Shown piece by piece: positions 1-64,000 of a stretch of 64,000 nucleotides of DNA; positions within the stretch are counted from its first letter, which is position 1; every line of letters starts with the position of its first letter. A program made the translations under genes and the position numbers. The stretch is from an uncultured Flavobacteriaceae bacterium (GTDB lineage: Bacteria > Bacteroidota > Bacteroidia > Flavobacteriales > Flavobacteriaceae): the NCBI GenBank assembly GCA_947503005.1, contig CANNCA010000001.1, positions 496,001-560,000 on the forward strand, in the 5' to 3' direction. Below the pieces are notes generated by a model. That model was not told the origin of the DNA. It saw only the letters and a list, made by a program, of their open reading frames with translations, and made no database searches.

Positions 1-145
1 CTTCGATGGCATTGGTCACTCCGTAGAAAATAGAACCGATTGCGATTATCGCAATTACGATTATGGAGAAACAACCTCCTACGGGCACGACCCATTTCCA
101 GTTTCTTTTCCACCAACTGGGTTGGGGTACGAGCTCATTGTTCAT
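1..145 (-). CDS. Coa1-like membrane protein, N-terminal part
   Basis: This is the 5' end of a minus-strand gene that runs off the left edge of the window. The ATG is at 145, and 48 codons are visible. The peptide begins with a short polar stretch, then a Trp/Arg/Lys-rich segment (WWKRNWKW), then one strongly hydrophobic segment (about residues 27-43). This layout resembles the small flavobacterial proteins annotated as cytochrome c oxidase assembly factor 1 (Coa1) family, but that is recall of a pattern and not a domain match. It is divergent from the ketoacyl synthase gene, so the two promoters share the space around 146-190. Confidence 0.5.
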   Translation of the reverse strand, partial: MNNELVPQPSWWKRNWKWVVPVGGCFSIIVIAIIAIGSIFYGVTNAIE

Positions 146-185
146 GGTTTCTTGGTTTTACTGCTTAGATGAAGATAAGAACTTT

Positions 186-193
186 TATTTTTG
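186..193 (+). promoter_or_regulatory. Candidate Bacteroidetes -7 box before the ketoacyl synthase
   Basis: TATTTTTG matches the Bacteroidetes -7 consensus TAnnTTTG. No convincing -33 TTG lies at the expected spacing. The box overlaps the longest possible start codon of the next gene (TTG at 191). If it is real, translation must begin further in, for instance at the TTG at 209. Confidence 0.35.
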
Positions 194-1417
194 CCCGAAA
201 CAGAAAAATTGATTGAACCGATATCCATAACAGCGATTTCATCGATTTCCCCACTAGGTACTTGCTTAGCGGACGCTTGGGTGGCCTATCAAGTGCCGAA
301 CCAACGTTTCATTACCAAAGAATTTAATGGAAAACTCGAATGGATCGGGCCACTTTCAAAAAAATCAAAGCAAGAAATATTCGACCTAAGACATTCCGAT
401 GCCAAATACAAATTGCTGGATGATAGTGTTTTGTTCGCTATTTATGCGTCTCGAAAGGCCACTAACATTGCACAATGGAAAGCAGCTGATTACTTCGGAA
501 TCAACATAGGCTCATCGCGCGGTGCAACTTCTTTATTCGAAAAGTATCATGAAGAATTCATCCAAAAAAACAAATCGGCGACGCTCTCTTCACCGACCAC
601 TACTTTAGGAAATATCTCCTCTTGGGTGGCACATGATCTACAAACAAATGGTCCTGAAATATCTCATTCCATTACTTGCTCCACCGCTTTGCATGCACTT
701 CTGAATGGAGTAGCTTGGTTACAAAGTGGTATGGCAGATAAATTTTTAGTGGGCGGTAGTGAAGCACCCTTGACGCCTTTTACCATTGCTCAGATGAAGG
801 CACTAAAAATTTATGCCAAGCCAAGTGCTGTCCCGAGCGAAGGCGAAAGGAAAGAAGGCAAAACATTTCCTTGCCAAGCACTCAACTTGAACAAAAAACA
901 AAATTCAATGATTTTAGGTGAAGGTGCTTCCGTGGCCTGTATGGAGAAAGGTATTTCAGAAAAGTCCTTGGCTGTAATTGCAGGATTGGGTTATGCTACA
1001 GAAGTGCTCGAACACAACGTTTCATTATCTACGGAGGCGATTTGTTTTCAACGCTCGATGCAAATGGCGTTGGGTAATACAAGGCCTGAGGAGGTGGATG
1101 CTATTGTGATGCATGCTCCGGGGACGATAAAGGGTGATCAATCAGAATACAAAGCCGTTCAAAAGATCTTTGGTAATAAGATGCCAAGTCTGACAACCAA
1201 TAAGTGGAAGATAGGCCACACTTTTGGAGCTTCCGGAATGCTTAGTGTTGAATTGGCCGTACTGATGTTACAGCATCAAAAGTTCGTTCAGGTTCCTTTT
1301 GTTACCTATAAATCTATCCCAAAGAAATTAGAAAAAATCATGGTTAATGCTGTAGGTTTTGGTGGCAATGCCGTAAGTGTACTATTGACGAAAAATGAGT
1401 CCCTCCCTCTTAATTAG
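191..1417 (+). CDS. Beta-ketoacyl synthase-like protein (next to bioB)
   Basis: This is a thiolase-fold condensing enzyme of the beta-ketoacyl-ACP synthase family, 408 residues from the TTG at 191. The Cys-His-His set is visible: Cys163 in SITCSTALHA, His308 in VMHAPGTIKGD and His343 in KIGHTFGASG. Family members carry out decarboxylating condensation of malonyl-ACP with an acyl chain. The His308 loop reads HAPGT where HGTGT is usual. Biotin synthase follows 91 bases later on the same strand, which suggests a role in making the pimeloyl chain of biotin, but that is inference from context. A start at TTG 209 (MIEPISITAI) fits the family N-terminus and the candidate promoter better than 191. 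Confidence 0.85.
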   Translation: MPETEKLIEPISITAISSISPLGTCLADAWVAYQVPNQRFITKEFNGKLEWIGPLSKKSKQEIFDLRHSDAKYKLLDDSVLFAIYASRKATNIAQWKAADYFGINIGSSRGATSLFEKYHEEFIQKNKSATLSSPTTTLGNISSWVAHDLQTNGPEISHSITCSTALHALLNGVAWLQSGMADKFLVGGSEAPLTPFTIAQMKALKIYAKPSAVPSEGERKEGKTFPCQALNLNKKQNSMILGEGASVACMEKGISEKSLAVIAGLGYATEVLEHNVSLSTEAICFQRSMQMALGNTRPEEVDAIVMHAPGTIKGDQSEYKAVQKIFGNKMPSLTTNKWKIGHTFGASGMLSVELAVLMLQHQKFVQVPFVTYKSIPKKLEKIMVNAVGFGGNAVSVLLTKNESLPLN

Positions 1418-1431
1418 GGCAAGGGAGGGGA
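1400..1431 (+). terminator. Hairpin across the ketoacyl synthase stop codon
   Basis: CCCTCCCT at 1401-1408 pairs perfectly with AGGGAGGG at 1422-1429 around a 13-base loop that contains the TAG stop. Only a short T-rich tract (ATTTCTTG) follows. It may be a weak terminator or an attenuator between this gene and bioB. Confidence 0.4.
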
Positions 1432-1508
1432 TTTCTTGAATTTGAAATTTGTTTATTGCAGATTCTACGTATTAAAAGTTATTTTTGAATAAGAAAGTGA
1501 ATCATTTT

Positions 1509-2594
1509 ATGAGCAAAACAAGACAAGACTGGACAACCGAGGAAATACTGGAAATCTATAACAAACCAATGATGGAGTTGTTATATGATGCAGCTACGAT
1601 ACATCGAGAAAATCATGACCCGAATACCGTTCAGGTTTCAACCCTTCTCTCCATTAAAACAGGCGGTTGCCCAGAAGATTGTGGGTATTGCCCTCAGGCC
1701 GCGCGTTATCATACGGATATTGAGGGGAACGATTTAATGACAGTCTCGCATGTGAAAGCGCAGGCATTGCGGGCTAAGGCTTCCGGAAGCTCACGGGTGT
1801 GTATGGGTGCCGCATGGCGAAATGTCAAAGATGGACCTGAATTCGACCAGGTACTTGAAATGGTTCGTACTATAAATAAATTGGAAATGGAAGTTTGCTG
1901 TACCTTGGGTATGATTACCGAGAACCAAGCAAAACGTTTGGCAGAAGCGGGGTTATATGCCTATAATCATAATTTAGACACTTCGGAGGACTATTATAAA
2001 GATGTGATTTCCACAAGAGCTTTTGAAGACCGTTTGGAAACCATTGATAACGTCCGCAAGAGTAATGTGACCGTTTGTAGCGGTGGAATTATCGGAATGG
2101 GAGAGCAATTGGAAGATAGAGCGGGAATGTTAGTCGCCCTTTCTTCTTTGAGTCCACAACCAGAGTCGGTGCCCATTAATGCATTAGTTGCTGTGGAGGG
2201 TACACCTATGGCCGAAATGGAACCTATTTCCATTTGGGAAATGATTCGAATGGTTGCGACTACTCGTATTGTTCTACCTGAAACACAAGTGCGTTTATCA
2301 GCTGGCCGAACGGAAATGAGCCGAGTAGGGCAGGCCATGTGTTTCTTCGCCGGGGCCAATTCAATTTTTGCTGGAGATAAATTATTGACCACTCCAAATC
2401 CTGATGTGAACGAGGATATGGAAATGTTCAAGTTATTGGGACTAAATCCTCAAAAACCATTTACAAAAATTTCACAGCCGAAAACGGTTGAAGCTACAGA
2501 TTCAAAACTGCAACCCTTAGAAGAAAAACCAAAATGGAGTCGACCCGGACATAAAATTGAACGAAACGAGCAGGCAAAGGCAAGAACGGTTTAA
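1509..2594 (+). CDS. bioB: Biotin synthase
   Basis: This radical-SAM enzyme inserts sulfur into dethiobiotin to make biotin. The ATG at 1509 gives 361 residues. An in-frame TTG at 1485 would add eight residues but lacks family support. The radical-SAM motif is C54-x3-C58-x2-C61. Ligands of the auxiliary [2Fe-2S] cluster are recognisable as Cys98, Cys131 or Cys130, Cys190 and Arg262 (in VRLSAGR). The body is the usual BioB core, with a C-terminal tail of about 40 polar residues. No other bio genes lie downstream, as the next gene is a cupin-like protein, so only the ketoacyl synthase accompanies it here. Confidence 0.97.
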   Translation: MSKTRQDWTTEEILEIYNKPMMELLYDAATIHRENHDPNTVQVSTLLSIKTGGCPEDCGYCPQAARYHTDIEGNDLMTVSHVKAQALRAKASGSSRVCMGAAWRNVKDGPEFDQVLEMVRTINKLEMEVCCTLGMITENQAKRLAEAGLYAYNHNLDTSEDYYKDVISTRAFEDRLETIDNVRKSNVTVCSGGIIGMGEQLEDRAGMLVALSSLSPQPESVPINALVAVEGTPMAEMEPISIWEMIRMVATTRIVLPETQVRLSAGRTEMSRVGQAMCFFAGANSIFAGDKLLTTPNPDVNEDMEMFKLLGLNPQKPFTKISQPKTVEATDSKLQPLEEKPKWSRPGHKIERNEQAKARTV

Positions 2595-2689
2595 CCACTT
2601 AATAGTTAGAATGTCAATTACCCAAGCTTATTTTTTATAGATATAAATTCTTTGATAAATCTTTAAGAAAATATTTCGAGAAGGTTAAT

Positions 2690-2697
2690 TAAATTTG
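2690..2697 (+). promoter_or_regulatory. Candidate -7 box before the cupin-like gene
   Basis: TAAATTTG matches TAnnTTTG and ends 25 bases before the TTG start at 2723. No clear -33 TTG was seen at 19-21 bases upstream. Confidence 0.35.
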
Positions 2698-2722
2698 AGT
2701 GAGATAAACAACCCCAGTACCA

Positions 2723-3580
2723 TTGAAACTAATTGAAGTACCCAGAGTGAAGTCAATTTCCAAAAAGGACTTCGTACGACAATTTCTGAAGCCGCAATTA
2801 CCTGTAATCATTGAAGAGTTTGATGATAATTGGGCTGCCCATCAAAAATGGAACCTCGACTATATGAAACAGATGGCGGGCGATAAAATCGTTCCGTTGT
2901 ACGATGACCGACCCGTGCATCACGATGACGGCTTTAATGAGCCTCATGCAGAAATGAAGATGTCTGAGTACATCGACCTTCTCAAAAGAGAACCCACCAA
3001 ATACCGAATTTTTCTTTGGAATGTTCTAAAAGAAGTACCTGCCCTGCAAAATGATTTTAGCTTTCCCGATTTCGGTATTCGCTTGTTGAAGGGTGTACCC
3101 ATGCTGTTTTTCGGAGGAAAAGATTCGCATACCTTTATGCACTATGATATCGATTTTGCCAATATTTTCCATTTTCATTTTGAGGGGGAGAAGGAATGTA
3201 TTCTATTTCCGCAATCACAGACAAAATATTTGTACAAGGTTCCTCATTCCATAATCACGCATGAGAGCATCGATTTTTCGAATCCGGATTACGATAAATG
3301 GCCAGCACTGAAGAATGCGGAAGGCTATAAAAGCACTTTGAAACATGGGGATGTGCTTTATATGCCCGAAGGATATTGGCACTACATGAAATACAAAACT
3401 CCTGGGTTTTCTATGAGTTTACGAGCATTGGCGAGAAACCCCTTTAATTTTGCCCATGCGGCATATAATATCTTTTTCATGCGCCATTTTGATGTGGTGA
3501 TGCGAAAACTACGAGGACAGGCTTGGATTGACAGCAAAAACCATCGGGCAATTGAGCAGACCCATCGTATCTTGATGTGA
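2723..3580 (+). CDS. Cupin-like (JmjC/FIH-type) protein
   Basis: 285 residues from a TTG start. The protein looks like the cupin_8/JmjC group of 2-oxoglutarate/Fe(II) oxygenases related to the asparaginyl hydroxylase FIH. The metal triad is visible as His140-x-Asp142 (in MHYDID) and His220 (in PEGYWHYM), separated by about 78 residues as in the family. The segment between them contains the expected strand with FPQSQTKYLY. The family hydroxylates protein side chains or tRNA bases, and the substrate here is unknown. The gene stands alone, convergent with recX, 20 bases from its stop. Confidence 0.85.
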   Translation: MKLIEVPRVKSISKKDFVRQFLKPQLPVIIEEFDDNWAAHQKWNLDYMKQMAGDKIVPLYDDRPVHHDDGFNEPHAEMKMSEYIDLLKREPTKYRIFLWNVLKEVPALQNDFSFPDFGIRLLKGVPMLFFGGKDSHTFMHYDIDFANIFHFHFEGEKECILFPQSQTKYLYKVPHSIITHESIDFSNPDYDKWPALKNAEGYKSTLKHGDVLYMPEGYWHYMKYKTPGFSMSLRALARNPFNFAHAAYNIFFMRHFDVVMRKLRGQAWIDSKNHRAIEQTHRILM

Positions 3581-3600
3581 GCCTTTTTGCTGTTAAGTTA

Positions 3601-4080
3601 TTAGGGAATCAACTCCTTCAACTTTCCATAAACCAAATGGCTTTCCCACCCACGATAAAGCAAATAATCGGCCAATTTTCTTCTTCGTTTTTGTTTGTTG
3701 GTTTCTCTTATGGCTGCAAGTCTTTTTTTTGCAAGGGCATCTAAGGTAGTTACATACTTTTCGTCGTCAATTTCATGAAGTGCAGTCTTAATGTTGAACC
3801 TTGAAATTCCACGGAATTTTAACTCGTTAACGATGCGATTTCTGCCCCATTTCTTAATATTGAATTTGCCGCGCGCAAAACTCTGAGCGAATCGTTCTTC
3901 ATTCAAATAGTTTTCTTGGATTAGATGCGAGACAATTTCATCGATAGCCTTTGGGATCATGTTCATGTCCTTCAATTTTTGCTTAACCTCTTTATGGCAA
4001 CGTTCTTGATATGCACAGTAACCTTCCAATTTTCTGGTGGCTTCTTTTAGGGTGTAGGATTTGGTTCTTTCAAATTGCAC
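3601..4080 (-). CDS. recX: Regulatory protein RecX
   Basis: RecX binds RecA filaments and limits recombinase activity. The 159-residue protein starts at GTG 4080 and is almost entirely helical. It has the three-helix repeat layout of RecX: the family signature around residues 50-75 (LIQENYLNEERFAQSFARGK) and a second copy-like repeat at about 75-150. RecX is usually 150-170 residues long in Bacteroidetes, so this is full length. recA is not in the window. The gene converges on the cupin-like gene and has RNase G upstream on the same strand. Confidence 0.9.
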   Translation of the reverse strand: MQFERTKSYTLKEATRKLEGYCAYQERCHKEVKQKLKDMNMIPKAIDEIVSHLIQENYLNEERFAQSFARGKFNIKKWGRNRIVNELKFRGISRFNIKTALHEIDDEKYVTTLDALAKKRLAAIRETNKQKRRRKLADYLLYRGWESHLVYGKLKELIP

Positions 4081-4163
4081 GGGTTAAAAATAACGAATTC
4101 AAGTTTGGAGCTGAAATTAGGCAGGCCTGACTTTGCTGTAATAAAATCGAAATAGCCCAAAAC

Positions 4164-4196
4164 AAAAAAAGCGACCCCATTGTTGAGGTCGCTTTT
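4164..4196 (-). terminator. Intrinsic terminator of the RNase G gene
   Basis: Read on the minus strand just after the stop at 4202, a stem of AAAAGCGACC (4167-4176) with GGTCGCTTTT (4187-4196) is followed by a run of seven T (complement of 4164-4170). This is a textbook Rho-independent terminator. Confidence 0.85.
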
Positions 4197-4201
4197 ATAT
4201 A

Positions 4202-5749
4202 CTAATAAATGGTTTTACCATCTTTATCTTTAAAACGGTATTCGAGATACGTGTAGGCATCTCTTGGCTGTATTTTTATCCACTTTTTATGTTCCATAAA
4301 CCACTTGGAACGCATGGATGGGAAACCTTTGGTAATATAGGCTGCAATAAACGGATGTATATTCAATGTAATTCCGTTATTGGCTTTCGGGCCTTTCAAA
4401 AGTTTCTGAAGGTCGGCGTTTATCTTGTCGATCAAAACAATTGGAGCTTCAACTTCCTGGCCAGTGCCATTTGGGTTTTCTTCCGTAGTCTTGATGTTCA
4501 TTTCGGGCCGTACCCGTTGTCTGGTAATCTGTATAAGGCCAAACTTACTAGGAGGTAGTATTTTGTGTTTGGCACGATCATCTTTCATTTCATCGCGAAG
4601 ATGATCAAAAAGTTTTCTGCGGTGCGGTGCTTTTACCATATCGATAAAGTCGACCACAATGATGCCTCCCATGTCGCGCAGTCGCAATTGCCGTGCAATT
4701 TCCGATGCGGCCAAAAGATTGACCTCTAATGCGGTATCTTCTTGGTTTTTGGCCTTGTTCGAACGGTTACCACTGTTGACGTCGATGACGTGCAAGGCTT
4801 CGGTATGTTCTATAATGAGGTACGCACCTTTACTCATAGATGCGGTACGGCCAAAAGAGGTCTTGATTTGTCTTTCAATTCCGAATTTCTCAAAAATCGG
4901 AACTTGAGACTGGTATAGTTTGACAATCGATTCCTTTTCTGGAGCTATTTCCAAAACGTAATCTTTGATTTGATTATAAAGCGTTTCATTGTCAACATGA
5001 ATTCCGGTATAGGAATCATTGAAAACATCCCTTAGTATACTGCTGGCCCTATTGAGCTCGGTCAATACTTTGGAGGGAGTAGGTGCTTTATACAATTTCT
5101 TACACATTGCCGACCATTTGGCCAACAAATTCTCTAGATCTTTGTCGAGTTCCGCTACTTTTTTGCCTTCTGCTACCGTTCTAATGATTACTCCGAATCC
5201 TTTTGGCTTAATACTCTTAACAAGTCTTTTCAACCTATCTTTTTCTTCTCTACTTGCAATCTTTTGTGAGACTGAAACACGGTCTGAAAAAGGTACCATG
5301 ACCAAATATCGCCCGGCTAACGAAAGCTCGGAGCTAATTCTTGGTCCTTTGGTGGATATGGGTTCTTTGACAATTTGCACCAATAGACTTTGATTGGCCT
5401 TGATTACATCTGTAATCACACCATGTTTGTCAATGTCTTTTTCGGTTGGAAAGTTTTTCAAGGAATACTCTTTTAGCCTCCCTGAACTTACTTGTCTTAT
5501 GAATTTAAGCATTGTAGATAATTGCGGCCCGAGGTCATGATAATGCAGAAAAGCATCTTTTTCATAACCAACGTTTACAAAGGCTGCATTTAGACCAGTC
5601 ACTGGTTTCCGTACTTTAGCGAGAAATATATCGCCGACCGAGAAATCATTGTTGTCTTCTTCTTTATGCAATTCAGTGAGTTTTCCTTCCTTTAACAAGG
5701 CAAAATCAACAGCGTCGGAACTAGATCTTACGATTAATTCTCTATTCAC
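4202..5749 (-). CDS. rng: Ribonuclease E/G family protein
   Basis: This single-strand endoribonuclease is involved in rRNA maturation and mRNA decay. It has 515 residues from ATG 5749. It has the RNase G layout: an N-terminal S1 RNA-binding region (about 35-125, with GDIFLAKVRKPVTGLNAAFVNVG) and a catalytic DNase-I-like region with the metal-binding aspartates in HVIDVNSG and VVDFIDM. A C-terminal small domain follows. The long C-terminal degradosome scaffold of E. coli RNase E is absent, so RNase G is the better name. The HU gene and the 29-residue peptide gene lie upstream on the same strand. Confidence 0.93.
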   Translation of the reverse strand: MNRELIVRSSSDAVDFALLKEGKLTELHKEEDNNDFSVGDIFLAKVRKPVTGLNAAFVNVGYEKDAFLHYHDLGPQLSTMLKFIRQVSSGRLKEYSLKNFPTEKDIDKHGVITDVIKANQSLLVQIVKEPISTKGPRISSELSLAGRYLVMVPFSDRVSVSQKIASREEKDRLKRLVKSIKPKGFGVIIRTVAEGKKVAELDKDLENLLAKWSAMCKKLYKAPTPSKVLTELNRASSILRDVFNDSYTGIHVDNETLYNQIKDYVLEIAPEKESIVKLYQSQVPIFEKFGIERQIKTSFGRTASMSKGAYLIIEHTEALHVIDVNSGNRSNKAKNQEDTALEVNLLAASEIARQLRLRDMGGIIVVDFIDMVKAPHRRKLFDHLRDEMKDDRAKHKILPPSKFGLIQITRQRVRPEMNIKTTEENPNGTGQEVEAPIVLIDKINADLQKLLKGPKANNGITLNIHPFIAAYITKGFPSMRSKWFMEHKKWIKIQPRDAYTYLEYRFKDKDGKTIY

Positions 5750-5767
5750 CTGAATTTATATTTACAT

Positions 5768-5790
5768 CCGTCCCGATAATTCGGGGGCGG
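5768..5790. repeat. Short GC-rich inverted repeat upstream of rng
   Basis: CCCGA-TAAT-TCGGG with partly complementary flanks forms a small hairpin in the leader of the RNase G gene. Sequences of this type recur between genes in flavobacterial genomes. Only one copy is seen here, so calling it a dispersed repeat is inference. Confidence 0.3.
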
Positions 5791-5875
5791 ATAGATTAAA
5801 CATTTATCATAAACAGGTTGTATAAACCTGCCGAAATTCTCGCGGGAACTTCTATGTCAAAGAACGTATAAAATG

Positions 5876-5902
5876 AAAAAGTAGTTGTTACAACTACTTT
5901 TT
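5876..5902 (-). terminator. Terminator overlapping the end of the 29-residue gene
   Basis: AAAAAGTAGTTG (5876-5887) pairs perfectly with CAACTACTTTTT (5891-5902) around a three-base loop. On the minus strand the stem includes the last codons and stop of the small basic gene and ends in a T run. It probably ends the transcript of HU plus the small gene. Confidence 0.8.
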
Positions 5903-5983
5903 CTTGTGTCGGTTAGCTCTCCGGCGCTTTTTTCGCTTATGGGTAGCTACCTTATGTCTTTTTCTTTTCTTACCACTCGGCAT
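5894..5983 (-). CDS. 29-residue, highly basic peptide
   Basis: The reading frame from ATG 5983 encodes 29 residues that begin MPSGKKRKRHKVATHK and end NRHKKK. About two thirds of the residues are Lys, Arg or His and there are no acidic residues. Such composition is typical of small ribosomal proteins. I recall near-identical small proteins in other flavobacteria at the same site between HU and RNase G, which argues for a real gene. A Bacteroidetes-specific ribosomal component is the best guess, but this is not shown by the sequence. It starts 22 bases after the HU stop, so the two genes are probably cotranscribed, and a perfect terminator overlaps its last codons. No Shine-Dalgarno motif is seen. 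Confidence 0.75.
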   Translation of the reverse strand: MPSGKKRKRHKVATHKRKKRRRANRHKKK

Positions 5984-6005
5984 AAAGTCTGCTTTTTTTA
6001 GATTA

Positions 6006-6296
6006 TTATTTTACTTGAACGTTGCTCTTTACTCCTTCTACAAAAACCTTGGCAGGTTTAAATGCCGGAATGTTGTGGGCAGGTATTTTAATGGTGGTGT
6101 TCTTTGAAATGTTTCTGCCGGTTTTTTCCGCTCTTGTCTTGATGATGAAACTTCCAAAACCTCTCAGATAAACGTTATCTCCGCCTTCTAATGAAGATTT
6201 CACCTCCTCCATAAAAGATTCTACCGTCGCTTGAACATCTCCTTTTTCAATTCCCAGTTTGTCTGAGATTTTCGATACAATTTCTGCTTTCGTCAT
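6006..6296 (-). CDS. HU family DNA-binding protein
   Basis: This 96-residue nucleoid protein bends DNA as a dimer. The N-terminal helices (MTKAEIVSKISDKLGI) and the beta-arm signature GSFIIKTRAEKTGRN (around residues 47-61) with the intercalating proline region (IKIPAHNIPAFKPAK) are all present. IHF and HU cannot be told apart by sequence alone here. The single-chain length and basic C-terminus fit HU. It heads a minus-strand unit with the small basic peptide gene and probably uses the -7 box at 6333-6340. Confidence 0.93.
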   Translation of the reverse strand: MTKAEIVSKISDKLGIEKGDVQATVESFMEEVKSSLEGGDNVYLRGFGSFIIKTRAEKTGRNISKNTTIKIPAHNIPAFKPAKVFVEGVKSNVQVK

Positions 6297-6332
6297 TGTT
6301 AATTGGGGTTTTCTTTAGTTTTTTTTGGCTTG

Positions 6333-6340
6333 CAAATATA
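6333..6340 (-). promoter_or_regulatory. Candidate -7 box for the HU gene
   Basis: On the minus strand TATATTTG matches TAnnTTTG and lies about 37 bases before the HU start codon. No strong -33 TTG is visible. Confidence 0.45.
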
Positions 6341-6446
6341 TAAATTAAATTCATTCTTTCACCTGTAAAGAACTAATTTTAAGTGAATTCATTCCTTAAA
6401 AACATGGGGTTAAAAGAATTATTCCTTTCTTGAAGATTTAATCGGT

Positions 6447-6454
6447 TATTTTTG
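6447..6454 (+). promoter_or_regulatory. Candidate -7 box for mutY
   Basis: TATTTTTG matches TAnnTTTG and ends 19 bases before the mutY ATG. A TTG at 6430-6432 is only 14 bases upstream of it, closer than the usual 19-21. Confidence 0.4.
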
Positions 6455-6473
6455 GCGAATAGGAATTGCTACA

Positions 6474-7520
6474 ATGAATTTTTCAAATAAGATACTCCAA
6501 TGGTACCATGAAAACAAACGAGATTTACCTTGGCGTGAAACCACAGATCCATATAAGATTTGGCTTTCAGAGATAATGTTACAGCAAACCCGTGTTGCGC
6601 AAGGCATGCCATACTATCTGAAGTTTATAGAGCATTTTCCAAGGGTTCATGACCTGGCCAATGCTACCGAGGAGAAAGTATTAAAGCTTTGGCAGGGCCT
6701 TGGTTACTATTCTCGAGCGCGAAATTTACACACTACGGCAAAGATGGTAGTAAGTGAGTATGGTGGTAGCTTTCCCAATACGTACATAGAACTTTTGAAT
6801 CTCAAAGGTGTTGGCGATTATACGGCCAGTGCGATTTCTTCAATCTGTTTTGATGAGCCGCAGCCTGTTGTTGACGGTAATGTGTATAGGGTGCTGGCAC
6901 GTTATTTTGGAATTGACCTCCCAATCAATAGTTCCGAAGGGACAAAGTATTTCAAGACGCTGGCCCGCGAGGTGATGCATGAAGAGAATATCAGGGATTA
7001 TAACCAGGGTATCATGGAATTCGGAGCCATACAATGTGCTCCTAAAAATCCTCATTGTTTGCATTGCCCATTAAATGAACGCTGTATAGCGCTTCAAGAA
7101 AATAAGATTGATAGTCTACCTGTAAAAATTAACAAGACTAAAGTTAGAAATCGGTTTTTCAACTACTTGGTAGTGCTCGATGCCAAAGAAAAAACGATTT
7201 TAAGACAACGAAAAGGAAAAGGAATATGGCAGAATTTATGGGAATTCCCACTTTTGGAGTCAGAGAACAAATTAAATAAAAAGCACGTAGAAGAAAGACT
7301 TCCCGATCTTTTGGGAATTAAAGGGGTACAAGAAGTCTATTGTTTTAACGAAAAAACTATTGTTCATAAACTGTCACATCAGCATTTACATTCACATTTC
7401 TGGATTGTAGAAGCCAACACAGTCTTAAATGATGGAATTAGTTGGAGGAAACTAGAAGATTATCCTGTTCCGGTATTGATTGCTGATTTCATTAAAACGT
7501 TTAAAAATTCGTACTTTTGA
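6474..7520 (+). CDS. mutY: A/G-specific adenine glycosylase
   Basis: MutY removes adenine mispaired with 8-oxoguanine in base-excision repair. The protein has 348 residues from ATG 6474. It has catalytic Glu33 (SEIMLQQT), a helix-hairpin-helix (LKGVGDYTASA, 110-120), catalytic Asp134 (VVDGNVYR) and the [4Fe-4S] ligands Cys188-x6-Cys195-x2-Cys198-x5-Cys204. The C-terminal third is the NUDIX-like domain that recognises 8-oxoG. It is full length for the family. ssb follows 33 bases later, with its own promoter-like box inside the mutY stop region. Confidence 0.97.
   Translation: MNFSNKILQWYHENKRDLPWRETTDPYKIWLSEIMLQQTRVAQGMPYYLKFIEHFPRVHDLANATEEKVLKLWQGLGYYSRARNLHTTAKMVVSEYGGSFPNTYIELLNLKGVGDYTASAISSICFDEPQPVVDGNVYRVLARYFGIDLPINSSEGTKYFKTLAREVMHEENIRDYNQGIMEFGAIQCAPKNPHCLHCPLNERCIALQENKIDSLPVKINKTKVRNRFFNYLVVLDAKEKTILRQRKGKGIWQNLWEFPLLESENKLNKKHVEERLPDLLGIKGVQEVYCFNEKTIVHKLSHQHLHSHFWIVEANTVLNDGISWRKLEDYPVPVLIADFIKTFKNSYF
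7513..7520 (+). promoter_or_regulatory. Candidate -7 box for ssb
   Basis: TACTTTTG matches TAnnTTTG. It overlaps the mutY stop codon and ends 33 bases before the ssb ATG. No clear -33 element was found. Confidence 0.35.
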
Positions 7521-7553
7521 CATATCAAAATCCTCTAGAATCAAAAAGAAAAT

Positions 7554-8015
7554 ATGAGCGGAACCCTAAATAAAGTGATGCTGATAGGTCATTTGGGAGA
7601 TGAAGTCAAAATGCACTATTTCGAAGGAGGTAATTGTATTGGAAGGTTTCCCATTGCAACGAACGAGACCTACACCAACAAGCAAACAGGAGAGCGCGTT
7701 ACCAATACCGATTGGCATAACATAGTGGTGCGCAACAAAGCAGCCGAAATTTGCGAAAAGTATTTGAGCAAAGGCGATAAAATATATGTCGAGGGGCGTT
7801 TAAAGAATAGACAGTGGCAAGGTGAAGATGGTAATACCCGATATTCAACCGAGGTGCAGGTGCAAGATTTCACTTTTCTCTCAACAAAAAAAGAGAGTAC
7901 GGCTAATGCTCAAGCAAACCAATCGCAGCAGCCCCAAGTGACTACCGATATAAATGAGGTAAAGGAAGCTGATCAGGTTTCCGACCCTACTCAAACGGAT
8001 GATTTACCCTTCTAG
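7554..8015 (+). CDS. ssb: Single-stranded DNA-binding protein
   Basis: SSB coats single-stranded DNA in replication and repair and recruits partners through its acidic tail. The protein has 153 residues. The OB fold occupies about residues 1-108 (MSGTLNKVMLIGHLG at the N-terminus, then TDWHNIVV). A Gln/Asn/Thr-rich linker follows, and the chain ends with the canonical acidic tip DDLPF. Gliding genes gldE and gldD follow, the usual order in this phylum. Confidence 0.97.
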   Translation: MSGTLNKVMLIGHLGDEVKMHYFEGGNCIGRFPIATNETYTNKQTGERVTNTDWHNIVVRNKAAEICEKYLSKGDKIYVEGRLKNRQWQGEDGNTRYSTEVQVQDFTFLSTKKESTANAQANQSQQPQVTTDINEVKEADQVSDPTQTDDLPF

Positions 8016-8041
8016 TGCAATCAAGAATTAAATTTTGACTA

Positions 8042-9352
8042 TTGGATCCTGACCCCCTTAGTTTAGTGCCGTACTTCATAGCCCTTGATGCTGCATTTGC
8101 ACTAAAAGTTGGAATACTTTTACTAATGCTACTTTGTTCTGCCTTGATATCAGGTGCAGAAGTTGCGCTCTTTGGTCTTTCCGCAACCGATGTCAACGAA
8201 ATCGAGGAGGAGAAGACCACTCGCGGGAATATTGTGGTGAAGTTATTAGAACGGCCAAAAAAATTGCTCGCCACCATATTGATTGCCAATAATGCAATTA
8301 ATATCGGTACCGTGCTTTTATTCAATGACATCGGCAATACCATTTTTGCTGATGTTACTGCAGGTTGGATAAGATTTTTGCTTGAAGTTGTGGTCATTAC
8401 TTTTTTAATACTAATGTTCGGCGAGATACTTCCAAAAGTTTATGCCAATCGAAATCGTATCAGTTTTTCCCAGGTTATGGCATATCCGCTTAAGGTTTTA
8501 GATATACTTTTTTCCCCCTTAAGCCTACCAATGAGGTCTGGAACGATTTTTATTTACAATAAACTAGGAAAACAAAAATCAAGTTTGAGTGTTGACCATC
8601 TTTCACAAGCCCTAGAATTGACCACTGAAGGCGATACTACGAAAGAGGAGCAGAAGATCTTAGAAGGTATTGTTTCTTTCGGTAATACCGATACCAAGCA
8701 GGTCATGCGACCCCGTATCGATATTTTCGCATTGAACGAAGAGATGAAATTTGCAGAGGTAATTACTGAAATCAAGAAAAATGGATATTCGCGTATTCCC
8801 GTTTTCTCAGAGAACATGGACAATGTTCTGGGTGTACTTTATGTAAAAGATCTATTGCCCCATATCGATAGGAAAACATTCAATTGGATTTCACTGATTC
8901 GTGAACCCTATTTTGTGCCTGAAAACAAAAAATTGGATGACCTTTTAATGGAATTTCAAGATATGAAAAGCCATTTGGCAGTGGTGGTAGATGAATATGG
9001 AGGTACATCGGGTATAGTTACTCTTGAAGATATCATCGAGGAGATTGTAGGAGATATTAGTGATGAGTTCGATGATGAAGATTTAGTGTATTCCAAGTTG
9101 GATGATTTTAACTATGTGTTCGAAGGAAAGACTACGCTCAAGGATTTTTACCGAGTTGTCAAGATAGAAAATGAAGATGATTTTGAAGAACAGAAAGGCG
9201 AGTCCGAAACTATCGCAGGTTTTGTTTTAGAGATAGCAGGAAGTTTTCCGAAAAAAGGTGAAAAAGTACTATTTGGGAAATATCAATTCATAATTGAAAG
9301 CCTGGACAAAAAACGTTTAAAACAAATCAAGGTCACACTACCACATGAATAG
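8042..9352 (+). CDS. gldE: Gliding motility-associated protein GldE
   Basis: This integral membrane protein of the CorC/HlyC (CNNM) type is linked to the gliding/type IX secretion machinery. It has 436 residues from TTG 8042. It has the CNNM/DUF21 membrane domain (about 20-190, three hydrophobic stretches), a CBS pair (about 215-335, with MRPRIDIFAL and VVDEYGGTSGIVTLEDIIEEIVGDI) and a C-terminal CorC_HlyC domain. The CorC family is also proposed to transport Mg2+/Co2+. The gldE name rests on the ssb-gldE-gldD order. It overlaps gldD by 8 bases. Confidence 0.9.
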   Translation: MDPDPLSLVPYFIALDAAFALKVGILLLMLLCSALISGAEVALFGLSATDVNEIEEEKTTRGNIVVKLLERPKKLLATILIANNAINIGTVLLFNDIGNTIFADVTAGWIRFLLEVVVITFLILMFGEILPKVYANRNRISFSQVMAYPLKVLDILFSPLSLPMRSGTIFIYNKLGKQKSSLSVDHLSQALELTTEGDTTKEEQKILEGIVSFGNTDTKQVMRPRIDIFALNEEMKFAEVITEIKKNGYSRIPVFSENMDNVLGVLYVKDLLPHIDRKTFNWISLIREPYFVPENKKLDDLLMEFQDMKSHLAVVVDEYGGTSGIVTLEDIIEEIVGDISDEFDDEDLVYSKLDDFNYVFEGKTTLKDFYRVVKIENEDDFEEQKGESETIAGFVLEIAGSFPKKGEKVLFGKYQFIIESLDKKRLKQIKVTLPHE

Positions 9353-9902
9353 AAAAGGCATTTCTATTATTTTCTTGCTATTCGCAACTTTTTTAAGTTG
9401 TGAAGAAAATGTATTGCCAAAACCCAAGGCGATGTTGCGTTTGGAGTATTCGAGGCCAATTATGGCGAAAGCCGAAACAGATGCTTTTGAGTTTCAGTAC
9501 AATCGCAGTGCTCGATTTAAAAAACGGAATAGTAGTTCATTGATGATAACTTATCCTGAGATGAAGGCTGCCATCTTTTTAAGTTATAAAAAAGTATCCG
9601 GTAATTTAAACCAACTGATTACGGATGCGGAACGTTTGAGCTATGAACACGCAGTAAAAGCCGACGATATTCGGGCTCGAATTTATGAAAATCCTCAAGA
9701 CAAGGTATATGGCACTTTCTTCGAAGTAGTTGGCGATGCGGCATCGCAAGCTCAGTTCTATGTTACCGATAGTACTGATCACTTTGTTACAGGTTCATTG
9801 TATTTTTCTGCTAAGCCCAACTATGATTCTATTTATCCTGCAGCCGTGTATTTACAAAACGATATTGGGCGGATTATGGAAACGTTACGCTGGAAAAAGT
9901 AA
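9345..9902 (+). CDS. gldD: Gliding motility lipoprotein GldD
   Basis: 185 residues. The signal peptide ends in a lipobox (FLSC, Cys19), so it is a lipoprotein. The mature part matches the GldD family by order and by the conserved segments LRLEYSRP and FEFQYNRSA. GldD is needed for gliding in Flavobacterium johnsoniae. Its start lies inside the end of gldE, so the two are translationally coupled. Confidence 0.9.
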   Translation: MNRKGISIIFLLFATFLSCEENVLPKPKAMLRLEYSRPIMAKAETDAFEFQYNRSARFKKRNSSSLMITYPEMKAAIFLSYKKVSGNLNQLITDAERLSYEHAVKADDIRARIYENPQDKVYGTFFEVVGDAASQAQFYVTDSTDHFVTGSLYFSAKPNYDSIYPAAVYLQNDIGRIMETLRWKK

Positions 9903-9914
9903 AATGGGATTCTG

Positions 9915-10850
9915 ATGCAAAAAGAAACACTCATAGCTTGCCACACAAGAATAAAGCCCTTTATTCATAGAACCCCTGTGTTATCTTCTAGATTAATAAA
10001 CGAATTCGTAGGGGCTGAAATTTTTTTCAAATGTGAAAATTTCCAACGGGGTGGAGCCTACAAAATGCGTGGTGCTACAAATGCCATACTACAGTTAAGT
10101 GAAGAAGAAAAAGAGAAAGGCGTTGTAACCCATTCTTCTGGTAATTTTGCTCAAGCGGTTTCGTTAGGTGCACAGAGTTTAGGTGTTATTGCACATATCG
10201 TCATGCCAACTTCGGCACCTGAAGTGAAGAAAACAGGGGTTAAGGAATATGAGGGAACTATTTATGAATGTGAACCAACTTTAGAGGCTCGTGAACGAAC
10301 AGCTAATGAAATTGTCTCGAAAACAGGGGCAACACTTTTACATCCTTCAAATGATATGGACGTTATTATCGGACAGGGTACTGCCGCGATGGAGCTCCTG
10401 GAAGATCATCCCGATTTAAATGCAATTTTTTGTCCCGTTGGAGGTGGAGGACTTATTGCAGGTTCTGCCTTGGCAGCTCATTATTTTGGGAAGGATTGCA
10501 AAGTTTTTGGAGGAGAACCATTTGAAGCTGATGATGCCTATCGCTCTTTACAAAGTGGAAAAATTGAAGGAAACGAAACCACCAATACAATCGCTGATGG
10601 ACTCAAAACTACCTTAGGTGACAACAATTTTCCCATTTTAAAAGAGCATATCTCAGCTATTATCAGGGTAACAGAAGCAGAAATTGTTTCTGCCATGCGG
10701 CTGATTTGGGAACGAATGAAAATCATAGTTGAACCTTCTAGTGCTGTTGCTTTGGCGGCCTTAATCCGCAACAAAGATAGTTTCGTGAATCAAAAGGTGG
10801 GCATCATCATATCTGGAGGTAATGTCGATTTGGCAAAACTTCCTTTTTAA
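9915..10850 (+). CDS. Threonine/serine dehydratase-like PLP enzyme
   Basis: This fold-type II pyridoxal-phosphate enzyme of the threonine/serine dehydratase and serine racemase group has 311 residues from ATG 9915. The PLP lysine is in GAYKMRGA (Lys51), the phosphate loop in PVGGGGLIAGSA (about 173-184), and the Ser/Gly-rich end in SGGNVD. There is no C-terminal ACT regulatory domain, so it is more like the short catabolic dehydratase or serine racemase than biosynthetic IlvA. The exact substrate cannot be told. It starts 12 bases after gldD and may be cotranscribed with it. Confidence 0.85.
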   Translation: MQKETLIACHTRIKPFIHRTPVLSSRLINEFVGAEIFFKCENFQRGGAYKMRGATNAILQLSEEEKEKGVVTHSSGNFAQAVSLGAQSLGVIAHIVMPTSAPEVKKTGVKEYEGTIYECEPTLEARERTANEIVSKTGATLLHPSNDMDVIIGQGTAAMELLEDHPDLNAIFCPVGGGGLIAGSALAAHYFGKDCKVFGGEPFEADDAYRSLQSGKIEGNETTNTIADGLKTTLGDNNFPILKEHISAIIRVTEAEIVSAMRLIWERMKIIVEPSSAVALAALIRNKDSFVNQKVGIIISGGNVDLAKLPF

Positions 10851-10864
10851 ACCTTGCTAAAATT

Positions 10865-11209
10865 TTAGTTATCCTCTGTTAATTCTACTTCTTTTATGGT
10901 ATAAATGTAGTCTTTGACCTTGGTATTGGTTATGACAGCTTTTAAATCATCCATAGAAACTTCATTCTTGTTGAAATCGATATTTGCCAGTCCTGTGGCA
11001 AAACTTACTTGTACTGAAGTGACGCCTGGAACTTTTTTCAGATTAGCGCTAATGGCATCTGCACATCCTTCTTGACAGGCCATTCCTTCGATTGTGATAA
11101 CTGCCGATGCCGATAATTGTTCTTGTTGACGGGAATTTGATTCTTGTGCAGATAATATAAAGCTTCCGAATAATACGATACCCAAAAAACAAATAATGTG
11201 CTTTTTCAT
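10865..11209 (-). CDS. Secreted heavy-metal-associated (HMA) domain protein
   Basis: 114 residues with a signal peptide (residues 1-21, cleaved after SAQ), then an HMA fold (about 35-105). Metal carriers of this fold use GMTCxxC; here the loop reads GMACQEGC, a CxxxC arrangement with one extra residue. The following helix (ADAISANLKKVPGVTSVQVSF) is otherwise normal. It probably binds Cu or a similar metal in the periplasm, but partners are unknown. A separate small lipoprotein gene lies upstream on the same strand, 69 bases away. Confidence 0.8.
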   Translation of the reverse strand: MKKHIICFLGIVLFGSFILSAQESNSRQQEQLSASAVITIEGMACQEGCADAISANLKKVPGVTSVQVSFATGLANIDFNKNEVSMDDLKAVITNTKVKDYIYTIKEVELTEDN

Positions 11210-11278
11210 AATATTTTTTGAATTAATATTCTATAATTGGATAAGCGCTATTATAATTGAAAAGCACCTACTTTCTTT

Positions 11279-11707
11279 CTAGTCTTTTAATAGTGCCTCG
11301 GCGTTAGATATACTCGTTTCAATCTGTTTTTTAACAGCCTTGATATTTTCCTCCTCTACATTGAGAAGTAACTTTTTTTGGTCTGTAAGTTCTTTACCGT
11401 TCATTATTTCGTCAGAGTCGAATTGATCTCCAAAATCTTGCATCCATTTCATCATAGATTCATTAGCGGCTTGAAGGTCTCTCATCGCTTTTGCATATTC
11501 TTTGCCCTGAGAAGTGGTATCGACCATAGGCTTCAATTGACCTACAAGTTTACCTACCTTTCCCATTTTTGGCATCACTTCATCATGAATTGCCATAACC
11601 TCTTTCATTTGGTTATTTTCAACTGGTGTTGCTTCAGTCTTTTTTTCTTCTTTGCAAGAAATCATGAATGTGCCAAGGGCTAAAAAAAGGATTATCATAG
11701 TCTTCAT
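11279..11707 (-). CDS. Small helical lipoprotein
   Basis: 142 residues. The signal peptide ends with a lipobox (FMISC, Cys18). The mature part is charged and predicted helical: it has an amphipathic middle (HDEVMPKMGKVGKLVGQL) and a Lys/Glu-rich C-terminal helix. I recognise it as a lipoprotein common in Flavobacteria but cannot name a function. It is on the same strand as the HMA-domain gene and may be cotranscribed with it. Confidence 0.75.
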   Translation of the reverse strand: MKTMIILFLALGTFMISCKEEKKTEATPVENNQMKEVMAIHDEVMPKMGKVGKLVGQLKPMVDTTSQGKEYAKAMRDLQAANESMMKWMQDFGDQFDSDEIMNGKELTDQKKLLLNVEEENIKAVKKQIETSISNAEALLKD

Positions 11708-11900
11708 TGTTGTTCTCTTTTATTGGTTTAGAATGATATACGAACAGAATCTTGTATTGGTCGTAAAGCACGAACAAAGCATTGTTTAAAAATATATTGG
11801 GTCTAAGTACAACCTCTATCACAAAGATAAGTTCAACCGATAAAATAAAGTACTTTGAAATAGCATAAAAAATAGCACCTTTGCCGAAAAGCCTATAACA

Positions 11901-12776
11901 TTGAGTAATTACCAAAAAAAGTGGTTTTATCTAATTCTGCTTTCCCTCATCTGGGGGTCTTCATTTATACTGATAAAAAAAGCCCTTGTCGGCTTTACGG
12001 CCTTGCAACTTGGAGGTTTGCGAATCGTATTTGCTTCTTTGACATTGTTCATATTTGGTTTTCGGAGTTTGTCTAAAATCAAAATAACAGACTGGAAATG
12101 GCTGGTTATTGCCGGATTCACAAGTTCTTTTTTCCCTCCCTTTCTGTTCGCTCTGGCTCAAACGGAACTGGATAGCGGTGTTACCTCGATTTTTAATTCC
12201 ATAGTTCCATTGATGACTACTTTGGTTGGCATTGCACTTTTTGGGGCACTTATTACTAAGCGGCAAGTTCTAGGTGTATTCATCGGTCTTTTTGGTACGG
12301 TAGCTTTAATAATGGCCGGTATGGAATTTACACCCGATCAAAACTATTGGTACGCCATATTTATTTTCCTTTCAGCACTGGGTTACGCGTTTAATATCAA
12401 TATTATAAAAAGGCATTTAGCCCATCTTGACCCCTTGACAATTACCACGGCCAGTTTTGGGGTCGCTTTTGTGCCGGCCCTGTTTTTGACGATGTATTCA
12501 GGAATTTTTAATGGAATTCAAGAGGATATTGAAATACACAGTGCAATTTGGTACTTGTTGGCATTAGCAATTTTAGGTACCGCATGGGCGAATATTCTTT
12601 TTAATAAATTGATTCATATTTCTAGCCCGGTATTTGCTGCTTCCGTAACATATACCATTCCTTTAGTTGCCGTGTTATGGGGTTTTTGGGATGGAGAACA
12701 AATCAATGTATTTCAATTATTGGGCGGGTTCATTATTCTGTTCGGGGTTTGGCTCGTTAACAAAAAAAAGCGGTAG
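11901..12776 (+). CDS. DMT family (EamA) transporter
   Basis: 291 residues from a TTG start with ten hydrophobic helices arranged as two EamA repeats. It begins LSLIWGSSFILIKKAL, the hallmark of drug/metabolite exporters. The substrate cannot be inferred. It stands alone, with the lipoprotein gene divergent on its left and the GIN protein downstream. Confidence 0.9.
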   Translation: MSNYQKKWFYLILLSLIWGSSFILIKKALVGFTALQLGGLRIVFASLTLFIFGFRSLSKIKITDWKWLVIAGFTSSFFPPFLFALAQTELDSGVTSIFNSIVPLMTTLVGIALFGALITKRQVLGVFIGLFGTVALIMAGMEFTPDQNYWYAIFIFLSALGYAFNINIIKRHLAHLDPLTITTASFGVAFVPALFLTMYSGIFNGIQEDIEIHSAIWYLLALAILGTAWANILFNKLIHISSPVFAASVTYTIPLVAVLWGFWDGEQINVFQLLGGFIILFGVWLVNKKKR

Positions 12777-12868
12777 CTTGAAATATCAAAAAAATTGGGG
12801 TATAAACTGTAACAAACAAAAAAGTGGGGACTCTTTAGTTCAGTAATTAATCAAAAAACAACTATATA

Positions 12869-13615
12869 ATGAAAAAAGTATTTCTTCAAATCGTACTACT
12901 CGTTTTTTTGGGAACGGTCAGTTTAACAGCGCAGATCAAGACTTATAAAGTGAAAGGTTTTGATAAAGTAATTGTTAGTCCGCATATAGAATTGAACCTT
13001 GTTGAGGGACCGGAAGAATCCGTCAAAATCGAAAACGCAAAAGTCTCCGAAGACAAAATAAACGTTGAAGTGGAAGGCAAAACACTTCGCATCTACCTAG
13101 ATGGGGCAAAGTTGGTTACAAAATCTGAAAAGGTGGAACGCGGTAATGGTAAATGGAAAAAGTCCATCTACAATGGTACCATGATTACAGCGACCGTAAC
13201 CTACAATACTTTGAAAGCATTGTCCATTCGAGGAGAGGAAATCGTTAGGGCCATGAGTCCTATAGATCAGGATAAATTGAAGCTGGCTATTTATGGTGAG
13301 TCTAAGGTTTACTTTAATTCACTGACTGCTAAGGATCTTACAGTTTCAATATATGGAGAAAGTTATTTGGAGATAGAGTCCGGTTCCGTTGATCGCCAAG
13401 TGTATCGTGCTTATGGCGAAAGCGAGGTGAATACCACTGAGATGGACAATAAGTCAACAAAGATAACGGCCTATGGCGAGAGTAATTTTAGGATCAATGT
13501 TTCCGACCGTTTGAAGGTTACATGCTATGGTGAAACCACTATCAACTATAAAGGCGATGCGGATATAGATAAAGGCATAGTAATTGGTGAGGCCGAGATT
13601 AGAAAAATAGGATGA
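12869..13615 (+). CDS. GIN-domain (DUF2807) secreted protein with repeats
   Basis: 248 residues with a signal peptide (1-21, ending LTAQ). The rest matches the head-GIN domain (DUF2807) of Bacteroidetes secreted proteins: a beta-helix-like stack of short repeats. Five repeats with the core YGES or YGET are seen (around residues 141, 159, 180, 200 and 219), each followed by an alternating pattern of hydrophobic residues. The role is thought to be adhesion or cell-surface structure, but this is not proven. A strong terminator follows. Confidence 0.85.
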   Translation: MKKVFLQIVLLVFLGTVSLTAQIKTYKVKGFDKVIVSPHIELNLVEGPEESVKIENAKVSEDKINVEVEGKTLRIYLDGAKLVTKSEKVERGNGKWKKSIYNGTMITATVTYNTLKALSIRGEEIVRAMSPIDQDKLKLAIYGESKVYFNSLTAKDLTVSIYGESYLEIESGSVDRQVYRAYGESEVNTTEMDNKSTKITAYGESNFRINVSDRLKVTCYGETTINYKGDADIDKGIVIGEAEIRKIG

Positions 13616-13636
13616 TTGATTGTTCATAAAGTAAGT

Positions 13637-13662
13637 AAAACCCGCTCAAAGCGGGTTTTTTT
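13637..13662 (+). terminator. Terminator after the GIN-domain gene
   Basis: AAAACCCGCT (13637-13646) pairs with AGCGGGTTTT (13650-13659) around a three-base loop, followed by a T run. It lies 22 bases after the stop codon. Confidence 0.9.
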
Positions 13663-13776
13663 GTGCCTATTATCAATGGTCATCCCTACACAAAAAACAT
13701 AAACAATGCTTTTTCAGGTTTTTTTGCAATAGTAAATTAGTTTCGCTATTTTAAAAAAATAAAAAATAGAGCGCTT

Positions 13777-14229
13777 ATGAAAAGTTTTACATTGCCGATT
13801 CGATTTGGGGTTGCAGCTAGTGGTTCGTTAATAGGCTATTTTCTAATACTTTCATTGTTTGATTTGCACACCAATGTTTTTTACAGTCTGTTTAATGGGA
13901 TTATAACTGGGTTCGCCATTTATGAAGCTATTAAGTACAGAAAAATTGAAGAAGGTGTAAACTTTAATTACTCCAAGGGCTTTTCGACAGGAATCGTGAC
14001 TGGATTTACGGCCACTTTAATTTTTACAGTATTTTTTGCATTCTATGCTACTGAAATTAATCAAGAATTTCTATCCGCTTTATCGAAAGCTTGGTTCAAG
14101 AATTTTACTTTCGAGGGTATTGTTTTCTTCACAGTGGCAATAATGGGATTTGCCACGACCCTGGTACTTACTCTAACTTTCATGCAGCTTTTTAAGGGTT
14201 CGAATAATCCTAAGAAAAAAACCGTCTAA
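13777..14229 (+). CDS. DUF4199 membrane protein
   Basis: 150 residues with four hydrophobic helices (about 12-30, 35-50, 70-92 and 112-135). Helix spacing and the segment YSKGFSTGIVTGFTATL match the DUF4199 proteins common in Bacteroidetes. No function is known. It lies between two transcription units and does not overlap either. Confidence 0.75.
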   Translation: MKSFTLPIRFGVAASGSLIGYFLILSLFDLHTNVFYSLFNGIITGFAIYEAIKYRKIEEGVNFNYSKGFSTGIVTGFTATLIFTVFFAFYATEINQEFLSALSKAWFKNFTFEGIVFFTVAIMGFATTLVLTLTFMQLFKGSNNPKKKTV

Positions 14230-14245
14230 ATTCTGGTCAAAACCC

Positions 14246-14275
14246 TTGTAGATTACCCATTTACCTGTATATTTG
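14246..14275 (+). promoter_or_regulatory. Strong Bacteroidetes promoter for rplU-rpmA
   Basis: A -33 TTG at 14246-14248, a 19-base spacer and TATATTTG at 14268-14275 match the Bacteroidetes promoter consensus (TTG-N19-21-TAnnTTTG). It ends 49 bases before the rplU ATG. Confidence 0.75.
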
Positions 14276-14324
14276 CATCCGCTTAAAGGAAATTTGAGCT
14301 GTAATTTAAAATCATATACACGCT

Positions 14325-15047
14325 ATGTACGCAATTGTAGAGATGGCAGGGCAGCAATTTAAAGTTGCGAAAGACCAAAAAGTATATGTTCACCGTTTGC
14401 AAACTGAAGAAGGTAAAAAAGTAACTTTTGACAATGTACTTCTTTTGGATGACGGTAAGAACGTAACTATTGGCGCCCCAGCTATAGACGGAGCCGCTGT
14501 TGAGGCTAAAGTCGTTAAACACCTTAGAGGTGATAAAGTAATCGTCTTCCATAAAAAGAGACGTAAAGGGTACCGTAAGAAAAATGGTCACCGTCAGTCT
14601 TTGACTGAAATCGTAATCGAAAGCATCGTAGCGAAAGGCGCTAAGAAAGTGAAAGCTGCTGAACCTAAGAAGGCCGCACCTAAAAAGGAGGTTGCACCTA
14701 AGGTAGAAGCTCCAAAAGCAAAAGCAGCTCCTAAGGCAAAAGCAGCTCCTAAGGCGAAAGCTGCTCCAAAAAAAGAAGCTACGCCCAAAGCGAAACCGGC
14801 CAAAGCTGACGATTTGAAAAAAATCGAAGGTATAGGCCCAAAAATTGCTTCAACTTTAATCGAGGCAGGAATCTCAACATTTGCTGATTTAGCAAAAGCC
14901 AAACCAGCGAAAATATCTGAAATCATCGCTGACGTCCGTGGAAATCACGTAACCGATACTTGGCCAGCACAAGCGAAACTAGCTGCAGATGGCAAGTGGG
15001 ACGAGTTGAAGAAATGGCAAGACGAATTAGATGGCGGTAAAGCGTAA
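14325..15047 (+). CDS. rplU: 50S ribosomal protein L21 with long C-terminal extension
   Basis: Residues 1-104 are a normal L21 ([14 protein letters not shown] at the start; the signature [12 protein letters not shown] region as [16 protein letters not shown]). L21 is normally about 100 residues; this protein has 240. After L21 comes a Lys/Ala/Pro linker (about 107-160) with tandem copies of a 6-residue unit (KAAPKA), and then a compact domain with a helix-hairpin-helix motif ([21 protein letters not shown], 165-185) of the kind found in DNA-binding proteins. I recall similar long L21 proteins in other flavobacteria. The role of the extension is unknown. rpmA follows 52 bases later. Confidence 0.92.
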
Positions 15048-15099
15048 CTTAAACAATAACTAGACCCTGAAACAACTTTAGGGTGTAAAACAATATATC

Positions 15100-15360
15100 A
15101 TGGCACATAAAAAAGGTGTAGGTAGTTCGAAAAACGGTAGAGAGTCAGAATCGAAACGCCTCGGTGTAAAGATTTTTGGAGGTCAAGCCGCTATCGCGGG
15201 TAACATCATTGTTAGACAACGCGGTACAAAGCACAACCCAGGTGAAAATGTATATCTTGGTAAAGATCATACATTGCACGCCAAAGTTGACGGACTTGTA
15301 AAATTCACCAAAAAAGCTGGTGGAAAGTCTTTTGTTTCCATTGAGCCATTTGAGGCTTAA
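15100..15360 (+). CDS. rpmA: 50S ribosomal protein L27
   Basis: 86 residues. The start [22 protein letters not shown] is the classical L27 N-terminus, which reaches toward the peptidyl transferase centre. The rest is the usual small beta-barrel. It is cotranscribed with rplU and is followed by a terminator. Confidence 0.97.
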
Positions 15361-15385
15361 AAAGAAATTTCTTTCATTAAATATA

Positions 15386-15415
15386 ACTCTCTCCAATTAT
15401 GGTGAGGGTTTTTTT
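15386..15415 (+). terminator. Terminator after rpmA
   Basis: A hairpin of ACTCTCTCC (15386-15394) with GGTGAGGGT (15401-15409), with one mismatch and one G-T pair, is followed by seven T residues. Confidence 0.75.
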
Positions 15416-15462
15416 ATTTGGTTCTTTTGGATTTTCAGATAGCCTGTATTTGCGTTATAGCG

Positions 15463-16740
15463 TTATAGATACTCTGATGTGAAATGTGCCAAATCTTGGC
15501 CTTCCTCCAAAACCTCGATTACTCCCAAAGCCGAGCTTTCGCCTGATATTATAGCTGCATTCAATGATCCGTTCAATAGATGGTCTCCGGCAAGAAAAAG
15601 GGTATCCTTTAGTTTTGATTCCGAGGGAGCAAGGTCATATTGAACATTGCTCAAATCAGGTAGTGCCTTCGAAATACTATAGTGTTTTAAAAAGCGAGTA
15701 GTTCTTATATTGCATTGCGTTCTCAATTCTTCTTCTACGCGAGCAATGAGATCTTTTTTATTAAGGTTGTGGTCTTTAACAATCGTAACACAAAGTAGTT
15801 CTTTATCCGCTTTATTAGTAGTAGCCAAGCTAGTATGATAAAAGATATTGTTAATCAGTGCTTTATCTGCAATTAGACCGATCAAAGGTTTTGAAATCAC
15901 CCTTTGCTCTACTTCAAAGTACAAAGTATCACAACTCTTCCACGTAATATTTTGACCTTTAAGATTGAATATCATTTTGTCAGGTGTAGTGGCGATAATA
16001 GTGAAGTGACTTTGTAGTTCCTCACCGTTATTCAAAATGATTTTACCATCTTCAACCGAATGTACTTTTGTATCAAAGCGGTAAGTGGTATTTTTTAGAT
16101 TGGCTTTTAACTGTTTAGGAATTGCTTCTATCCCAGCTTTAGGCAGGGCTGCATCTCCCCTACCGAACATTTTATAAACGAACTCGAACATACGGCTTGA
16201 GGTTTTGAGGTCCGGTTCTAGGAATATGCCTCTAAAAAAAGGTTTGAAAAAGCCTTCAATTATACTTTTCGAAAAACCATAATCCGCTAGATACTGCGAT
16301 GTTGAGGTTTCAGGTGCCACGAAAATATCTGTTAAGGACTTCTTTTTCAAGGATGTGTTCAGCTTTAAAATTTTCAGCTTATCGGAAATACTTCCTACAT
16401 TGGCTAGTAGCGTCTTCAACAATAGCGAAGGATTTCTAAGTGGATCGCCGATGGTCTTTTGTTTTCCTGACTCAAAAAGAACGGCTCCCGAATAAAAGCG
16501 TTGTAGTTCCAATGCTTTATAATCCAAATACTTTTTAGCCATGGGATATTCCGTCAATAAAACCTGAAAACCATGATCCAAATGGTAGCCTTCAACGACG
16601 TCTGTTTTTAGTCGACCTCCAACACGATCTGTAGCCTCGATAATCGTTGGGTGATAGCCGCGTTCCTCGAGCACCTTAGCAGCAATCAATCCACTTAAAC
16701 CTCCGCCTACAATGTGTATTTTATATAAATTCTTTTCCAA
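15463..16740 (-). CDS. FAD-dependent amine-oxidase-like enzyme
   Basis: 425 residues from a TTG start at 16740. The Rossmann FAD motif is at the N-terminus (IHIVGGGLSGLIAAKVLEERG, then EATDRVGGRLKT). The C-terminal end keeps the FAD-contacting strand FLAGDHLLNGSLNAAIISGE. The layout is that of the NAD(P)/FAD-dependent oxidoreductase group with protoporphyrinogen oxidase and phytoene desaturase. The substrate is unknown. It is the last gene of the ten-gene minus-strand photolyase operon, 58 bases after the dehydrogenase remnant. Confidence 0.85.
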   Translation of the reverse strand: MEKNLYKIHIVGGGLSGLIAAKVLEERGYHPTIIEATDRVGGRLKTDVVEGYHLDHGFQVLLTEYPMAKKYLDYKALELQRFYSGAVLFESGKQKTIGDPLRNPSLLLKTLLANVGSISDKLKILKLNTSLKKKSLTDIFVAPETSTSQYLADYGFSKSIIEGFFKPFFRGIFLEPDLKTSSRMFEFVYKMFGRGDAALPKAGIEAIPKQLKANLKNTTYRFDTKVHSVEDGKIILNNGEELQSHFTIIATTPDKMIFNLKGQNITWKSCDTLYFEVEQRVISKPLIGLIADKALINNIFYHTSLATTNKADKELLCVTIVKDHNLNKKDLIARVEEELRTQCNIRTTRFLKHYSISKALPDLSNVQYDLAPSESKLKDTLFLAGDHLLNGSLNAAIISGESSALGVIEVLEEGQDLAHFTSEYL

Positions 16741-16798
16741 AATAATTGATTAATTAGAGTAGTTCGTGAATCCTTAACCGCATAGTTTATTATCATTT

Positions 16799-17080
16799 CT
16801 AATTTTTAAAATTAGCATTTTTGGCGAATGCAACGGTTTGCAACAGATGGTCTTCTAAATTGATTTTTATGAATTCCGAAACGTTGCCGCTATTCAATAT
16901 GTTCTGAATCCGCTTTCGAGGCGAAGTGGCCGGGTTTTTCCAAACAGGTAAATATGTTTTTACTGTTCGATCCAGTTTTTGTTCAAGTAGCGAAAGTGGG
17001 ATTCTAGAGCCCAAAGTGCCCGTTACTCCAGTAAGTATGAAGGTTAAATTATTCGAATTATTTGCTTTTATATTGGGCAT
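16799..17080 (-). pseudogene. Truncated thioester-reductase-like dehydrogenase
   Basis: 93 residues. The first half is the start of an extended short-chain dehydrogenase: the NAD(P)-binding motif TGVTGTLGSRI (18-28) and a following region (RKRIQNIL) like that of thioester reductase domains. Family members continue for another 200 or more residues, but here the frame stops after about 90 and the next gene follows 58 bases later. The catalytic YxxxK is absent. The gene keeps its place in the operon (9 bases after the membrane protein gene), so it looks like an internal deletion remnant; a short functional protein is less likely. Confidence 0.6.
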
Positions 17081-17089
17081 TCATCTGTT

Positions 17090-17500
17090 TTATAAGGTTT
17101 TCAATGCCGAAACGACAAAGATAAGTGTCCAGAGTGCTGTTCGAATCCAATTTTTAGATACAAGTTGATTCAAAAGTCCTTCGGTAGCCGACCCGGAAGA
17201 AACTGAAATGTGCATGGGTAAAAACTGTTTAAAAGTACTAATCCAGACCAAAGTGATTAAAATGATACTTCCAATGGTAAATAACGAACGTTCCGAAAAT
17301 AACTGAAGGCCAGCCGTAATTAACTGTCCGAACATCAAAGGAATCACAACTATTGAAATGCCAAAAGTATACTCTTGATGCCATGCGATGAGGTTTTCTT
17401 TTGAATAATACCGAAACGCGGGATAGATTGTCAATTGTACCAGCCAAATCAGAACTAGCAGACCAAAATCGAAAAGCAGTCGGAGGGTATCCAGTTTCAT
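17090..17500 (-). CDS. Four-helix membrane protein of the photolyase operon
   Basis: 136 residues with four hydrophobic helices (about 8-26, 47-65, 72-88 and 117-134). I do not recognise a named family. It is translationally coupled to the PhrB-like photolyase gene: its ATG (17498-17500) overlaps the photolyase stop. Position and coupling suggest a role linked to the photolyase genes. Confidence 0.7.
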   Translation of the reverse strand: MKLDTLRLLFDFGLLVLIWLVQLTIYPAFRYYSKENLIAWHQEYTFGISIVVIPLMFGQLITAGLQLFSERSLFTIGSIILITLVWISTFKQFLPMHISVSSGSATEGLLNQLVSKNWIRTALWTLIFVVSALKTL

Positions 17501-18975
17501 AGCATATTCAAATAATTCTCCGCATTTTTCAAATGGTTCTGTTTTTTCTCATCCGACATTTTATCGAAAGTTCGCACTAACATGCCTAATCTGGGATTTG
17601 ACAAAAAGAAATCGCGATGCGTATGCATGAAGCGCCAAAATAGGCCGTCCCAAGTTTCTTGCCAATCGCCCTTATCGTAGTCGCTCATTTTCATCAAATA
17701 GTTGCTACCACTGATATAGGGCTTAGTCGACATTAGGCCGCCATCGGCAAATTGGCTCATTCCGTAAACATTGGGTACCATGACCCAATCATAGGCGTCT
17801 ATGAAGAGTTCCATAAACCATTGGTATACGTCATCAGGGTCGAATTCGCAGAGCACCATAAAATTACCGAGTACCATCAGGCGCTCGATATGATGGCAAT
17901 ATCCCGTTTTCAAAACTTTTTTGATGGTCTTGTCAATGGGATAAATTCCGGTAGTGCCATCATAAAACGAATTGGGAATCTTTTTTGTGAAGTTCCAAAA
18001 GTGTTTGGTGCGCTCATAACGTCCTTTACTTTCATAAATACCACGAATAAATTCACGCCAACCCATTATTTGGCGAACGAAACCCTCCGTCGAATTGATG
18101 GGAATGTCGTTTTCTGAAGCGTAAAAAAGACTTTTTTCCACAATTTCATCGGGCGTCAACAAACCTACGTTCATCATCGGGGTCAGTACGCTGTGGTTCA
18201 AGATGGAATGTTCGGCTACAATGGCATCTTCGTACGCACCAAATTCCATGAAGCGCTGTTCGAAGAACTGTTGTAACCAATCTTGGCTTTTTTTAAAGGT
18301 GTTGGGATACAGTAGTTGTTCTGTTATTTCCCCGTAATGCGTTGAAAAATGTTTTTTCACATAGTCTGTTGCCTCCGTGTAGTAGGCATCCGAATCGGGA
18401 AATTGAACCGTGGGCGGTGTTTTTTTCTTGGGATATTTTTTTCGATTTTCCGTATCGAAAGTCCATTTACCACCTTCTGGCTTTCCGTCGCTGTCGATTA
18501 AAATGTTTCGCTTTTTGCGTTCTCCGGTGTAAAAACTGGTTTGGTGAAATTTCTTTTTTTCTGGTTTGAAAAATGACGACAGTTCTTTTTTAGTATTCAA
18601 GAACATTGGGGAATCATAAACCGTAGCTTCGATTCCGTATTCGGAGCATTTGTTCTGAATCCGTTTTTCCAACCAATAGTCGACTGTGTCGATGTAGTGG
18701 ATTTGTTTGATTCCTTTTTCTGCCAAAAAGGGTATCAATTTTCGAATATCAGATGTTTCTTCCTGCGCTTCCACATAAGTTACGTTGCATCCTGATTCCT
18801 TAAGGAAGTCCGCGTAAAATTTCATGGTCGCCCTATGAAAGGCTATTTTTTGCTTGTGAAAAGGGTATTGTTTGAAGTATAGAAATTCTTCCACCAGATA
18901 AACAGGGAGTTTTAAATCTAACAAAGGACTTTTCTCAAACAGTTGATGTGGAAAAACTAATTTTATCGCTTTCAT
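17497..18975 (-). CDS. Photolyase/cryptochrome-related protein (PhrB-like, no Fe-S cysteines)
   Basis: 492 residues. The N-terminal alpha/beta domain ([16 protein letters not shown]) and the C-terminal FAD region ([39 protein letters not shown]-like motif split over residues 380-410) match the deoxyribodipyrimidine photolyase-related (DPRP/FeS-BCP) family, which includes (6-4) photolyase PhrB. In that family the C-terminal half has four cysteines for a [4Fe-4S] cluster, with a Cys-x2-Cys pair after SDY. Here that place reads SDYDKGDW with no cysteine, and the whole chain has only four Cys, all outside this region. DNA repair, light sensing or both are possible. It overlaps the genes on both sides by four bases. 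Confidence 0.88.
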
Positions 18976-19100
18976 TTAATTCGTCTACATTTTTCACTAC
19001 AATATTTAACATCTTCCCAATTTTTACTCCATTTTTTACGCCAAGTAAATGGCCGTTCGCATACCAGGCATTCTTTTTGTGGCAGGTGTTGTTTTTTCAT
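18972..19100 (-). CDS. DUF2256 zinc-ribbon-like small protein
   Basis: 42 residues from ATG 19100. It has two cysteine pairs, Cys11-x2-Cys14 and Cys34-x3-Cys38, with the conserved core FTWRKKW between them. This is the DUF2256 signature; the pairs probably bind zinc. The gene is too short for usual ORF calls. It overlaps the photolyase gene (18972-18975) and the flavin reductase gene (19097-19100) by four bases on each side. DUF2256 is often found next to photolyases, and its function is not known. Confidence 0.85.
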
Positions 19101-19738
19101 CGATTAGCATTAAAATCAGGTATTTCGCTTGCACGGGCATAGGGATAACGTTCAATTTTCTTCAAATCATAATAAGTGTTGAGCCCTGATATGCCTACGC
19201 CCTCAATTTGTGCCAAATCAATATCCTCTTCTTCTCCTAGGGCCGAATCGGGAATAACCAAATGCTGAATTTCGCCGATAACGAAAATGGTATCGTTCCA
19301 TTTAATAGGAATCGCTTCACGAAACTCCAAACCCATTTTGATTTCACTTTCTTTTACAAAAGGCGCCTTTAAATCGGCGAGATATTCTTCGGTCAATCCG
19401 CAGGTTTTAAACTCTGAATCAGTTCGGTCGATTTTTGCCGAAGTATAGTGCGCGTTTTTTGTGAATGATCGCTGTACATGATTGATGGTATACTGTTTGT
19501 TCTGTAAAATGTTTTCGTACGTATGTCGGGGCACTTCGCCTGTTGGTCGTAAAACAAAACCCAAAAGTGGTGGGGCACTGCCCAAATGCACTACGGAACT
19601 GAAAATCGCCAAATTGGACTGACCAGCTTCGGAAATGGTACCGATAAGATTGGCAGGTTTGATCCCTGATACCGCGTTCATGAACTTTATCTTCTGAACC
19701 TTATTCATCATTTCGATATCTTCCCTAGTGTAGTACAT
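19097..19738 (-). CDS. Flavin reductase-like FMN-binding protein
   Basis: 213 residues, the split-barrel flavin reductase fold (DIM6/NTAB type). The flavin-binding stretch [30 protein letters not shown] and [12 protein letters not shown] (about residues 24-68) are typical. It may supply reduced flavin to the neighbouring photolyase-type proteins; that is inference from its place. It is coupled to DUF2256 by a four-base overlap and starts 9 bases after the stop of the FAD-domain gene. Confidence 0.85.
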
Positions 19739-19747
19739 GTTTTGGAT

Positions 19748-20860
19748 TTAAAATTTCAATTGCTTTTTACATTTTTTCCAAAATCCGAAGAACGATGAAA
19801 AGTAGCCTGTTACTTCAAACATCCAATCACGTGATATTTCTGTGCCTCTGTAGGTCTTATTCAAGGGATGTTCTTTAAAATGTATGTCAGCCGGATTGTA
19901 TGCCTTGGTAAGCGCACTAAACTCGCCAACAAATACTTGAATACCTTCGATGTTTTCGGCCAATTGTAACATGAAATCAATACTCTTTTGTGAAACAGGG
20001 TATTGTTCAAAAACCGAAGGTTCTAACAGTAGAATTCTATTTCCTTCGATTTCAGCATCCCATTTGGGGTCTAGATTGTAAAAATTGTAAATGTAGGTTG
20101 GCAAAGTCGGTTTGAGTTCTATCGCAGTTTTCGTGGGAAAAGGTGTGACTAACCTCTTTTTTGAAGTAGTCTGTAGTACTTCAGGAATTCCCATTTTCGA
20201 AAATACATCGTAGTCAACATCTAAAAAAGTATCCTTCTGTTCGGTATAACAATACTTATTAATGTTATTTTGATTGGCAACATATTTCTTGTTGCTGTTC
20301 GAACCTGCGACCCATTGCCAGCTGAGTGCGTTACTGGCCCAATCACCATCCAATAAATTATAGTACATCCATTGCGCCGGATACTTCCAATGACTCTGGC
20401 CCATATTGCAACAAATAGCGGCAATGTACATACGCACATGATTGTGTAGATACCCTGTTTTGTAGAATTCTGATATGGCTTCATCAATGGCTTGAATTCC
20501 CGTTTTGCCTACTATTACGGCTTTCGGGATTCCGTAGTTCGATACTGGTTCTTGAGATTTTTTTAAATCAGAATTAATGGCATCATCTTTGGCGATCCAA
20601 ACTTGCTGCCAATAATCCCTCCACGCCAATTCTTGTATAAATTTTTCGATTTGGGCAGGTTTGTAGCCGCGTTCAAGAACGTTCTCAAGAACTTGTTTGG
20701 TCGAAATGACTCCTCTTGAAATATAAGGCGAAAGATAGGTGACCGCTCCGTCTATAAAATTTCTCGAACGACCGTATTTGAGGGGGTCGATATTAGCTAT
20801 ACGTTGTAAAATGGAATCATAAGAAGTAGGAAATATGCTAACATCTTCAAATAATTGCAT
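19748..20860 (-). CDS. FAD-binding photolyase/cryptochrome protein without N-terminal antenna domain
   Basis: 370 residues. Residues about 30-235 are the photolyase FAD-binding helical domain: YLSPYISRGVIS, ELAWRDYWQQVW, GYLHNHVRMYIAA and DGDWASNALSWQWVAGSNSNKKY are the classical blocks. Photolyases start with an alpha/beta antenna domain of about 130 residues, but here the FAD domain begins almost at the N-terminus. About 120 extra C-terminal residues (ILLLEPSVFEQYPVSQ... VFVGEFSALTKAYNP... FFGFWKKC) have an alternating alpha/beta pattern like an antenna or Rossmann domain. This looks like a swapped domain order. It is part of the photolyase operon. Confidence 0.85.
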   Translation of the reverse strand: MQLFEDVSIFPTSYDSILQRIANIDPLKYGRSRNFIDGAVTYLSPYISRGVISTKQVLENVLERGYKPAQIEKFIQELAWRDYWQQVWIAKDDAINSDLKKSQEPVSNYGIPKAVIVGKTGIQAIDEAISEFYKTGYLHNHVRMYIAAICCNMGQSHWKYPAQWMYYNLLDGDWASNALSWQWVAGSNSNKKYVANQNNINKYCYTEQKDTFLDVDYDVFSKMGIPEVLQTTSKKRLVTPFPTKTAIELKPTLPTYIYNFYNLDPKWDAEIEGNRILLLEPSVFEQYPVSQKSIDFMLQLAENIEGIQVFVGEFSALTKAYNPADIHFKEHPLNKTYRGTEISRDWMFEVTGYFSSFFGFWKKCKKQLKF

Positions 20861-20862
20861 AT

Positions 20863-21144
20863 CTATCTTTTACTTATTTTGTTTCCTGAAATTCCCTTTT
20901 GACGAGAACATTTGAACCGATTTATTTCTGGATTGCGCTTTTTCAAGTGTTTCTGGCTAACACCGCTATTCACTCGCTTTCTCCAAAGATTAAAACTGCT
21001 TCTTTTGAGGACGCCACGCATAACTTTAATGACTTCTTTCTCGGGCAAGCCAAACTGGAATTCGATGGCTTCAAAGGGCGTTCTATCTTCCCATGCCATT
21101 TCGATGATTCGGTCCAATTCTCTTTCGGTAAACTTAGTCTTCAT
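20863..21144 (-). CDS. TIGR03643/DUF2805 family protein
   Basis: 93 residues from ATG 21144; an upstream in-frame ATG at 21189 is less likely because the family starts at this point. Residues 1-50 have a helix-turn-helix-like pattern (FTERELDRIIEMAWEDRTPFEAIEFQFGL, EKEVIKVMR), and the tail is Lys/Arg-rich. I recognise it as the TIGR03643 protein often found near photolyases. Its function is unknown. It overlaps the DUF2452 gene by 11 bases. Confidence 0.85.
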   Translation of the reverse strand: MKTKFTERELDRIIEMAWEDRTPFEAIEFQFGLPEKEVIKVMRGVLKRSSFNLWRKRVNSGVSQKHLKKRNPEINRFKCSRQKGISGNKISKR

Positions 21145-21562
21145 TTTGAGATTCAAAGGTTTCCAAACGTTCCCACATTTTGTCAGCATTCAATTTAAAG
21201 GTGCCTATATAATCAAAATTACATTCGCGCGGAGCGATGACTGATAAGAACGGTTCTTGGTTTTTATTTCGGTAAAGATGGTAGGTATTGCCAATGACAG
21301 GTTCAAAATTGAATTTTGCGCTATAAACTAGATTATTGTATTCAAATTGTGCTATCATCGCATCATATTCTGCCTTTAATTCAAGGTACTTAGCGCTGAT
21401 CTGTTTGTTTACGGCATGGATATTCCGGTTTTTCCAGGCTACGGTGTCAGAAGTTGTAATGACCGGTGCACCTACATCAGTCGCGTAGGGTTTTAATGAT
21501 GCTGTATATTTTTGTTCGTCGGAATCATAAACCACATTATCCGGTTTTTTCTTAGCGCACAT
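21134..21562 (-). CDS. DUF2452 family protein
   Basis: 142 residues. The sequence pattern (PDNVVYDSDEQKYTASLKPYATDVGAPVI, then PVIGNTYHLYRN) fits DUF2452, a conserved protein of unknown function often encoded with photolyases. There is no signal peptide, so it is likely cytosolic. It is part of the operon, 8 bases downstream of the glutathione peroxidase gene. Confidence 0.8.
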   Translation of the reverse strand: MCAKKKPDNVVYDSDEQKYTASLKPYATDVGAPVITTSDTVAWKNRNIHAVNKQISAKYLELKAEYDAMIAQFEYNNLVYSAKFNFEPVIGNTYHLYRNKNQEPFLSVIAPRECNFDYIGTFKLNADKMWERLETFESQNED

Positions 21563-21570
21563 AGCAAAGT

Positions 21571-22113
21571 CTATTTCAGATGTTTCGTGATTTTAGAGCT
21601 CATAGGTTTGGTTATCGAATAGAAGTAATCTACCAGCCTACCTTTATCATCGACCAAGTATTTTTGAAAATTCCATTTGACCGAACTGTTTTTAGCCCCG
21701 TTCAATTCCTTTTTAGTCAACCAGGTATAGAGCGGGTGTTGCTTGCTGCCTTTGACAGCTAACTTTTCGGTCAACAAAAAGGTAACCCCGAAGTTGCGTT
21801 CACAAAAAGTTTGTATTTGTGAAGCGGCTCCAGGCTCTTGATTACCAAATTGGTTGCAAGGAACACCTATTACGACTAACTCCTCACGATACAAATCACT
21901 AAGTTTTTGTAATTCACGATACTGCGGTGTAAAGCCACATTCAGAAGCTACATTTACAAAGAGGATGTATTTTCTTTTGAAGTCAGCTAGTTGAATCGGT
22001 TTGCCGTTGAGATTGTTAACAGCGATATCGTATAAAGTAGATTGCTTTGAGGGATTTTCTTTTTTTGATATGTCTGTAGAAGGGGGCAACTTTAGTTTTT
22101 CGAGTAAATTCAT
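21571..22113 (-). CDS. Glutathione peroxidase family protein
   Basis: This thiol peroxidase has 180 residues. Peroxidatic Cys59 is in NVASECGFTPQY, the second signature VIGVPCNQFGNQEP has Cys86, and WNFQKYL has Trp147 and Asn148. Cys86 could serve as resolving cysteine, so thioredoxin may be the reductant, as for other bacterial Cys-type GPx. It has an N-terminal extension of about 25 residues without a signal sequence. It is the first gene of the light/oxidative-stress operon, and a hairpin lies just upstream. Confidence 0.93.
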   Translation of the reverse strand: MNLLEKLKLPPSTDISKKENPSKQSTLYDIAVNNLNGKPIQLADFKRKYILFVNVASECGFTPQYRELQKLSDLYREELVVIGVPCNQFGNQEPGAASQIQTFCERNFGVTFLLTEKLAVKGSKQHPLYTWLTKKELNGAKNSSVKWNFQKYLVDDKGRLVDYFYSITKPMSSKITKHLK

Positions 22114-22129
22114 ATCAAATCAAGAGTAG

Positions 22130-22157
22130 GCTTACGGTGGTTCAAGCCACCGTAAGC
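22130..22157 (-). terminator. Perfect hairpin between the 73-residue gene and the photolyase operon
   Basis: An 11-base stem (GCTTACGGTGG with CCACCGTAAGC) around a six-base loop. It lies just after the stop of the 73-residue gene on the minus strand. No T run follows it, so its terminator role is uncertain, and it could instead be an upstream regulatory structure for the operon. Confidence 0.5.
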
Positions 22158-22163
22158 TTGTCA

Positions 22164-22385
22164 TTAAACCATAGGTTTACCATTGAGACGCTTTTCGATT
22201 TTCTTTTTAATTACCGTTAAGCGTTTCATGATATCCATTAATTCGACCTCTTTGGTCTCTTTATATATTTCGTTTATTTCTAAAATCAAGGCTTTTACTT
22301 CCCTTGAGGAAGAAACTCTATCGCTTGTGGTCATCCCGGACATTTTACGTCCTTCGAATTCTGCCACTCTTTCCATTAAATCCAT
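22164..22385 (-). CDS. Small helical protein, unknown function
   Basis: 73 residues, mostly charged and helical, with heptad-like spacing in residues 28-70 (EVKALILEINEIYKETKEVELMDIMKRLTVIKKKIEKRL), which suggests a coiled coil. No signal peptide. I do not recognise a named family. It has no close neighbour on the same strand, and a hairpin follows. Confidence 0.6.
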   Translation of the reverse strand: MDLMERVAEFEGRKMSGMTTSDRVSSSREVKALILEINEIYKETKEVELMDIMKRLTVIKKKIEKRLNGKPMV

Positions 22386-22445
22386 ATACTATTATTTTCT
22401 TGTAAATACTATAATTGGGTTAAATAAAGCTAAATTTTTTCAAAT

Positions 22446-22610
22446 TCAAACTAATTTTTCCATTTGTTTTATAACTTCCTCTGCCTCGGCTACTTTTTCA
22501 TCGCTTAACCTTCTGTTTGAGGTTGATAGTTTATGAGCTTCACCCATCAACTTTTTGTACCTTTCTTGTAGTACTTCTTTTTCCGATTTCTTTTTAAACA
22601 GTCCGAACAT
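22446..22610 (-). CDS. Lacal_2735 family small protein
   Basis: 54 residues from ATG 22610 (an ATG at 22646 gives a longer frame but less family-like start). It begins MFGLFKKKSEKE and continues as one charged helix with the conserved EAHKLSTSNRRLSDEKVAEAEE. This is the flavobacterial Lacal_2735 pattern as I recall it; the function is unknown. The small genes here may share a leader, but no promoter was seen. Confidence 0.75.
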   Translation of the reverse strand: MFGLFKKKSEKEVLQERYKKLMGEAHKLSTSNRRLSDEKVAEAEEVIKQMEKLV

Positions 22611-22727
22611 AAGTGCTATTTCATAATTTACAAGCGCTACACGCACCGTAAATATACAAAATGTTTAATGATAAATATATTTTGTTAAACAGAATAACAA
22701 TACTTTAACTAATGTTTGTATTTCAAC

Positions 22728-22759
22728 TGAAAACCCCATCAATTTTGATAGGGTTTTCA
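22728..22759 (-). terminator. Candidate terminator of ahcY
   Basis: TGAAAACCC (22728-22736) pairs with GGGTTTTCA (22751-22759), with a further ATCAA/TTGAT pairing and one mismatch inside. It lies 24 bases after the ahcY stop on the minus strand. The T tract is short. Confidence 0.6.
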
Positions 22760-22783
22760 AAGGTCAAGATTCTTTAATTCTGA

Positions 22784-24100
22784 TTAATACCTATAATACT
22801 CAGGCTTAAAAGGTCCTTCGACGGATACACCAATATAATCGGCTTGGTCTTTTCGCAGCTCAGTTAGCTCAGCCCCTAAGCGTGAAAGGTGTAATTTCGC
22901 CACCTTTTCATCGAGATGCTTTGGTAACATGTAAACTTCGTTTTTATAGTTGTCGCCATTTTTCCAAAGTTCGATTTGTGCCAAGGTTTGGTTGGTGAAT
23001 GAATTACTCATCACAAAACTTGGATGCCCTGTCGCACAGCCTAAATTTACCAGACGCCCTTCAGCAAGTACTATTATGTCTTTCCCGTCAATTGTATATT
23101 TATCTACCTGTGGTTTGATTTCATCTTTTGTGTCGCCATAGTTGCCATTTAACCATGCCATGTCTATTTCATTATCAAAGTGACCGATGTTACATACAAT
23201 CACCTTGTCCTTCATCGCTTTGAAGTGCTGTGATTGAATGATATCTTTGTTTCCAGTAGTAGTGATCACAATATCGGCCTTGGGTAAGACATTCTCTAAT
23301 TTCTTGACCTCGAACCCGTCCATACACGCTTGTAGTGCACAAATTGGGTCGATTTCCGTTACGGTTATGATTGCACCTGCCCCTCTAAATGAAGCTGCTG
23401 TACCTTTGCCTACATCTCCATAACCTGCAACAACAACTTGTTTTCCAGCCAGCATAGTATCAGTAGCCCTGCGGATTGCATCAACTGCACTTTCGCGGCA
23501 TCCGTATTTGTTATCGAATTTTGATTTGGTCACCGAATCATTGACATTGATAGCCGGCATGGGTAAGGTTCCATTTTTCACACGCTCGTACAAACGATGT
23601 ACGCCTGTAGTAGTTTCTTCAGATAGCCCCTTGATTTCAGCCGCCAATTCAGGATAATTATCCAACACCATATTCGTTAAATCGCCTCCATCATCTAAAA
23701 TCATATTCAAACGTTGGCGCTCTTCACCAAAAAACAAAGTTTGTTCAATACACCAATCAAATTCTTCTTCGTTCATACCTTTCCATGCATAAACGGGAAT
23801 TCCCGCCGCCGCAATTGCAGCAGCAGCATGATCTTGAGTGGAGAAAATATTACAAGAGCTCCATGTGACATCGGCACCCAAAGCTACCAAGGTTTCAATC
23901 AAAACAGCGGTCTGAATGGTCATATGAAGACAACCCGCGATTCGGGCTCCTTTTAGAGGCTGTTCCGCACCATACTCCTCACGGAGGGCCATAAGGCCAG
24001 GCATCTCGGCCTCGGCCAAATTAATTTCTTTTCTTCCCCAATCCGCCAGGGAGATATCTTTCACTTTATAGGGTACGTAGGGAAGAGTTTCAGCGCTCAT
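22784..24100 (-). CDS. ahcY: Adenosylhomocysteinase
   Basis: It hydrolyses S-adenosylhomocysteine to adenosine and homocysteine, relieving product inhibition of methyltransferases. The chain has 438 residues from ATG 24100. The NAD-binding motif [18 protein letters not shown] is present (about residues 223-240), as are the substrate-site segments [13 protein letters not shown] and [13 protein letters not shown]. The C-terminal tail ends KPEYYRY, the family's typical end with the conserved Lys/Tyr. It is full length, and a divergent PPTase gene lies upstream. Confidence 0.98.
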
Positions 24101-24156
24101 ATTCTTTTTTATAATTACTTTCGTTATTCCAGTGTTTACTGGTCTTTTTGCGGTGC

Positions 24157-24164
24157 CAAAGGTA
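24157..24164 (-). promoter_or_regulatory. Candidate -7 box for ahcY
   Basis: On the minus strand TACCTTTG matches TAnnTTTG, about 57 bases before the ATG. A small hairpin (CCAGT-GTTT-ACTGG, 24129-24142) lies in the leader. I saw no SAM or SAH riboswitch fold. Confidence 0.45.
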
Positions 24165-24185
24165 CAAAAACTTTAGAAGAATAGA

Positions 24186-24818
24186 ATGCCTCTTTACAAT
24201 ACATTAACGGTTGATGAAAGTACGAAGGTGTACCTTTGGAAGATTGAAGAATCGGAAGAAGAACTCGCAAGTGGTATCACCCTGACCGCTCATTGTCAAA
24301 ATCGAATAGAAGGAATGAAATCGGAACTGCACCGCCGCGGCTTTCTTAGCATACGACACTTGATGGGAGAAGCGGGCTATGTTGATGCCGATTTATACTA
24401 TGATAAAAATGGGAAGCCACATCTCAAGGACGGAAAGAAAATTTCAATTACACATTCCAATCATTTTACGGGAATCATTGTCAGCAACAATTGTGAAGTT
24501 GGCATCGACATTGAACGGCAGCGCGATAAAATACTCAGAATTGCTCATAAGTTTACTCCTATTTCAGAATACCGCACTATTGCGAATACCGAGGCCTTAA
24601 TTCGAAAATTGACGGTAGTGTGGGGCTGTAAAGAATCACTGTATAAGATCTATGCAGAACCCGGACTTAGTTTCCTACATCATATTATTATCAAAGATTT
24701 TGCGCTATCTGAATCAAATACAAGCGGAGAAGTTTTATTTAAAGGACAGTCATCTAATTACGACATTTCTTTTATGGAGTTCGAAGGCTTTACATTGGTC
24801 TATGCCTTAGAAAAATAG
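24186..24818 (+). CDS. 4'-phosphopantetheinyl transferase superfamily protein
   Basis: It transfers 4'-phosphopantetheine from coenzyme A to carrier proteins. The 210-residue protein has the Sfp-type layout: the metal-binding motif VGIDIER with Asp108 and Glu110 and the catalytic helix WGCKESLYKI with Glu150 and Lys154. Sfp-type enzymes act on acyl-carrier and peptidyl-carrier proteins; the specific target here is unknown. It is divergent from ahcY and starts the plus-strand series leading to PnuC and DUF4301. Confidence 0.9.
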   Translation: MPLYNTLTVDESTKVYLWKIEESEEELASGITLTAHCQNRIEGMKSELHRRGFLSIRHLMGEAGYVDADLYYDKNGKPHLKDGKKISITHSNHFTGIIVSNNCEVGIDIERQRDKILRIAHKFTPISEYRTIANTEALIRKLTVVWGCKESLYKIYAEPGLSFLHHIIIKDFALSESNTSGEVLFKGQSSNYDISFMEFEGFTLVYALEK

Positions 24819-24851
24819 AAAACTAAAAGAAACAAATTACTTTGAACACCT

Positions 24852-25112
24852 ATGAAAATCTCCGTAGAACTTACTTTTTCGCCGCTACAAGATGATTTTG
24901 AAGAGCACATCATCGACTTCATCAAAAAACTTCGGTCTTCCGGGTTTACTGTTTTAGAAAACCCACTAAGCACCCAAGTTTTTGGCGAGTATGAAGCGGT
25001 AATGAAAACGCTACATACCGAAATCAAAACTGCTTTTGAAATGATGGACAAAGGTTTGCTCTTCATGAAAATCGTTAAATCTGATCGCAGCGAATATGAG
25101 CCAAATTTTTGA
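24852..25112 (+). CDS. Small thiamine-binding-like (YkoF/MTH1187 type) protein
   Basis: 86 residues. The ferredoxin-like pattern (strand MKISVELTFSPL, helix HIIDFIKKLRSSG, strand FTVLENPLSTQVFGEY) resembles the YkoF/MTH1187 group, members of which bind thiamine precursors. Family assignment is moderate. It overlaps pnuC by 17 bases, so the two are translationally coupled. Confidence 0.6.
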   Translation: MKISVELTFSPLQDDFEEHIIDFIKKLRSSGFTVLENPLSTQVFGEYEAVMKTLHTEIKTAFEMMDKGLLFMKIVKSDRSEYEPNF

Positions 25113-25734
25113 ATGGATTTTCTCCCAATACCAAGATACCCCCACAAATTTAATTGTACTTGAATTGATTGCAATCGTATTTGGCTTCCTAACAGTGATT
25201 TATTCAAAGAGGGAGAATATTTTAGTTTTTCCTACTGGAATGGTGCAGACTGGGATCTTTGTTTACATCCTTTTTGTATATGGCCTTTTGGGCGACATGC
25301 TGATTAATGCCTATTATTTCATAGTAAGTATCATTGGGTGGTATTTGTGGACCCGAAAGGTTGACGACAACCACTACATTCCTATTACAAAAACTACCTC
25401 AAAAGAGAAATTATGGTCGGTTTTACTATTTGTTGGAACTTTGATTTTTGTCACTGTGGTGTATTTACTTGTAGACCGATTCAATGTTTGGACAGATTAT
25501 GTTGACACGCTAACAACCGCCATATTTTTTGTGGGTATGTGGCTAATGGCAAAGAAGAAATTGGAAAATTGGGTATATTGGATAGTTGGTGATATTATTA
25601 CCGTTCCACTATATTGGTACAAGGGTCTTATATTTACCTCGTTGCAGTTTTTCGTATTCACGATTATTGCTATCTACGGATATAAAGCATGGAAGAAAAA
25701 TTTAAACAAGAGCCCTCAGACATTATTAAAGTAG
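25096..25734 (+). CDS. pnuC: PnuC-type vitamin transporter
   Basis: 212 residues, about seven hydrophobic helices. The PnuC signature is visible in the first helices (LELIAIVFGFLTVIYSKRENILVFPTGMVQTGIF) and the Trp-rich YYFIVSIIGWYLWTRK and NWVYWIVGDIITVPLYWYKG. PnuC takes up nicotinamide riboside, while relatives named PnuT take up thiamine. The NadR-like kinase downstream favours nicotinamide riboside, and the thiamine-binding-like neighbour upstream favours thiamine. The substrate is therefore open. It overlaps the genes on both sides. Confidence 0.85.
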   Translation: MSQIFEWIFSQYQDTPTNLIVLELIAIVFGFLTVIYSKRENILVFPTGMVQTGIFVYILFVYGLLGDMLINAYYFIVSIIGWYLWTRKVDDNHYIPITKTTSKEKLWSVLLFVGTLIFVTVVYLLVDRFNVWTDYVDTLTTAIFFVGMWLMAKKKLENWVYWIVGDIITVPLYWYKGLIFTSLQFFVFTIIAIYGYKAWKKNLNKSPQTLLK

Positions 25735-26252
25735 TGCTTTTTGGTCCCGAATCCACGGGAAAAACAACACTTTCCGAACAACTGGCAAGACATTATAATA
25801 CGGTCTGGGTTCCGGAATACGCACGCGAGTATTTGCAGGATAAATGGAACAATGAAAGAAAAACCTGTGAACCCCAAGATTTACTACCGATTGCGGCAGG
25901 TCAAATGCGATTGGAAAATGATTTGACCAAAAAGGCAACCGATATTCTCATTTGTGATACCGATTTATTAGAAACAAAGGTATATTCCGAAGCCTACTAT
26001 GTGGGTCATTGCGACCCTATTCTAGAAAAATACGCAGTTGAAAACAGTTATGATCTATATATCCTAACCAACATCGACATTCCTTGGGAGGAAGATGACT
26101 TGCGCGACAAACCTAATGAGCGTGAAGAGATGTTCAAATATTTCAAAGATACTTTGGAAAAGTACCATCGTAATTATATACTTGTACAAGGAGGTAAAAG
26201 AACGCGGCTTAAAACCGCAATTGAACACATTGATAAATTGTTGAAAAGATGA
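25689..26252 (+). CDS. NadR-like kinase (AAA_28 ATPase)
   Basis: 187 residues. A Walker A motif (GPESTGKTT, 19-27) opens the protein. The DTDLLETKVYSEAYYVG stretch and the ENSYDLYILTNIDIPWEEDDLRD stretch resemble the ribosylnicotinamide kinase domain of NadR. There is no nucleotidyltransferase domain and no HTH. It would phosphorylate nicotinamide riboside imported by PnuC. It overlaps pnuC by 46 bases and DUF4301 by 4 bases. Confidence 0.8.
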   Translation: MEEKFKQEPSDIIKVVLFGPESTGKTTLSEQLARHYNTVWVPEYAREYLQDKWNNERKTCEPQDLLPIAAGQMRLENDLTKKATDILICDTDLLETKVYSEAYYVGHCDPILEKYAVENSYDLYILTNIDIPWEEDDLRDKPNEREEMFKYFKDTLEKYHRNYILVQGGKRTRLKTAIEHIDKLLKR

Positions 26253-27790
26253 GCGGAATTTCAGAAAATGATTTACAGTTATTAGAACAAAAGGGCATAT
26301 CACGTGAAAAGGTCAGTACTCAAATCGAGACGTTCAAAGAGGGTATTCCATTTGTTGATTTGGAAAAGGCCGCAATTATAGGAGATGGTATCTTCAAGTT
26401 TACTTCTTCGGAAGAGGAAGAACTAGTTGCGAATTTCGAAGCGTCTACAAGTAGTCTCTCCTTGTTGAAGTTCGTACCTGCATCTGGTGCCGCTTCTCGT
26501 ATGTTTAAGGCATTGTTCAACTTTTTGGATGCATATAACCCATCCGATGAAAACCTGACTGCTTACATTGAACGCACAAAAGACTCTGACATAAAACAGT
26601 TTTCGGAAAGAATAACCGATTTTCCATTCTATGATTTGGTGCAAAAAAGAATTGCCGGAAAATATAAGACAAAAGGGGAGGAGGTATTCTTGTTCGTAAA
26701 AGAGTTGCTTTCCGAAGAGGGACTGAATTATGGGTTTTATCCCAAAGGACTACTACCGTTTCATAAGTATGCCGAACACACTGCTACTCCCTTCGAAGAA
26801 CATTTGAAAGAAGGGGCCAATTATGCAAAATCAGGTGGTAACGCCAAACTACATTTCACTATTTCTGAGCAACATGCAGAGATGTTCAAGTCTGAATTCG
26901 ATACGGTGGAAAACCGAGTTTCAACAGCAACGAATACTTCGTTTACAGTAGGATATTCGTATCAAAAATCATCTACGGACACGATTGCCGTAAATATGGA
27001 CAATACCCCTTTTCGAAACGAGGATGGTTCATTATTGTTCAGGCCGGGGGGGCATGGAGCTTTAATAGAAAATCTCAATGAGCAAGTTGCTGATATCATT
27101 TTTATCAAGAATATTGACAATGTGGTTACCCCTGAAAATGCAGATTCGGTGACTCACAGTAAAAAAGTACTTGCGGGCCTACTGATGAAGGTTCAACAAA
27201 AAGCCTTTTTATATGCCAAGCTATTAAATGGCCATCAAGTAAGTAACGACCAATTGGAAGATATTAAACAGTTTTTGCAGCAAAACCTCAATGTTCGCTT
27301 TGCTGATGGGTACGATTCGTTGAATATTAATGAACAGGTCAAGATATTACAGGATAAAATTAACCGGCCTATCCGCGTATGCGGAATGGTAAAAAATGAG
27401 GGAGAGCCAGGAGGAGGCCCTTTTTGGATTAAAGATCCACACGGCAATGTTTCGTTGCAAATAATCGAGTCAGCTCAAATCGATACCGAAAATGATAGTC
27501 AAAAGGCACTACTTAAAAATTCTACACATTTCAATCCTGTTGACTTGGTTTGTGGTGTTTGCGATCATCAAGGAAAGAAATTCAATCTTTTGAATTTTGT
27601 AGATCCTAAACAAGGTTTCATTACTGAAAAAACTAAAGACGGTAAAGATTTAAAAGCTTTGGAGCTTCCCGGACTTTGGAACGGAGCAATGGCTTTCTGG
27701 AACACGATTTTTGTAGAAGTCGCAACCACGACTTTTAACCCTGTGAAGACCGTAAACGATTTACTCAAACCCTCGCATCAGGTAAACTAG
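26249..27790 (+). CDS. DUF4301 family protein
   Basis: 513 residues. It matches the DUF4301 family by its N-terminus (SENDLQLLEQKGIS), by PASGAASRMFKALFNFLD, which looks nucleotide-binding, and by the RPGGHGALIENLN and GEPGGGPFW stretches. Those Gly-rich motifs resemble nucleotidyltransferase or sugar-1-phosphate-type enzymes, but the activity is unknown. It is the last gene of the transporter/kinase series, with a perfect terminator behind it. Confidence 0.8.
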   Translation: MSGISENDLQLLEQKGISREKVSTQIETFKEGIPFVDLEKAAIIGDGIFKFTSSEEEELVANFEASTSSLSLLKFVPASGAASRMFKALFNFLDAYNPSDENLTAYIERTKDSDIKQFSERITDFPFYDLVQKRIAGKYKTKGEEVFLFVKELLSEEGLNYGFYPKGLLPFHKYAEHTATPFEEHLKEGANYAKSGGNAKLHFTISEQHAEMFKSEFDTVENRVSTATNTSFTVGYSYQKSSTDTIAVNMDNTPFRNEDGSLLFRPGGHGALIENLNEQVADIIFIKNIDNVVTPENADSVTHSKKVLAGLLMKVQQKAFLYAKLLNGHQVSNDQLEDIKQFLQQNLNVRFADGYDSLNINEQVKILQDKINRPIRVCGMVKNEGEPGGGPFWIKDPHGNVSLQIIESAQIDTENDSQKALLKNSTHFNPVDLVCGVCDHQGKKFNLLNFVDPKQGFITEKTKDGKDLKALELPGLWNGAMAFWNTIFVEVATTTFNPVKTVNDLLKPSHQVN

Positions 27791-27823
27791 TACTAAAGAA
27801 TTCTCCAAATCATTTTAACTGAC

Positions 27824-27856
27824 AAAAAAAGTGTGTAACCATTACACACTTTTTTT
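27824..27856 (+). terminator. Terminator after DUF4301
   Basis: A perfect 15-base stem, 27824-27838 with 27842-27856, around a three-base loop, with an A-rich left and T-rich right flank. It may work in both directions. Confidence 0.92.
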
Positions 27857-28024
27857 ATTTTTTACACATTCATATACAAAATCAATCCAACTAAAAAATA
27901 TTCAAATAATTGAAAATCAATATATTACATTTAATTGCCTTGCAAAATGACTAATGGCATTGTTTTTTCGTATATGTAGTTGATTGACAAAACAAACAAG
28001 TTTTAATCATTAAAAACACATAAA

Positions 28025-28330
28025 ATGAAAAAAGTATTTTTAGTAGCAGCATTATCTTTAGGAACAATGACTGCTTTTGCACAAGAAGAAGAAACTGCAG
28101 TAGAAGCAGTAGCAACTGAAGTAATGGAAGAGCAAGATGCTTTCACCGAGATTGCTATCGAAGAATTGCCAGAAGCTATTACAGTAGCTTTAGAGGCTGC
28201 ACATCCAGGTGCTACAATTTCTCAAGCTTATATCAATGAAGCTGCACAGTACAAGTTAGAGGTTGCCAAAGAAGACGGTGAAGCTGTTGAGCTTTACGCT
28301 GACGCTGAAGGCAACTGGATAGAGATGTAA
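28025..28330 (+). CDS. PepSY-like small secreted protein, copy 1
   Basis: 101 residues with a signal peptide (1-19, ending AFAQ). The mature part is acidic and has the single PepSY-like repeat (LPEAITVALEAAHPGATISQAYINEAAQYKLEV then LYADAEGNWIE). This is the PepSY_like/DUF2874 pattern; its role is unknown. It is paralogous to the gene at 28764, with the same length and most conserved positions shared, so the pair arose by local duplication. Confidence 0.85.
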   Translation: MKKVFLVAALSLGTMTAFAQEEETAVEAVATEVMEEQDAFTEIAIEELPEAITVALEAAHPGATISQAYINEAAQYKLEVAKEDGEAVELYADAEGNWIEM

Positions 28331-28763
28331 TTTCTCCCCCAGTATTAGCTGAGTTAGTTTAGTTATTGAAAGTCCTGCCTTTGGCGGGACTTTAAATGTT
28401 TACGCGTTTTTTAACGTAATACCTTTCAAGATTTTAATCTAATCCAAGAAGAACAGCAATGTTCATAGCAGTGTATTTTAACCACAACAACCAAGAAATG
28501 ATTTTATGAAGTAGGAAATTACTCTTCTACATAAAATTGGTCATACGCAAACGGTACAATTGTTTATTTACCCTTTCGGGGAATTGGTTTTCCCGTTTAC
28601 TTTTTACACGTTTTGTAAGACGGCTACACAGAATTATACACTTGAAATACACAGCGAAAAACATAATACAATGGTATTCAGCACATTGCAAAAAACAACA
28701 AAGTTGGTATCATATTTTCATTAAATCAGTCAAGTTTAATTATGAACATAAAATTTAAGAATC
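28331..28763. other. 433-base non-coding gap between the PepSY paralogues
   Basis: No credible gene: the open frame at 28537-28758 has no family-like features. The stretch holds a terminator-like hairpin (28369-28393), a bulged hairpin (28501-28537, ATTTTAT and GTAG arms) and a small hairpin (around 28577-28596). The second half may be a structured leader of the second paralogue. Confidence 0.5.
28369..28393 (+). terminator. Terminator-like hairpin after PepSY copy 1
   Basis: AAAGTCCTGCC (28369-28379) pairs with GGCGGGACTTT (28383-28393) with one G-T pair and a TTT loop. The T tract is short. Confidence 0.65.
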
Positions 28764-29069
28764 ATGAAAAAATTAGTTCTATTAGTAGCATTGGCTTTCG
28801 GAAGTTTAACTGCATTCGCCCAAGAGGCTGAAACCGAAGTGGCAGAGCTAGCAACTGAGGTGGTAACTGCACAAGATGACTTTTCTGAAGTAGCGGTAGC
28901 TGAATTGCCAGAAGCTGTAACAGCAGCAGTGGCTAAGAACTATCCAACGGCTACTATTGATAAAGCATACGTTAATGAAGCACAACAATTCAAGTTGGAA
29001 GTTTCTTTAGAAGATGGAACTTCAGGAACACTTTATGCTGACGCAGAAGGTAATTGGATAGAATTGTAA
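28764..29069 (+). CDS. PepSY-like small secreted protein, copy 2
   Basis: 101 residues, the same length as copy 1. The signal peptide ends AFAQ, and the repeat (LPEAVTAAVAKNYPTATIDKAYVNEAQQFKLEV, LYADAEGNWIE) follows. The two differ mainly in the linker after the signal peptide and at surface positions. It has its own terminator downstream. Confidence 0.85.
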   Translation: MKKLVLLVALAFGSLTAFAQEAETEVAELATEVVTAQDDFSEVAVAELPEAVTAAVAKNYPTATIDKAYVNEAQQFKLEVSLEDGTSGTLYADAEGNWIEL

Positions 29070-29113
29070 AAGTAAACTTGAGTTATTTGTTTTGTATCAA
29101 GTTGGTTTGGTCG

Positions 29114-29145
29114 GAAAGGGAATGTATAACATTCCCTTTCTTTTT
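29114..29145 (+). terminator. Terminator after PepSY copy 2
   Basis: GAAAGGGAATGT (29114-29125) pairs perfectly with ACATTCCCTTTC (29129-29140), loop ATA, then five T. Confidence 0.92.
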
Positions 29146-29204
29146 ATAACATAAACAATCTGACCCCAAATAATACCGTCGAACTTGTTCAACAAATGCA
29201 GGTG

Positions 29205-29230
29205 AACCCCACTTTTAGTGGGGTTTTTAC
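29205..29230 (+). terminator. Second terminator-like hairpin before the response regulator
   Basis: AACCCCACT (29205-29213) pairs with AGTGGGGTT (29217-29225), loop TTT, then a T tract. A second terminator only about 65 bases after the first could end a short transcript that starts in between. Confidence 0.75.
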
Positions 29231-29358
29231 TTTGCCTTATTTAATTCTGTTTTATGATATGCTTATACCAACGGTCTAGTGTCTTTTAAGATAAATTTTA
29301 AAACTAGATAGCTTTCAAAGGTTATTTTTACGTAGATAGTTCAAATGACTCAGTTTTT

Positions 29359-30720
29359 ATGCCAAACATCTTGATCATCGAGGATGATGCAGCTTTTTGT
29401 CAGATGTTGCAACGTTTCTTGACCAAACGCGGATACGAAGTACAAATTAGTTTCAATGCACCCGAGGCAAAATCGAAATTTAATGAAATCAATTTCGATT
29501 TGGTTTTGACTGACTTACGCTTACCCGATTATGACGGTATTAGATTGCTCGCCGATATCAAAGCGGTAAACCCAAAGACCCAAGTCATATTAATGACTGG
29601 TTACGCCGAAGTAGCTACTGCCGTTGATGCGATGAAAAAAGGCGCTTTCGACTATATAGCAAAACCTTTTACCCCTGATGATATTGTTCAGTTGATTGAA
29701 AAAGCTTTGGACAAATCTTCAGAGGATATAAACTCGGGAGAAGAAAAGTCTAAAGAATTAAATGATGGTCCTCAACCTATAAAGGTCACTATTGATAGGG
29801 CAATTAAGGGCGTAAGTGAAGCCTCAAAGAAGCTTGATGAATATATCAAGCTTGTGGCACCAACTGATATGTCCGTGTTGATAACTGGAGAGAGTGGTAC
29901 TGGAAAGGAAGTAACGGCAAAAGCCATACACGATAATAGTCATCGCAGTGAATATAATTTTATCGCCGTGGACTGCGGTGCAATTCCCAAGGAACTTGCC
30001 ACCAGTGAATTCTTCGGCCACATAAAAGGTAGTTTCACCGGCGCCGTAGAAGATAAAATGGGAAATTTTGAAGCGGCCAATGGTGGAACGTTGTTTTTAG
30101 ATGAGGTCGGAAACCTATCATACGAAAATCAAATTCAGTTATTGAGGGCTCTTCAAGAACGCAAAATAAAGCGAATAGGAAGCACCAAGGAAATCAATGT
30201 AGACGTACGGATCATCACTGCGACAAATGAAGATTTGCACGAAGCCGTGGAAAAAGGTCAATTTCGGGAAGACCTCTATCATCGACTGAACGAATTTTCA
30301 GTCCACTTACCATCCTTGGAAGAGCGTTTGGAAGACCTTGTCCTTTTTGCGGATTACTTTCTAGATAAGGCCAATCAAAATCTCAAAAAGGAAGTTCACG
30401 GATTTTCGGATGCAGTTTGGGAAGCTTTCAATCAATACCATTGGCCCGGTAATTTACGGGAACTACAAAACGTCATAAAAAGGGCTGTTTTATTGACTGT
30501 TTCAGATGAGGTGCAGCTTGAAGCTTTACCACAAGAACTTTTAAATCCGGACAAGAAACTGGGTAATCTGGAAGGTTTTTCAAAGTCTGAATTTGAAAAA
30601 GACCGTATTATCAAGGCACTGAAAAAGACGAATTTCAACAAATCGAAGGCAGCGAAACTATTGCAGGTCACCCGTAAAACACTCTACAACAGAATCAATC
30701 ACTATAACTTGGACTTGTAG
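29359..30720 (+). CDS. Sigma-54-dependent response regulator (NtrC family)
   Basis: 453 residues. A receiver domain (1-120) has the phosphorylation Asp52 in VLTDLRLPDYDG. The AAA+ sigma-54 interaction domain (about 140-375) has Walker A GESGTGKE, the sigma-54-binding loop GSFTGA (usual GAFTGA), Walker B GTLFLDEVG and the arginine finger region. A Fis-type HTH (about 405-450, with ILKTLNFNKSKAAKLLQVTRKTLYNRI pattern) ends the protein. It activates sigma-54 promoters on signal; the target genes are unknown. The partner is probably the convergent hybrid kinase, whose stop overlaps this gene by 26 bases. Confidence 0.95.
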   Translation: MPNILIIEDDAAFCQMLQRFLTKRGYEVQISFNAPEAKSKFNEINFDLVLTDLRLPDYDGIRLLADIKAVNPKTQVILMTGYAEVATAVDAMKKGAFDYIAKPFTPDDIVQLIEKALDKSSEDINSGEEKSKELNDGPQPIKVTIDRAIKGVSEASKKLDEYIKLVAPTDMSVLITGESGTGKEVTAKAIHDNSHRSEYNFIAVDCGAIPKELATSEFFGHIKGSFTGAVEDKMGNFEAANGGTLFLDEVGNLSYENQIQLLRALQERKIKRIGSTKEINVDVRIITATNEDLHEAVEKGQFREDLYHRLNEFSVHLPSLEERLEDLVLFADYFLDKANQNLKKEVHGFSDAVWEAFNQYHWPGNLRELQNVIKRAVLLTVSDEVQLEALPQELLNPDKKLGNLEGFSKSEFEKDRIIKALKKTNFNKSKAAKLLQVTRKTLYNRINHYNLDL

Positions 30721-33169
30721 CCAAGCGTGTTGCTAAGGCAGCAATTAAGATATCTACGTTTCGTAAAAGCTTTTTATGTAGATTTCGCAGTGCGTTGGTA
30801 TCCAAACTTCCTTTCTTTGCGAGTTCCAAAGTTTCCAGAAGAGGCACACAATTTTCTACCTTCAATTGCCGGAACATGGGTAGCATACGGTGCGCAACTT
30901 GGTTGATGTGGCGGTAATCTTCAACTTTAAGACCATCTTCTAAAAGGCTCATATTGGTTTTGGTATCTCTTAAAAAAGTCTGTAAAACATCATTTATGGC
31001 ATCTTCGTTCGTACCAAGAAAAGAATGTATGATGTCAAGATTATAGATATCCGATTCATGATTTATGCGTCTGTTCGGTCCTTCTTTTTGATTTTTAGGT
31101 TCCGTAGTTAATCCCAGTAATTTGAGAGCGGCCACGAGTTCACCCTTGGTAAAGGGTTTCTGTAACACTTGGGTAAACCCGATTGAAGTATAGGCTTCGG
31201 GCTCAAGATCCCTACGACCTGTCATCGCGATAATGGGTTGTTCTTTATAATGTCTGTAAGTTCCTGATTTAAGTTTGTTAAGCACCTCAAAACCAGTTAT
31301 TTGCGGCATTTGAATATCAGTAAGCACTAGGTCGTAGTCCAAATGAGAATCATGCTCTACCTTCAGAAAATTAGTAAAAGTGTGTGCTACGATACCCATA
31401 CTCTCTGACAACTCTTTCAACATTTGCAAAAGCGAAGTGTCATCGTCTATGATAAGTAAACGAAGTTTTTTTGCCATGTACGGGGCTTCTTTTTCCTCTC
31501 GCTTTATACGAGTGTCACTCCATTTCAGTGGAATCTTAAATATAAATATACTTCCTTCGCCCACTTTACTACTAAGTTCGAGCGAACCATCCAGCAATTC
31601 GGAAAGCTTTTTTGAAATAGTCAATCCAAGACCATAACCGCCAAATTTCTTTTCGGTATCCGATTCGGCCTGCGTGAACTCTTTGAAGATAAGTTCTTGT
31701 TTCTCTTTGGCAATACCGATCCCTGTGTCTTCAACCTTAATTCTTAGTTTTAATGCGCCATTCTTTGTGGCTTTTCCTTTAGCAGTGATTTTCACGAACC
31801 CTTCTTCAGTAAATTTAAAGGCATTGCCAATAAGGTTTGAAAGTATCTGGCGTATGCGAAAAGGGTCTCCTAAAACAGGTTTTTGCAGTTCCGGACCTAT
31901 TTCGAGATGAAGCTTCAACTTTTTATGACGATGTAACTCTTCAATGTTCTCAGCAGTTTCCTGAATGAGGTGCGCGGCGATAAAAGGAACTTTTTCGATT
32001 TTTAATTTTCCTGCGTCGAGTTTCGAAAAATCCAATAGATCGTTAACCAAATTTGCTACGTAACCCGAGGCTGATTTTACATTGTTGACATAGCCAAGCT
32101 GTTTGTCGTCCAATTCTGTATTTTCGAGAAGATCGGAATATCCGCTAATCGTATTGAGTGGTGTTCGCAAATCATGACTGACCGTAGAAATCAATTGTTC
32201 TCTACTCCTTAACAATGATTCGGAATATTTTTTTTCATTCTCCAATTTGTCACGATAGGTCTGAATTTTCCAGAAATCACGGTTGATAAGAATTGCGAAT
32301 AAGGAAACAATTAGTAACCCTAATAGGGCGGCAAAACCTGCCAATCGGATACTTCTTTTTAGTGCAGCACTCTTTTTTAGGCTATCGTTATAAGAATTGA
32401 CCAAAATTTCTTGCTCAAAGGCGCTTATAATCGTTTGTAGTTGTTTCGAGAGCTCAAGATCGTTACGACTCAGACTGATTTCTTTTTCGGTCAAAGTACG
32501 CTGCGTTTTGGTATTGTCGATTTTAGCTTGTGCCAGCAACGACTTTGAGGTTTCAATAATGGAATCAATGGTTTTTGCATCTGGAACTGAAGCAGAATCT
32601 GCAGGAATATTTGCATTAAGATAGTTCACCCAATTATTCAAAACTTTCCGTTTATACGGAGTGAGTTTTTCCGGATTTTTTTCGAAGTTTTCAATGGTAA
32701 GTTTTCCGTAGGAAGCTTCCATCTTTTTAAATTCTTCCAAGGCCTGATTAATCGAACTATTGGGATCCGTATTGACCTTCAGCGCAAGAATATCGCTGCT
32801 ATTGGCAACTTTTTGATGCAGCAGCACTTGAACGCTATCCAATAGCTTTTTCTGATTCTCGTTCTTAGTCAGCTCCTTTAAGCCATTTATTTGCAAAAAA
32901 ACAGAATCAATTTTTTGTGTATAAGCGGCAAAGCTCTTTTGAGTCTTAGTACGTAGTGCAAGTTTAGAAAGACTTTCGGCTTCATATAGTTCTGTCAGAA
33001 AAGCCCCTGTCTTTAAAAGCTTAGTGTCATTTTCTACAGCAGCTTCCGAAGAGGTGTAGGTGCGAATTTCTGTGTATATAAAATAACCTGATACCGCAGC
33101 CAAAAACGCAAGGAACAAATAACTTATTATAATTTTTGCGGTAAACTTATTCTTGGCTTTGTTCTTCAT
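30695..33169 (-). CDS. Hybrid sensor histidine kinase with receiver and Hpt domains
   Basis: 824 residues. A short cytosolic end and a transmembrane helix (13-33), a long periplasmic part (about 34-273) with coiled coil, a second TM (276-296), a HisKA domain with His332 (SHDLRTPLN), a HATPase, a receiver domain (about 570-690, LIIDDDTSLLQMLKE and VLTDIQMPQ) and a C-terminal Hpt-like domain (about 735-815, HRMLPMFRQLK) make it a phosphorelay protein. Convergent with the sigma-54 regulator; the 3' ends overlap by 26 bases. Together they likely form one signalling pair. Confidence 0.92.
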   Translation of the reverse strand: MKNKAKNKFTAKIIISYLFLAFLAAVSGYFIYTEIRTYTSSEAAVENDTKLLKTGAFLTELYEAESLSKLALRTKTQKSFAAYTQKIDSVFLQINGLKELTKNENQKKLLDSVQVLLHQKVANSSDILALKVNTDPNSSINQALEEFKKMEASYGKLTIENFEKNPEKLTPYKRKVLNNWVNYLNANIPADSASVPDAKTIDSIIETSKSLLAQAKIDNTKTQRTLTEKEISLSRNDLELSKQLQTIISAFEQEILVNSYNDSLKKSAALKRSIRLAGFAALLGLLIVSLFAILINRDFWKIQTYRDKLENEKKYSESLLRSREQLISTVSHDLRTPLNTISGYSDLLENTELDDKQLGYVNNVKSASGYVANLVNDLLDFSKLDAGKLKIEKVPFIAAHLIQETAENIEELHRHKKLKLHLEIGPELQKPVLGDPFRIRQILSNLIGNAFKFTEEGFVKITAKGKATKNGALKLRIKVEDTGIGIAKEKQELIFKEFTQAESDTEKKFGGYGLGLTISKKLSELLDGSLELSSKVGEGSIFIFKIPLKWSDTRIKREEKEAPYMAKKLRLLIIDDDTSLLQMLKELSESMGIVAHTFTNFLKVEHDSHLDYDLVLTDIQMPQITGFEVLNKLKSGTYRHYKEQPIIAMTGRRDLEPEAYTSIGFTQVLQKPFTKGELVAALKLLGLTTEPKNQKEGPNRRINHESDIYNLDIIHSFLGTNEDAINDVLQTFLRDTKTNMSLLEDGLKVEDYRHINQVAHRMLPMFRQLKVENCVPLLETLELAKKGSLDTNALRNLHKKLLRNVDILIAALATRLATSPSYSD

Positions 33170-33282
33170 AAAGAATTCTTGACATAAGTGCGTGTTATAG
33201 ATACGTTAAGAAGCGCTGTTTTGACTTCATTAAAAAGTTAATTATTTGTTGTTTTTCTTAGGAAGAATAAAAGTTCTGGTAG

Positions 33283-33290
33283 TATCTTTG
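33283..33290 (+). promoter_or_regulatory. Candidate -7 box upstream of the TPP riboswitch
   Basis: TATCTTTG matches TAnnTTTG and ends just before the riboswitch, as expected if transcription starts about ten bases further on. Confidence 0.45.
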
Positions 33291-33294
33291 TTAT

Positions 33295-33418
33295 ATCTCA
33301 AAGGGGTGCTGACTTCTGAAGATTTATCGCCAAGGACAATTAGGTTCTGAAGCGAGTTCAGGACAAGCTGAGATTATACCCAATGAACCTGGGCGGATAA
33401 TGCCGCCAAGGGATCGAG
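33295..33418 (+). ncRNA. TPP riboswitch (THI element)
   Basis: Conserved THI-box blocks are seen in order: GGGGTGC (33303-33309), GCTGAGAT (33367-33374), ACCC (33378-33381), GAACCTG (33385-33391), GGATAATGCC (33394-33403) and AGGGA (33409-33413). P5 pairs GGCGG with CCGCC. The RNA would bind thiamine pyrophosphate and control the TonB-dependent receptor downstream. Between the first two blocks there is a long insertion in the P3 arm (about 33310-33366) with its own hairpin. Confidence 0.93.
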
Positions 33419-33425
33419 CGTTAAT

Positions 33426-33447
33426 AAAATGTCTAGTAGACATTTTT
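33426..33447 (+). terminator. Candidate expression-platform hairpin of the riboswitch
   Basis: AAAATGTCT (33426-33434) pairs perfectly with AGACATTTT (33438-33446), loop AGT, ending in a T run. It starts eight bases after the riboswitch and may act as the controlled terminator. The antiterminator pairing was not worked out. Confidence 0.5.
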
Positions 33448-33566
33448 AGCGAGGGGCCAGCCGATGTGAGGGCTGACCTAATTTTGGAAAACAATGTCCT
33501 CAAATGGACGAAATCATTTTTTAACTTAGAATAATTGCCCCTTTTATTCGTAAAACCATTTTACGG

Positions 33567-35741
33567 ATGAAACTACCTATTTTCACAACTTTGGCCTTTT
33601 TTGGGCTCGCCTTCGTCTCACAGGCACAGGAACAAGAAACCGATTCGATAGAAGATAAAAAAGTAGAAGTTTTAGATGAAGTCTTCGTTTCTGCGATTCG
33701 AGTAACTAATCAAACACCGGTTACCTTTTCAAATTTGACTAAAGAAGAAATCAAACCTAGAAACCTAGGGCAAGACATTCCCATTTTAATGAATTTTTTG
33801 CCTTCAGTGGTCACCACTTCAGATGCTGGTGCCGGAGTAGGTTATACCGGAATTCGAGTGCGGGGTAGCGATGTCACCCGAGTGAACGTAACCATTAACG
33901 GAATTCCTTACAACGACCCTGAATCGCAGGGTACATTTTGGGTAAACATGCCCGATTTTGCCTCATCAACCGAAAGCCTGCAATTGCAACGCGGAGTGGG
34001 TACTTCCACTAATGGTGCAGGTGCGTTTGGTGCGAGTCTAAATTTACTTACGGATGGTTTTTCAGAGGAGGCCTATGCACAGATTTCTTCTTCATTTGGG
34101 AGTTTTAAAACGCTCCGGAACAACCTCAAATTCAGTTCAGGCATTCTTAACGACCATGTAGAAATTTCGGGAAGGCTATCTCGAATAACATCAGACGGCT
34201 ATATCGACAGGGCTTCTTCTGAATTGGAATCTTACTTTTTACAAGGGGCATACAAGAATGACAACACATTAATCAAAGCTTTACTTTTCGGAGGTCATGA
34301 AATCACGTATCAATCGTGGTTCGGTATCGATGCGGCAACTTTGGAAAATGATAGAACTTTCAATCCTGCTGGAATATATAACGATGAAAACGGAAATACC
34401 CAATTCTATGATAAAGAAGAGGATAACTACAAACAAGACCATGCTCAACTTTTGTGGAACCAACGGCTAGATGAAAATTGGAGTGCCAACATTGCCCTGC
34501 ACTATACCAGGGGGCGCGGCTATTTTGAGCAGTTTCGCGAAGATGATGATTTCGCCACTTACGGATTTACTCCTGTCAACGTTGACGGAGAAGAAGTAAA
34601 TACAACCGATTTAATCCGTCGTCGCTGGCTTGATAATGATTTTTACGGAACAGTATTTTCGGCAAATTACATTAAGGACAAACTGAACTTCATTGTCGGG
34701 GGCGGTTACAATAAATATGAAGGCGACCATTTTGGGGAAGTCATTTGGTCACGTTTTGGGGGTGCCGATATTGGCGAACGCTATTACGATGATACTTCCG
34801 TAAAGACCGATTTCAATTTGTATACCAAGGCGAATTACAGCTTTAGTGAACAATGGAGTTTCTTTGGAGACTTGCAGTATCGGGCAGTAGGTTATGAGGC
34901 CAACGGAAGAGAAACAGGTTTGGTCGATGACACTTTTAATTTTTTCAACCCAAAGGCAGGGGTGACTTTTGATATGAACCGGAAAAATAACTTCTACCTT
35001 TCATTTGCGGTAGCGAATCGAGAACCAAATCGAAACGATTATGAAAACGGAAACCCCGAAGCTGAACGGCTTAATGATTGGGAACTGGGATGGCGTCACA
35101 TCACCTCCACTATTCAAGTTAGTACCAATGTCTACTTTATGAATTATAAGAACCAACTGGTTTTGACCGGTGCATTGAACGATGTGGGCGCCCCATTGCG
35201 TGAAAATGTGGGTGATAGTTATCGACTTGGATTGGAAGTTGACGCGAATGTAGTTTTAGGAGAGAAGTTCAGATGGAGCCCAAATGTCGCCTTGAGTACA
35301 AACCAAAACAAAGAGTTTATCTTTGAAAGAGATGGTGTCTTGCAAAATCTTGGGGATACCAATATTGCTTTTTCACCCAATGTGGTTTTGGGAAATATGC
35401 TAACCTACAGTCCATCTACGAATTTTCAAATTTCAGCTTTGACCAAATATGTGGGCAAACAGTATATGGGAAATATCGATTCTGAAGGTTCGGTTTTGGA
35501 AGCCTATTCACAAACTGATTTGAACGTTCAATATGTGATTGAATGTGATTCGTTTTTTAAAAGTATAACCCTTTCGGGTCTTGTCAATAATGTTTTCAAC
35601 AAATTGAATGTTACCAATGGGTATTTCTTTACCTATGATGACGATTTTTCCAATCCGGGAACCATTACAACCATTGAGGGTGCAGGATATTATCCGCAAG
35701 CCGGGGTAAACTTTTTGTTAGGAGCTTCGATACGATTCTAA
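33567..35741 (+). CDS. TonB-dependent receptor, probably for thiamine
   Basis: 724 residues with a signal peptide (1-20, ending SQAQ), a plug domain (about 45-165, with NFLPSVVTTSDAGAGVGYTGIRVRGSDVTRVNVTINGIPYNDPE) and a 22-strand-type beta-barrel ending in FLLGASIRF, whose last residue is the aromatic Phe typical of outer-membrane proteins. It lacks the CarboxypepD_reg domain common in SusC-type receptors, so it is a simple vitamin or siderophore-like receptor. The TPP riboswitch upstream points to thiamine or a related compound as its cargo. Confidence 0.9.
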   Translation: MKLPIFTTLAFFGLAFVSQAQEQETDSIEDKKVEVLDEVFVSAIRVTNQTPVTFSNLTKEEIKPRNLGQDIPILMNFLPSVVTTSDAGAGVGYTGIRVRGSDVTRVNVTINGIPYNDPESQGTFWVNMPDFASSTESLQLQRGVGTSTNGAGAFGASLNLLTDGFSEEAYAQISSSFGSFKTLRNNLKFSSGILNDHVEISGRLSRITSDGYIDRASSELESYFLQGAYKNDNTLIKALLFGGHEITYQSWFGIDAATLENDRTFNPAGIYNDENGNTQFYDKEEDNYKQDHAQLLWNQRLDENWSANIALHYTRGRGYFEQFREDDDFATYGFTPVNVDGEEVNTTDLIRRRWLDNDFYGTVFSANYIKDKLNFIVGGGYNKYEGDHFGEVIWSRFGGADIGERYYDDTSVKTDFNLYTKANYSFSEQWSFFGDLQYRAVGYEANGRETGLVDDTFNFFNPKAGVTFDMNRKNNFYLSFAVANREPNRNDYENGNPEAERLNDWELGWRHITSTIQVSTNVYFMNYKNQLVLTGALNDVGAPLRENVGDSYRLGLEVDANVVLGEKFRWSPNVALSTNQNKEFIFERDGVLQNLGDTNIAFSPNVVLGNMLTYSPSTNFQISALTKYVGKQYMGNIDSEGSVLEAYSQTDLNVQYVIECDSFFKSITLSGLVNNVFNKLNVTNGYFFTYDDDFSNPGTITTIEGAGYYPQAGVNFLLGASIRF

Positions 35742-36175
35742 TTCGAAATAATGACGGTATTTCCACTTAGTGATGCCCTATATTCCAACATATCATAGTA
35801 TCTCTTACCATCATCTGGTCTGTTTAGCATTTGCCCAGTGAACAAGCTGTATTTATAATCTTCGCAAGCGCAGACCACTTCTGATCCATTCATGGTCATT
35901 GTCGAGCAATTATTCGGGGCATGGTTGGGGCAACTGCCCTCAAATGCTCGTACTGTATCAAAGTTTACGCGTGTAACAAAAACACCTCTAGTGCCTACCT
36001 GTTGGTTTCCTACATAGACTGAACTTCCAATGTTGGTTAAGGGGCTATATGTGGGAAGATTCAAATTGAGGTCAAAGGCAAACCCAATTTCTTGCAAAAA
36101 CGGATTTCGATTGGTTTGCTGTTTATCGCAAGAAAGCAATAGAACCAATAAAATTAAGCTATAAATTCTTTTCAT
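35738..36175 (-). CDS. Lipoprotein with degenerate Rieske-like motif
   Basis: 145 residues from ATG 36175 (a longer frame starts at 36208). A lipobox (LLLSC, Cys16) follows a signal peptide. The C-terminal half resembles the Rieske [2Fe-2S] fold: C82PNH85 and then C102AC104EDYKYS, but the spacing of the first pair is CxxH and not CxH, and the second histidine is replaced by Glu. Canonical cluster binding is therefore doubtful. It is convergent with the receptor gene, whose last base pairs it overlaps by 4 bases. Confidence 0.65.
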   Translation of the reverse strand: MKRIYSLILLVLLLSCDKQQTNRNPFLQEIGFAFDLNLNLPTYSPLTNIGSSVYVGNQQVGTRGVFVTRVNFDTVRAFEGSCPNHAPNNCSTMTMNGSEVVCACEDYKYSLFTGQMLNRPDDGKRYYDMLEYRASLSGNTVIISN

Positions 36176-36210
36176 AGTGTAGTCCCCATTTTGAGAAATC
36201 TTGAACAAAA

Positions 36211-36234
36211 TTGAACAAAAAAAATGTATATTTG
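36211..36234 (+). promoter_or_regulatory. Promoter for greA
   Basis: TATATTTG at 36227-36234 matches TAnnTTTG. TTG at 36211-36213 is only 13 bases away, and an earlier TTG at 36201-36203 leaves 23. The -7 element is clear, but the -33 element is less certain. Confidence 0.55.
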
Positions 36235-36309
36235 TCCTAATCCTCTCTTAAAAAGTCGTGATTCTACGGCATGTGCAGAGGATTTTCCTATTTATTAAAC
36301 GAGGATATC

Positions 36310-36786
36310 ATGAGTAACGTATCTTATTATACCGCAGAAGGCTTAAAAAAGCTGAAGGACGAATTGAATCAGCTTCGTGATGTAGAACGCCCAAAAGCTT
36401 CTCAAGCAATTGCAGAGGCGCGTGATAAGGGAGACCTTTCCGAAAATGCCGAGTACGATGCTGCAAAAGAGGCACAGGGATTGTTGGAGATGCGCATCTC
36501 TAAAATGGAAGAGACCTTGGCCAATGCTCGTTTGATCGACGAATCTCAACTGGATACTTCTAAAGTATTAGTGCTTTCGACCGTAAAATTAAAGAATCAG
36601 AACAACGGTATGGAAATGAAGTATACGCTTGTTGCGGAGAGTGAAGCCGATTTGAAAACAGGAAAGATATCGGTTAGTTCGCCTATCGGAAAAGGGCTGT
36701 TAGGGAAAAAAGTTGGTGATACTGCCGAGATTACAGTCCCAAGCGGAACTTTGAAATTTGATATTTTAGAAATTACAAGAGCATAA
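36310..36786 (+). CDS. greA: Transcription elongation factor GreA
   Basis: 158 residues from ATG 36310 (an in-frame ATG at 36271 precedes it but would add a non-family segment). It rescues backtracked RNA polymerase by stimulating transcript cleavage. The N-terminal coiled coil (1-75) carries the tip acidic pair in GDLSENAEYDAAKEAQG, and the C-terminal FKBP-like domain includes PIGKGLLGKKVGDTAEI. It lies upstream of a HIT gene, the usual neighbourhood in this group. Confidence 0.96.
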   Translation: MSNVSYYTAEGLKKLKDELNQLRDVERPKASQAIAEARDKGDLSENAEYDAAKEAQGLLEMRISKMEETLANARLIDESQLDTSKVLVLSTVKLKNQNNGMEMKYTLVAESEADLKTGKISVSSPIGKGLLGKKVGDTAEITVPSGTLKFDILEITRA

Positions 36787-36808
36787 AATCATTTTAATCT
36801 TTATATTT

Positions 36809-36839
36809 AATCCTATCATGTTCAATGATAGGATTTTTT
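36809..36839 (+). terminator. Terminator after greA
   Basis: AATCCTATCAT (36809-36819) pairs perfectly with ATGATAGGATT (36825-36835), loop GTTCA, then a T run. Confidence 0.92.
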
Positions 36840-36870
36840 ATTTCAAACCAAAATTTCTCAAACTGAGCGC

Positions 36871-36888
36871 GCCTGCCCGACGGCAGGC
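36871..36888. repeat. Palindromic GCCTGCC-CGAC-GGCAGGC element
   Basis: A short GC-rich perfect inverted repeat (7-base arms, 36871-36877 with 36882-36888) between greA and the HIT gene. It resembles the intergenic GC-rich palindromes often seen in flavobacteria. Only one copy is in the window. Confidence 0.35.
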
Positions 36889-36921
36889 AAGGGTCTAAGT
36901 GCCAAACCTAAAACATGAACC

Positions 36922-37314
36922 ATGTCATCAATATTCACCAAAATCATAAATGGCGAAATACCTTGTTATAAAATAGCCGAAGATGAAAACTTCCTTGCTT
37001 TTTTGGACATCAACCCAAATGCCAAAGGGCATACCTTGTGCATTCCTAAAAAAGAGGTTGACAAAATCATGGATTTGGATGAGACCACCTACATGGGGCT
37101 TATGGCTTTTTCAAGAAAAATTGGTAAGGCAATTGAAGCGGCAATAGATTGTAAAAGGGTTGGTATGACCGTAATCGGGTTAGAGGTGCCACACGTGCAT
37201 GTGCATTTAATCCCCCTAAATGGCATGAAAGATGCGACCTTTCAAAATAAAGTTTCGTTGACCAATGAAGAGTTTGTGAACGTAGCCGATCGTATAAAGT
37301 CTAGAATTGAATAA
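36922..37314 (+). CDS. HIT family protein (nucleotide hydrolase/transferase)
   Basis: 130 residues. The HIT motif HVHVHLIPL (His-x-His-x-His) is at about residues 92-100. The N-terminal FTKIINGEIPCYKIAEDEN and the FLDINPNAKGHTLCIPKKEV are typical of the HinT subfamily. It probably cleaves AMP-linked compounds. Its stop overlaps the zinc-ribbon gene (37301-37314) on the other strand. Confidence 0.92.
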   Translation: MSSIFTKIINGEIPCYKIAEDENFLAFLDINPNAKGHTLCIPKKEVDKIMDLDETTYMGLMAFSRKIGKAIEAAIDCKRVGMTVIGLEVPHVHVHLIPLNGMKDATFQNKVSLTNEEFVNVADRIKSRIE

Positions 37315-37657
37315 TTCCCTCAAGGAATAAATAAACCCCTGCACCAACAAGGGTTATCAAAATTAGCATCAAGATATAGAACAATGGTTTGAGCTTTAAG
37401 GAGGTCTTCTCGGGCTGTACCATTTTTTTGTAATATTCAAAAATACGTTCGATGTCATCGGTCCATTTTGCGGGATAAATATCGGAACCGCACTTGTTAC
37501 AAATAATTTGGTTGGTCACTTCGCCGGTTACGCGGTGAAAGAGTTTTCCGAAACGATGTTTTTGATAAAAAGTGAGTTTCAAGTCTTGATTGAAACATTC
37601 AGGACAGTTGTTGGTCAAATCCGTTTCTTTAATTAAAACGAGTTTTTCGGTAGCCAT
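37301..37657 (-). CDS. Zinc-ribbon membrane protein
   Basis: 118 residues. Two cysteine pairs (CPEC at 18-21 and CNKCG at 53-57) form a likely zinc ribbon, and a hydrophobic helix near the C-terminus (about 91-112) anchors it. I do not recognise a named family. It lies 3 bases from the stop of the histidine kinase and may be cotranscribed with it, but it ends against the HIT gene. Confidence 0.7.
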   Translation of the reverse strand: MATEKLVLIKETDLTNNCPECFNQDLKLTFYQKHRFGKLFHRVTGEVTNQIICNKCGSDIYPAKWTDDIERIFEYYKKMVQPEKTSLKLKPLFYILMLILITLVGAGVYLFLEGIIQF

Positions 37658-37660
37658 TGG

Positions 37661-38809
37661 TCAGGTATTTGCTTTAAGGGATATTTGCATAATCGTACCC
37701 TCTTTACTTGACGAAAGTACTTTTATTTTTCCTTTATGGTATTCTTCTACTATTCTTTTAACAAGTGAAAGGCCCAAGCCCCAGCCTCTTTTTTTTGAGG
37801 TAACCCCTGGATTAAAGATGGTTTTATAGTCGCTTTTCGGAATACCATGCCCCGTATCCGCAACCAAAATATTCACGTAATTTCCATCCGGAACGATCTC
37901 GATACCGATACTGCCCCTTCCTTTCATGGCATCGATTCCGTTTTTTACGAGGTTTTCGATGGTCCAGTTATAAAGCGAATGATTTAACATTACCGGTAGG
38001 TGGTCTATTTTTGAGTCGAAAGTAAAATGAATCAATTTAGAACTTCTCAATTTTAGATAATCGTAGGCGTCTTTAGTTTCCTGCACGATATCGTGCTCAT
38101 CTAATTTGGGTAAAGAACCGATTTTGGAGAACCGATCTGTAATCATTTCTAAACGAGATATGTCTTTCTCTATTTCACGCGTTATTTCAGGGTTGATGTT
38201 TTCCGTTTTCAATAACTCGTTCCAACCTAAAAGAGAAGATAAAGGAGTGCCAATCTGATGTGCAGTTTCTTTGGCCATACCTGCCCACAATTTATTTTGT
38301 TCAGAGGCTTTGTTGGTTTTGAAGAAAAAGAAAATGACGGCTCCAAAAAGTAGAATAATAAGCAATAACGCAATGGGGTAATATTTCAATTTGTTTAAAA
38401 CTTCAGAATTGCCATAGTACAGAGTTGCTAAATGTTCCCCCTGTTGGTCAATTTCTATGGGAGTGTTTTCGCTTTTGAACTTGATTATTCTATTATTGAT
38501 ATAATTAGTGTCCGCAGCTTTTTCCTTCGGAATATTATTGGTTTTTACTGACCCGTCTTTATTGACCAAAATCATCGGGGTTGAGGTATTGTTTTGGAAA
38601 ACCTTGAGGGGCAAGTCACCGGGGTCATCATCTAAGGAGGCTTGTAACAGTTCAGAATGTGCGGTTGCCCAAATCTCCATTTTTTGGCGTTCTTCCTCTT
38701 TGAATTTTCTGAAAAAACTGTTAGTATTCCATAAAATCAAGCTCACGATAACAAACGCGGAGATTAATAAAACCACATTCGAAGTCTTGTTCTTAGGATT
38801 GAATTTCAT
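37661..38809 (-). CDS. Sensor histidine kinase (two transmembrane helices)
   Basis: 382 residues from ATG 38809 (a TTG at 38830 is possible but less likely). Two TM helices (about 12-32 and 148-166) flank a small periplasmic part. The His motif (MAKETAHQIGTPLSSLLGWNELL) and an HATPase domain (NLVKNGIDAMKG, VADTGHGIP, GWGLGLSLVKRI) follow. There is no PAS or HAMP domain. A cognate regulator is not adjacent; the zinc-ribbon gene follows 3 bases later. Confidence 0.92.
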   Translation of the reverse strand: MKFNPKNKTSNVVLLISAFVIVSLILWNTNSFFRKFKEEERQKMEIWATAHSELLQASLDDDPGDLPLKVFQNNTSTPMILVNKDGSVKTNNIPKEKAADTNYINNRIIKFKSENTPIEIDQQGEHLATLYYGNSEVLNKLKYYPIALLLIILLFGAVIFFFFKTNKASEQNKLWAGMAKETAHQIGTPLSSLLGWNELLKTENINPEITREIEKDISRLEMITDRFSKIGSLPKLDEHDIVQETKDAYDYLKLRSSKLIHFTFDSKIDHLPVMLNHSLYNWTIENLVKNGIDAMKGRGSIGIEIVPDGNYVNILVADTGHGIPKSDYKTIFNPGVTSKKRGWGLGLSLVKRIVEEYHKGKIKVLSSSKEGTIMQISLKANT

Positions 38810-38923
38810 CAGGTAAAGGTCTACGACCAAAGATAAAGCAAATTGTATGAAATGAGCGAAATACTGTTTTGAGTCCGTGCCAAATGCTCGTAAAATTCAT
38901 ACCTTTATACTAAGATTCGAGCC

Positions 38924-39796
38924 ATGATTTCAATAGACCCGAAAGAAGTTTCCACTCCTCAACTACATGGTTATTTGCTCGGTGCAATTGGCCCTAGGCC
39001 CATAGCTTTTGCCAGCACTATTGACGAAATGGGAAGGCCGAATCTCTCTCCTTTCAGTTTTTTTAATGTTTTCAGCGCAAACCCGCCCATTTTGATTTTT
39101 TCGCCAGCTCGACGCGTTCGAAATAATACAACCAAGCATACGCTTGAGAATGTGATGAAAATCAAAGAGGTTGTGATAAATGTGGTGAATTATGATATGG
39201 TGCAACAAGTATCTTTGTCAAGTACCGAATACGACGAAGGGGTAAATGAGTTTGAAAAAGCAGGTCTTACCGCCTTGAAATCAGATGTGGTGAAACCTTT
39301 TCGAGTAAAGGAATCGCCGGTTCAATTTGAATGCAAGGTGGCCAAAGTAGAAGCCTTGGGAAACGATGGTGGTGCGGGAAATTTGATTTTTTGTGAAGTG
39401 GTGAAAATTCATCTTGACAAATCCGTTTTGAATGAGGCGGGAGGTATTGATCAACAAAAAATAGACCTTGTTGCTCGGATGGGTGGAAATTGGTATTCTC
39501 GGTCCAACCAAGGCATGTTCGAAGTTCCTAAACCGCTTTCTAGCTTGGGTATTGGGGTTGACAAAATTCCCGAGCATATTCGAAATAGTGATGTACTTAC
39601 CGGAAATGATTTGGGCATGTTGGGAAATGTTGAAGAAATGCCGTCTGAAGAGGAAGTGGCCAATTTTATGGCGTCACATATCGAAATTCGCTCGCTTTTA
39701 AGTAGCGGTGAACGAAAGGAAATCGAATTAAAAGCAAAAGAATATCTAAACAATAATGATGTGCTTTCCGCATGGAAAGTACTTCTATCGGATTAG
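38924..39796 (+). CDS. Flavin reductase family protein
   Basis: 290 residues. The N-terminal split barrel binds FMN: IGPRPIAFASTIDEMGRPNLSPFSFFNVFSANPPI at about 22-56 is a classical signature of the flavin reductase-like (DIM6/NTAB) group. About 80 extra C-terminal residues are charged and helical. The substrate and partner are unknown. Distinct from the photolyase-operon flavin reductase. Confidence 0.85.
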   Translation: MISIDPKEVSTPQLHGYLLGAIGPRPIAFASTIDEMGRPNLSPFSFFNVFSANPPILIFSPARRVRNNTTKHTLENVMKIKEVVINVVNYDMVQQVSLSSTEYDEGVNEFEKAGLTALKSDVVKPFRVKESPVQFECKVAKVEALGNDGGAGNLIFCEVVKIHLDKSVLNEAGGIDQQKIDLVARMGGNWYSRSNQGMFEVPKPLSSLGIGVDKIPEHIRNSDVLTGNDLGMLGNVEEMPSEEEVANFMASHIEIRSLLSSGERKEIELKAKEYLNNNDVLSAWKVLLSD

Positions 39797-39877
39797 AGTA
39801 TTTGCTAGTCAGAAAATATTCCCCCTGTACAGAGCAAAGTGTCCATTTCATTGATGATATTAATCATAAAAGGGAAT

Positions 39878-40684
39878 ATGAAACGCATTCAGTTATTCGA
39901 GTTTGAAGATCAAGAATGGTTTCCATCATGGTTGCGTACCTGTATGACCAATCTCATTATGGTGCTTCTTAGAATGATGGGTACAAGTGAGGTGCTGGCA
40001 TATCTAGCAGCAAGGGTACTTAAGGAAAAAGGCCTATCTCAAATCGTAGATCTTGGATCAGGTTCCGGTGGCGCAATGCCTGAGGTTCTGAAAGCGCTAC
40101 ATAAGATAGAAGGCCTAGACGAAGTTGAACTGGTAATGACCGATTTATATCCTAATAAAGAAGTGGCCAAGAAATTCAATGAAAACGCTGAGGATAAGAT
40201 TAGTTACCTCGAGACTCCCGTTGACGCGACTGGCATACATTCAGCACCGAACGGACTGAAGACCATGGTGAACAGTTTTCATCATATGCCTCCCGAAGCC
40301 GCTAGAAAGATATTGGAATCAGCAGTTCAGCATAAGCAGCCCTTGTTGATCTATGAAATGGCGGAAAATAAGATTCCGGTAGTGGTTTGGGCGCTTTTTC
40401 TTCCTATTGCACTCCCAATCTTGATGATAATGACACTTTTTATGACTCCTTTTGTAAAACCATTGACTTGGAGACAACTTGTCTTTACCTATTTAATTCC
40501 CATTATCCCCATTTGTTATGCTTGGGATGGACAGGCCTCAATGCCTCGAATGTATTCTTTCGATGATTTGGATGAATTGTTGGTAGGTTTGGAAACGCCC
40601 AATTTTTATTGGGAGAAAGGCTTCGCCAAAAAAGGAAATGGAAGAAAAGCAGGAACGTATTTGGTAGGATACCCCAAAAAATAA
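39878..40684 (+). CDS. SAM-dependent methyltransferase
   Basis: 268 residues from ATG 39878. Motif I VDLGSGSGGAMPEVLKAL (around residues 49-66) is a class I SAM-binding site. The middle (GLKTMVNSFHHMPPEAARKILESAV) resembles the UbiE/methyltransferase-11 class. A hydrophobic stretch near the end (about 165-195, LFLPIALPILMIMTLFMTPF) could attach it to a membrane. Its substrate is unknown. Confidence 0.75.
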   Translation: MKRIQLFEFEDQEWFPSWLRTCMTNLIMVLLRMMGTSEVLAYLAARVLKEKGLSQIVDLGSGSGGAMPEVLKALHKIEGLDEVELVMTDLYPNKEVAKKFNENAEDKISYLETPVDATGIHSAPNGLKTMVNSFHHMPPEAARKILESAVQHKQPLLIYEMAENKIPVVVWALFLPIALPILMIMTLFMTPFVKPLTWRQLVFTYLIPIIPICYAWDGQASMPRMYSFDDLDELLVGLETPNFYWEKGFAKKGNGRKAGTYLVGYPKK

Positions 40685-40807
40685 TTGCTTAAACCTGACT
40701 GTTTATTATCGCTGATAACTTGTACTTTTTTTGTTAGGTGGATAACGACAATACTATTATTTTTAAACACTTTAAAATATTTTATAGTTAACATATAATT
40801 CATAGTC

Positions 40808-41188
40808 ATGGAAGTACAAGGAAAAGTAAAAATGATCGGGGAAACCCAAACATTTGGGAACAACGGTTTCAGAAAAAGAGAATTGGTAATTACGACCGAA
40901 GAGCAGTACCCACAACATATAATGATAGAGTTTGTTCAGGATAAATCAGAGTTGCTGAATAATTATGCGGTAGGCCAAGATGTAAAGGTCAGTATCAACC
41001 TAAGAGGGCGCGAGTGGACAAACCCTCAAGGTGAAGTAAAATATTTCAACTCCATTCAAGGGTGGCGTATTGAAAGTCTTCAACCAGCACAGGCCGAAGG
41101 TGCTGAAATACCACCTGTGCCACCAGCGGAAGCTTTTGCACCCGCTGATAACTTGAATGAAGAAGAGCACGACGATTTACCTTTTTAA
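40808..41188 (+). CDS. DUF3127 protein with SSB-like acidic tail
   Basis: 126 residues. The N-terminal 90 residues fit the DUF3127 OB-fold domain (VQGKVKMIGETQTFGNNGFRKRELVITT). A Pro/Glu/Ala-rich linker follows, and the protein ends NEEEHDDLPF, the same tip as the SSB at 7554. SSB tips bind repair and replication partners, so this protein may dock to the same targets. Its strong terminator lies 39 bases downstream. Confidence 0.85.
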   Translation: MEVQGKVKMIGETQTFGNNGFRKRELVITTEEQYPQHIMIEFVQDKSELLNNYAVGQDVKVSINLRGREWTNPQGEVKYFNSIQGWRIESLQPAQAEGAEIPPVPPAEAFAPADNLNEEEHDDLPF

Positions 41189-41226
41189 CAGATTTTAATC
41201 TCATTTTAGAGAAGTGAAGACTTTTT

Positions 41227-41260
41227 AGACCTATTCTATTACCATTAGAATAGGTCTTTG
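41227..41260 (+). terminator. Terminator after DUF3127
   Basis: AGACCTATTCTA (41227-41238) pairs with TAGAATAGGTCT (41246-41257), then a T-rich tract. Confidence 0.85.
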
Positions 41261-41296
41261 ATTTTCTATGTGCCGGTCAATGATTAACTTGGTGTA

Positions 41297-42673
41297 ATGA
41301 AGTTGACTCGTATCATAGAGAACGCATTCCATAAATTTTTACCCTCGCCATTTACAATTGCAGTATTGTTGACATTTTTTACGATGTTGATGGCAGTATT
41401 GTTTACCCAGAGTACATCGGAAGAGAATCATTTTTTTACAATTCTTTCCTACTGGGAATCAGGTATCTGGAATACTGATCTCTTGGTTTTTGGCTACCAG
41501 ATGATGTTGGTATTGGTACTAGGTCATGTGTTGGTGCTCAGCAAACCCGTTTCACGTTTAATAATAAGTTTAGTGAAACTGGTGAAAAGCTCGGCACATG
41601 CGGCGGTTTTAGTTGCATTACCCACCATGCTGGTTGCATTTTTCAACTGGGGTCTTGGGTTGATTTTTGGAGCTATTCTGGCACGTAAGGTAGGCGAGTA
41701 TGCCCAAGAAAATGGTATACCGATCAACTACCCATTAATAGGTGCTGCTGGTTATACAGGTTTGATGGTCTGGCATGGGGGTATTAGCGGATCTGCACCT
41801 TTAAAGGTCGCGGAGTCTGGCCACCTTGAAAGCTTAATGAAAAATGTATTGACTATTGCTGATGTTGAGAAACTTCCGGACACCATCTCCAGTGCCTTGA
41901 CGGTATTTAGTTGGTCGAATATAATCACATTTGGCGTAGTGCTTTTGGTAATTTCATTCCTGGCATTTCGATTGGGAAAAGTGACATCATCTACTGATTT
42001 ACAATTGAACGCTTATAAATTCGAATCTGATGAAAAAACCTTAGTAAGTAGAGCCGATCGCTTGGATCATTCCAAAGTATTTGCTTTTGGTTTCGGAGTT
42101 GTGATCTTGATTGCTTTTGCCATACAATATTCTCCGATGTTGCGAACCTTGAACATTACACCAAACATGCTTAATTTTTTTATGCTGGGCATGGCAATAT
42201 TAATGCATGGCAGTATTAAAAGGTTTTTAAGCGCAGTAGAGGTTGCTATTGGTGATACTGCGGGTATCTTGATTCAATTCCCCCTGTATTTCGGAATTAT
42301 GGGTATCATGAGCGGTAGTGGTATGATCAATGGGATTTCCGATTTTTTCGTTTCGATTTCTACCGCCAATACTATGCCGGTTTATGCGTTTTTCAGTGCT
42401 GCAATCGTAAACCTGTTCGTGCCCAGTGGGGGAGGACAGTGGGCAGTTCAAGGCCCCTTGGTTCTTGAGTCCGCAATGCGTTTGAACGTACCGTTACACA
42501 AGGCCGTATTGGCTTTAGCATATGGGGATCAATTAACGAATATGCTGCAACCTTTTTGGGCACTACCTTTACTAGGAATTACAAAATTGAAAGCCAAAGA
42601 GATTTTGCCTTACACGCTTATTTTTATGTTGGCAGGAGGTATTATCTACCTTTCGGCATTAGTCTTGTTGTAG
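41297..42673 (+). CDS. AtoE-type short-chain fatty acid transporter
   Basis: 458 residues with about 11-12 hydrophobic helices. The N-terminus (FHKFLPSPFTIAVLLTFFTMLMA) and the family stretches GLGLIFGAILARKVG and FVPSGGGQWAVQGPL match the AtoE/TIGR00366 family. AtoE imports short-chain fatty acids such as acetoacetate or butyrate. The specific substrate is inference. It stands alone, with the aat gene 31 bases downstream. Confidence 0.9.
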   Translation: MKLTRIIENAFHKFLPSPFTIAVLLTFFTMLMAVLFTQSTSEENHFFTILSYWESGIWNTDLLVFGYQMMLVLVLGHVLVLSKPVSRLIISLVKLVKSSAHAAVLVALPTMLVAFFNWGLGLIFGAILARKVGEYAQENGIPINYPLIGAAGYTGLMVWHGGISGSAPLKVAESGHLESLMKNVLTIADVEKLPDTISSALTVFSWSNIITFGVVLLVISFLAFRLGKVTSSTDLQLNAYKFESDEKTLVSRADRLDHSKVFAFGFGVVILIAFAIQYSPMLRTLNITPNMLNFFMLGMAILMHGSIKRFLSAVEVAIGDTAGILIQFPLYFGIMGIMSGSGMINGISDFFVSISTANTMPVYAFFSAAIVNLFVPSGGGQWAVQGPLVLESAMRLNVPLHKAVLALAYGDQLTNMLQPFWALPLLGITKLKAKEILPYTLIFMLAGGIIYLSALVLL

Positions 42674-42704
42674 TATTATTTATAGTTTTAAAGAAAAATT
42701 TGCC

Positions 42705-43367
42705 ATGGAAAAAAATAGGGGAAATAACCCGATATACTTTCTAACCGAACGCCTTGAATTTCCCGATGTGGAAACTGCCAATTCAGAGGGTCTTTTGGCA
42801 GTAGGCGGCGACCTCTCCCCTGAACGTTTGCTATTGGCATACCAAAGCGGAATCTTCCCATGGTTCAATGAAGATGCTTTGATTTTATGGTGGAGTCCTA
42901 ATCCTAGAATGGTTTTATTTCCTGACCAAATTAGGATTTCCAAGAGTATGAAAAAAGTGCTTAAAAGCAATCAGTTCAAGCTCACAAAAAACACTTGTTT
43001 CGAAGAGGTGCTTAACCAATGTGCAAAAGTCAAGAGAAGCGGCCAACAGGGCACTTGGATTACGAACGACATGAAAAAGGCTTATCTTGAGCTACATAAA
43101 AAAGGTTTAGCGGTATCTTATGAAGTTTGGGAAAAAGATATGCTTGTAGGCGGACTTTATGGTGTAGACCTTGGCCATGTTTTTTGTGGTGAAAGTATGT
43201 TCAGTATTACGAGCAATGCTTCAAAGTTTGCATTAATTCACTTGGCTAAGGAATTGGAGGCTAAAAAGTATCGTTTGATAGATTGTCAAATGTACACCAA
43301 GCATTTGGAGAGTTTGGGCGCCAAGGAAATTGAAAGGAAAAGATTTATCGAATTGTTGGAATCATGA
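42705..43367 (+). CDS. aat: Leucyl/phenylalanyl-tRNA-protein transferase
   Basis: 220 residues. It adds Leu or Phe to proteins with N-terminal Arg or Lys, marking them for ClpS/ClpAP degradation (N-end rule). Signature segments are LLLAYQSGIFPWFNE, WWSPNPRMVLFPD and GGLYGVDLGHVFCGESMFS. Length and order are normal. It converges on alkD with a one-base gap. Confidence 0.96.
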   Translation: MEKNRGNNPIYFLTERLEFPDVETANSEGLLAVGGDLSPERLLLAYQSGIFPWFNEDALILWWSPNPRMVLFPDQIRISKSMKKVLKSNQFKLTKNTCFEEVLNQCAKVKRSGQQGTWITNDMKKAYLELHKKGLAVSYEVWEKDMLVGGLYGVDLGHVFCGESMFSITSNASKFALIHLAKELEAKKYRLIDCQMYTKHLESLGAKEIERKRFIELLES

Positions 43368-43368
43368 C

Positions 43369-44037
43369 CTACTTCATCAATTTTAGCGCTTCTCTTTCGC
43401 TAAGCGGTTGTAAATCAGTTTTTTTCACGAAATCTTTGACCCATTCCGGGTTGGTTTTACTGTAGTCGCGTAATGCCCATCCGATGGCTTTGTTGATGAA
43501 AAATTCAGATGAGCCAAAAAGGGAGGTAATCACATGTTTTAGGAGTCTAGTGTCTGTTTTTCGTTTTTCCAGTAGTTGAAAGAGCAAACAAGTGCGCTGC
43601 AACCAGATATTATCAGAAAAAAGCCATTTTTCAATACATTTATCACGCTCCTTGGGAAATTTTTTAAAGTAGGGTTTGATAATTTTTGTGGAGATCATAT
43701 CTACTGTATCCCACCAAGAATTGTTGGTAATCATAAATTCAAATAAAATAATGTCTTTTTCTTCAAATTGTTTTGTGTATTTCTGAACTAATTCTTGTGT
43801 GAAATAATGGTACTCCCTTTGGGGTCTGTTCCAAAGTATTCGAACCAAATCTTCCAAATCTTTTTTAGGCGGAAGGAATTTTTTTACCAAAAAAGGTTTT
43901 TGAATAGCTCTACGAACGGGAGTTTTCAAACCATAGAATAAAAACTGGTCACGTAAATAGGCTCGTTGTTGTGAAGCGATTTTGGCGTCGGTGTTAATTT
44001 CAAATTCGTGTCGCAATGCGCTTATAAAATCGTTCAT
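43369..44037 (-). CDS. AlkD-type DNA alkylation repair protein
   Basis: 222 residues, all-helical HEAT-like repeats. The block NNSWWDTVDMISTKII contains the aromatic residues that stack against the damaged base, and WLQRTCLLFQLL and FINKAIGWALRDYSKTNPEWV are typical of AlkD glycosylases, which remove 3- and 7-methylpurines. The other base-excision gene tag is found 1.3 kb away in the same direction. Confidence 0.9.
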   Translation of the reverse strand: MNDFISALRHEFEINTDAKIASQQRAYLRDQFLFYGLKTPVRRAIQKPFLVKKFLPPKKDLEDLVRILWNRPQREYHYFTQELVQKYTKQFEEKDIILFEFMITNNSWWDTVDMISTKIIKPYFKKFPKERDKCIEKWLFSDNIWLQRTCLLFQLLEKRKTDTRLLKHVITSLFGSSEFFINKAIGWALRDYSKTNPEWVKDFVKKTDLQPLSEREALKLMK

Positions 44038-44091
44038 AGGTTTTTGATAACTGATACTATTTCGATATACTGAGAATTAAACCCTTGAATT

Positions 44092-44676
44092 CTAGTAGAG
44101 CACATGATCATAATTTGGAGGAAGTGACTTTCGTATCGACTTGAAATCCCCATTTGCATCAAAAAGTATCTCGAACTGCTCGAATACTTTTTCTCTTTTC
44201 CCTGAAACGATCAATTCGTAGTTAATTGAGGGCAACATTAGGTTTTGGAAGGCGTTTTTAATTGTGGTCTCAGTGGGTTCTTTTTTCGTAATCGGATATT
44301 GTTGTTGTAATCTTCGAATGCGATATTTGGAAAAATAACCTTTAAGGTAAGTTTCAATGGCCGAAAAGGAATCATTGGGAATATCGACCGGTTTAATCAA
44401 CACTTCAATGTCTTCCAAACTTCCATCTTTATCGAATTCTACGCTGTACCAAAGTCGGTCTTTTTTGAACTTCGCTTCGTAACTGGTTTGCGCGCTATCG
44501 GTTTCCTTGTAAAATCGAATGCGCCTGGTATTTTCTAATTTCTCGGAAATATAGTTCAAAGCCTTTTCCGGAAACTGAGATTTTCGAATACGGTGCTGAC
44601 GTTCGTATTTGTTTTGAGCTGTGAGAACTTCTGCTCCCAAAAACAACAAAATAAGAACTATTTTAAACTTCTTCAT
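44092..44676 (-). CDS. Secreted protein, unknown function
   Basis: 194 residues from ATG 44676 (the long frame from 44733 starts with a non-signal peptide). A signal peptide (1-20) ends in LTAQ. The rest mixes alpha and beta and includes two similar halves (RIRFYKETDSAQTSYEAKFKKDRLWYSVEFDKDGSLEDIEV and INYELIVSGKREKVFEQFEILFDANGDFKSI), which hints at an internal duplication of a PepSY-like type. It overlaps the end of tag (44663-44676). Confidence 0.7.
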   Translation of the reverse strand: MKKFKIVLILLFLGAEVLTAQNKYERQHRIRKSQFPEKALNYISEKLENTRRIRFYKETDSAQTSYEAKFKKDRLWYSVEFDKDGSLEDIEVLIKPVDIPNDSFSAIETYLKGYFSKYRIRRLQQQYPITKKEPTETTIKNAFQNLMLPSINYELIVSGKREKVFEQFEILFDANGDFKSIRKSLPPNYDHVLY

Positions 44677-45226
44677 ATCGAAAACAATTGATCTCGTGAT
44701 CATTGACCATTCCTGTAGCTTGCATATGTGCATATACCACGGTACTCCCGACGAACTTAAACCCTCTTTTTTTCAAATCTTTGCTAAGTGCATCTGAACG
44801 CTCGGTATTTGCTGGAGCGTCCTTATAATTCTTTATTTTATTTTTGATCGGTTGGCCATCCACGAATCCCCAGATATACTCACTAAAACTGCCAAATTCG
44901 TCCTGAACTTTCATGAAAGCAATTGCATTCGAGACGGTTGCCCGTACCTTGAGTTTGTTACGAATAATACCTTCATCTTGTAATAGAGAATCGATTTTGT
45001 CTTCGCCATATTCTGCGATTTTTTTGTAGTCGAAATGATCAAAGGCTATTCTAAAATTATCCCGTTTTTTGAGAACCGTTATCCAACTTAGACCAGCTTG
45101 GAATGTCTCAAGTATAAGAAATTCAAAAATTGTGTCGTCATCCTTTACAGGTACGCCCCATTCATTATCGTGATATGATTCGTATAAATCGTCACCAATA
45201 CACCAGCCACATCGATGCTTGTTCAT
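44663..45226 (-). CDS. tag: DNA-3-methyladenine glycosylase I
   Basis: 187 residues. Tag removes 3-methyladenine from alkylated DNA. The N-terminus KHRCGWCIGDDLYESYHDNEWGVP is the classical Tag start. The helix-hairpin-helix core and LILETFQAGLSWITVLKKR follow. A zinc-ligand end (HEINCFR) is present. It is followed by the secreted-protein gene, which overlaps it by 14 bases. Confidence 0.96.
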   Translation of the reverse strand: MNKHRCGWCIGDDLYESYHDNEWGVPVKDDDTIFEFLILETFQAGLSWITVLKKRDNFRIAFDHFDYKKIAEYGEDKIDSLLQDEGIIRNKLKVRATVSNAIAFMKVQDEFGSFSEYIWGFVDGQPIKNKIKNYKDAPANTERSDALSKDLKKRGFKFVGSTVVYAHMQATGMVNDHEINCFRYEEV

Positions 45227-45436
45227 ATTTTTGCTTTAGACGACTAAAGATATGACGAATGCGTCAAATGGCCTGAATCAACCACTAAGAAAAGGCACTA
45301 TAGGAGTAATATAAATGAAATGGTATTTGAAGGGAATACAGAATAATGACAATAAAGCGTTACCTAAGAATGACCAGTATGGCCAAATTTAGATAAATGC
45401 AGAATATAATTAGGCAATCATTAGTGGTTCAAGATT

Positions 45437-45793
45437 TTATGGACTTCGCAGCTCACCGGATTCTAGTGCCTTTTCCATATCTGCTGTAACTCTTGGAAAA
45501 AATCGGAAAAACTTAAGTCCATCAACTCGTTTTAAAGTTGCGATTGTTCTTCCTTTTTTATTGGTACTGATTCCTTCAACGATCAATCTTTTTCCTAAAA
45601 GTGTTTTGAAATTAGGAATAGCCCCCCTTTTAATAATAATATTTTTTGGAGGGAAATTGATGTGCGAAAAGGTTGCACTTGTGGGTTCGTTTAAAATCAA
45701 GATATCGCCTTTAGCAATATCATCCGTTGAAAATTGGGCGTTAACTGTGAAGACACACAATAAGAACGCCAAAAAACTTAGTGATTTTCTCAT
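45437..45793 (-). CDS. Secreted small beta-rich protein
   Basis: 118 residues with a signal peptide (1-20, ending NAQ). The mature part alternates hydrophobic and polar residues (GDILILNEPTSATFSHINFPP) and so is beta-rich. No family is recognised. It stands alone; the 210-base gap to the tag gene contains nothing I could interpret. Confidence 0.6.
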   Translation of the reverse strand: MRKSLSFLAFLLCVFTVNAQFSTDDIAKGDILILNEPTSATFSHINFPPKNIIIKRGAIPNFKTLLGKRLIVEGISTNKKGRTIATLKRVDGLKFFRFFPRVTADMEKALESGELRSP

Positions 45794-46018
45794 GGTGATA
45801 TGAATTTAGTGAAACAATAAAATTTAAAAAATTGACTTCCTTTTCTATTAATGTCCGCTTGTTTTCAAATTCTGCAGTGAAGCAAAAATATGATTATGAC
45901 AAAAATAATAACTAAAATAAGGGATAAATTATCAATAACACAAAAATACGACTTTATATTACAAATATAATAAAGTTAAACAAAAAAAGGAGTATTACTT
46001 TGGTTAAAAATTAGTTAA

Positions 46019-46053
46019 ACTATTAAATAGTGATAGTAATACTATTATATTTG
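46019..46053 (+). promoter_or_regulatory. TetR promoter with two abutting palindromes
   Basis: ACTATTAAATAGT (46019-46031) and ATAGTAATACTAT (46033-46045) are near-perfect 6+1+6 palindromes. The -7 box TATATTTG (46046-46053) begins right after the second. This layout is what an autoregulating TetR operator looks like. No -33 TTG lies at the ideal spacing. Confidence 0.6.
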
Positions 46054-46076
46054 CATGGTTAAATTAAACTATCCTC

Positions 46077-46751
46077 ATGGAGCAATTATTACAATCGGTC
46101 AAAATCGGAATTAACCAAAAAATCTACGTGAAAGATCCTGAGTCTTCCGAATTAGGCAAAAGAATTGTGGAGCAAAGTATCTTGATGATTAATGAGATGG
46201 GTTTTGAAAGTTTTACTTTTAAAAAGCTTGGCGCCAAAATTGGCTCCAATGAAAGCTCTATTTACAGGTATTTTGAGAACAAGCACAAATTATTACTTTA
46301 TTTAACTTCATGGTATTGGGGTTGGTTAGAGTACCAGTTGGTTTTTGCGACCAATAGTATTGCAGATCCTAAAACAAAGCTTGAAAAAGCTTTAGATATA
46401 GTGACCAAGACTACGGTCGAAGATTCTGCCTTTTCGCATATCAATGAGGTTTTATTACACAAGATTGTGATTAACGAATACTCAAAATCATATTTGACAA
46501 AAGAGGTCGACATAGAAAATAAGGAGGGATATTTTGTGATATATAAAAGGCTGGTCCTTAGAATCAGTAAAATGATCCAAGAACTAGATTCAAATTATAA
46601 ATACCCTAATAGCTTAGCAAGCACAATTCTAGAGGGTTCATTGCACCAACACTTTTTAAAAGACCATTTCAGCTCATTGACCGATTGTCACGAAGATGAT
46701 GATCCCACCAAGTATTTTCTTCAATTAGCATTTTCTTCACTCAAATCGTAA
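46077..46751 (+). CDS. TetR family transcriptional regulator
   Basis: 224 residues. The N-terminal HTH (about 28-75: GKRIVEQSILMINEMGFESFTFKKLGAKIGSNESSIYRYFENKHKLL) is a textbook TetR DNA-binding domain. The C-terminal ligand domain is all helical. It starts the operon with the export genes, the ABC start being 6 bases after its stop, and it probably represses the operon through the palindromes upstream. Confidence 0.95.
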   Translation: MEQLLQSVKIGINQKIYVKDPESSELGKRIVEQSILMINEMGFESFTFKKLGAKIGSNESSIYRYFENKHKLLLYLTSWYWGWLEYQLVFATNSIADPKTKLEKALDIVTKTTVEDSAFSHINEVLLHKIVINEYSKSYLTKEVDIENKEGYFVIYKRLVLRISKMIQELDSNYKYPNSLASTILEGSLHQHFLKDHFSSLTDCHEDDDPTKYFLQLAFSSLKS

Positions 46752-46757
46752 AAAGTT

Positions 46758-48425
46758 ATGGCTAAAAATATTTTGACCGCCTGGCAGCGGCTAATGGGAT
46801 TGCTTCGCCTCGACAAAAGAGATGTATTTCAGGTCTTTTATTACGCCATCTTCGCGGGAGTTGTAAACCTATCGTTACCGTTGGGTATTCAGGCGATTAT
46901 CAACCTTATTCAAGGTGCTCAAATCAGTACCTCTTGGATTGTTCTGGTAATTCTAGTAACATTAGGGGTAGCCTTTGGTGGAGTGCTACAGTTGATGCAA
47001 ATTCGAATCATTGAAAACTTGCAACAAAAGATTTTCACACGCTCCTCTTTTGAGTTTGCCTATCGATTTCCAAAAATAAAAATGAGCGAATTGGTCAATT
47101 TTTATCCGCCAGAATTGGCGAATCGGTTTTTTGATACGTTAACGGTACAGAAAGGGTTGTCCAAAATACTTATCGATTTTCCTGCGGCCCTGTTACAAAT
47201 TATTTTGGGCCTGCTTTTACTTTCTTTTTACCACCCCTTCTTTATTATTTACGGTATTCTTCTTTTACTACTAATTTATGTTGTATTCAAGTTCACAGCA
47301 CAAAAAGGACTTGACACAAGCCTTGACGAGTCTAGGAGCAAGTATAAGGTGGCTCATTGGCTGCAAGAGGTTGCCCGTTCAATCGTGAGTTTCAAGCTTT
47401 CGGGAAAAACTACCCATGCGCTTGACAAGAATGACGAACTCGTTACCGAATATCTTGAAGCACGTGAGAGTCATTTCAGGATTTTGGTGCTGCAGTTTAT
47501 ACAAATGATCGGTTTTAAAGTATTGGTGACTGCCGGATTGCTATTGATAGGAGGGCTCTTGGTTTTGAATCAAGAAATGAATATTGGCCAATTCGTTGCT
47601 GCGGAAATCATCATACTACTAGTGATAAATTCAGTAGAAAAATTGATTACCGGCCTCGAAACTTTCTATGATTTATTGACTTCGTTAGAAAAGTTAGGTC
47701 AGGTAGTGGATAAGGACTTGGAACCTCAGGAGGGAGAAAAACCATTTGCGGAAAACGCAGGATTCAATATTCAGTTAGATGGTGTTTCGTATAATGTTCC
47801 GGATAGGGAAAAGAAAATAATAGACAATGTAAGTTTATCGATTACTCCAACTTGTTCAATTCTCCTGAATGGTGTTAGTGGTTCTGGTAAATCAACCTTG
47901 CTTCGAATTATTGCTGGTATTTTGGAGCCTGATTCAGGAGGAATCTTTATCAATGATGTTTCATTGAAAGGAGTAAACCTGAATTATTATCGCTCTCATA
48001 TTGGTCAGTCGTTACCAGAGGAATCCCCTTTTGAAGGTACTATTCTGAACAATATCACTTTTGGAGACAAAACCATCCCTCAAGAACAGATTTACTGGGC
48101 TTTGGAAAACGTAGGTTTGACACAATTCGTGAAAGAACAACCTCAAGGACTACAAACCATGTTGTACCCGGAAGGGAGACAGATTCCTTCAACGATTTCA
48201 AAGAAAATCGTTTTAGCACGTAGTATCGTTAGAAAACCCAAACTCTTGATTTTGAAAGATCCTTTGGATCAGTTCAATGATGATGAGGCCAAAAAAATAA
48301 TGAACTTTTTGAGTGACCCTTTAAATGGTTGGGCATTGCTAGTGGTTAGTGCCAATGAGCGATGGGCTGATAATTGTACAAGGATCATTACGATGGAAAA
48401 AGGACAAATCATTAACGAGAAATAA
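46758..48425 (+). CDS. ABC transporter with degenerate ATPase domain
   Basis: 555 residues. A six-helix membrane domain (about 30-300) precedes a nucleotide-binding domain (335-555). Walker A GVSGSGKST (372-380) is intact. But the signature LSGGQ is IPSTI (476-480), the Walker B Asp and Glu are Lys500 and Asp501 (LLILKDPLD), and the switch His is Asn533. The enzyme may bind but hardly hydrolyse ATP in the usual way, unless it works with a partner. There is no peptidase C39 domain. It is in an operon with HlyD- and TolC-type genes. Confidence 0.9.
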   Translation: MAKNILTAWQRLMGLLRLDKRDVFQVFYYAIFAGVVNLSLPLGIQAIINLIQGAQISTSWIVLVILVTLGVAFGGVLQLMQIRIIENLQQKIFTRSSFEFAYRFPKIKMSELVNFYPPELANRFFDTLTVQKGLSKILIDFPAALLQIILGLLLLSFYHPFFIIYGILLLLLIYVVFKFTAQKGLDTSLDESRSKYKVAHWLQEVARSIVSFKLSGKTTHALDKNDELVTEYLEARESHFRILVLQFIQMIGFKVLVTAGLLLIGGLLVLNQEMNIGQFVAAEIIILLVINSVEKLITGLETFYDLLTSLEKLGQVVDKDLEPQEGEKPFAENAGFNIQLDGVSYNVPDREKKIIDNVSLSITPTCSILLNGVSGSGKSTLLRIIAGILEPDSGGIFINDVSLKGVNLNYYRSHIGQSLPEESPFEGTILNNITFGDKTIPQEQIYWALENVGLTQFVKEQPQGLQTMLYPEGRQIPSTISKKIVLARSIVRKPKLLILKDPLDQFNDDEAKKIMNFLSDPLNGWALLVVSANERWADNCTRIITMEKGQIINEK

Positions 48426-48432
48426 GTAAACC

Positions 48433-49782
48433 ATGCTGAACATTTCACATAATCAACTGAATAAGACCGTGAGTTTGGATCGGTTTAAATCGGCCAAGGT
48501 TTTCCATGAGCGCCATCACAAACACTTTAACCGCTTTTTATTGGCATTTGCTATCGTGGGGTTCTTGATTCTTTTTCTCCCGTGGACACAGAACATCAAC
48601 GGTAAGGGCTACTTGACTACTCTAAAACCCGACCAAAGACCACAGAGTATACAATCACCTATTCCTGGACGTATTGAAAAATGGTATGTGCAAGAGGGTG
48701 ATTACGTTAAGAAGGGTGATACCATTCTATTCATTTCAGAGGTAAAGAATGAATATTTTGACCCTAATTTGGTGGAGCGTACAGGGGATCAAATTCGAGC
48801 AAAATCGGCTTCGGTGAATTCATACGAAGGAAAGGTCAAGGCCTTAAAAAATCAAATGGGTGCGCTGACTAATGAACGAAGATTAAAACTAGAGCAGGCA
48901 AGAAATAAGTTGTTACAGGCTAAACTAAAGGTACAAAGCGATAGTATCGACTTAGAGGCTGCCAAAACTAACATCAGTATTGCAGAAAGGCAGTATGACC
49001 GAACCTTACAACTACAGTCAGAAGGCTTGAAGGCGGTTACCGATGTAGAAGAGAAAAGACTCAAACTTCAAGAAACACAGGCGAAATTGATATCCCAAGA
49101 AAATAAGTTGCTAGCAGCCAAAAACGAGGTCATCAATGCTCAGGTTGAAATCAATCGCGTACAGAATGAATACACCAATAAAATTGCTAAGGCTGAGAGT
49201 GATATGTTCACCGCTCAGTCAAGTCAATTTGATTCGGAGGCTCAAGTAACCAAGTTGGAGAACGAATTTACCAATTATGAGATGCGTAACGATATGTACT
49301 ACATTCGGGCACCTCAAAACGGATTCATCAACAAAGCGATTCAAGGTGGTATTGGTCAGACTTTTAAGGAAGGCGACCCACTAGTAGGTATTATGCCAGC
49401 AGATATTGATATGGCGGTAGAAACTTTTGTAGAACCTCTCGACTTACCTTTGATTCATCTGGGTGAGGAAGTCCGAATTCAATTTGACGGATGGCCCGCC
49501 ATTGTTTTCAGTGGATGGCCCAATGTTTCATACGGCACCTATGGAGGTAAAGTGGTTGCTATTGAAACTTTCATTAGTGATAACGGGAAATACAGAATCT
49601 TACTGGCACCGGACCCTGAGGATCACCCTTGGCCTAAAGACCTTCGTGTAGGGTCAGGGGCGAATACAATAGCATTATTGGAAGATGTACCCATTTGGTA
49701 TGAATTATGGCGACAATTGAACGGTTTCCCTCCAAATTACTATCAACCGGAAGGCGCGCAAGCTAAACCTGTAAAAAAGTAA
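48433..49782 (+). CDS. HlyD family membrane fusion protein
   Basis: 449 residues. One TM helix (about 37-56) precedes a periplasmic part with a biotinyl-lipoyl-like half (IPGRIEKWYVQEGDYVKKGDTILF), a long coiled coil (about 135-270), the second lipoyl half (IRAPQNGFINKAIQGG) and a beta-barrel domain. This is the periplasmic adaptor of a type I secretion or export system. Its partners are the ABC gene 7 bases upstream and the TolC gene 1 base downstream. Confidence 0.93.
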   Translation: MLNISHNQLNKTVSLDRFKSAKVFHERHHKHFNRFLLAFAIVGFLILFLPWTQNINGKGYLTTLKPDQRPQSIQSPIPGRIEKWYVQEGDYVKKGDTILFISEVKNEYFDPNLVERTGDQIRAKSASVNSYEGKVKALKNQMGALTNERRLKLEQARNKLLQAKLKVQSDSIDLEAAKTNISIAERQYDRTLQLQSEGLKAVTDVEEKRLKLQETQAKLISQENKLLAAKNEVINAQVEINRVQNEYTNKIAKAESDMFTAQSSQFDSEAQVTKLENEFTNYEMRNDMYYIRAPQNGFINKAIQGGIGQTFKEGDPLVGIMPADIDMAVETFVEPLDLPLIHLGEEVRIQFDGWPAIVFSGWPNVSYGTYGGKVVAIETFISDNGKYRILLAPDPEDHPWPKDLRVGSGANTIALLEDVPIWYELWRQLNGFPPNYYQPEGAQAKPVKK

Positions 49783-49783
49783 A

Positions 49784-51187
49784 ATGCGAAGCTACTTTAC
49801 ATTTCTTTTGTTGATAGCTACCTTCTCGTTAACCGGTCAGGTGCAAGATTCCATTGTGCTTCGGTTTAACGAATATTTGGGGTATGTTAAAAAGTACCAC
49901 CCAATTGCTAAGCAGGCTCAACTGACTTTGGGTATTGGTCAAGCGAATTTGATGAAGGCGCGCGGTGGCTTTGATCCAAAAATCGAGGTTGATTATGACC
50001 GAAAAGAGTTTAAGGGAAGCGAATATTACGACCGCTTGAACGCCGCGTTCAAAATTCCAACTTGGTACGGAATCGAATTGAAAGGCACTTTTGAACAGAA
50101 TGACGGAGATTTTCTGAACCCTGCCGAGTCGGTACCTTCAGATGGTTTATATAGCGCCGGAGTTTCATTGTCATTGGGTCAGGGACTATGGATCAACGAT
50201 CGCATGGCGACTTTGAAACAAGCCAAATTATTTCGTGAGCAGACTAAGGCCGACCGAGACCTATTGGTGAACCAAATTCTGTATGATGCTGCCCTGGCTT
50301 ATTTCGATTGGCTACGGGCATTTAATGAAGCCACTATATATCAAAACTTTTTATTGAATGCCGATATTCGGTTTCGGGGGATAAAGCAACGGGCAGATGC
50401 AGGAGATATAGCTGCCATTGATACAGTTGAGGCGAAAATTGCGATGCAAACAAGGTCATTGAGCCTTGAACAAGCAAAAGTAAAATTGATGAAACGCTCT
50501 TTGGAGCTTTCCAATTTTCTGTGGATGAACGACAACGTTCCCGTAGAGTTGCAACCTAATGTTATACCTGATGTAGAAATCGGTGACGAAATAGATACTA
50601 CCCTCGAAATTTTGGGAAGGCCTTTAGATGACTTTACGATTGAGAATCATCCGAAGTTATTATCCCTGGGGTACAAAGTTGATGGACTACGTGTGGAGAA
50701 AAACCTAAAGGCGAATAAACTTTTACCTAAAATAGACTTGGAGTATAATTTTCTGACTGAAACTCCTGAACTTATAAATTCTTTACAGCGTCAAGAGTAC
50801 AAAGGAGGTCTAACCTTTAGGTTGCCCCTGTTCTTGAGGAAGGAGCGTGGTGATTTGAAATTGGCCAAATTCAAATTAAGAGATGCACAGTTCGATTTAG
50901 ACAACGCTGAGATAGAACTGAAGAACAAAATTGTAGCGCTCTATCGCGAATTAGAGTCGTTAGAGACCCAGAACATACTTATCGATGATATTGTTGGGAA
51001 CTATAATACGCTATTAGCCGCCGAAGAACGCAAATTCAGTTTTGGCGAGAGTTCGTTGTTTCTAATCAACTCAAGAGAAAGTAAGTTGATAGATGCTGAG
51101 TTGAAACAAATCGAAGTGGAGAACAAATTTTACACGGCCAAGGCGAAGTTGTTCAATAGTTTGGCGGTTAACCCCGAGAACTTATAA
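49784..51187 (+). CDS. TolC family outer-membrane protein
   Basis: 467 residues with a signal peptide (1-19). Two long helical repeats with Glu/Lys/Arg-rich coiled coils and the TolC-typical segments (FRLPLFLRKERGDLKLAKFKL) are present. It would be the outer-membrane channel for the ABC/HlyD pair. It is followed by the yitT-type gene after 5 bases. Confidence 0.93.
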   Translation: MRSYFTFLLLIATFSLTGQVQDSIVLRFNEYLGYVKKYHPIAKQAQLTLGIGQANLMKARGGFDPKIEVDYDRKEFKGSEYYDRLNAAFKIPTWYGIELKGTFEQNDGDFLNPAESVPSDGLYSAGVSLSLGQGLWINDRMATLKQAKLFREQTKADRDLLVNQILYDAALAYFDWLRAFNEATIYQNFLLNADIRFRGIKQRADAGDIAAIDTVEAKIAMQTRSLSLEQAKVKLMKRSLELSNFLWMNDNVPVELQPNVIPDVEIGDEIDTTLEILGRPLDDFTIENHPKLLSLGYKVDGLRVEKNLKANKLLPKIDLEYNFLTETPELINSLQRQEYKGGLTFRLPLFLRKERGDLKLAKFKLRDAQFDLDNAEIELKNKIVALYRELESLETQNILIDDIVGNYNTLLAAEERKFSFGESSLFLINSRESKLIDAELKQIEVENKFYTAKAKLFNSLAVNPENL

Positions 51188-51192
51188 GAAAA

Positions 51193-52089
51193 ATGAAAGA
51201 CATGAGCGAATCCGTAGCGATTAAAAATCCGACAAGATTTAAATTGGAAGTATTGCTGCGAGATAGTTTTTTTATACTTTCAGGCATTTTTTCGGCAGCT
51301 TTTGGATTGGAAAGTTTTCTGCTTCCCAACCGTTTTATAGATGGTGGTGCTACCGGTATTTCTTTATTGATTGCAGAGACTTCCTCAATTCCCCTTTATT
51401 ATTTAATTCTATTGGTTAATGTACCATTTATGATTTTGGGGTTCAAAGTTATTGGTCGTGCATTCGCCATAAAGACTACCATTGCCATTTTAGGTTTGGC
51501 TTTGGTGCTGGCTACGGTGAAATTTCCAGAAGTTACACAAGATAAATTATTGGTTGCCGTGTTCGGTGGTTTCTTTTTAGGAGCTGGTATCGGTCTATCG
51601 ATTCGAGGAGGAAGTGTATTGGACGGTACCGAAGTGCTGGCAATTTTCTTAAGTAGAAAACTAAGTACGACCATTGGTGATATTATCATATTAATCAATA
51701 TTCTGGTTTTTATCGCTGCTGCCTATCTACTATCTGTTGAAACTGCTCTTTATAGTATGTTGACTTACTTGGCAGCCTCTAAAACGCTTGATTTCGTTGC
51801 CGAGGGTATTGAAGAATATACCGGAGTTACCATTATTTCGGACTATAGTGAAGAATTGCGGCTGATGATTATTGAAAAGTTGGGAAGGGGCCTTACAATT
51901 TATAAAGCCAATGGTGGTTATGGAAAAAACGGCCAACACAATGAATACGATGTCATATACACCGTCATAACCCGTTTGGAAATCCGAAAACTCAATGTGG
52001 AGATTTCTAAAATAGACTCTAAGGCTTTCGTTATAATGCATCGTGTGAATGATACACGTGGTGGGATGATAAAAAAACGTTCGTTGTAA
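51193..52089 (+). CDS. YitT family membrane protein
   Basis: 298 residues. Five to six TM helices (about 24-190) and a C-terminal DUF2179 domain (about 200-290, with GRGLTIYKANGGYGKNGQHNEYDVIYTVITRLE) match the YitT family. Its function is unknown; some relatives are linked to cysteine or membrane stress. It starts 5 bases after tolC and may share the export operon. Confidence 0.88.
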   Translation: MKDMSESVAIKNPTRFKLEVLLRDSFFILSGIFSAAFGLESFLLPNRFIDGGATGISLLIAETSSIPLYYLILLVNVPFMILGFKVIGRAFAIKTTIAILGLALVLATVKFPEVTQDKLLVAVFGGFFLGAGIGLSIRGGSVLDGTEVLAIFLSRKLSTTIGDIIILINILVFIAAAYLLSVETALYSMLTYLAASKTLDFVAEGIEEYTGVTIISDYSEELRLMIIEKLGRGLTIYKANGGYGKNGQHNEYDVIYTVITRLEIRKLNVEISKIDSKAFVIMHRVNDTRGGMIKKRSL

Positions 52090-52122
52090 GTTTTTCGCAC
52101 CTATTACTACTTATATGACTTA

Positions 52123-52140
52123 TTTCAGCTTGTGCTGAAA
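52123..52140 (+). terminator. Hairpin after the YitT gene
   Basis: TTTCAGC (52123-52129) pairs with GCTGAAA (52134-52140), loop TTGT. No T run follows, so it is a weak candidate. Confidence 0.35.
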
Positions 52141-52185
52141 CAATAGAAGTTAGTTAGTAGTATTCCAAATTAAAATATAGAAATA

Positions 52186-52809
52186 TTGAAACCTGAAATC
52201 ACCGAAAGAACTACGCAAGTATTAGTAGAAGAGGCATTGGCAAAAGTGAAGTCATACAATCAGTATCGCGAAATGGTAGCCCAATTGACTCAAGAGGGTA
52301 AATCTACTGGCCCAAACCAGACTGAAGCCTTGATAAATTATACTATGCTTAATGACAGGCGAATGAAACGCTTTGATAAAACGATAAAGGTTGATTTGGA
52401 AACATCTCAAAAAGTCGCTTCAGTAAATAAGAATATCACGCTTTTGGTTGTAACCGAAAGTTGGTGTGGCGACGCCGCCCCTGCCATACCCGTGATGAAC
52501 AAGATTGCAGAACTTAATGACCAAATCGAACTAAAAATAGCCCTTCGGGATGAAAATATAGAGTTGATGAACCGCTTCTTGACTAATGGGGCCATGTCGA
52601 TTCCCAAACTCATATTTTGGGATGACGATAAAAAGGAAGTGATAGCGGTTTGGGGTCCCCGGCCAAAGCCGGCTGCTCAACTAGTGGCAGACCATAAAGC
52701 GAGATACGGCATCTTGCTTCCTGAAATCAAGGAGGAAATCCAACATTGGTACAATAAGGACAAGGGACAAACGATTTTAAAGGAATTAACGGTCCTTTTG
52801 TTGAAATAA
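52186..52809 (+). CDS. Thioredoxin family protein
   Basis: 207 residues from TTG 52186. The centre has a thioredoxin-like fold with the active-site segment SWCGDAAPAIPVMNKIAE; only the first cysteine of CxxC is kept, as in the thioredoxin_9 group. A redox sensor or oxidoreductase with a single catalytic Cys is possible. Its 3' end overlaps that of the TonB-like gene (52786-52809). Confidence 0.85.
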   Translation: MKPEITERTTQVLVEEALAKVKSYNQYREMVAQLTQEGKSTGPNQTEALINYTMLNDRRMKRFDKTIKVDLETSQKVASVNKNITLLVVTESWCGDAAPAIPVMNKIAELNDQIELKIALRDENIELMNRFLTNGAMSIPKLIFWDDDKKEVIAVWGPRPKPAAQLVADHKARYGILLPEIKEEIQHWYNKDKGQTILKELTVLLLK

Positions 52810-53523
52810 ATAGGTAATGGTTCCTTTTTGTGAAGGTTTGGACGAGTCGCCACTGAACTTCGCTTTTAAGGCATAGGCTATCGCATTATCAACAAGGCAA
52901 CCGTTTGAGGTGCCTGAACTTTTTTCATTAAAATCGGCTTCTGTAACATTACCCAAGGCATCTACTTTAATATTGATAACAACTTTACCACCTTCGATAC
53001 ACGTATAAATTGGAGGAGGTAGTTTATAATTATTACGATTGACAAGTGAATAAGATACGGAAGTCCTTCTGGCGGCCAAATTATTGGTGAATTCCTTTTT
53101 CTGGGCTTCCTTTTCTCCGAGAAGTTTTTTCTTTTCCTCTCGTTGTTTGGCCAACTCTTTGACCTTGGCGGCATATTCCGAATCAGATATCAAATCGGTG
53201 GCATCTTCCGAACCTCCTTCTTCGGCGCGCTCGGCCATGATTTCCTCTAAAGTCTTAAGCGGTTCCGGATCTCCATAACTTGGTTTCGCTGTCTCGTTAT
53301 AAGCCATGTGACTTTTGATGGGGTCGACTTCTTGCATTTGCTCCAAAAGTTCCTTCTCTTTAAGAAGCTCTTCAATATCTTCTTCTGCAAGCATCATCTC
53401 AACAATGTATTCATCTTCTTGGCTACCTACTTCACCAAGATGAATGTTGAATAAAACCAACACCACAATTCCCATGGAGAAAAAGGTAATTAGAAATGAT
53501 AATTGCTTGCGGTTCAGATTCAT
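52786..53523 (-). CDS. Energy-transducing TonB-like protein
   Basis: 245 residues. A short N-terminal TM helix (9-28) and a Glu/Lys-rich coiled-coil-like middle (about 50-150) replace the Pro-rich linker of classical TonB. The C-terminal domain (about 170-240, with PPPIYTCIEGGKVVINIKVDALGNV) follows the pattern of Bacteroidetes TonB/AgmX energy transducers, with a conserved Cys pair (TCIEGG, NGCLVD). It probably powers outer-membrane receptors. ExbB/ExbD genes are not adjacent. Confidence 0.75.
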   Translation of the reverse strand: MNLNRKQLSFLITFFSMGIVVLVLFNIHLGEVGSQEDEYIVEMMLAEEDIEELLKEKELLEQMQEVDPIKSHMAYNETAKPSYGDPEPLKTLEEIMAERAEEGGSEDATDLISDSEYAAKVKELAKQREEKKKLLGEKEAQKKEFTNNLAARRTSVSYSLVNRNNYKLPPPIYTCIEGGKVVINIKVDALGNVTEADFNEKSSGTSNGCLVDNAIAYALKAKFSGDSSKPSQKGTITYLFQQKDR

Positions 53524-53593
53524 AGTGCTAAAACTCCAATTTCTAAAAAATATTTAAATTTTTCGTTGAACGGAAAGTTAAATGATCTAATAA

Positions 53594-54322
53594 TTATGAA
53601 TCTTTTACTTTTCCGAGTAAAATCTTTTCAAATTCTTCAGGGCTAAGGGCTTTATCTACGTTATAATCGCCTATTTTGGTTCTTCTGAGTTCGGATAAAT
53701 GCGCACCCGAGCCTAATGCTTTGCCAAAATCATGTGCTAACGAGCGAATATAAGTGCCCTTACTACAGACCACTCTGAACTTGACCCTGGGCATTCTTAT
53801 GTCAACGATTTCAAATTCCGAGATGGTAACTTCCCTTCTTTTAATCACAACTTCTATGCCATCACGGGCATATTCGTACAAACGTTTTCCATCCTTTTTC
53901 AAGGCAGAAAAAATAGGGGGAAGTTGCTCAATTGTGCCCAAGAATTGTTTTGTTGTCTCAAGCACGTTCTCTTTGGAGATATGTTCAATTGGAAAGGTTG
54001 CGTCAACTTCGGTCTCAAGATCATAGGAAGGGGTCGTTGCACCCAAGGTAATGGTGCCGGTATACTCCTTGACCTGGCCTTGAAGCTCATTGATGGTCTT
54101 GGTAAATTTCCCAGTGCAAATCAGTAAAAGGCCTGTTGCCAAAGGGTCAAGTGTACCGGCATGGCCTATTTTTATTTTCTTCAGGTCAAATTTCTTACGA
54201 ATGACCCATTTGAGTTTATTGACCGCTTGAAAAGAGGACCAACCAAGAGGTTTGTCAATAAGGAGCAGTTGCCCATTTAGGAAGTCTTCTTTTGTTTTCA
54301 ATTGAAGATTCGTTGAGGTCAT
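53594..54322 (-). CDS. truB: tRNA pseudouridine(55) synthase
   Basis: 242 residues from ATG 54322 (a start at 54385 is not supported by the family). TruB makes pseudouridine 55 in tRNA. Catalytic Asp59 is in HAGTLDPLATG. KPLGWSSFQAVN at the N-terminus and GTYIRSLAHDFGKALGSGAHLSELRRTKIG are typical. It follows uppP in the ftsX operon order and is probably the last of the unit. Confidence 0.97.
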   Translation of the reverse strand: MTSTNLQLKTKEDFLNGQLLLIDKPLGWSSFQAVNKLKWVIRKKFDLKKIKIGHAGTLDPLATGLLLICTGKFTKTINELQGQVKEYTGTITLGATTPSYDLETEVDATFPIEHISKENVLETTKQFLGTIEQLPPIFSALKKDGKRLYEYARDGIEVVIKRREVTISEFEIVDIRMPRVKFRVVCSKGTYIRSLAHDFGKALGSGAHLSELRRTKIGDYNVDKALSPEEFEKILLGKVKDS

Positions 54323-54418
54323 TGGAACTTTATACTGAATAAATTTTATAACAAGATAGCCTTTCGACTTTGCCCAGGATAACATTTCAATAGAAGGAGA
54401 ATAAATGCTAACTATTCA

Positions 54419-55219
54419 TTAATAGGGGGCTAGAAACCCGTAAGCAATAGCAATTAATCCAACTACTAAACAATAAATCGCAAAGTAAGACAACTTACTT
54501 TTCTTGACCAATTGAATCATCCAAGTACAAGCAGCAAGTCCGGCAATGAAGGCTGCAATAAAACCTGCTATCATGGCGATGTTATTTTCTCCTTCAAAAT
54601 TCAAATCACCACTGAAAACATCCTTACCTATTTTTCCAAAAATTAATGGGACCACCATCAAAAAAGAAAAACGTGCCGATTTGGTTTTGTCAACACCAAG
54701 CAGCACGGAAGTTGAAATGGTCGCGCCACTACGTGAAATTCCCGGTAGCATGGCGATAGCCTGTGAAACACCGACAACAAAAGCATTTCTAAAACTAACT
54801 TTTTTGCCCGTATCCTTCGCTTTATCTGCAAAATAAAGTAGCACGGCCGTTATCAAAAGCATAAATCCAACGAACCAAATGTTACCCCCGAAAAAGGCTT
54901 CCAGTTGTTCTTCTAAAAATAATCCAATGAAAGCAGCGGGTAACATGGAAATGATAATTTTAAAAGAGAACTGGGTTTCTTCGTTCCATTTAAAACTGAA
55001 AATGCCGCGAATGATTTCCCAGACATCCTTCCTAAAGACCACAATGGTACTCAGGGCGGTTGCAAAATGGAGTACAACGGTGAACAAAAGACTTTCTTCG
55101 GGTACTGAATTGTCCCCTAAAATAGCCTTTCCCAATTCTAAATGGCCACTTGAGGAAACGGGTAAAAACTCGGTCAATCCTTGAATGATTCCGAGAATGA
55201 TGGCGTCTAAAATGTCCAA
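54419..55219 (-). CDS. uppP: Undecaprenyl-diphosphate phosphatase
   Basis: 266 residues from TTG 55219. UppP recycles the lipid carrier of peptidoglycan and O-antigen synthesis. Signature residues are in LPVSSSGHLELG and PGISRSGAT, and the chain has about eight membrane segments. Its start directly adjoins the stop of DUF3098 (TAA then TTG), a sign of coupling. Confidence 0.96.
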   Translation of the reverse strand: MDILDAIILGIIQGLTEFLPVSSSGHLELGKAILGDNSVPEESLLFTVVLHFATALSTIVVFRKDVWEIIRGIFSFKWNEETQFSFKIIISMLPAAFIGLFLEEQLEAFFGGNIWFVGFMLLITAVLLYFADKAKDTGKKVSFRNAFVVGVSQAIAMLPGISRSGATISTSVLLGVDKTKSARFSFLMVVPLIFGKIGKDVFSGDLNFEGENNIAMIAGFIAAFIAGLAACTWMIQLVKKSKLSYFAIYCLVVGLIAIAYGFLAPY

Positions 55220-55489
55220 TTAATTTTTCTTCTTGTGCGGATTCAACAAAATGGCGTAAACTTCGATTCCCAAACCAATAAGCACTAAGGTTGGGGCTAG
55301 ACGTATTCTCCTGAAATTGTAGATGTCAGGGTTAAAAACATTGGGGTCGTCACTACCACCGCCACTCATCAAGATAAAGCCTAGGGTGATAAAGGCAATG
55401 CCGATGAACATGAACATATAGTTCTTTTTTTGAAAGATAAATTCTTGTTTTGGCCGCTGCTCGCTAGCTCGTTTTTGCTTCTTGCTCAT
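55220..55489 (-). CDS. DUF3098 membrane protein
   Basis: 89 residues with two hydrophobic helices (about 28-47 and 65-83). The pattern is that of DUF3098, always found between ftsX and uppP in this phylum. A role in cell-envelope work is inference from this place. Confidence 0.85.
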   Translation of the reverse strand: MSKKQKRASEQRPKQEFIFQKKNYMFMFIGIAFITLGFILMSGGGSDDPNVFNPDIYNFRRIRLAPTLVLIGLGIEVYAILLNPHKKKN

Positions 55490-55498
55490 GGCACAAAG

Positions 55499-56377
55499 TT
55501 AATAATATAATTCATCTGTTCTTAAATTGAGAAATCGCTGTGTTGCGAAATAAGTGCTTATCAACGAAATCAATAAGCCAAGTACGAATACTGCGATAAA
55601 TAGAATTATCAAAATGGTAGGATCTTTCAAAAGGCCCAAATCCGGAAAATTGACATTCAGGTAATATAAAAGTCCGGCCAATGCAAGTAGGGCGAGAACG
55701 GAACCTAACATTCCCAGTTTGATATTTGTCCAAATAAAGGGTCGTCGTATAAAGCTTTTTGTGGCACCTACCATTTGCATCGTTTTAATAATGAAGCGTT
55801 TGGAATAAATGGATAGGCGAATAGAGCTATTGATTAATAATACAGCAATAAATGTAAAAATGCCGCTGGCGACCAGAATCCAAAACCCGATGCGTTTCAC
55901 ATTGTCGTTTAGCAATCCGACAAGTGGTTTATCATAACTCACTTCATCAACGTAGCTTTTAGCGGAAATCTCGAAAGCGATTTCTTCAATTTTTTCGGGG
56001 GAAACAAAATCGGCATTTAGATTTACATCGATGGAATTTTTAAGCGGATTATATCCCAAAAAATCCATAAAATTCTCACCGATTTCTTCGCTATGTTTTT
56101 CGGCAGCTTCCTCTTTAGAAACGTAGGTCGCGGTCTTGGTATAGTCTGCCATTGAAAGACTTTTCTGCAGTTGGTCAATTTCTACTTCTTTGGCGGTTTC
56201 CTTTAAAAAGACCGATATGGTAATCTGTTCTTTAAAATGGTCGGCCATTTTTTTGGTGTTCAATACCAACAATCCTAAAATTCCCAAAAGAAAAAGCACC
56301 AAGCCAATACTTAATACTACCGAGAAGTAAGAGGAGATTAACTTTCGTTTTTGATACTGTTCAAAAGACTGGCCCAT
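55499..56377 (-). CDS. ftsX: Cell division protein FtsX-like permease
   Basis: 292 residues. Four TM helices (one N-terminal at about 20-40, three at about 165-290) flank an extracytoplasmic domain. With FtsE, FtsX regulates cell-wall hydrolases at the septum. FtsE is not in the window. Downstream are DUF3098 and uppP, 9 bases away. Confidence 0.93.
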   Translation of the reverse strand: MGQSFEQYQKRKLISSYFSVVLSIGLVLFLLGILGLLVLNTKKMADHFKEQITISVFLKETAKEVEIDQLQKSLSMADYTKTATYVSKEEAAEKHSEEIGENFMDFLGYNPLKNSIDVNLNADFVSPEKIEEIAFEISAKSYVDEVSYDKPLVGLLNDNVKRIGFWILVASGIFTFIAVLLINSSIRLSIYSKRFIIKTMQMVGATKSFIRRPFIWTNIKLGMLGSVLALLALAGLLYYLNVNFPDLGLLKDPTILIILFIAVFVLGLLISLISTYFATQRFLNLRTDELYY

Positions 56378-56463
56378 AGTAGGTAAGAATTACTAAGGTA
56401 AAGTTAGGAAAGTTAATCGAATAGAACTTGTATCTCCTTTCTCTTTATAATGATTGAGAATGG

Positions 56464-57591
56464 TTAATTTTTGATTTCTTCTTTAATATTGATTTCTTCA
56501 TTGAATTCAGGGATTCTTTTTTTGAGCAATAAAATTTGACCCAAATGACTTGATTGGTGCTCCATAGTATGAAACCAGTAGTAATGATTGTCATTTGAAG
56601 CAAGCCATTCATCATCTTTTGTCTTTAGAACCTTAACAGTTTGCTCACGAACTTTTTTCCAAATATCTAAGTAGTATTTTATGTCATGCCCCTTAATATT
56701 TTCTTGTCCCTCTTTTCCTAGTTCCATAGCATACTTCCATTCGATCCCATCTGTTTCATTAAAAACATCCTTTTTGTCAAAAGTTACAGATTGAAAATAT
56801 ACTTCTGTTGCGATTAAATGCATTACCAAAGCTCCAACGGAATTCGCTTTTTCATCCATTAAATAATCAATTTCCTGTTGATTCAAAGCTTCGACATTAC
56901 GTTCCACTCGGCTTTTTAGATTATTCAACATGCTAACTAGCGTTCCTATTTGGGGAGAAAAATCTTTAATCGGGCCGATTTGATCGGAAGTATCCTCTAC
57001 TACCCCCTCACTTGTAATCAATAGAGATTTAGCCCCATCTATAGCGTCTGAACTAGAAGAAAAAGTAAATTCTTTTATCCGAACAGGATTTGATTCTTGA
57101 ATTCCTTCGACCCAGTTTTTCTTTGGGTCACCATTGTGGTCATCTTCAAAACTTCCATTTTTAATGTCAAGTTTTTCAAATTCTCCCTTTTCATTTTGAG
57201 TCAGCACCTCAAACTTGTCGAATAGAAATCTGCCATTGTTCCAACAAAGTGCTCCAAAATTTAGGGTTTTTGAATTTTCATCAATTTCCGCTTCAATGGT
57301 ATATTTCTTCCACTCTTTAGATGTTATAGGGCGATCTCCCATATTGTCAAAGAACCCTCTTTCGCCGTTTTTCGTGTCCACTCGAACCCAAATACCAGAC
57401 TGCCCATCTTCATTATTAGATTCGTTTTTGGCATAGGCAACAACCTTGAATTTTATCGGTTTGTCAGTAGATATTTCTATTGATTGAACAAACGAGGTCC
57501 AATCTCTTGAGGTTTCCTTTTGTGCCAATGCATTCTGAAAAAGTAAGAAAGTAAAAATCAACAAAGTGAAATATGTTCTGATAATTTTCAT
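56464..57591 (-). CDS. DinB-like protein with secretion signal
   Basis: 375 residues from ATG 57591; the frame extends upstream but that region has no signal peptide or family support. A signal peptide (1-22) ends in LAQ. About residues 30-180 form a beta-sandwich that looks carbohydrate- or galactose-binding-like (WVRVDTKNGERGFFDN, KYTIEAEIDENSKTLNFGALCWNNGRF). The C-terminal 165 residues are a DinB four-helix bundle with likely metal histidines in ALVMHLIATE and YWFHTMEHQSSHLGQI. The activity is unknown. Confidence 0.75.
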   Translation of the reverse strand: MKIIRTYFTLLIFTFLLFQNALAQKETSRDWTSFVQSIEISTDKPIKFKVVAYAKNESNNEDGQSGIWVRVDTKNGERGFFDNMGDRPITSKEWKKYTIEAEIDENSKTLNFGALCWNNGRFLFDKFEVLTQNEKGEFEKLDIKNGSFEDDHNGDPKKNWVEGIQESNPVRIKEFTFSSSSDAIDGAKSLLITSEGVVEDTSDQIGPIKDFSPQIGTLVSMLNNLKSRVERNVEALNQQEIDYLMDEKANSVGALVMHLIATEVYFQSVTFDKKDVFNETDGIEWKYAMELGKEGQENIKGHDIKYYLDIWKKVREQTVKVLKTKDDEWLASNDNHYYWFHTMEHQSSHLGQILLLKKRIPEFNEEINIKEEIKN

Positions 57592-57749
57592 GGAAGTTTT
57601 CTTAAGTGAAGTTGTCAGAACAAGATAGAAAATTCTAACTATTTTTTCAACGTAAACCGCAAACACTAATATTTGGCCTTTAAAGTATAAGTTGGAATAA
57701 GAATCGAAGAACCATAGGGATACTAAGAAATACTTTCCTAGAATAAACC

Positions 57750-57757
57750 TATTTTTG
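57750..57757 (+). promoter_or_regulatory. Candidate -7 box for leuS
   Basis: TATTTTTG matches TAnnTTTG and ends 26 bases before the leuS ATG. No -33 TTG was found. Confidence 0.4.
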
Positions 57758-57783
57758 CCTTTTACTTTTAAGACGCTAGCATT

Positions 57784-60612
57784 ATGCATTACAATTTCAA
57801 TGAAATTGAAGCCAAATGGCAAGAATATTGGGCCAAAAACCAAACTTTCAAGGCGGAGAACAATTCCAAGAAAGAAAAGTTCTATGTTTTGGATATGTTT
57901 CCTTACCCCTCGGGAGCAGGGCTTCACGTAGGCCACCCTTTAGGCTATATCGCTAGCGATATTTATGCACGTTATAAAAGGCACAAAGGTTTTAATGTAT
58001 TGCATCCACAAGGGTATGATTCTTTTGGGTTGCCTGCTGAACAGTATGCTATTCAAACGGGTCAGCATCCTGCAATAACTACTGAAGAAAATATAAAGAC
58101 CTATCGAAGGCAGTTGGACCAAATCGGATTTTCATTCGATTGGAGTCGGGAAGTACGTACTTCCGACCCAAAATATTACAAATGGACACAGTGGATTTTC
58201 ATTCAATTGTTCAATTCATGGTACAACAAAGATTCTGATAAAGCAGAGGATATCGAAACTTTGATTTCTAAATTGTCTTCTGATGGAAACACCAACGTGA
58301 ATGCAGTTTGCGATGAAGATGTTATTCAGTTTTCAGCAGCAGATTGGAGAGCCTTTTCAAAGAAAGAACAACAAGAAATCTTATTAAAATATCGATTGAC
58401 CTATTTGGCAGATACGGAGGTAAACTGGTGCCCTGCCTTAGGTACGGTTTTGGCAAATGATGAAATTGTAAACGGAGTCTCAGAACGCGGCGGGCACCCG
58501 GTCATCAGAAAAAAAATGACGCAATGGAGTATGCGAATAAGTGCCTATGCTCAACGTTTGCTTGATGGATTGAATAACATCGATTGGCCACAACCTTTGA
58601 AAGATTCACAGACGAATTGGATTGGTAGAAGCCAAGGAGCAAGTGTTACATTCTATACGGTCACTTCGAGCGGAGTCGAGAACAAACATGCTATTGAGGT
58701 CTTCACAACTAGACCCGATACCATCTTCGGAGCAAGTTTTATGACGTTGGCCCCTGAACATGAGTTGGTACAAAAAATAACCACTCCCCAACAAAAAGCT
58801 GAGGTAGACGCCTATATTGAAGCTACAGCCAAACGCTCGGAACGCGATCGTATGGCCGATGTGAAAACCATAACGGGTGCTTTTACGGGAGCGTATGCAG
58901 AACACCCATTTACGAAACAACCAATTCCGATTTGGATTGGTGATTATGTATTGGCCGGTTATGGAACGGGTGCAGTGATGTCCGTTCCTTGTGGAGATCA
59001 ACGTGATTATGATTTTGCAAAACATTTCGATATTCCGATTCCCAATATTTTTGAGGGAGTTGATATTTCGGAAGAAGCATTTTCAGATAAAGAAAAAACA
59101 GTTATTGCCAATTCTGATTTTTTAAACGGATTGCCTTATAAGAAAGCCGTAAAAACCGCCATTTATGAATTGGAAAAACTAGGTCAAGGAGAAGGCAAAA
59201 TCAACTACCGTTTGCGTGATGCTGTTTTCAGTAGACAACGGTATTGGGGTGAGCCTTTCCCTGTGTATTATGTAGATGGAATGCCGCAGATGATTACTCC
59301 AGAACATTTGCCAATAGTACTACCTGAGGTAGAAAAATATTTGCCCACGGAAACTGGTGAACCACCTTTAGGCAACGCAACCATTTGGGCATGGGATACA
59401 AAAACAAATCAGGTGGTTGCCAATGCGTTGATAGACCATAAGACCGTGTTTCCGTTGGAATTGAATACCATGCCAGGTTGGGCCGGAAGCTCACAATACT
59501 TCAACCGTTACATGGATCCAAATAACGAAGAAGAGATCTTTTCGAAAGAGGCCATCAACTATTGGCAAGATGTGGATTTGTACATTGGCGGCAGCGAACA
59601 TGCAACGGGTCATTTACTGTATAGTCGTTTTTGGCAAAAATTTATGTTTGATAAAGGTTTGGTGCCCAAAGATGAGTATGCGAAAAAGCTCATCAATCAA
59701 GGCATGATTACCGGGACTAGCGCTTTCATTTATCGTGAGGAAGAAACTGGGAAAGTGTTTTCAAAAGGATTGATCGAAGGTAGAAAAACAACCCCTATAC
59801 ATGCAGATGTTTCTTTAGTGAATTCTTCAGATGAATTAAATCTAGAAAGCTTTAAAAAATGGCAGCCTGAATTTAAAAATGCTGAGTTCATTTTAGAAGA
59901 TGGTAAATACATTGTGGGTCGAGAAGTCGAAAAAATGTCCAAGTCCAAATACAATGTCGTCAACCCCGATGATATTATAGAGGAGTATGGTGCAGACAGC
60001 CTTCGTCTCTATGAAATGTTCCTAGGTCCATTAGAGCAGTCTAAACCTTGGAATACGGCCGGTATTACAGGTGTGCATTCCTTCCTGAAAAAACTTTGGA
60101 AGTTATACTTTGGTGACAAAGGTTTTAAGGTTGCCGATGTTGATCCTTCAGCTGAAAACCTAAAAACCCTCCACAAGACCATCAAAAAGGTAGAGGAAGA
60201 TATCGAGAACTTTAGCTTTAACACTTCGGTATCTACTTTTATGATATGCGTGAATGAGTTGACCGCTCAAAAATGCACTAGTCGAGGGATTCTAGAACCT
60301 TTGGCAGTTTTAGTATCTCCATATGCACCACATATTGCCGAAGAACTTTGGGAGAAACTGGGTCATACGGAATCAATTTCAACAATATCTTTCCCGAAAT
60401 TCGAACCCAAGTATTTGGTAGAGCGTAGTAAGGAGTATCCGATATCCTTTAACGGCAAAATGCGTTTTACTCTTGAGCTTCCATTAGACTTATCAAAAGA
60501 AGATATAGAGGCAGCAGTAATGGCTCATGAAAAAACGCAGCAACAATTGGCAGGGCGAACTCCTAAAAAGGTGATTGTAGTTCCGGGTAAAATCGTGAAT
60601 ATTGTGGGGTAA
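57784..60612 (+). CDS. leuS: Leucyl-tRNA synthetase
   Basis: 942 residues. It attaches leucine to tRNA-Leu. The HIGH-type motif HVGH (48-51) and the KMSKS motif (about 717-721) mark the Rossmann catalytic domain. The editing domain is present (TRPDTIFGASF and GTGAVMSVPCGDQRDYDFA). An insertion of about 60 residues before the editing domain (about 150-190, with EDIETLISKLSSDG) is like that of Bacteroidetes enzymes. A terminator follows. Confidence 0.98.
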   Translation: MHYNFNEIEAKWQEYWAKNQTFKAENNSKKEKFYVLDMFPYPSGAGLHVGHPLGYIASDIYARYKRHKGFNVLHPQGYDSFGLPAEQYAIQTGQHPAITTEENIKTYRRQLDQIGFSFDWSREVRTSDPKYYKWTQWIFIQLFNSWYNKDSDKAEDIETLISKLSSDGNTNVNAVCDEDVIQFSAADWRAFSKKEQQEILLKYRLTYLADTEVNWCPALGTVLANDEIVNGVSERGGHPVIRKKMTQWSMRISAYAQRLLDGLNNIDWPQPLKDSQTNWIGRSQGASVTFYTVTSSGVENKHAIEVFTTRPDTIFGASFMTLAPEHELVQKITTPQQKAEVDAYIEATAKRSERDRMADVKTITGAFTGAYAEHPFTKQPIPIWIGDYVLAGYGTGAVMSVPCGDQRDYDFAKHFDIPIPNIFEGVDISEEAFSDKEKTVIANSDFLNGLPYKKAVKTAIYELEKLGQGEGKINYRLRDAVFSRQRYWGEPFPVYYVDGMPQMITPEHLPIVLPEVEKYLPTETGEPPLGNATIWAWDTKTNQVVANALIDHKTVFPLELNTMPGWAGSSQYFNRYMDPNNEEEIFSKEAINYWQDVDLYIGGSEHATGHLLYSRFWQKFMFDKGLVPKDEYAKKLINQGMITGTSAFIYREEETGKVFSKGLIEGRKTTPIHADVSLVNSSDELNLESFKKWQPEFKNAEFILEDGKYIVGREVEKMSKSKYNVVNPDDIIEEYGADSLRLYEMFLGPLEQSKPWNTAGITGVHSFLKKLWKLYFGDKGFKVADVDPSAENLKTLHKTIKKVEEDIENFSFNTSVSTFMICVNELTAQKCTSRGILEPLAVLVSPYAPHIAEELWEKLGHTESISTISFPKFEPKYLVERSKEYPISFNGKMRFTLELPLDLSKEDIEAAVMAHEKTQQQLAGRTPKKVIVVPGKIVNIVG

Positions 60613-60639
60613 TCGTTCATAAATGTTTAATTCTATATA

Positions 60640-60666
60640 AATACCCCCTAATAATTAGGGGGTATT
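60640..60666 (+). terminator. Terminator after leuS
   Basis: AATACCCCCTA (60640-60650) pairs perfectly with TAGGGGGTATT (60656-60666), loop ATAAT. The following tract is T-rich but not a pure run. Confidence 0.85.
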
Positions 60667-60775
60667 GTTGTTTTAAGGGCATTGTTTTATCCAAAGACCC
60701 CTTTATTTAATCGATTTTATTTTCATTTAAGTGATATTTGTGACATTTTTGTTGTGAATTCTAAACAATGTAACA

Positions 60776-61876
60776 ATGATTATAGGTGTCCCAAAAGAAA
60801 TTAAAAACAATGAAAGCCGTGTAGGAATGACTCCTGCGGGAGTATTTGAATTGGTAAAAAACAACCACTCGGTGTATGTGCAATCGTCTGCAGGAGAAGG
60901 TAGTGGCTTTTTTGATATGGACTATAAAAATGCCGGAGCGATAATTTTAGATACGATTGGTCAAGTATATGCATCCAGTGAAATGATTGTAAAAGTCAAA
61001 GAGCCTATTGCCGAAGAGTATGAACTGGTGCAGAAAGACCAGATTGTTTTTACCTATTTTCATTTTGCATCCAGTGAACCTTTGACAAAGGCCATGATTG
61101 CTAGTCAATCGGTTTGTATCGCTTACGAAACGGTGGAAGATAAGAAAGGTACTTTACCTCTTTTAACACCTATGTCAGAGGTTGCGGGTCGGATGGCCAT
61201 TCAGCAAGGGGCAAAATACTTAGAGAAACCTGTAAAGGGCAGAGGGGTGCTTTTGGGGGGAGTACCTGGCGTACAACCTGGTAAAGTTTTAGTACTTGGT
61301 GCTGGAGTAGTAGGCATTCAAGCTGCTAAAATGGCAGCAGGTTTAGGTGCCCACGTAACCATAATGGATATTGATATGAATCGATTGCGCTATGTTAATG
61401 ATGTACTACCTCCACATGTAGTAACTGAATTCTCAAATGAGTTCAATATTCGCAAACATATCAAAAACCACGATTTGATTATTGGTGGCGTACTGTTAAA
61501 AGGTGCCAAAGCTCCTAATCTTATCACAAAAGATATGCTAGAAGAAATGCGCCCTGGAACAGTAATCGTTGATGTTGCCGTTGACCAAGGCGGTTGTGTT
61601 GAAACCACAAAGCCCACCACCCATGAAGATCCTATCTATATCATTGATGATGTAGTGCATTACTCTGTTGCGAATATGCCGGGAGCAGTGCCTTATACTT
61701 CTACCGTGGCTTTAACCAATGTGACGCTTCCATATGTCTTAAAATTGGCGAATTTGGGTTGGGTGAAAGCAACTGAAATTGATGAATCATTACATAAAGG
61801 GTTAAATATTGTCAAAGGAGAAGTAGTGTACAAAGAAATCAATGAAGCTTTCGGTTGGGAGACTGAGCTGGTATAA
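60776..61876 (+). CDS. ald: Alanine dehydrogenase
   Basis: 366 residues. It interconverts alanine and pyruvate plus ammonia with NAD. The N-terminus MIIGVPKEIKNNESRVGMTPAGV and the NAD site VLVLGAGVVGIQAAKMAAGLGAHVTIMDID (about 171-200) are signatures of the family. Length matches other alanine dehydrogenases. It has its own terminator. An Lrp-type regulator lies about 0.9 kb away in the opposite direction, which may be a regulatory link, but that is only inference. Confidence 0.97.
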   Translation: MIIGVPKEIKNNESRVGMTPAGVFELVKNNHSVYVQSSAGEGSGFFDMDYKNAGAIILDTIGQVYASSEMIVKVKEPIAEEYELVQKDQIVFTYFHFASSEPLTKAMIASQSVCIAYETVEDKKGTLPLLTPMSEVAGRMAIQQGAKYLEKPVKGRGVLLGGVPGVQPGKVLVLGAGVVGIQAAKMAAGLGAHVTIMDIDMNRLRYVNDVLPPHVVTEFSNEFNIRKHIKNHDLIIGGVLLKGAKAPNLITKDMLEEMRPGTVIVDVAVDQGGCVETTKPTTHEDPIYIIDDVVHYSVANMPGAVPYTSTVALTNVTLPYVLKLANLGWVKATEIDESLHKGLNIVKGEVVYKEINEAFGWETELV

Positions 61877-61897
61877 TGGTACAATTTGTCAGTAAAA

Positions 61898-61926
61898 AGC
61901 CCTCGCCACAGAATGGCGGGGTTTTT
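61898..61926 (+). terminator. Terminator after ald
   Basis: GCCCTCGCCA pairs with TGGCGGGG (61914-61921) with one G-T pair, loop of five, then five T. Confidence 0.9.
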
Positions 61927-61972
61927 GCCTTTTATATTGTAATTTTAATACACATTAACTAAAGATAAGATT

Positions 61973-62671
61973 ATGTTAGGATTTGATATGGGCTACATCA
62001 TTATAGCTGGAGTCTTCGGGCTTTTCAGTATGTTGGTAAGTAGCCGATTAAAAAGTAAATTTAAACAATACTCCAAAGTACATTTGCGCAACGGAATGAG
62101 CGGTGCCGAAATTGCGGAAAAAATGTTGGCTGACCATGGTATCCGAGACGTGAAAGTGATTTCTACCCCTGGTATGCTGACCGACCACTATAATCCCGCG
62201 AAAAAAACAGTGAATCTAAGTGAGGGTGTATATGCGCAAAGAAATGCATCTGCAGCTGCCGTTGCGGCCCATGAAGTGGGTCATGCGGTACAACACGCTA
62301 CGGCTTATGAATGGTTGGGAATGCGGTCTAAATTAGTGCCTATTTTGAATGTGACTTCGCGTTTTTCGATGTGGGTGATTTTCGGTGGATTGGCACTCAT
62401 GCAAACCACTGCAATTGGCGGAACTATAGCGTGGGTTGGAGTCGGTCTTTATGGAATCGGCACATTATTTAGCTTTATTACCTTGCCGGTGGAATACGAT
62501 GCAAGTAATCGTGCATTGGCTTGGTTAAAGAACAAGAATATGGTAAGCCAAGAAGAATATGCGGGAGCAGAAGATGCTCTTAAATGGGCAGCAAGAACCT
62601 ATTTGGTAGCAGCGATAGGAGCACTGGCAACCTTAATCTATTTTGCGATGCGTGTTGCGAGTAGGGACTAG
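61973..62671 (+). CDS. Zinc metallopeptidase (YugP type)
   Basis: 232 residues. A short N-terminal TM helix (about 7-25) and two C-terminal hydrophobic regions (about 125-165 and 205-225) flank the zinc-binding motif HEVGH (100-104). The membrane-anchored PF04298 peptidases have this layout. Substrates are unknown. Confidence 0.92.
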   Translation: MLGFDMGYIIIAGVFGLFSMLVSSRLKSKFKQYSKVHLRNGMSGAEIAEKMLADHGIRDVKVISTPGMLTDHYNPAKKTVNLSEGVYAQRNASAAAVAAHEVGHAVQHATAYEWLGMRSKLVPILNVTSRFSMWVIFGGLALMQTTAIGGTIAWVGVGLYGIGTLFSFITLPVEYDASNRALAWLKNKNMVSQEEYAGAEDALKWAARTYLVAAIGALATLIYFAMRVASRD

Positions 62672-62693
62672 AAATTTAAAGTAACAAAGATAG

Positions 62694-62727
62694 CCCTCAC
62701 AAGTTTTCAAAACTTGTGAGGGTTTTT
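62694..62727 (+). terminator. Terminator between the metallopeptidase and Lrp genes
   Basis: CCCTCACAAGTTTT (62694-62707) pairs perfectly with AAAACTTGTGAGGG (62709-62722), then five T. The inner pairs may open to give a larger loop. Confidence 0.92.
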
Positions 62728-63196
62728 AAATTGTAATCTGCCGATCAATTTGTTGGGCCAAAGAAATAAAGGTTTCCGTTCGTGAAACGCCTTCAATTTG
62801 CTGAATTTCTTTATTTAAAACATGCATAAGGTGTTCGTTGTCCCTGCATAGCACTTTTATTAAGATAGACCAATTACCAGTGGTATAATGACATTCTAAA
62901 ACTTCATCGATTTGCTCGAGTTGTTTTACGGCTACGGGATTGCTCATGGCTTTGTCCAAATAAATCCCAATATAGGCCATAGTAGTATAACCCATTACTT
63001 TTGGGTTGATGATGAACTTTGAACCTGCCAAAAGTCCTGAAGCTTCTAATTTTCGTAAGCGTTGGTGAATGGCCGCCCCTGAAATTCCAATATTTCGGGC
63101 AATTTCAAGAACTGGTTTTCGGGCATCTGACATTAAGAACCTTAGAATCTTTTTGTCTATACCGTCAATCTTTACATTTTTGGAATTCGATTTCAT
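62726..63196 (-). CDS. Lrp/AsnC family regulator
   Basis: 156 residues. The N-terminal HTH (KILRFLMSDARKPVLEIARNIGISGAAIHQRLRKLEASGLLAG) and the C-terminal RAM ligand domain (TTMAYIGIYLDKAMS and CHYTTGNWSILIKVLCRDNEHLMHVL) are complete. It probably senses an amino acid. It lies 77 bases downstream of the saccharopine dehydrogenase-like gene on the same strand. Confidence 0.95.
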   Translation of the reverse strand: MKSNSKNVKIDGIDKKILRFLMSDARKPVLEIARNIGISGAAIHQRLRKLEASGLLAGSKFIINPKVMGYTTMAYIGIYLDKAMSNPVAVKQLEQIDEVLECHYTTGNWSILIKVLCRDNEHLMHVLNKEIQQIEGVSRTETFISLAQQIDRQITI

Positions 63197-63273
63197 GCTT
63201 ACAGTTTCAGATTTGTAGTAAAAATATGGAATTTCGAAGAAACTGTATTTTCTCCAAAGAATGCAAAAAGGGC

Positions 63274-64000
63274 TTATTTGTCGTAAACAGACTCAGGATT
63301 ATACCCGAGATATGGAACGTTATATTCTTTGAAGACCACCCCGTATTCTTTTAATTCCTCAAGAATAGGATCATAAACTTCTTTTCGGATAGGAATCTGA
63401 ACCCCGGGAGTAGTGATTTTTTTATTCAAAATAGCCAAAGTTGCCATAGCAACAGGAAGTCCTACGGTTTTCGCCATTGCGGTATGCGTTCTACTTTCGC
63501 CTTTGACTACGGTGTTCGCATCAATTTGAAATTGTTTTCCGTACAATTCGTATCCGAATTTGTGGTACATGACTATCATATCCTTATCGGTATCGCTAAG
63601 CGTCCAACTGTCCTCTAAAATGTATTGCAATATTTGCGCTGGCGTGGCATTTTTTAGCGGAATTGACTTTTCACTGCTGAACAGGTTAAGCTCTAAAAGC
63701 TTTTCCCACATAATGTCATCTTGTTCTATTTTAAGGTAATGACGAAGTTTTAATTCGACCGAATCGCTTGGAGAATAGGATAAAAACGAATTCACAAATT
63801 CGCGGTATGTCATGCCTTCCGAATTTTCTATTTGGTAGCTGTCGTCAGTCATTCCTAACTGGACGAACATATTCCAAGCTTTGGAGAATCCAACACGACG
63901 CATGGTGCCTCGATATAGCGTTAAAACATCTTGAAGCCCGTAGGCTTCTCGATAGTCCAATGAATCCCTATTCGCATACCCTTCGAATTTTCCATACCCT
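63274..64000 (-). CDS. Saccharopine dehydrogenase-like protein, C-terminal part
   Basis: The gene runs off the right edge; 241 codons are visible and the stop is at 63274. Its visible start is continuous with the sequence upstream (the codons before 63960 read GYGKFEGYANRDS). The stretches YREAYGLQDVLTLYRGTMRR and VMYHKFGYELYGKQFQID are typical of the C-terminal half of saccharopine dehydrogenase (Lys9/LYS1-type, lysine metabolism). The N-terminal NAD(P) domain is outside the window. The Lrp gene downstream could regulate it. Confidence 0.85.
   Translation of the reverse strand, partial: GYGKFEGYANRDSLDYREAYGLQDVLTLYRGTMRRVGFSKAWNMFVQLGMTDDSYQIENSEGMTYREFVNSFLSYSPSDSVELKLRHYLKIEQDDIMWEKLLELNLFSSEKSIPLKNATPAQILQYILEDSWTLSDTDKDMIVMYHKFGYELYGKQFQIDANTVVKGESRTHTAMAKTVGLPVAMATLAILNKKITTPGVQIPIRKEVYDPILEELKEYGVVFKEYNVPYLGYNPESVYDK

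Follow-up and report, generated by a model that had tools for sequence, protein, structure and literature searches.

A putative light-controlled photorepair operon and a candidate operator in the genome of an uncultured Flavobacteriaceae bacterium

Gene content and layout of the locus

The analyzed window, i.e. the whole 64,000-nt stretch of DNA, contains ten genes that are all located on the minus strand (22113..15463), in agreement with the preliminary description. The first of them encodes a glutathione peroxidase (GSHPx by Pfam; 21571..22113) and is followed by genes for a DUF2452 protein (Pfam; 21134..21562), a DUF2805/TIGR03643 protein (20863..21144) and a short photolyase-like protein of the SPL/NewPHL layout, with an FAD_binding_7 but no DNA_photolyase domain (19748..20860). 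Next in order are a flavin reductase-like protein (Flavin_Reduct, PF01613; 19097..19738), a DUF2256 protein of 42 aa with a CxxC...CxxxC pattern (18972..19100) and a homologue of prokaryotic (6-4) photolyases devoid of the Fe-S cysteines (Pro64; DPRP and FAD_binding_7 domains; 17497..18975). The last three genes encode a 4-TM protein, for which no Pfam family was found (17090..17500), an SDR remnant with an internal deletion (93-aa ORF, NAD_binding_4 match below the cut-off; 16799..17080) and an FAD-dependent protein of the Amino_oxidase family with a TTG start (15463..16740). The remnant, recognized previously as that of a dehydrogenase, corresponds to two segments, residues 1-61 and 345-366, of a 367-aa SDR whose gene is intact in a related locus (L031).

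Same-strand gaps measure 8, 2, 9, 9 and 58 nt. The three reported 4-nt overlaps (flavin reductase/DUF2256, DUF2256/Pro64 and Pro64/4-TM) are real, while the 11-nt overlap of the DUF2452 and DUF2805 genes is found only with the internal ATG at 21144 as the DUF2805 start; the longest ORF reaches 21189 and gives an overlap of 56 nt.

Two further genes, which lie upstream on the same strand and recur in relatives, appear to belong to the unit. One encodes a conserved 73-aa protein, sp7 (22164..22385), whose homologue has no Pfam family. The other, probably the first gene, encodes a small DUF6435-type protein (22446..22610; ATG at 22610, longest ORF from a GTG at 22646), named after its homologue in locus L058. 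A minus-strand hairpin without a clear T-run (22130..22157; -20.1 kcal/mol for the folded 66-nt stretch) separates sp7 from the peroxidase gene and is thus internal to the unit; L031 has a similar but different hairpin at this place and L033 none. Terminator-like sites were not in excess (8 vs 6.7 in shuffles), and no part of the window matched Rfam at gathering scores. A search for TTG-N-TAnnTTTG promoters did not mark the operon start. Signs of an operon are the gene overlaps and a single inverted repeat at its front, whereas the internal hairpin speaks against one.

The photolyase-family proteins and their conserved neighbours

The preliminary description presented the two flavoproteins as atypical. 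The idea that they are new kinds was dropped, since published accounts already include both SPL/NewPHL proteins and Fe-S-free prokaryotic (6-4) photolyases. The SPL-like protein has no N-terminal α/β antenna domain and its FAD_binding_7 domain is N-terminal. Its structural model (pLDDT 94.4) predicts helices at 14-220 and an α/β part at 255-342, i.e. an inverted topology, and about 210 residues match photolyases in the PDB. The N-terminal FAD domain, the missing N-terminal antenna domain and the C-terminal second domain are shared with SPL/NewPHL as these are described in print; the present proteins, known from sequence and model, differ in being Bacteroidota members that share an operon with a (6-4) homologue.

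Pro64, which carries the DPRP domain, is similar over its full length to solved members (7ykn, E = 7e-84). Inspection of the alignment by eye identified equivalents of PhrB His366, Tyr424 and Tyr430, residues with roles assigned in the literature; in contrast, the position of Trp342 has a Tyr. The four Fe-S cysteines that delimit the FeS-BCP (Fe-S) subtype are absent from Pro64 of the window, and 98 of 101 loci likewise have none of them; L048, L049 and L050 keep them. In this absence of cysteines, and by it alone, Pro64 resembles subgroup M of PMC9178010, the Fe-S-free prokaryotic (6-4) photolyases; what sets the present case apart from that subgroup, as described there, is its place in a single conserved unit alongside SPL, DUF2256 and DUF2805. 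An operon of two photolyase-family genes with an 11-nt overlap has been described for Synechococcus sp. PCC 7335 (PMC9649867), but the account concerns two genes only and other photolyase classes. The predicted substrates are CPD lesions for the SPL protein and (6-4) lesions for the DPRP enzyme without Fe-S cysteines.

The gene order, whose comparison across relatives had been suggested earlier, is conserved in Bacteroidota beyond what chance would give. We compared 97 dereplicated loci, selected for the (6-4) homologue and in some cases short contigs. DUF2256 was present in 65 of them and in 61 of these has an upstream, same-strand position; in 22 loci the gene immediately before SPL is DUF2805. 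Glutathione peroxidase and Amino_oxidase genes are present in 23 and 12 of the 97, respectively. Of the single photoprotection system proposed previously, the conserved photorepair unit is thus retained, while its oxidative-stress genes are optional.

The phyletic distribution of DUF2256 was analyzed in 296 Bacteroidia genomes. DUF2256 and a DPRP photolyase occur together in 108, one occurs alone in 25 and 163 have neither; the family-stratified odds ratio with DPRP is 79 for DUF2256 and 86 for DUF2805. Both families thus track the (6-4) photolyase within bacterial families, often without gene linkage. We propose that the (6-4) enzyme has dedicated partners in both; their link to it in distribution and gene position is an observation, and their biochemical role is a proposal. 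A tie of DUF2256 to DASH was discarded, because its presence follows DPRP (38/42 genomes with DPRP only vs 7/16 with DASH only), as was a role as a stand-in for the lost Fe-S cluster, because L049 and L050 have both the cysteines and DUF2256. Against the proposed partnership, DUF2805 was found in none of 14 control genomes, though DPRP is present in three of them. The DUF2805 model (mean pLDDT 70) gave no Foldseek match with E ≤ 0.001, hence its reading as a helix-turn-helix protein is a guess. A word search of the open-access literature retrieved no paper pairing DUF2256 or COG4338 with photolyase, and a search with six DUF, TIGR and Pfam names gave no photolyase paper among the matches listed.

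Instead of being partners of the (6-4) enzyme, the two families might only mark a life in sunlight and move together with photolyase islands. Consistent with this, DUF2256 is present in 61 of 65 rhodopsin-positive genomes and in 13 genomes without DPRP, it adjoins DASH in 21/121 genomes (DPRP in 39/121) and other photolyases on plasmids, and five of the ten plasmid neighbourhoods opened had no photolyase neighbour. However, of the genomes that lack both DPRP and DASH but have other photolyases, only 6/86 carry DUF2256, far from its frequency with DPRP only, and the tie to DPRP persists within families and in rhodopsin-negative genomes (50, 10, 11, 160), so we regard this explanation as somewhat unlikely. 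Improbable, and the least favoured of the readings considered here, is the earlier proposal that the flavin reductase feeds the operon's photolyases with reduced flavin. Its gene directly precedes DUF2256 in 24 of the 97 loci and directly follows CPF3 or SPL in 23, but it was not found in 45, short contigs included, and PhrB is described as reducing its own FAD by light through Trp residues. In the model of a light-controlled operon presented below, the weakest step is the part given to the flavin reductase and the peroxidase, which would maintain flavins in the reduced state and clear peroxides.

The inverted repeat and the genes behind it

The repeat at the front of the unit, a 30-bp candidate operator TGTTTAA-N16-TTAAACA (22662..22691), overlaps the predicted operon promoter; a -7-like element, TATATTTA (22649..22656, minus strand), read from the sequence, lies 5 nt past it. 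A search of 100 loci gave 47 exact copies, every one with a spacing of 16 and none at 8-15 or 17-30; for 46 of them a cluster gene follows within 400 nt (mean in base shuffles, 0.5). A TAnnTTT[G/A] motif begins 4-5 nt past the repeat in 36 of 44 oriented sites. Whole-genome counts, covering 24 genomes, gave nine places in the host genome (reversed control, 1) and 87 strand matches in the 23 others (control, 1). The ninth host site (35 bp, C6:276234) was set aside as a near-perfect hairpin.

By our own count the exact site is present in only 32 of the 100 loci; several units of the same genus have imperfect copies, and genome-wide searches did not find the repeat in G039 and G052. Allowing three mismatches in the window gave one match vs three in the reversed control, and four gave 6 vs 12, so the analysis was restricted to copies that are exact or nearly so.

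In the host genome the repeat precedes this unit, proteorhodopsin/blh, a class I photolyase operon, TetR-ABC1, nth/bcp and others. Further genes preceded by it in relatives are one for a MerR-B12 (CarH/LitR-like) protein, a crtI-type gene and genes for ECF sigma factors. An exact site precedes the rhodopsin gene in only 3 of the 11 rhodopsin-positive genomes of the whole-genome search.

At six of 31 repeat places the gene that follows is of the fasciclin type, for which no link to light is known; this counts against a light regulon.

A possible light regulon and its regulator

We propose that in the dark a light-sensing regulator is bound to the repeat over the promoter and represses the operon, and that light would release it and turn the operon on. 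The balance tips slightly towards this reading of the unit as a light-controlled photorepair operon, comprising the photolyases with DUF2256 and DUF2805 as partners. Because the same repeat precedes proteorhodopsin/blh, the class I photolyase operon, TetR-ABC1 and nth/bcp, light capture and repair of UV damage may switch on together; the repeat-bearing genes would then form a light regulon, in which one regulator may control life with sunlight.

A cis-element of fixed geometry makes the coupling between rhodopsin phototrophy and UV defence in flavobacteria testable. The broader claim, for which we see even chances on the sequence data, is that TGTTTAA-N16-TTAAACA is an undescribed operator defining a Flavobacteriaceae light regulon, which has outliers in other orders of Bacteroidia and a CarH/LitR-like or TetR_C_23 regulator. 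It would cover proteorhodopsin and the retinal gene, carotenoid genes, several photolyases, base excision repair and peroxiredoxin, with DUF2256 and DUF2805 as dedicated (6-4) photolyase accessories; if so, these widespread families of unknown function gain a concrete candidate role.

The LitR/PplR regulon of Pseudomonas (PMC9758184) is similar in placing a light-inducible photolyase, SDR, FAD-dependent oxidoreductase, FolE and CryB under a MerR-type repressor. It differs in that its account, as consulted, names no rhodopsin and in its operator, T(G/A)TACA-N12-TGTA(C/T)A, which by inspection is not the present repeat; here the MerR-type regulator is a candidate. The photolyase gene-proximity cluster of rhodopsin-bearing marine Flavobacteriia (PMC5932025) includes, in that account, no operator and no link of (6-4) photolyases to DUF2256 or DUF2805, but likewise joins photolyase and photolyase-related genes, enriched with rhodopsin.

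The regulator could alternatively be TetR_C_23, autoregulated, paired with an ABC1-type kinase and responding to oxidative or membrane stress, with light acting via reactive oxygen only. The exact repeat stands upstream of its gene in 19 of 47 site contexts (hand count), at 168 nt in the host genome, and, among seven genomes of the same genus that have a nearly full-length homologue, in five; the gene neighbours the photorepair cluster in 21 of the 97 loci, always adjoined by ABC1, and nth/bcp and peroxidase genes follow the same site or belong to the same unit. Against this, gene and operon lie on different contigs in the host, 5 of 14 same-genus genomes, some incomplete, gave no match, and the MerR-B12, crtI-type and rhodopsin targets better fit a light sensor, which makes TetR_C_23 an unlikely regulator. 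The MerR-B12 (CarH/LitR-like) protein encoded in the host genome is the most likely repressor at the repeat, although this is a guess. The preliminary description had suggested looking for a shared light-type regulator near homologous operons, and signs of one were found: the common candidate operator and, in the host genome, a MerR + B12-binding regulator gene (G000:C5, near 266 kb) that adjoins genes of the carotenoid type. This gene has only a 3-mismatch site, a level at which controls match too, while in one relative (G197) an exact site lies 45 nt before a MerR_1 + B12-binding_2 gene.

Composition and gene order of the photorepair unit

Gene calling bore out the ten minus-strand genes (22113..15463) and the overlaps listed in the preliminary description, and family searches agreed with the gene families named there. 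Two small upstream genes of the same strand, encoding a DUF6435 protein (22446-22610) and a 73-aa protein (22164-22385), both recurring in relatives, extend the unit to twelve genes; a hairpin (22130-22157) inside it may keep them from forming a single transcript. In alignment, the SDR of the unit matches a 367-aa protein, intact in the related locus L031, at residues 1-61 and 345-366. By eye, a second flavin-reductase-like protein (38924-39796), a ribosomal protein L21-like ORF (14325-15047) that has an extended Lys/Ala-rich segment and a C-terminus resembling a helix-hairpin-helix, and an adjacent pair of similar 101-aa secreted-looking proteins (28025-28330 and 28764-29069) were distinguished elsewhere in the window.

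Both flavoproteins had been described as atypical. In the domain search the N-terminal domain of photolyases is missing from the 370-aa protein; in its structural model (mean pLDDT 94.4) a helical FAD domain comes first and an alpha/beta domain second, and approximately 210 residues match solved photolyases. This is the layout of the short photolyase-like proteins (SPL/NewPHL) as outlined in print. Family and similarity searches assigned the 492-aa protein as a prokaryotic (6-4) photolyase homologue (DPRP or Pro64). Inspection of the alignment by eye revealed equivalents of PhrB His366, Tyr424 and Tyr430, with Tyr at the position of Trp342. None of the four Fe-S cysteines is present, as in 98 of the 101 compared loci; they are retained in three (L048-L050). 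Since the SPL/NewPHL layout and, as subgroup M, (6-4) photolyases free of Fe-S (PMC9178010) are already on record, neither flavoprotein represents a new kind. SPL would be expected to repair CPD lesions and the (6-4) homologue (6-4) lesions. One further FAD_binding_7 protein, class I-like, is encoded in the same genome outside the unit.

Gene order was compared in 101 loci: besides the window, these comprised 20 stretches from other genomes and, out of 245 relatives, the best 80. Dereplication by the (6-4) homologue, with a threshold of 95% identity, left 97. All loci were selected for this homologue and many contigs are short, so the presence counts are lower bounds: DUF2256 65, flavin reductase 52, DUF2805 51, SPL 42, glutathione peroxidase 23, Amino_oxidase 12, DUF2452 11 and the four-TM-helix protein 9. 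The order is recurrent: of the 65 loci having DUF2256, 61 carry it upstream of Pro64 and on the same strand, and the direct ordered neighbours include DUF2256-Pro64 (40 loci), flavin reductase-DUF2256 (24), DUF2805-SPL (22) and SPL-CPF3 (20). The place of DUF2805 is not fixed, since it is found upstream in 23 loci and downstream in 28. CPF3, a photolyase-family protein of ~490 aa missing from the window unit, is present in 28 of 97 loci, and sits in relatives between SPL and the flavin reductase (e.g. L035, 2243-3730). Loci of the Winogradskyella and Polaribacter type carry up to four photolyase-family genes, along with GTP cyclohydrolase I, TspO, TetR_C_23 and ABC1 kinase. The unit is patchy, as no match to the (6-4) homologue was found in five of 13 other same-genus genomes, some of them incomplete (G001, G002, G003, G010 and G012).

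Association of DUF2256 and DUF2805 with the (6-4) homologue

Among 296 Bacteroidia genomes, DUF2256 was identified in 121 and DPRP in 120; 108 encode both, 13 only DUF2256, 12 only DPRP and 163 neither. Restricted to rhodopsin-negative genomes, the DUF2256-DPRP table reads 50, 10, 11 and 160. DUF2805 occurs in 119 genomes, 100 of them shared with DPRP. As a control, all genomes encoding a PF00875 photolyase (222) were split by DASH (94 over the cut-off). DUF2256 was present in 70/78 genomes with DPRP and DASH, 38/42 with DPRP only, 7/16 with DASH only and 6/86 with neither; the DUF2805 values were 64/78, 36/42, 5/16 and 12/86. Family-stratified odds ratios with DPRP reached 79 (DUF2256) and 86 (DUF2805).

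Hitch-hiking within one cluster does not fully explain the DUF2256-DPRP link, because in 54 of the 121 genomes neither DPRP nor DASH lies within 5 kb of DUF2256 on its contig, partly through contig breaks, and DPRP is still present in 42 of these. Of 14 named control genomes, Caulobacter and S. elongatus carry DUF2256, and DPRP is found in both and in Haloferax; DUF2805 is absent from all 14. Ten neighbourhoods were inspected from 133 plasmid records with DUF2256: five contain a photolyase-family neighbour (two being DPRP, one with TIGR03643 adjoining) and five none. On an Acinetobacter sp. WY4 plasmid (L142), DPRP, DUF2256 and TIGR03643 adjoin, with an FAD-dependent oxidoreductase nearby. The antenna of Fe-S (6-4) photolyases is lumazine; a 6,7-dimethyl-8-ribityllumazine synthase gene lies near DUF2256 on a Pantoea soli plasmid (L146).

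DUF2256 has been assigned to the TRASH clan of metal-binding fingers. Together with DUF2805, it would serve the (6-4) enzyme as a partner; the flavin reductase might help to keep flavins reduced.

An inverted repeat upstream of the unit and elsewhere

Aligning the region before the first gene in twelve relatives revealed a paired motif, of which some relatives have an exact copy and others an imperfect one. Across 100 loci totalling 1.6 Mb, with the duplicate L051 excluded, TGTTTAA-N14..24-TTAAACA occurs 47 times (0.5 after base shuffling); 46 copies lie no more than 400 nt upstream of a gene of the cluster, and 32 loci have at least one exact copy (counted by hand). The spacer is 16 nt in all 47 copies; other spacers from 8 to 30 nt gave none in these loci. 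The window holds a single site (22662-22691; 0.05 in dinucleotide shuffles). In 36 of 44 oriented sites TAnnTTT[G/A] starts 4-5 nt after the repeat, which therefore overlaps the presumed promoter.

Nine places were found in the window's own genome versus one for a reversed control; a 35-bp place was set aside as hairpin-like. Besides the site of the unit, the repeat precedes rhodopsin (54 nt; divergent blh-type BCD gene at 2 nt), an SRPBCC-like-SDR-class I photolyase operon (32 nt), TetR_C_23-ABC1 (168 nt; htpG on the other side at 238 nt), divergent nth (3 nt) and bcp (21 nt), a fasciclin protein (62 nt), a protein similar to it (164 nt) and an unknown 153-aa protein (12 nt).

In 23 further genomes, a slightly longer pattern, with palindromes counted twice, gave 77 strand hits in the genomes of the window's family, taken as Flavobacteriaceae (13/13 with hits), and 10 hits in ten genomes outside the family, against 1 for the control pattern in all 23; whole-genome searches with it found none in G039, G052, G067, G103 and G150. 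A manual tally of 31 places, from which the own genome, L199-L205 (chosen for neighbours) and L206 and L207 (chosen for tandem sites) were excluded, gave fasciclin-type genes 6, rhodopsin/blh 5, ECF sigma 4, photorepair-cluster genes 4, SRPBCC operon 3, TetR_C_23 2, 153-aa protein 2, nth/bcp 1, MerR-B12 1, crtI-type 1 and no clear neighbour 2. The domain search supplied the labels for sigma and MerR-B12, and inspection that for crtI (domain search: Amino_oxidase). L203 and L215 have a class I photolyase behind the SRPBCC gene, as does L192 at its end. An exact site precedes rhodopsin in three of the 11 rhodopsin-positive genomes of this search (G239, G277 and G160), and also in G010, G012 and G013; G010 and G012 keep operator sites despite having no (6-4) match.

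The best explanation, which we moderately favour, is that the unit is a light-controlled photorepair operon whose candidate operator, the repeat, is common to rhodopsin and class I photolyase. That this undescribed operator defines a flavobacterial light regulon, with DUF2256 and DUF2805 as dedicated (6-4) photolyase accessory proteins, appears evenly balanced. Confidence in both is held down by the limited spread of exact sites, which occur in only 32 of the 100 loci and in three of the 11 genomes with rhodopsin. A photolyase cluster of rhodopsin-bearing Flavobacteriia (PMC5932025) and LitR-type light regulons (PMC9758184) have been published; word searches of one open-access library returned no report of TGTTTAA-N16-TTAAACA as an operator or of a DUF2256/DUF2805 link to (6-4) photolyase.

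Candidate regulators

The preliminary description suggested searching near such operons for a shared regulator of the LitR/CarH or ECF sigma type. The genome encodes a protein with MerR_1 and B12-binding_2 domains, adjoining genes resembling (by eye) crtI, crtB and crtZ, and sites precede ECF sigma genes and, in G197, a MerR-B12 homologue (exact, 45 nt upstream); however, the own MerR-B12 copy has only a 3-mismatch site. We speculate that the MerR-B12 protein acts through the repeat, presumably as a light-responsive repressor. TetR_C_23 could be the regulator instead, as exact sites lie upstream of its gene in five of seven same-genus genomes and in the own genome. The regulon may work like that of LitR; it was not filed as a member because the LitR operator consensus differs from the repeat.

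A TetR-like protein is also encoded at 46077-46751, and a similar-looking ORF (by eye) in L204 lies 64 nt from the operator, opposite TetR_C_23. Four genomes from other orders, all with rhodopsin, have an exact repeat before an ECF sigma factor gene (L166, L180, L182 and L183). Fasciclin-type genes, with no known tie to light, recur behind the repeat (L162, L165, L184, L189, L193, L209, L211 and L212), and the 153-aa protein follows it at 11-12 nt in three genomes (L163, L171 and L173).
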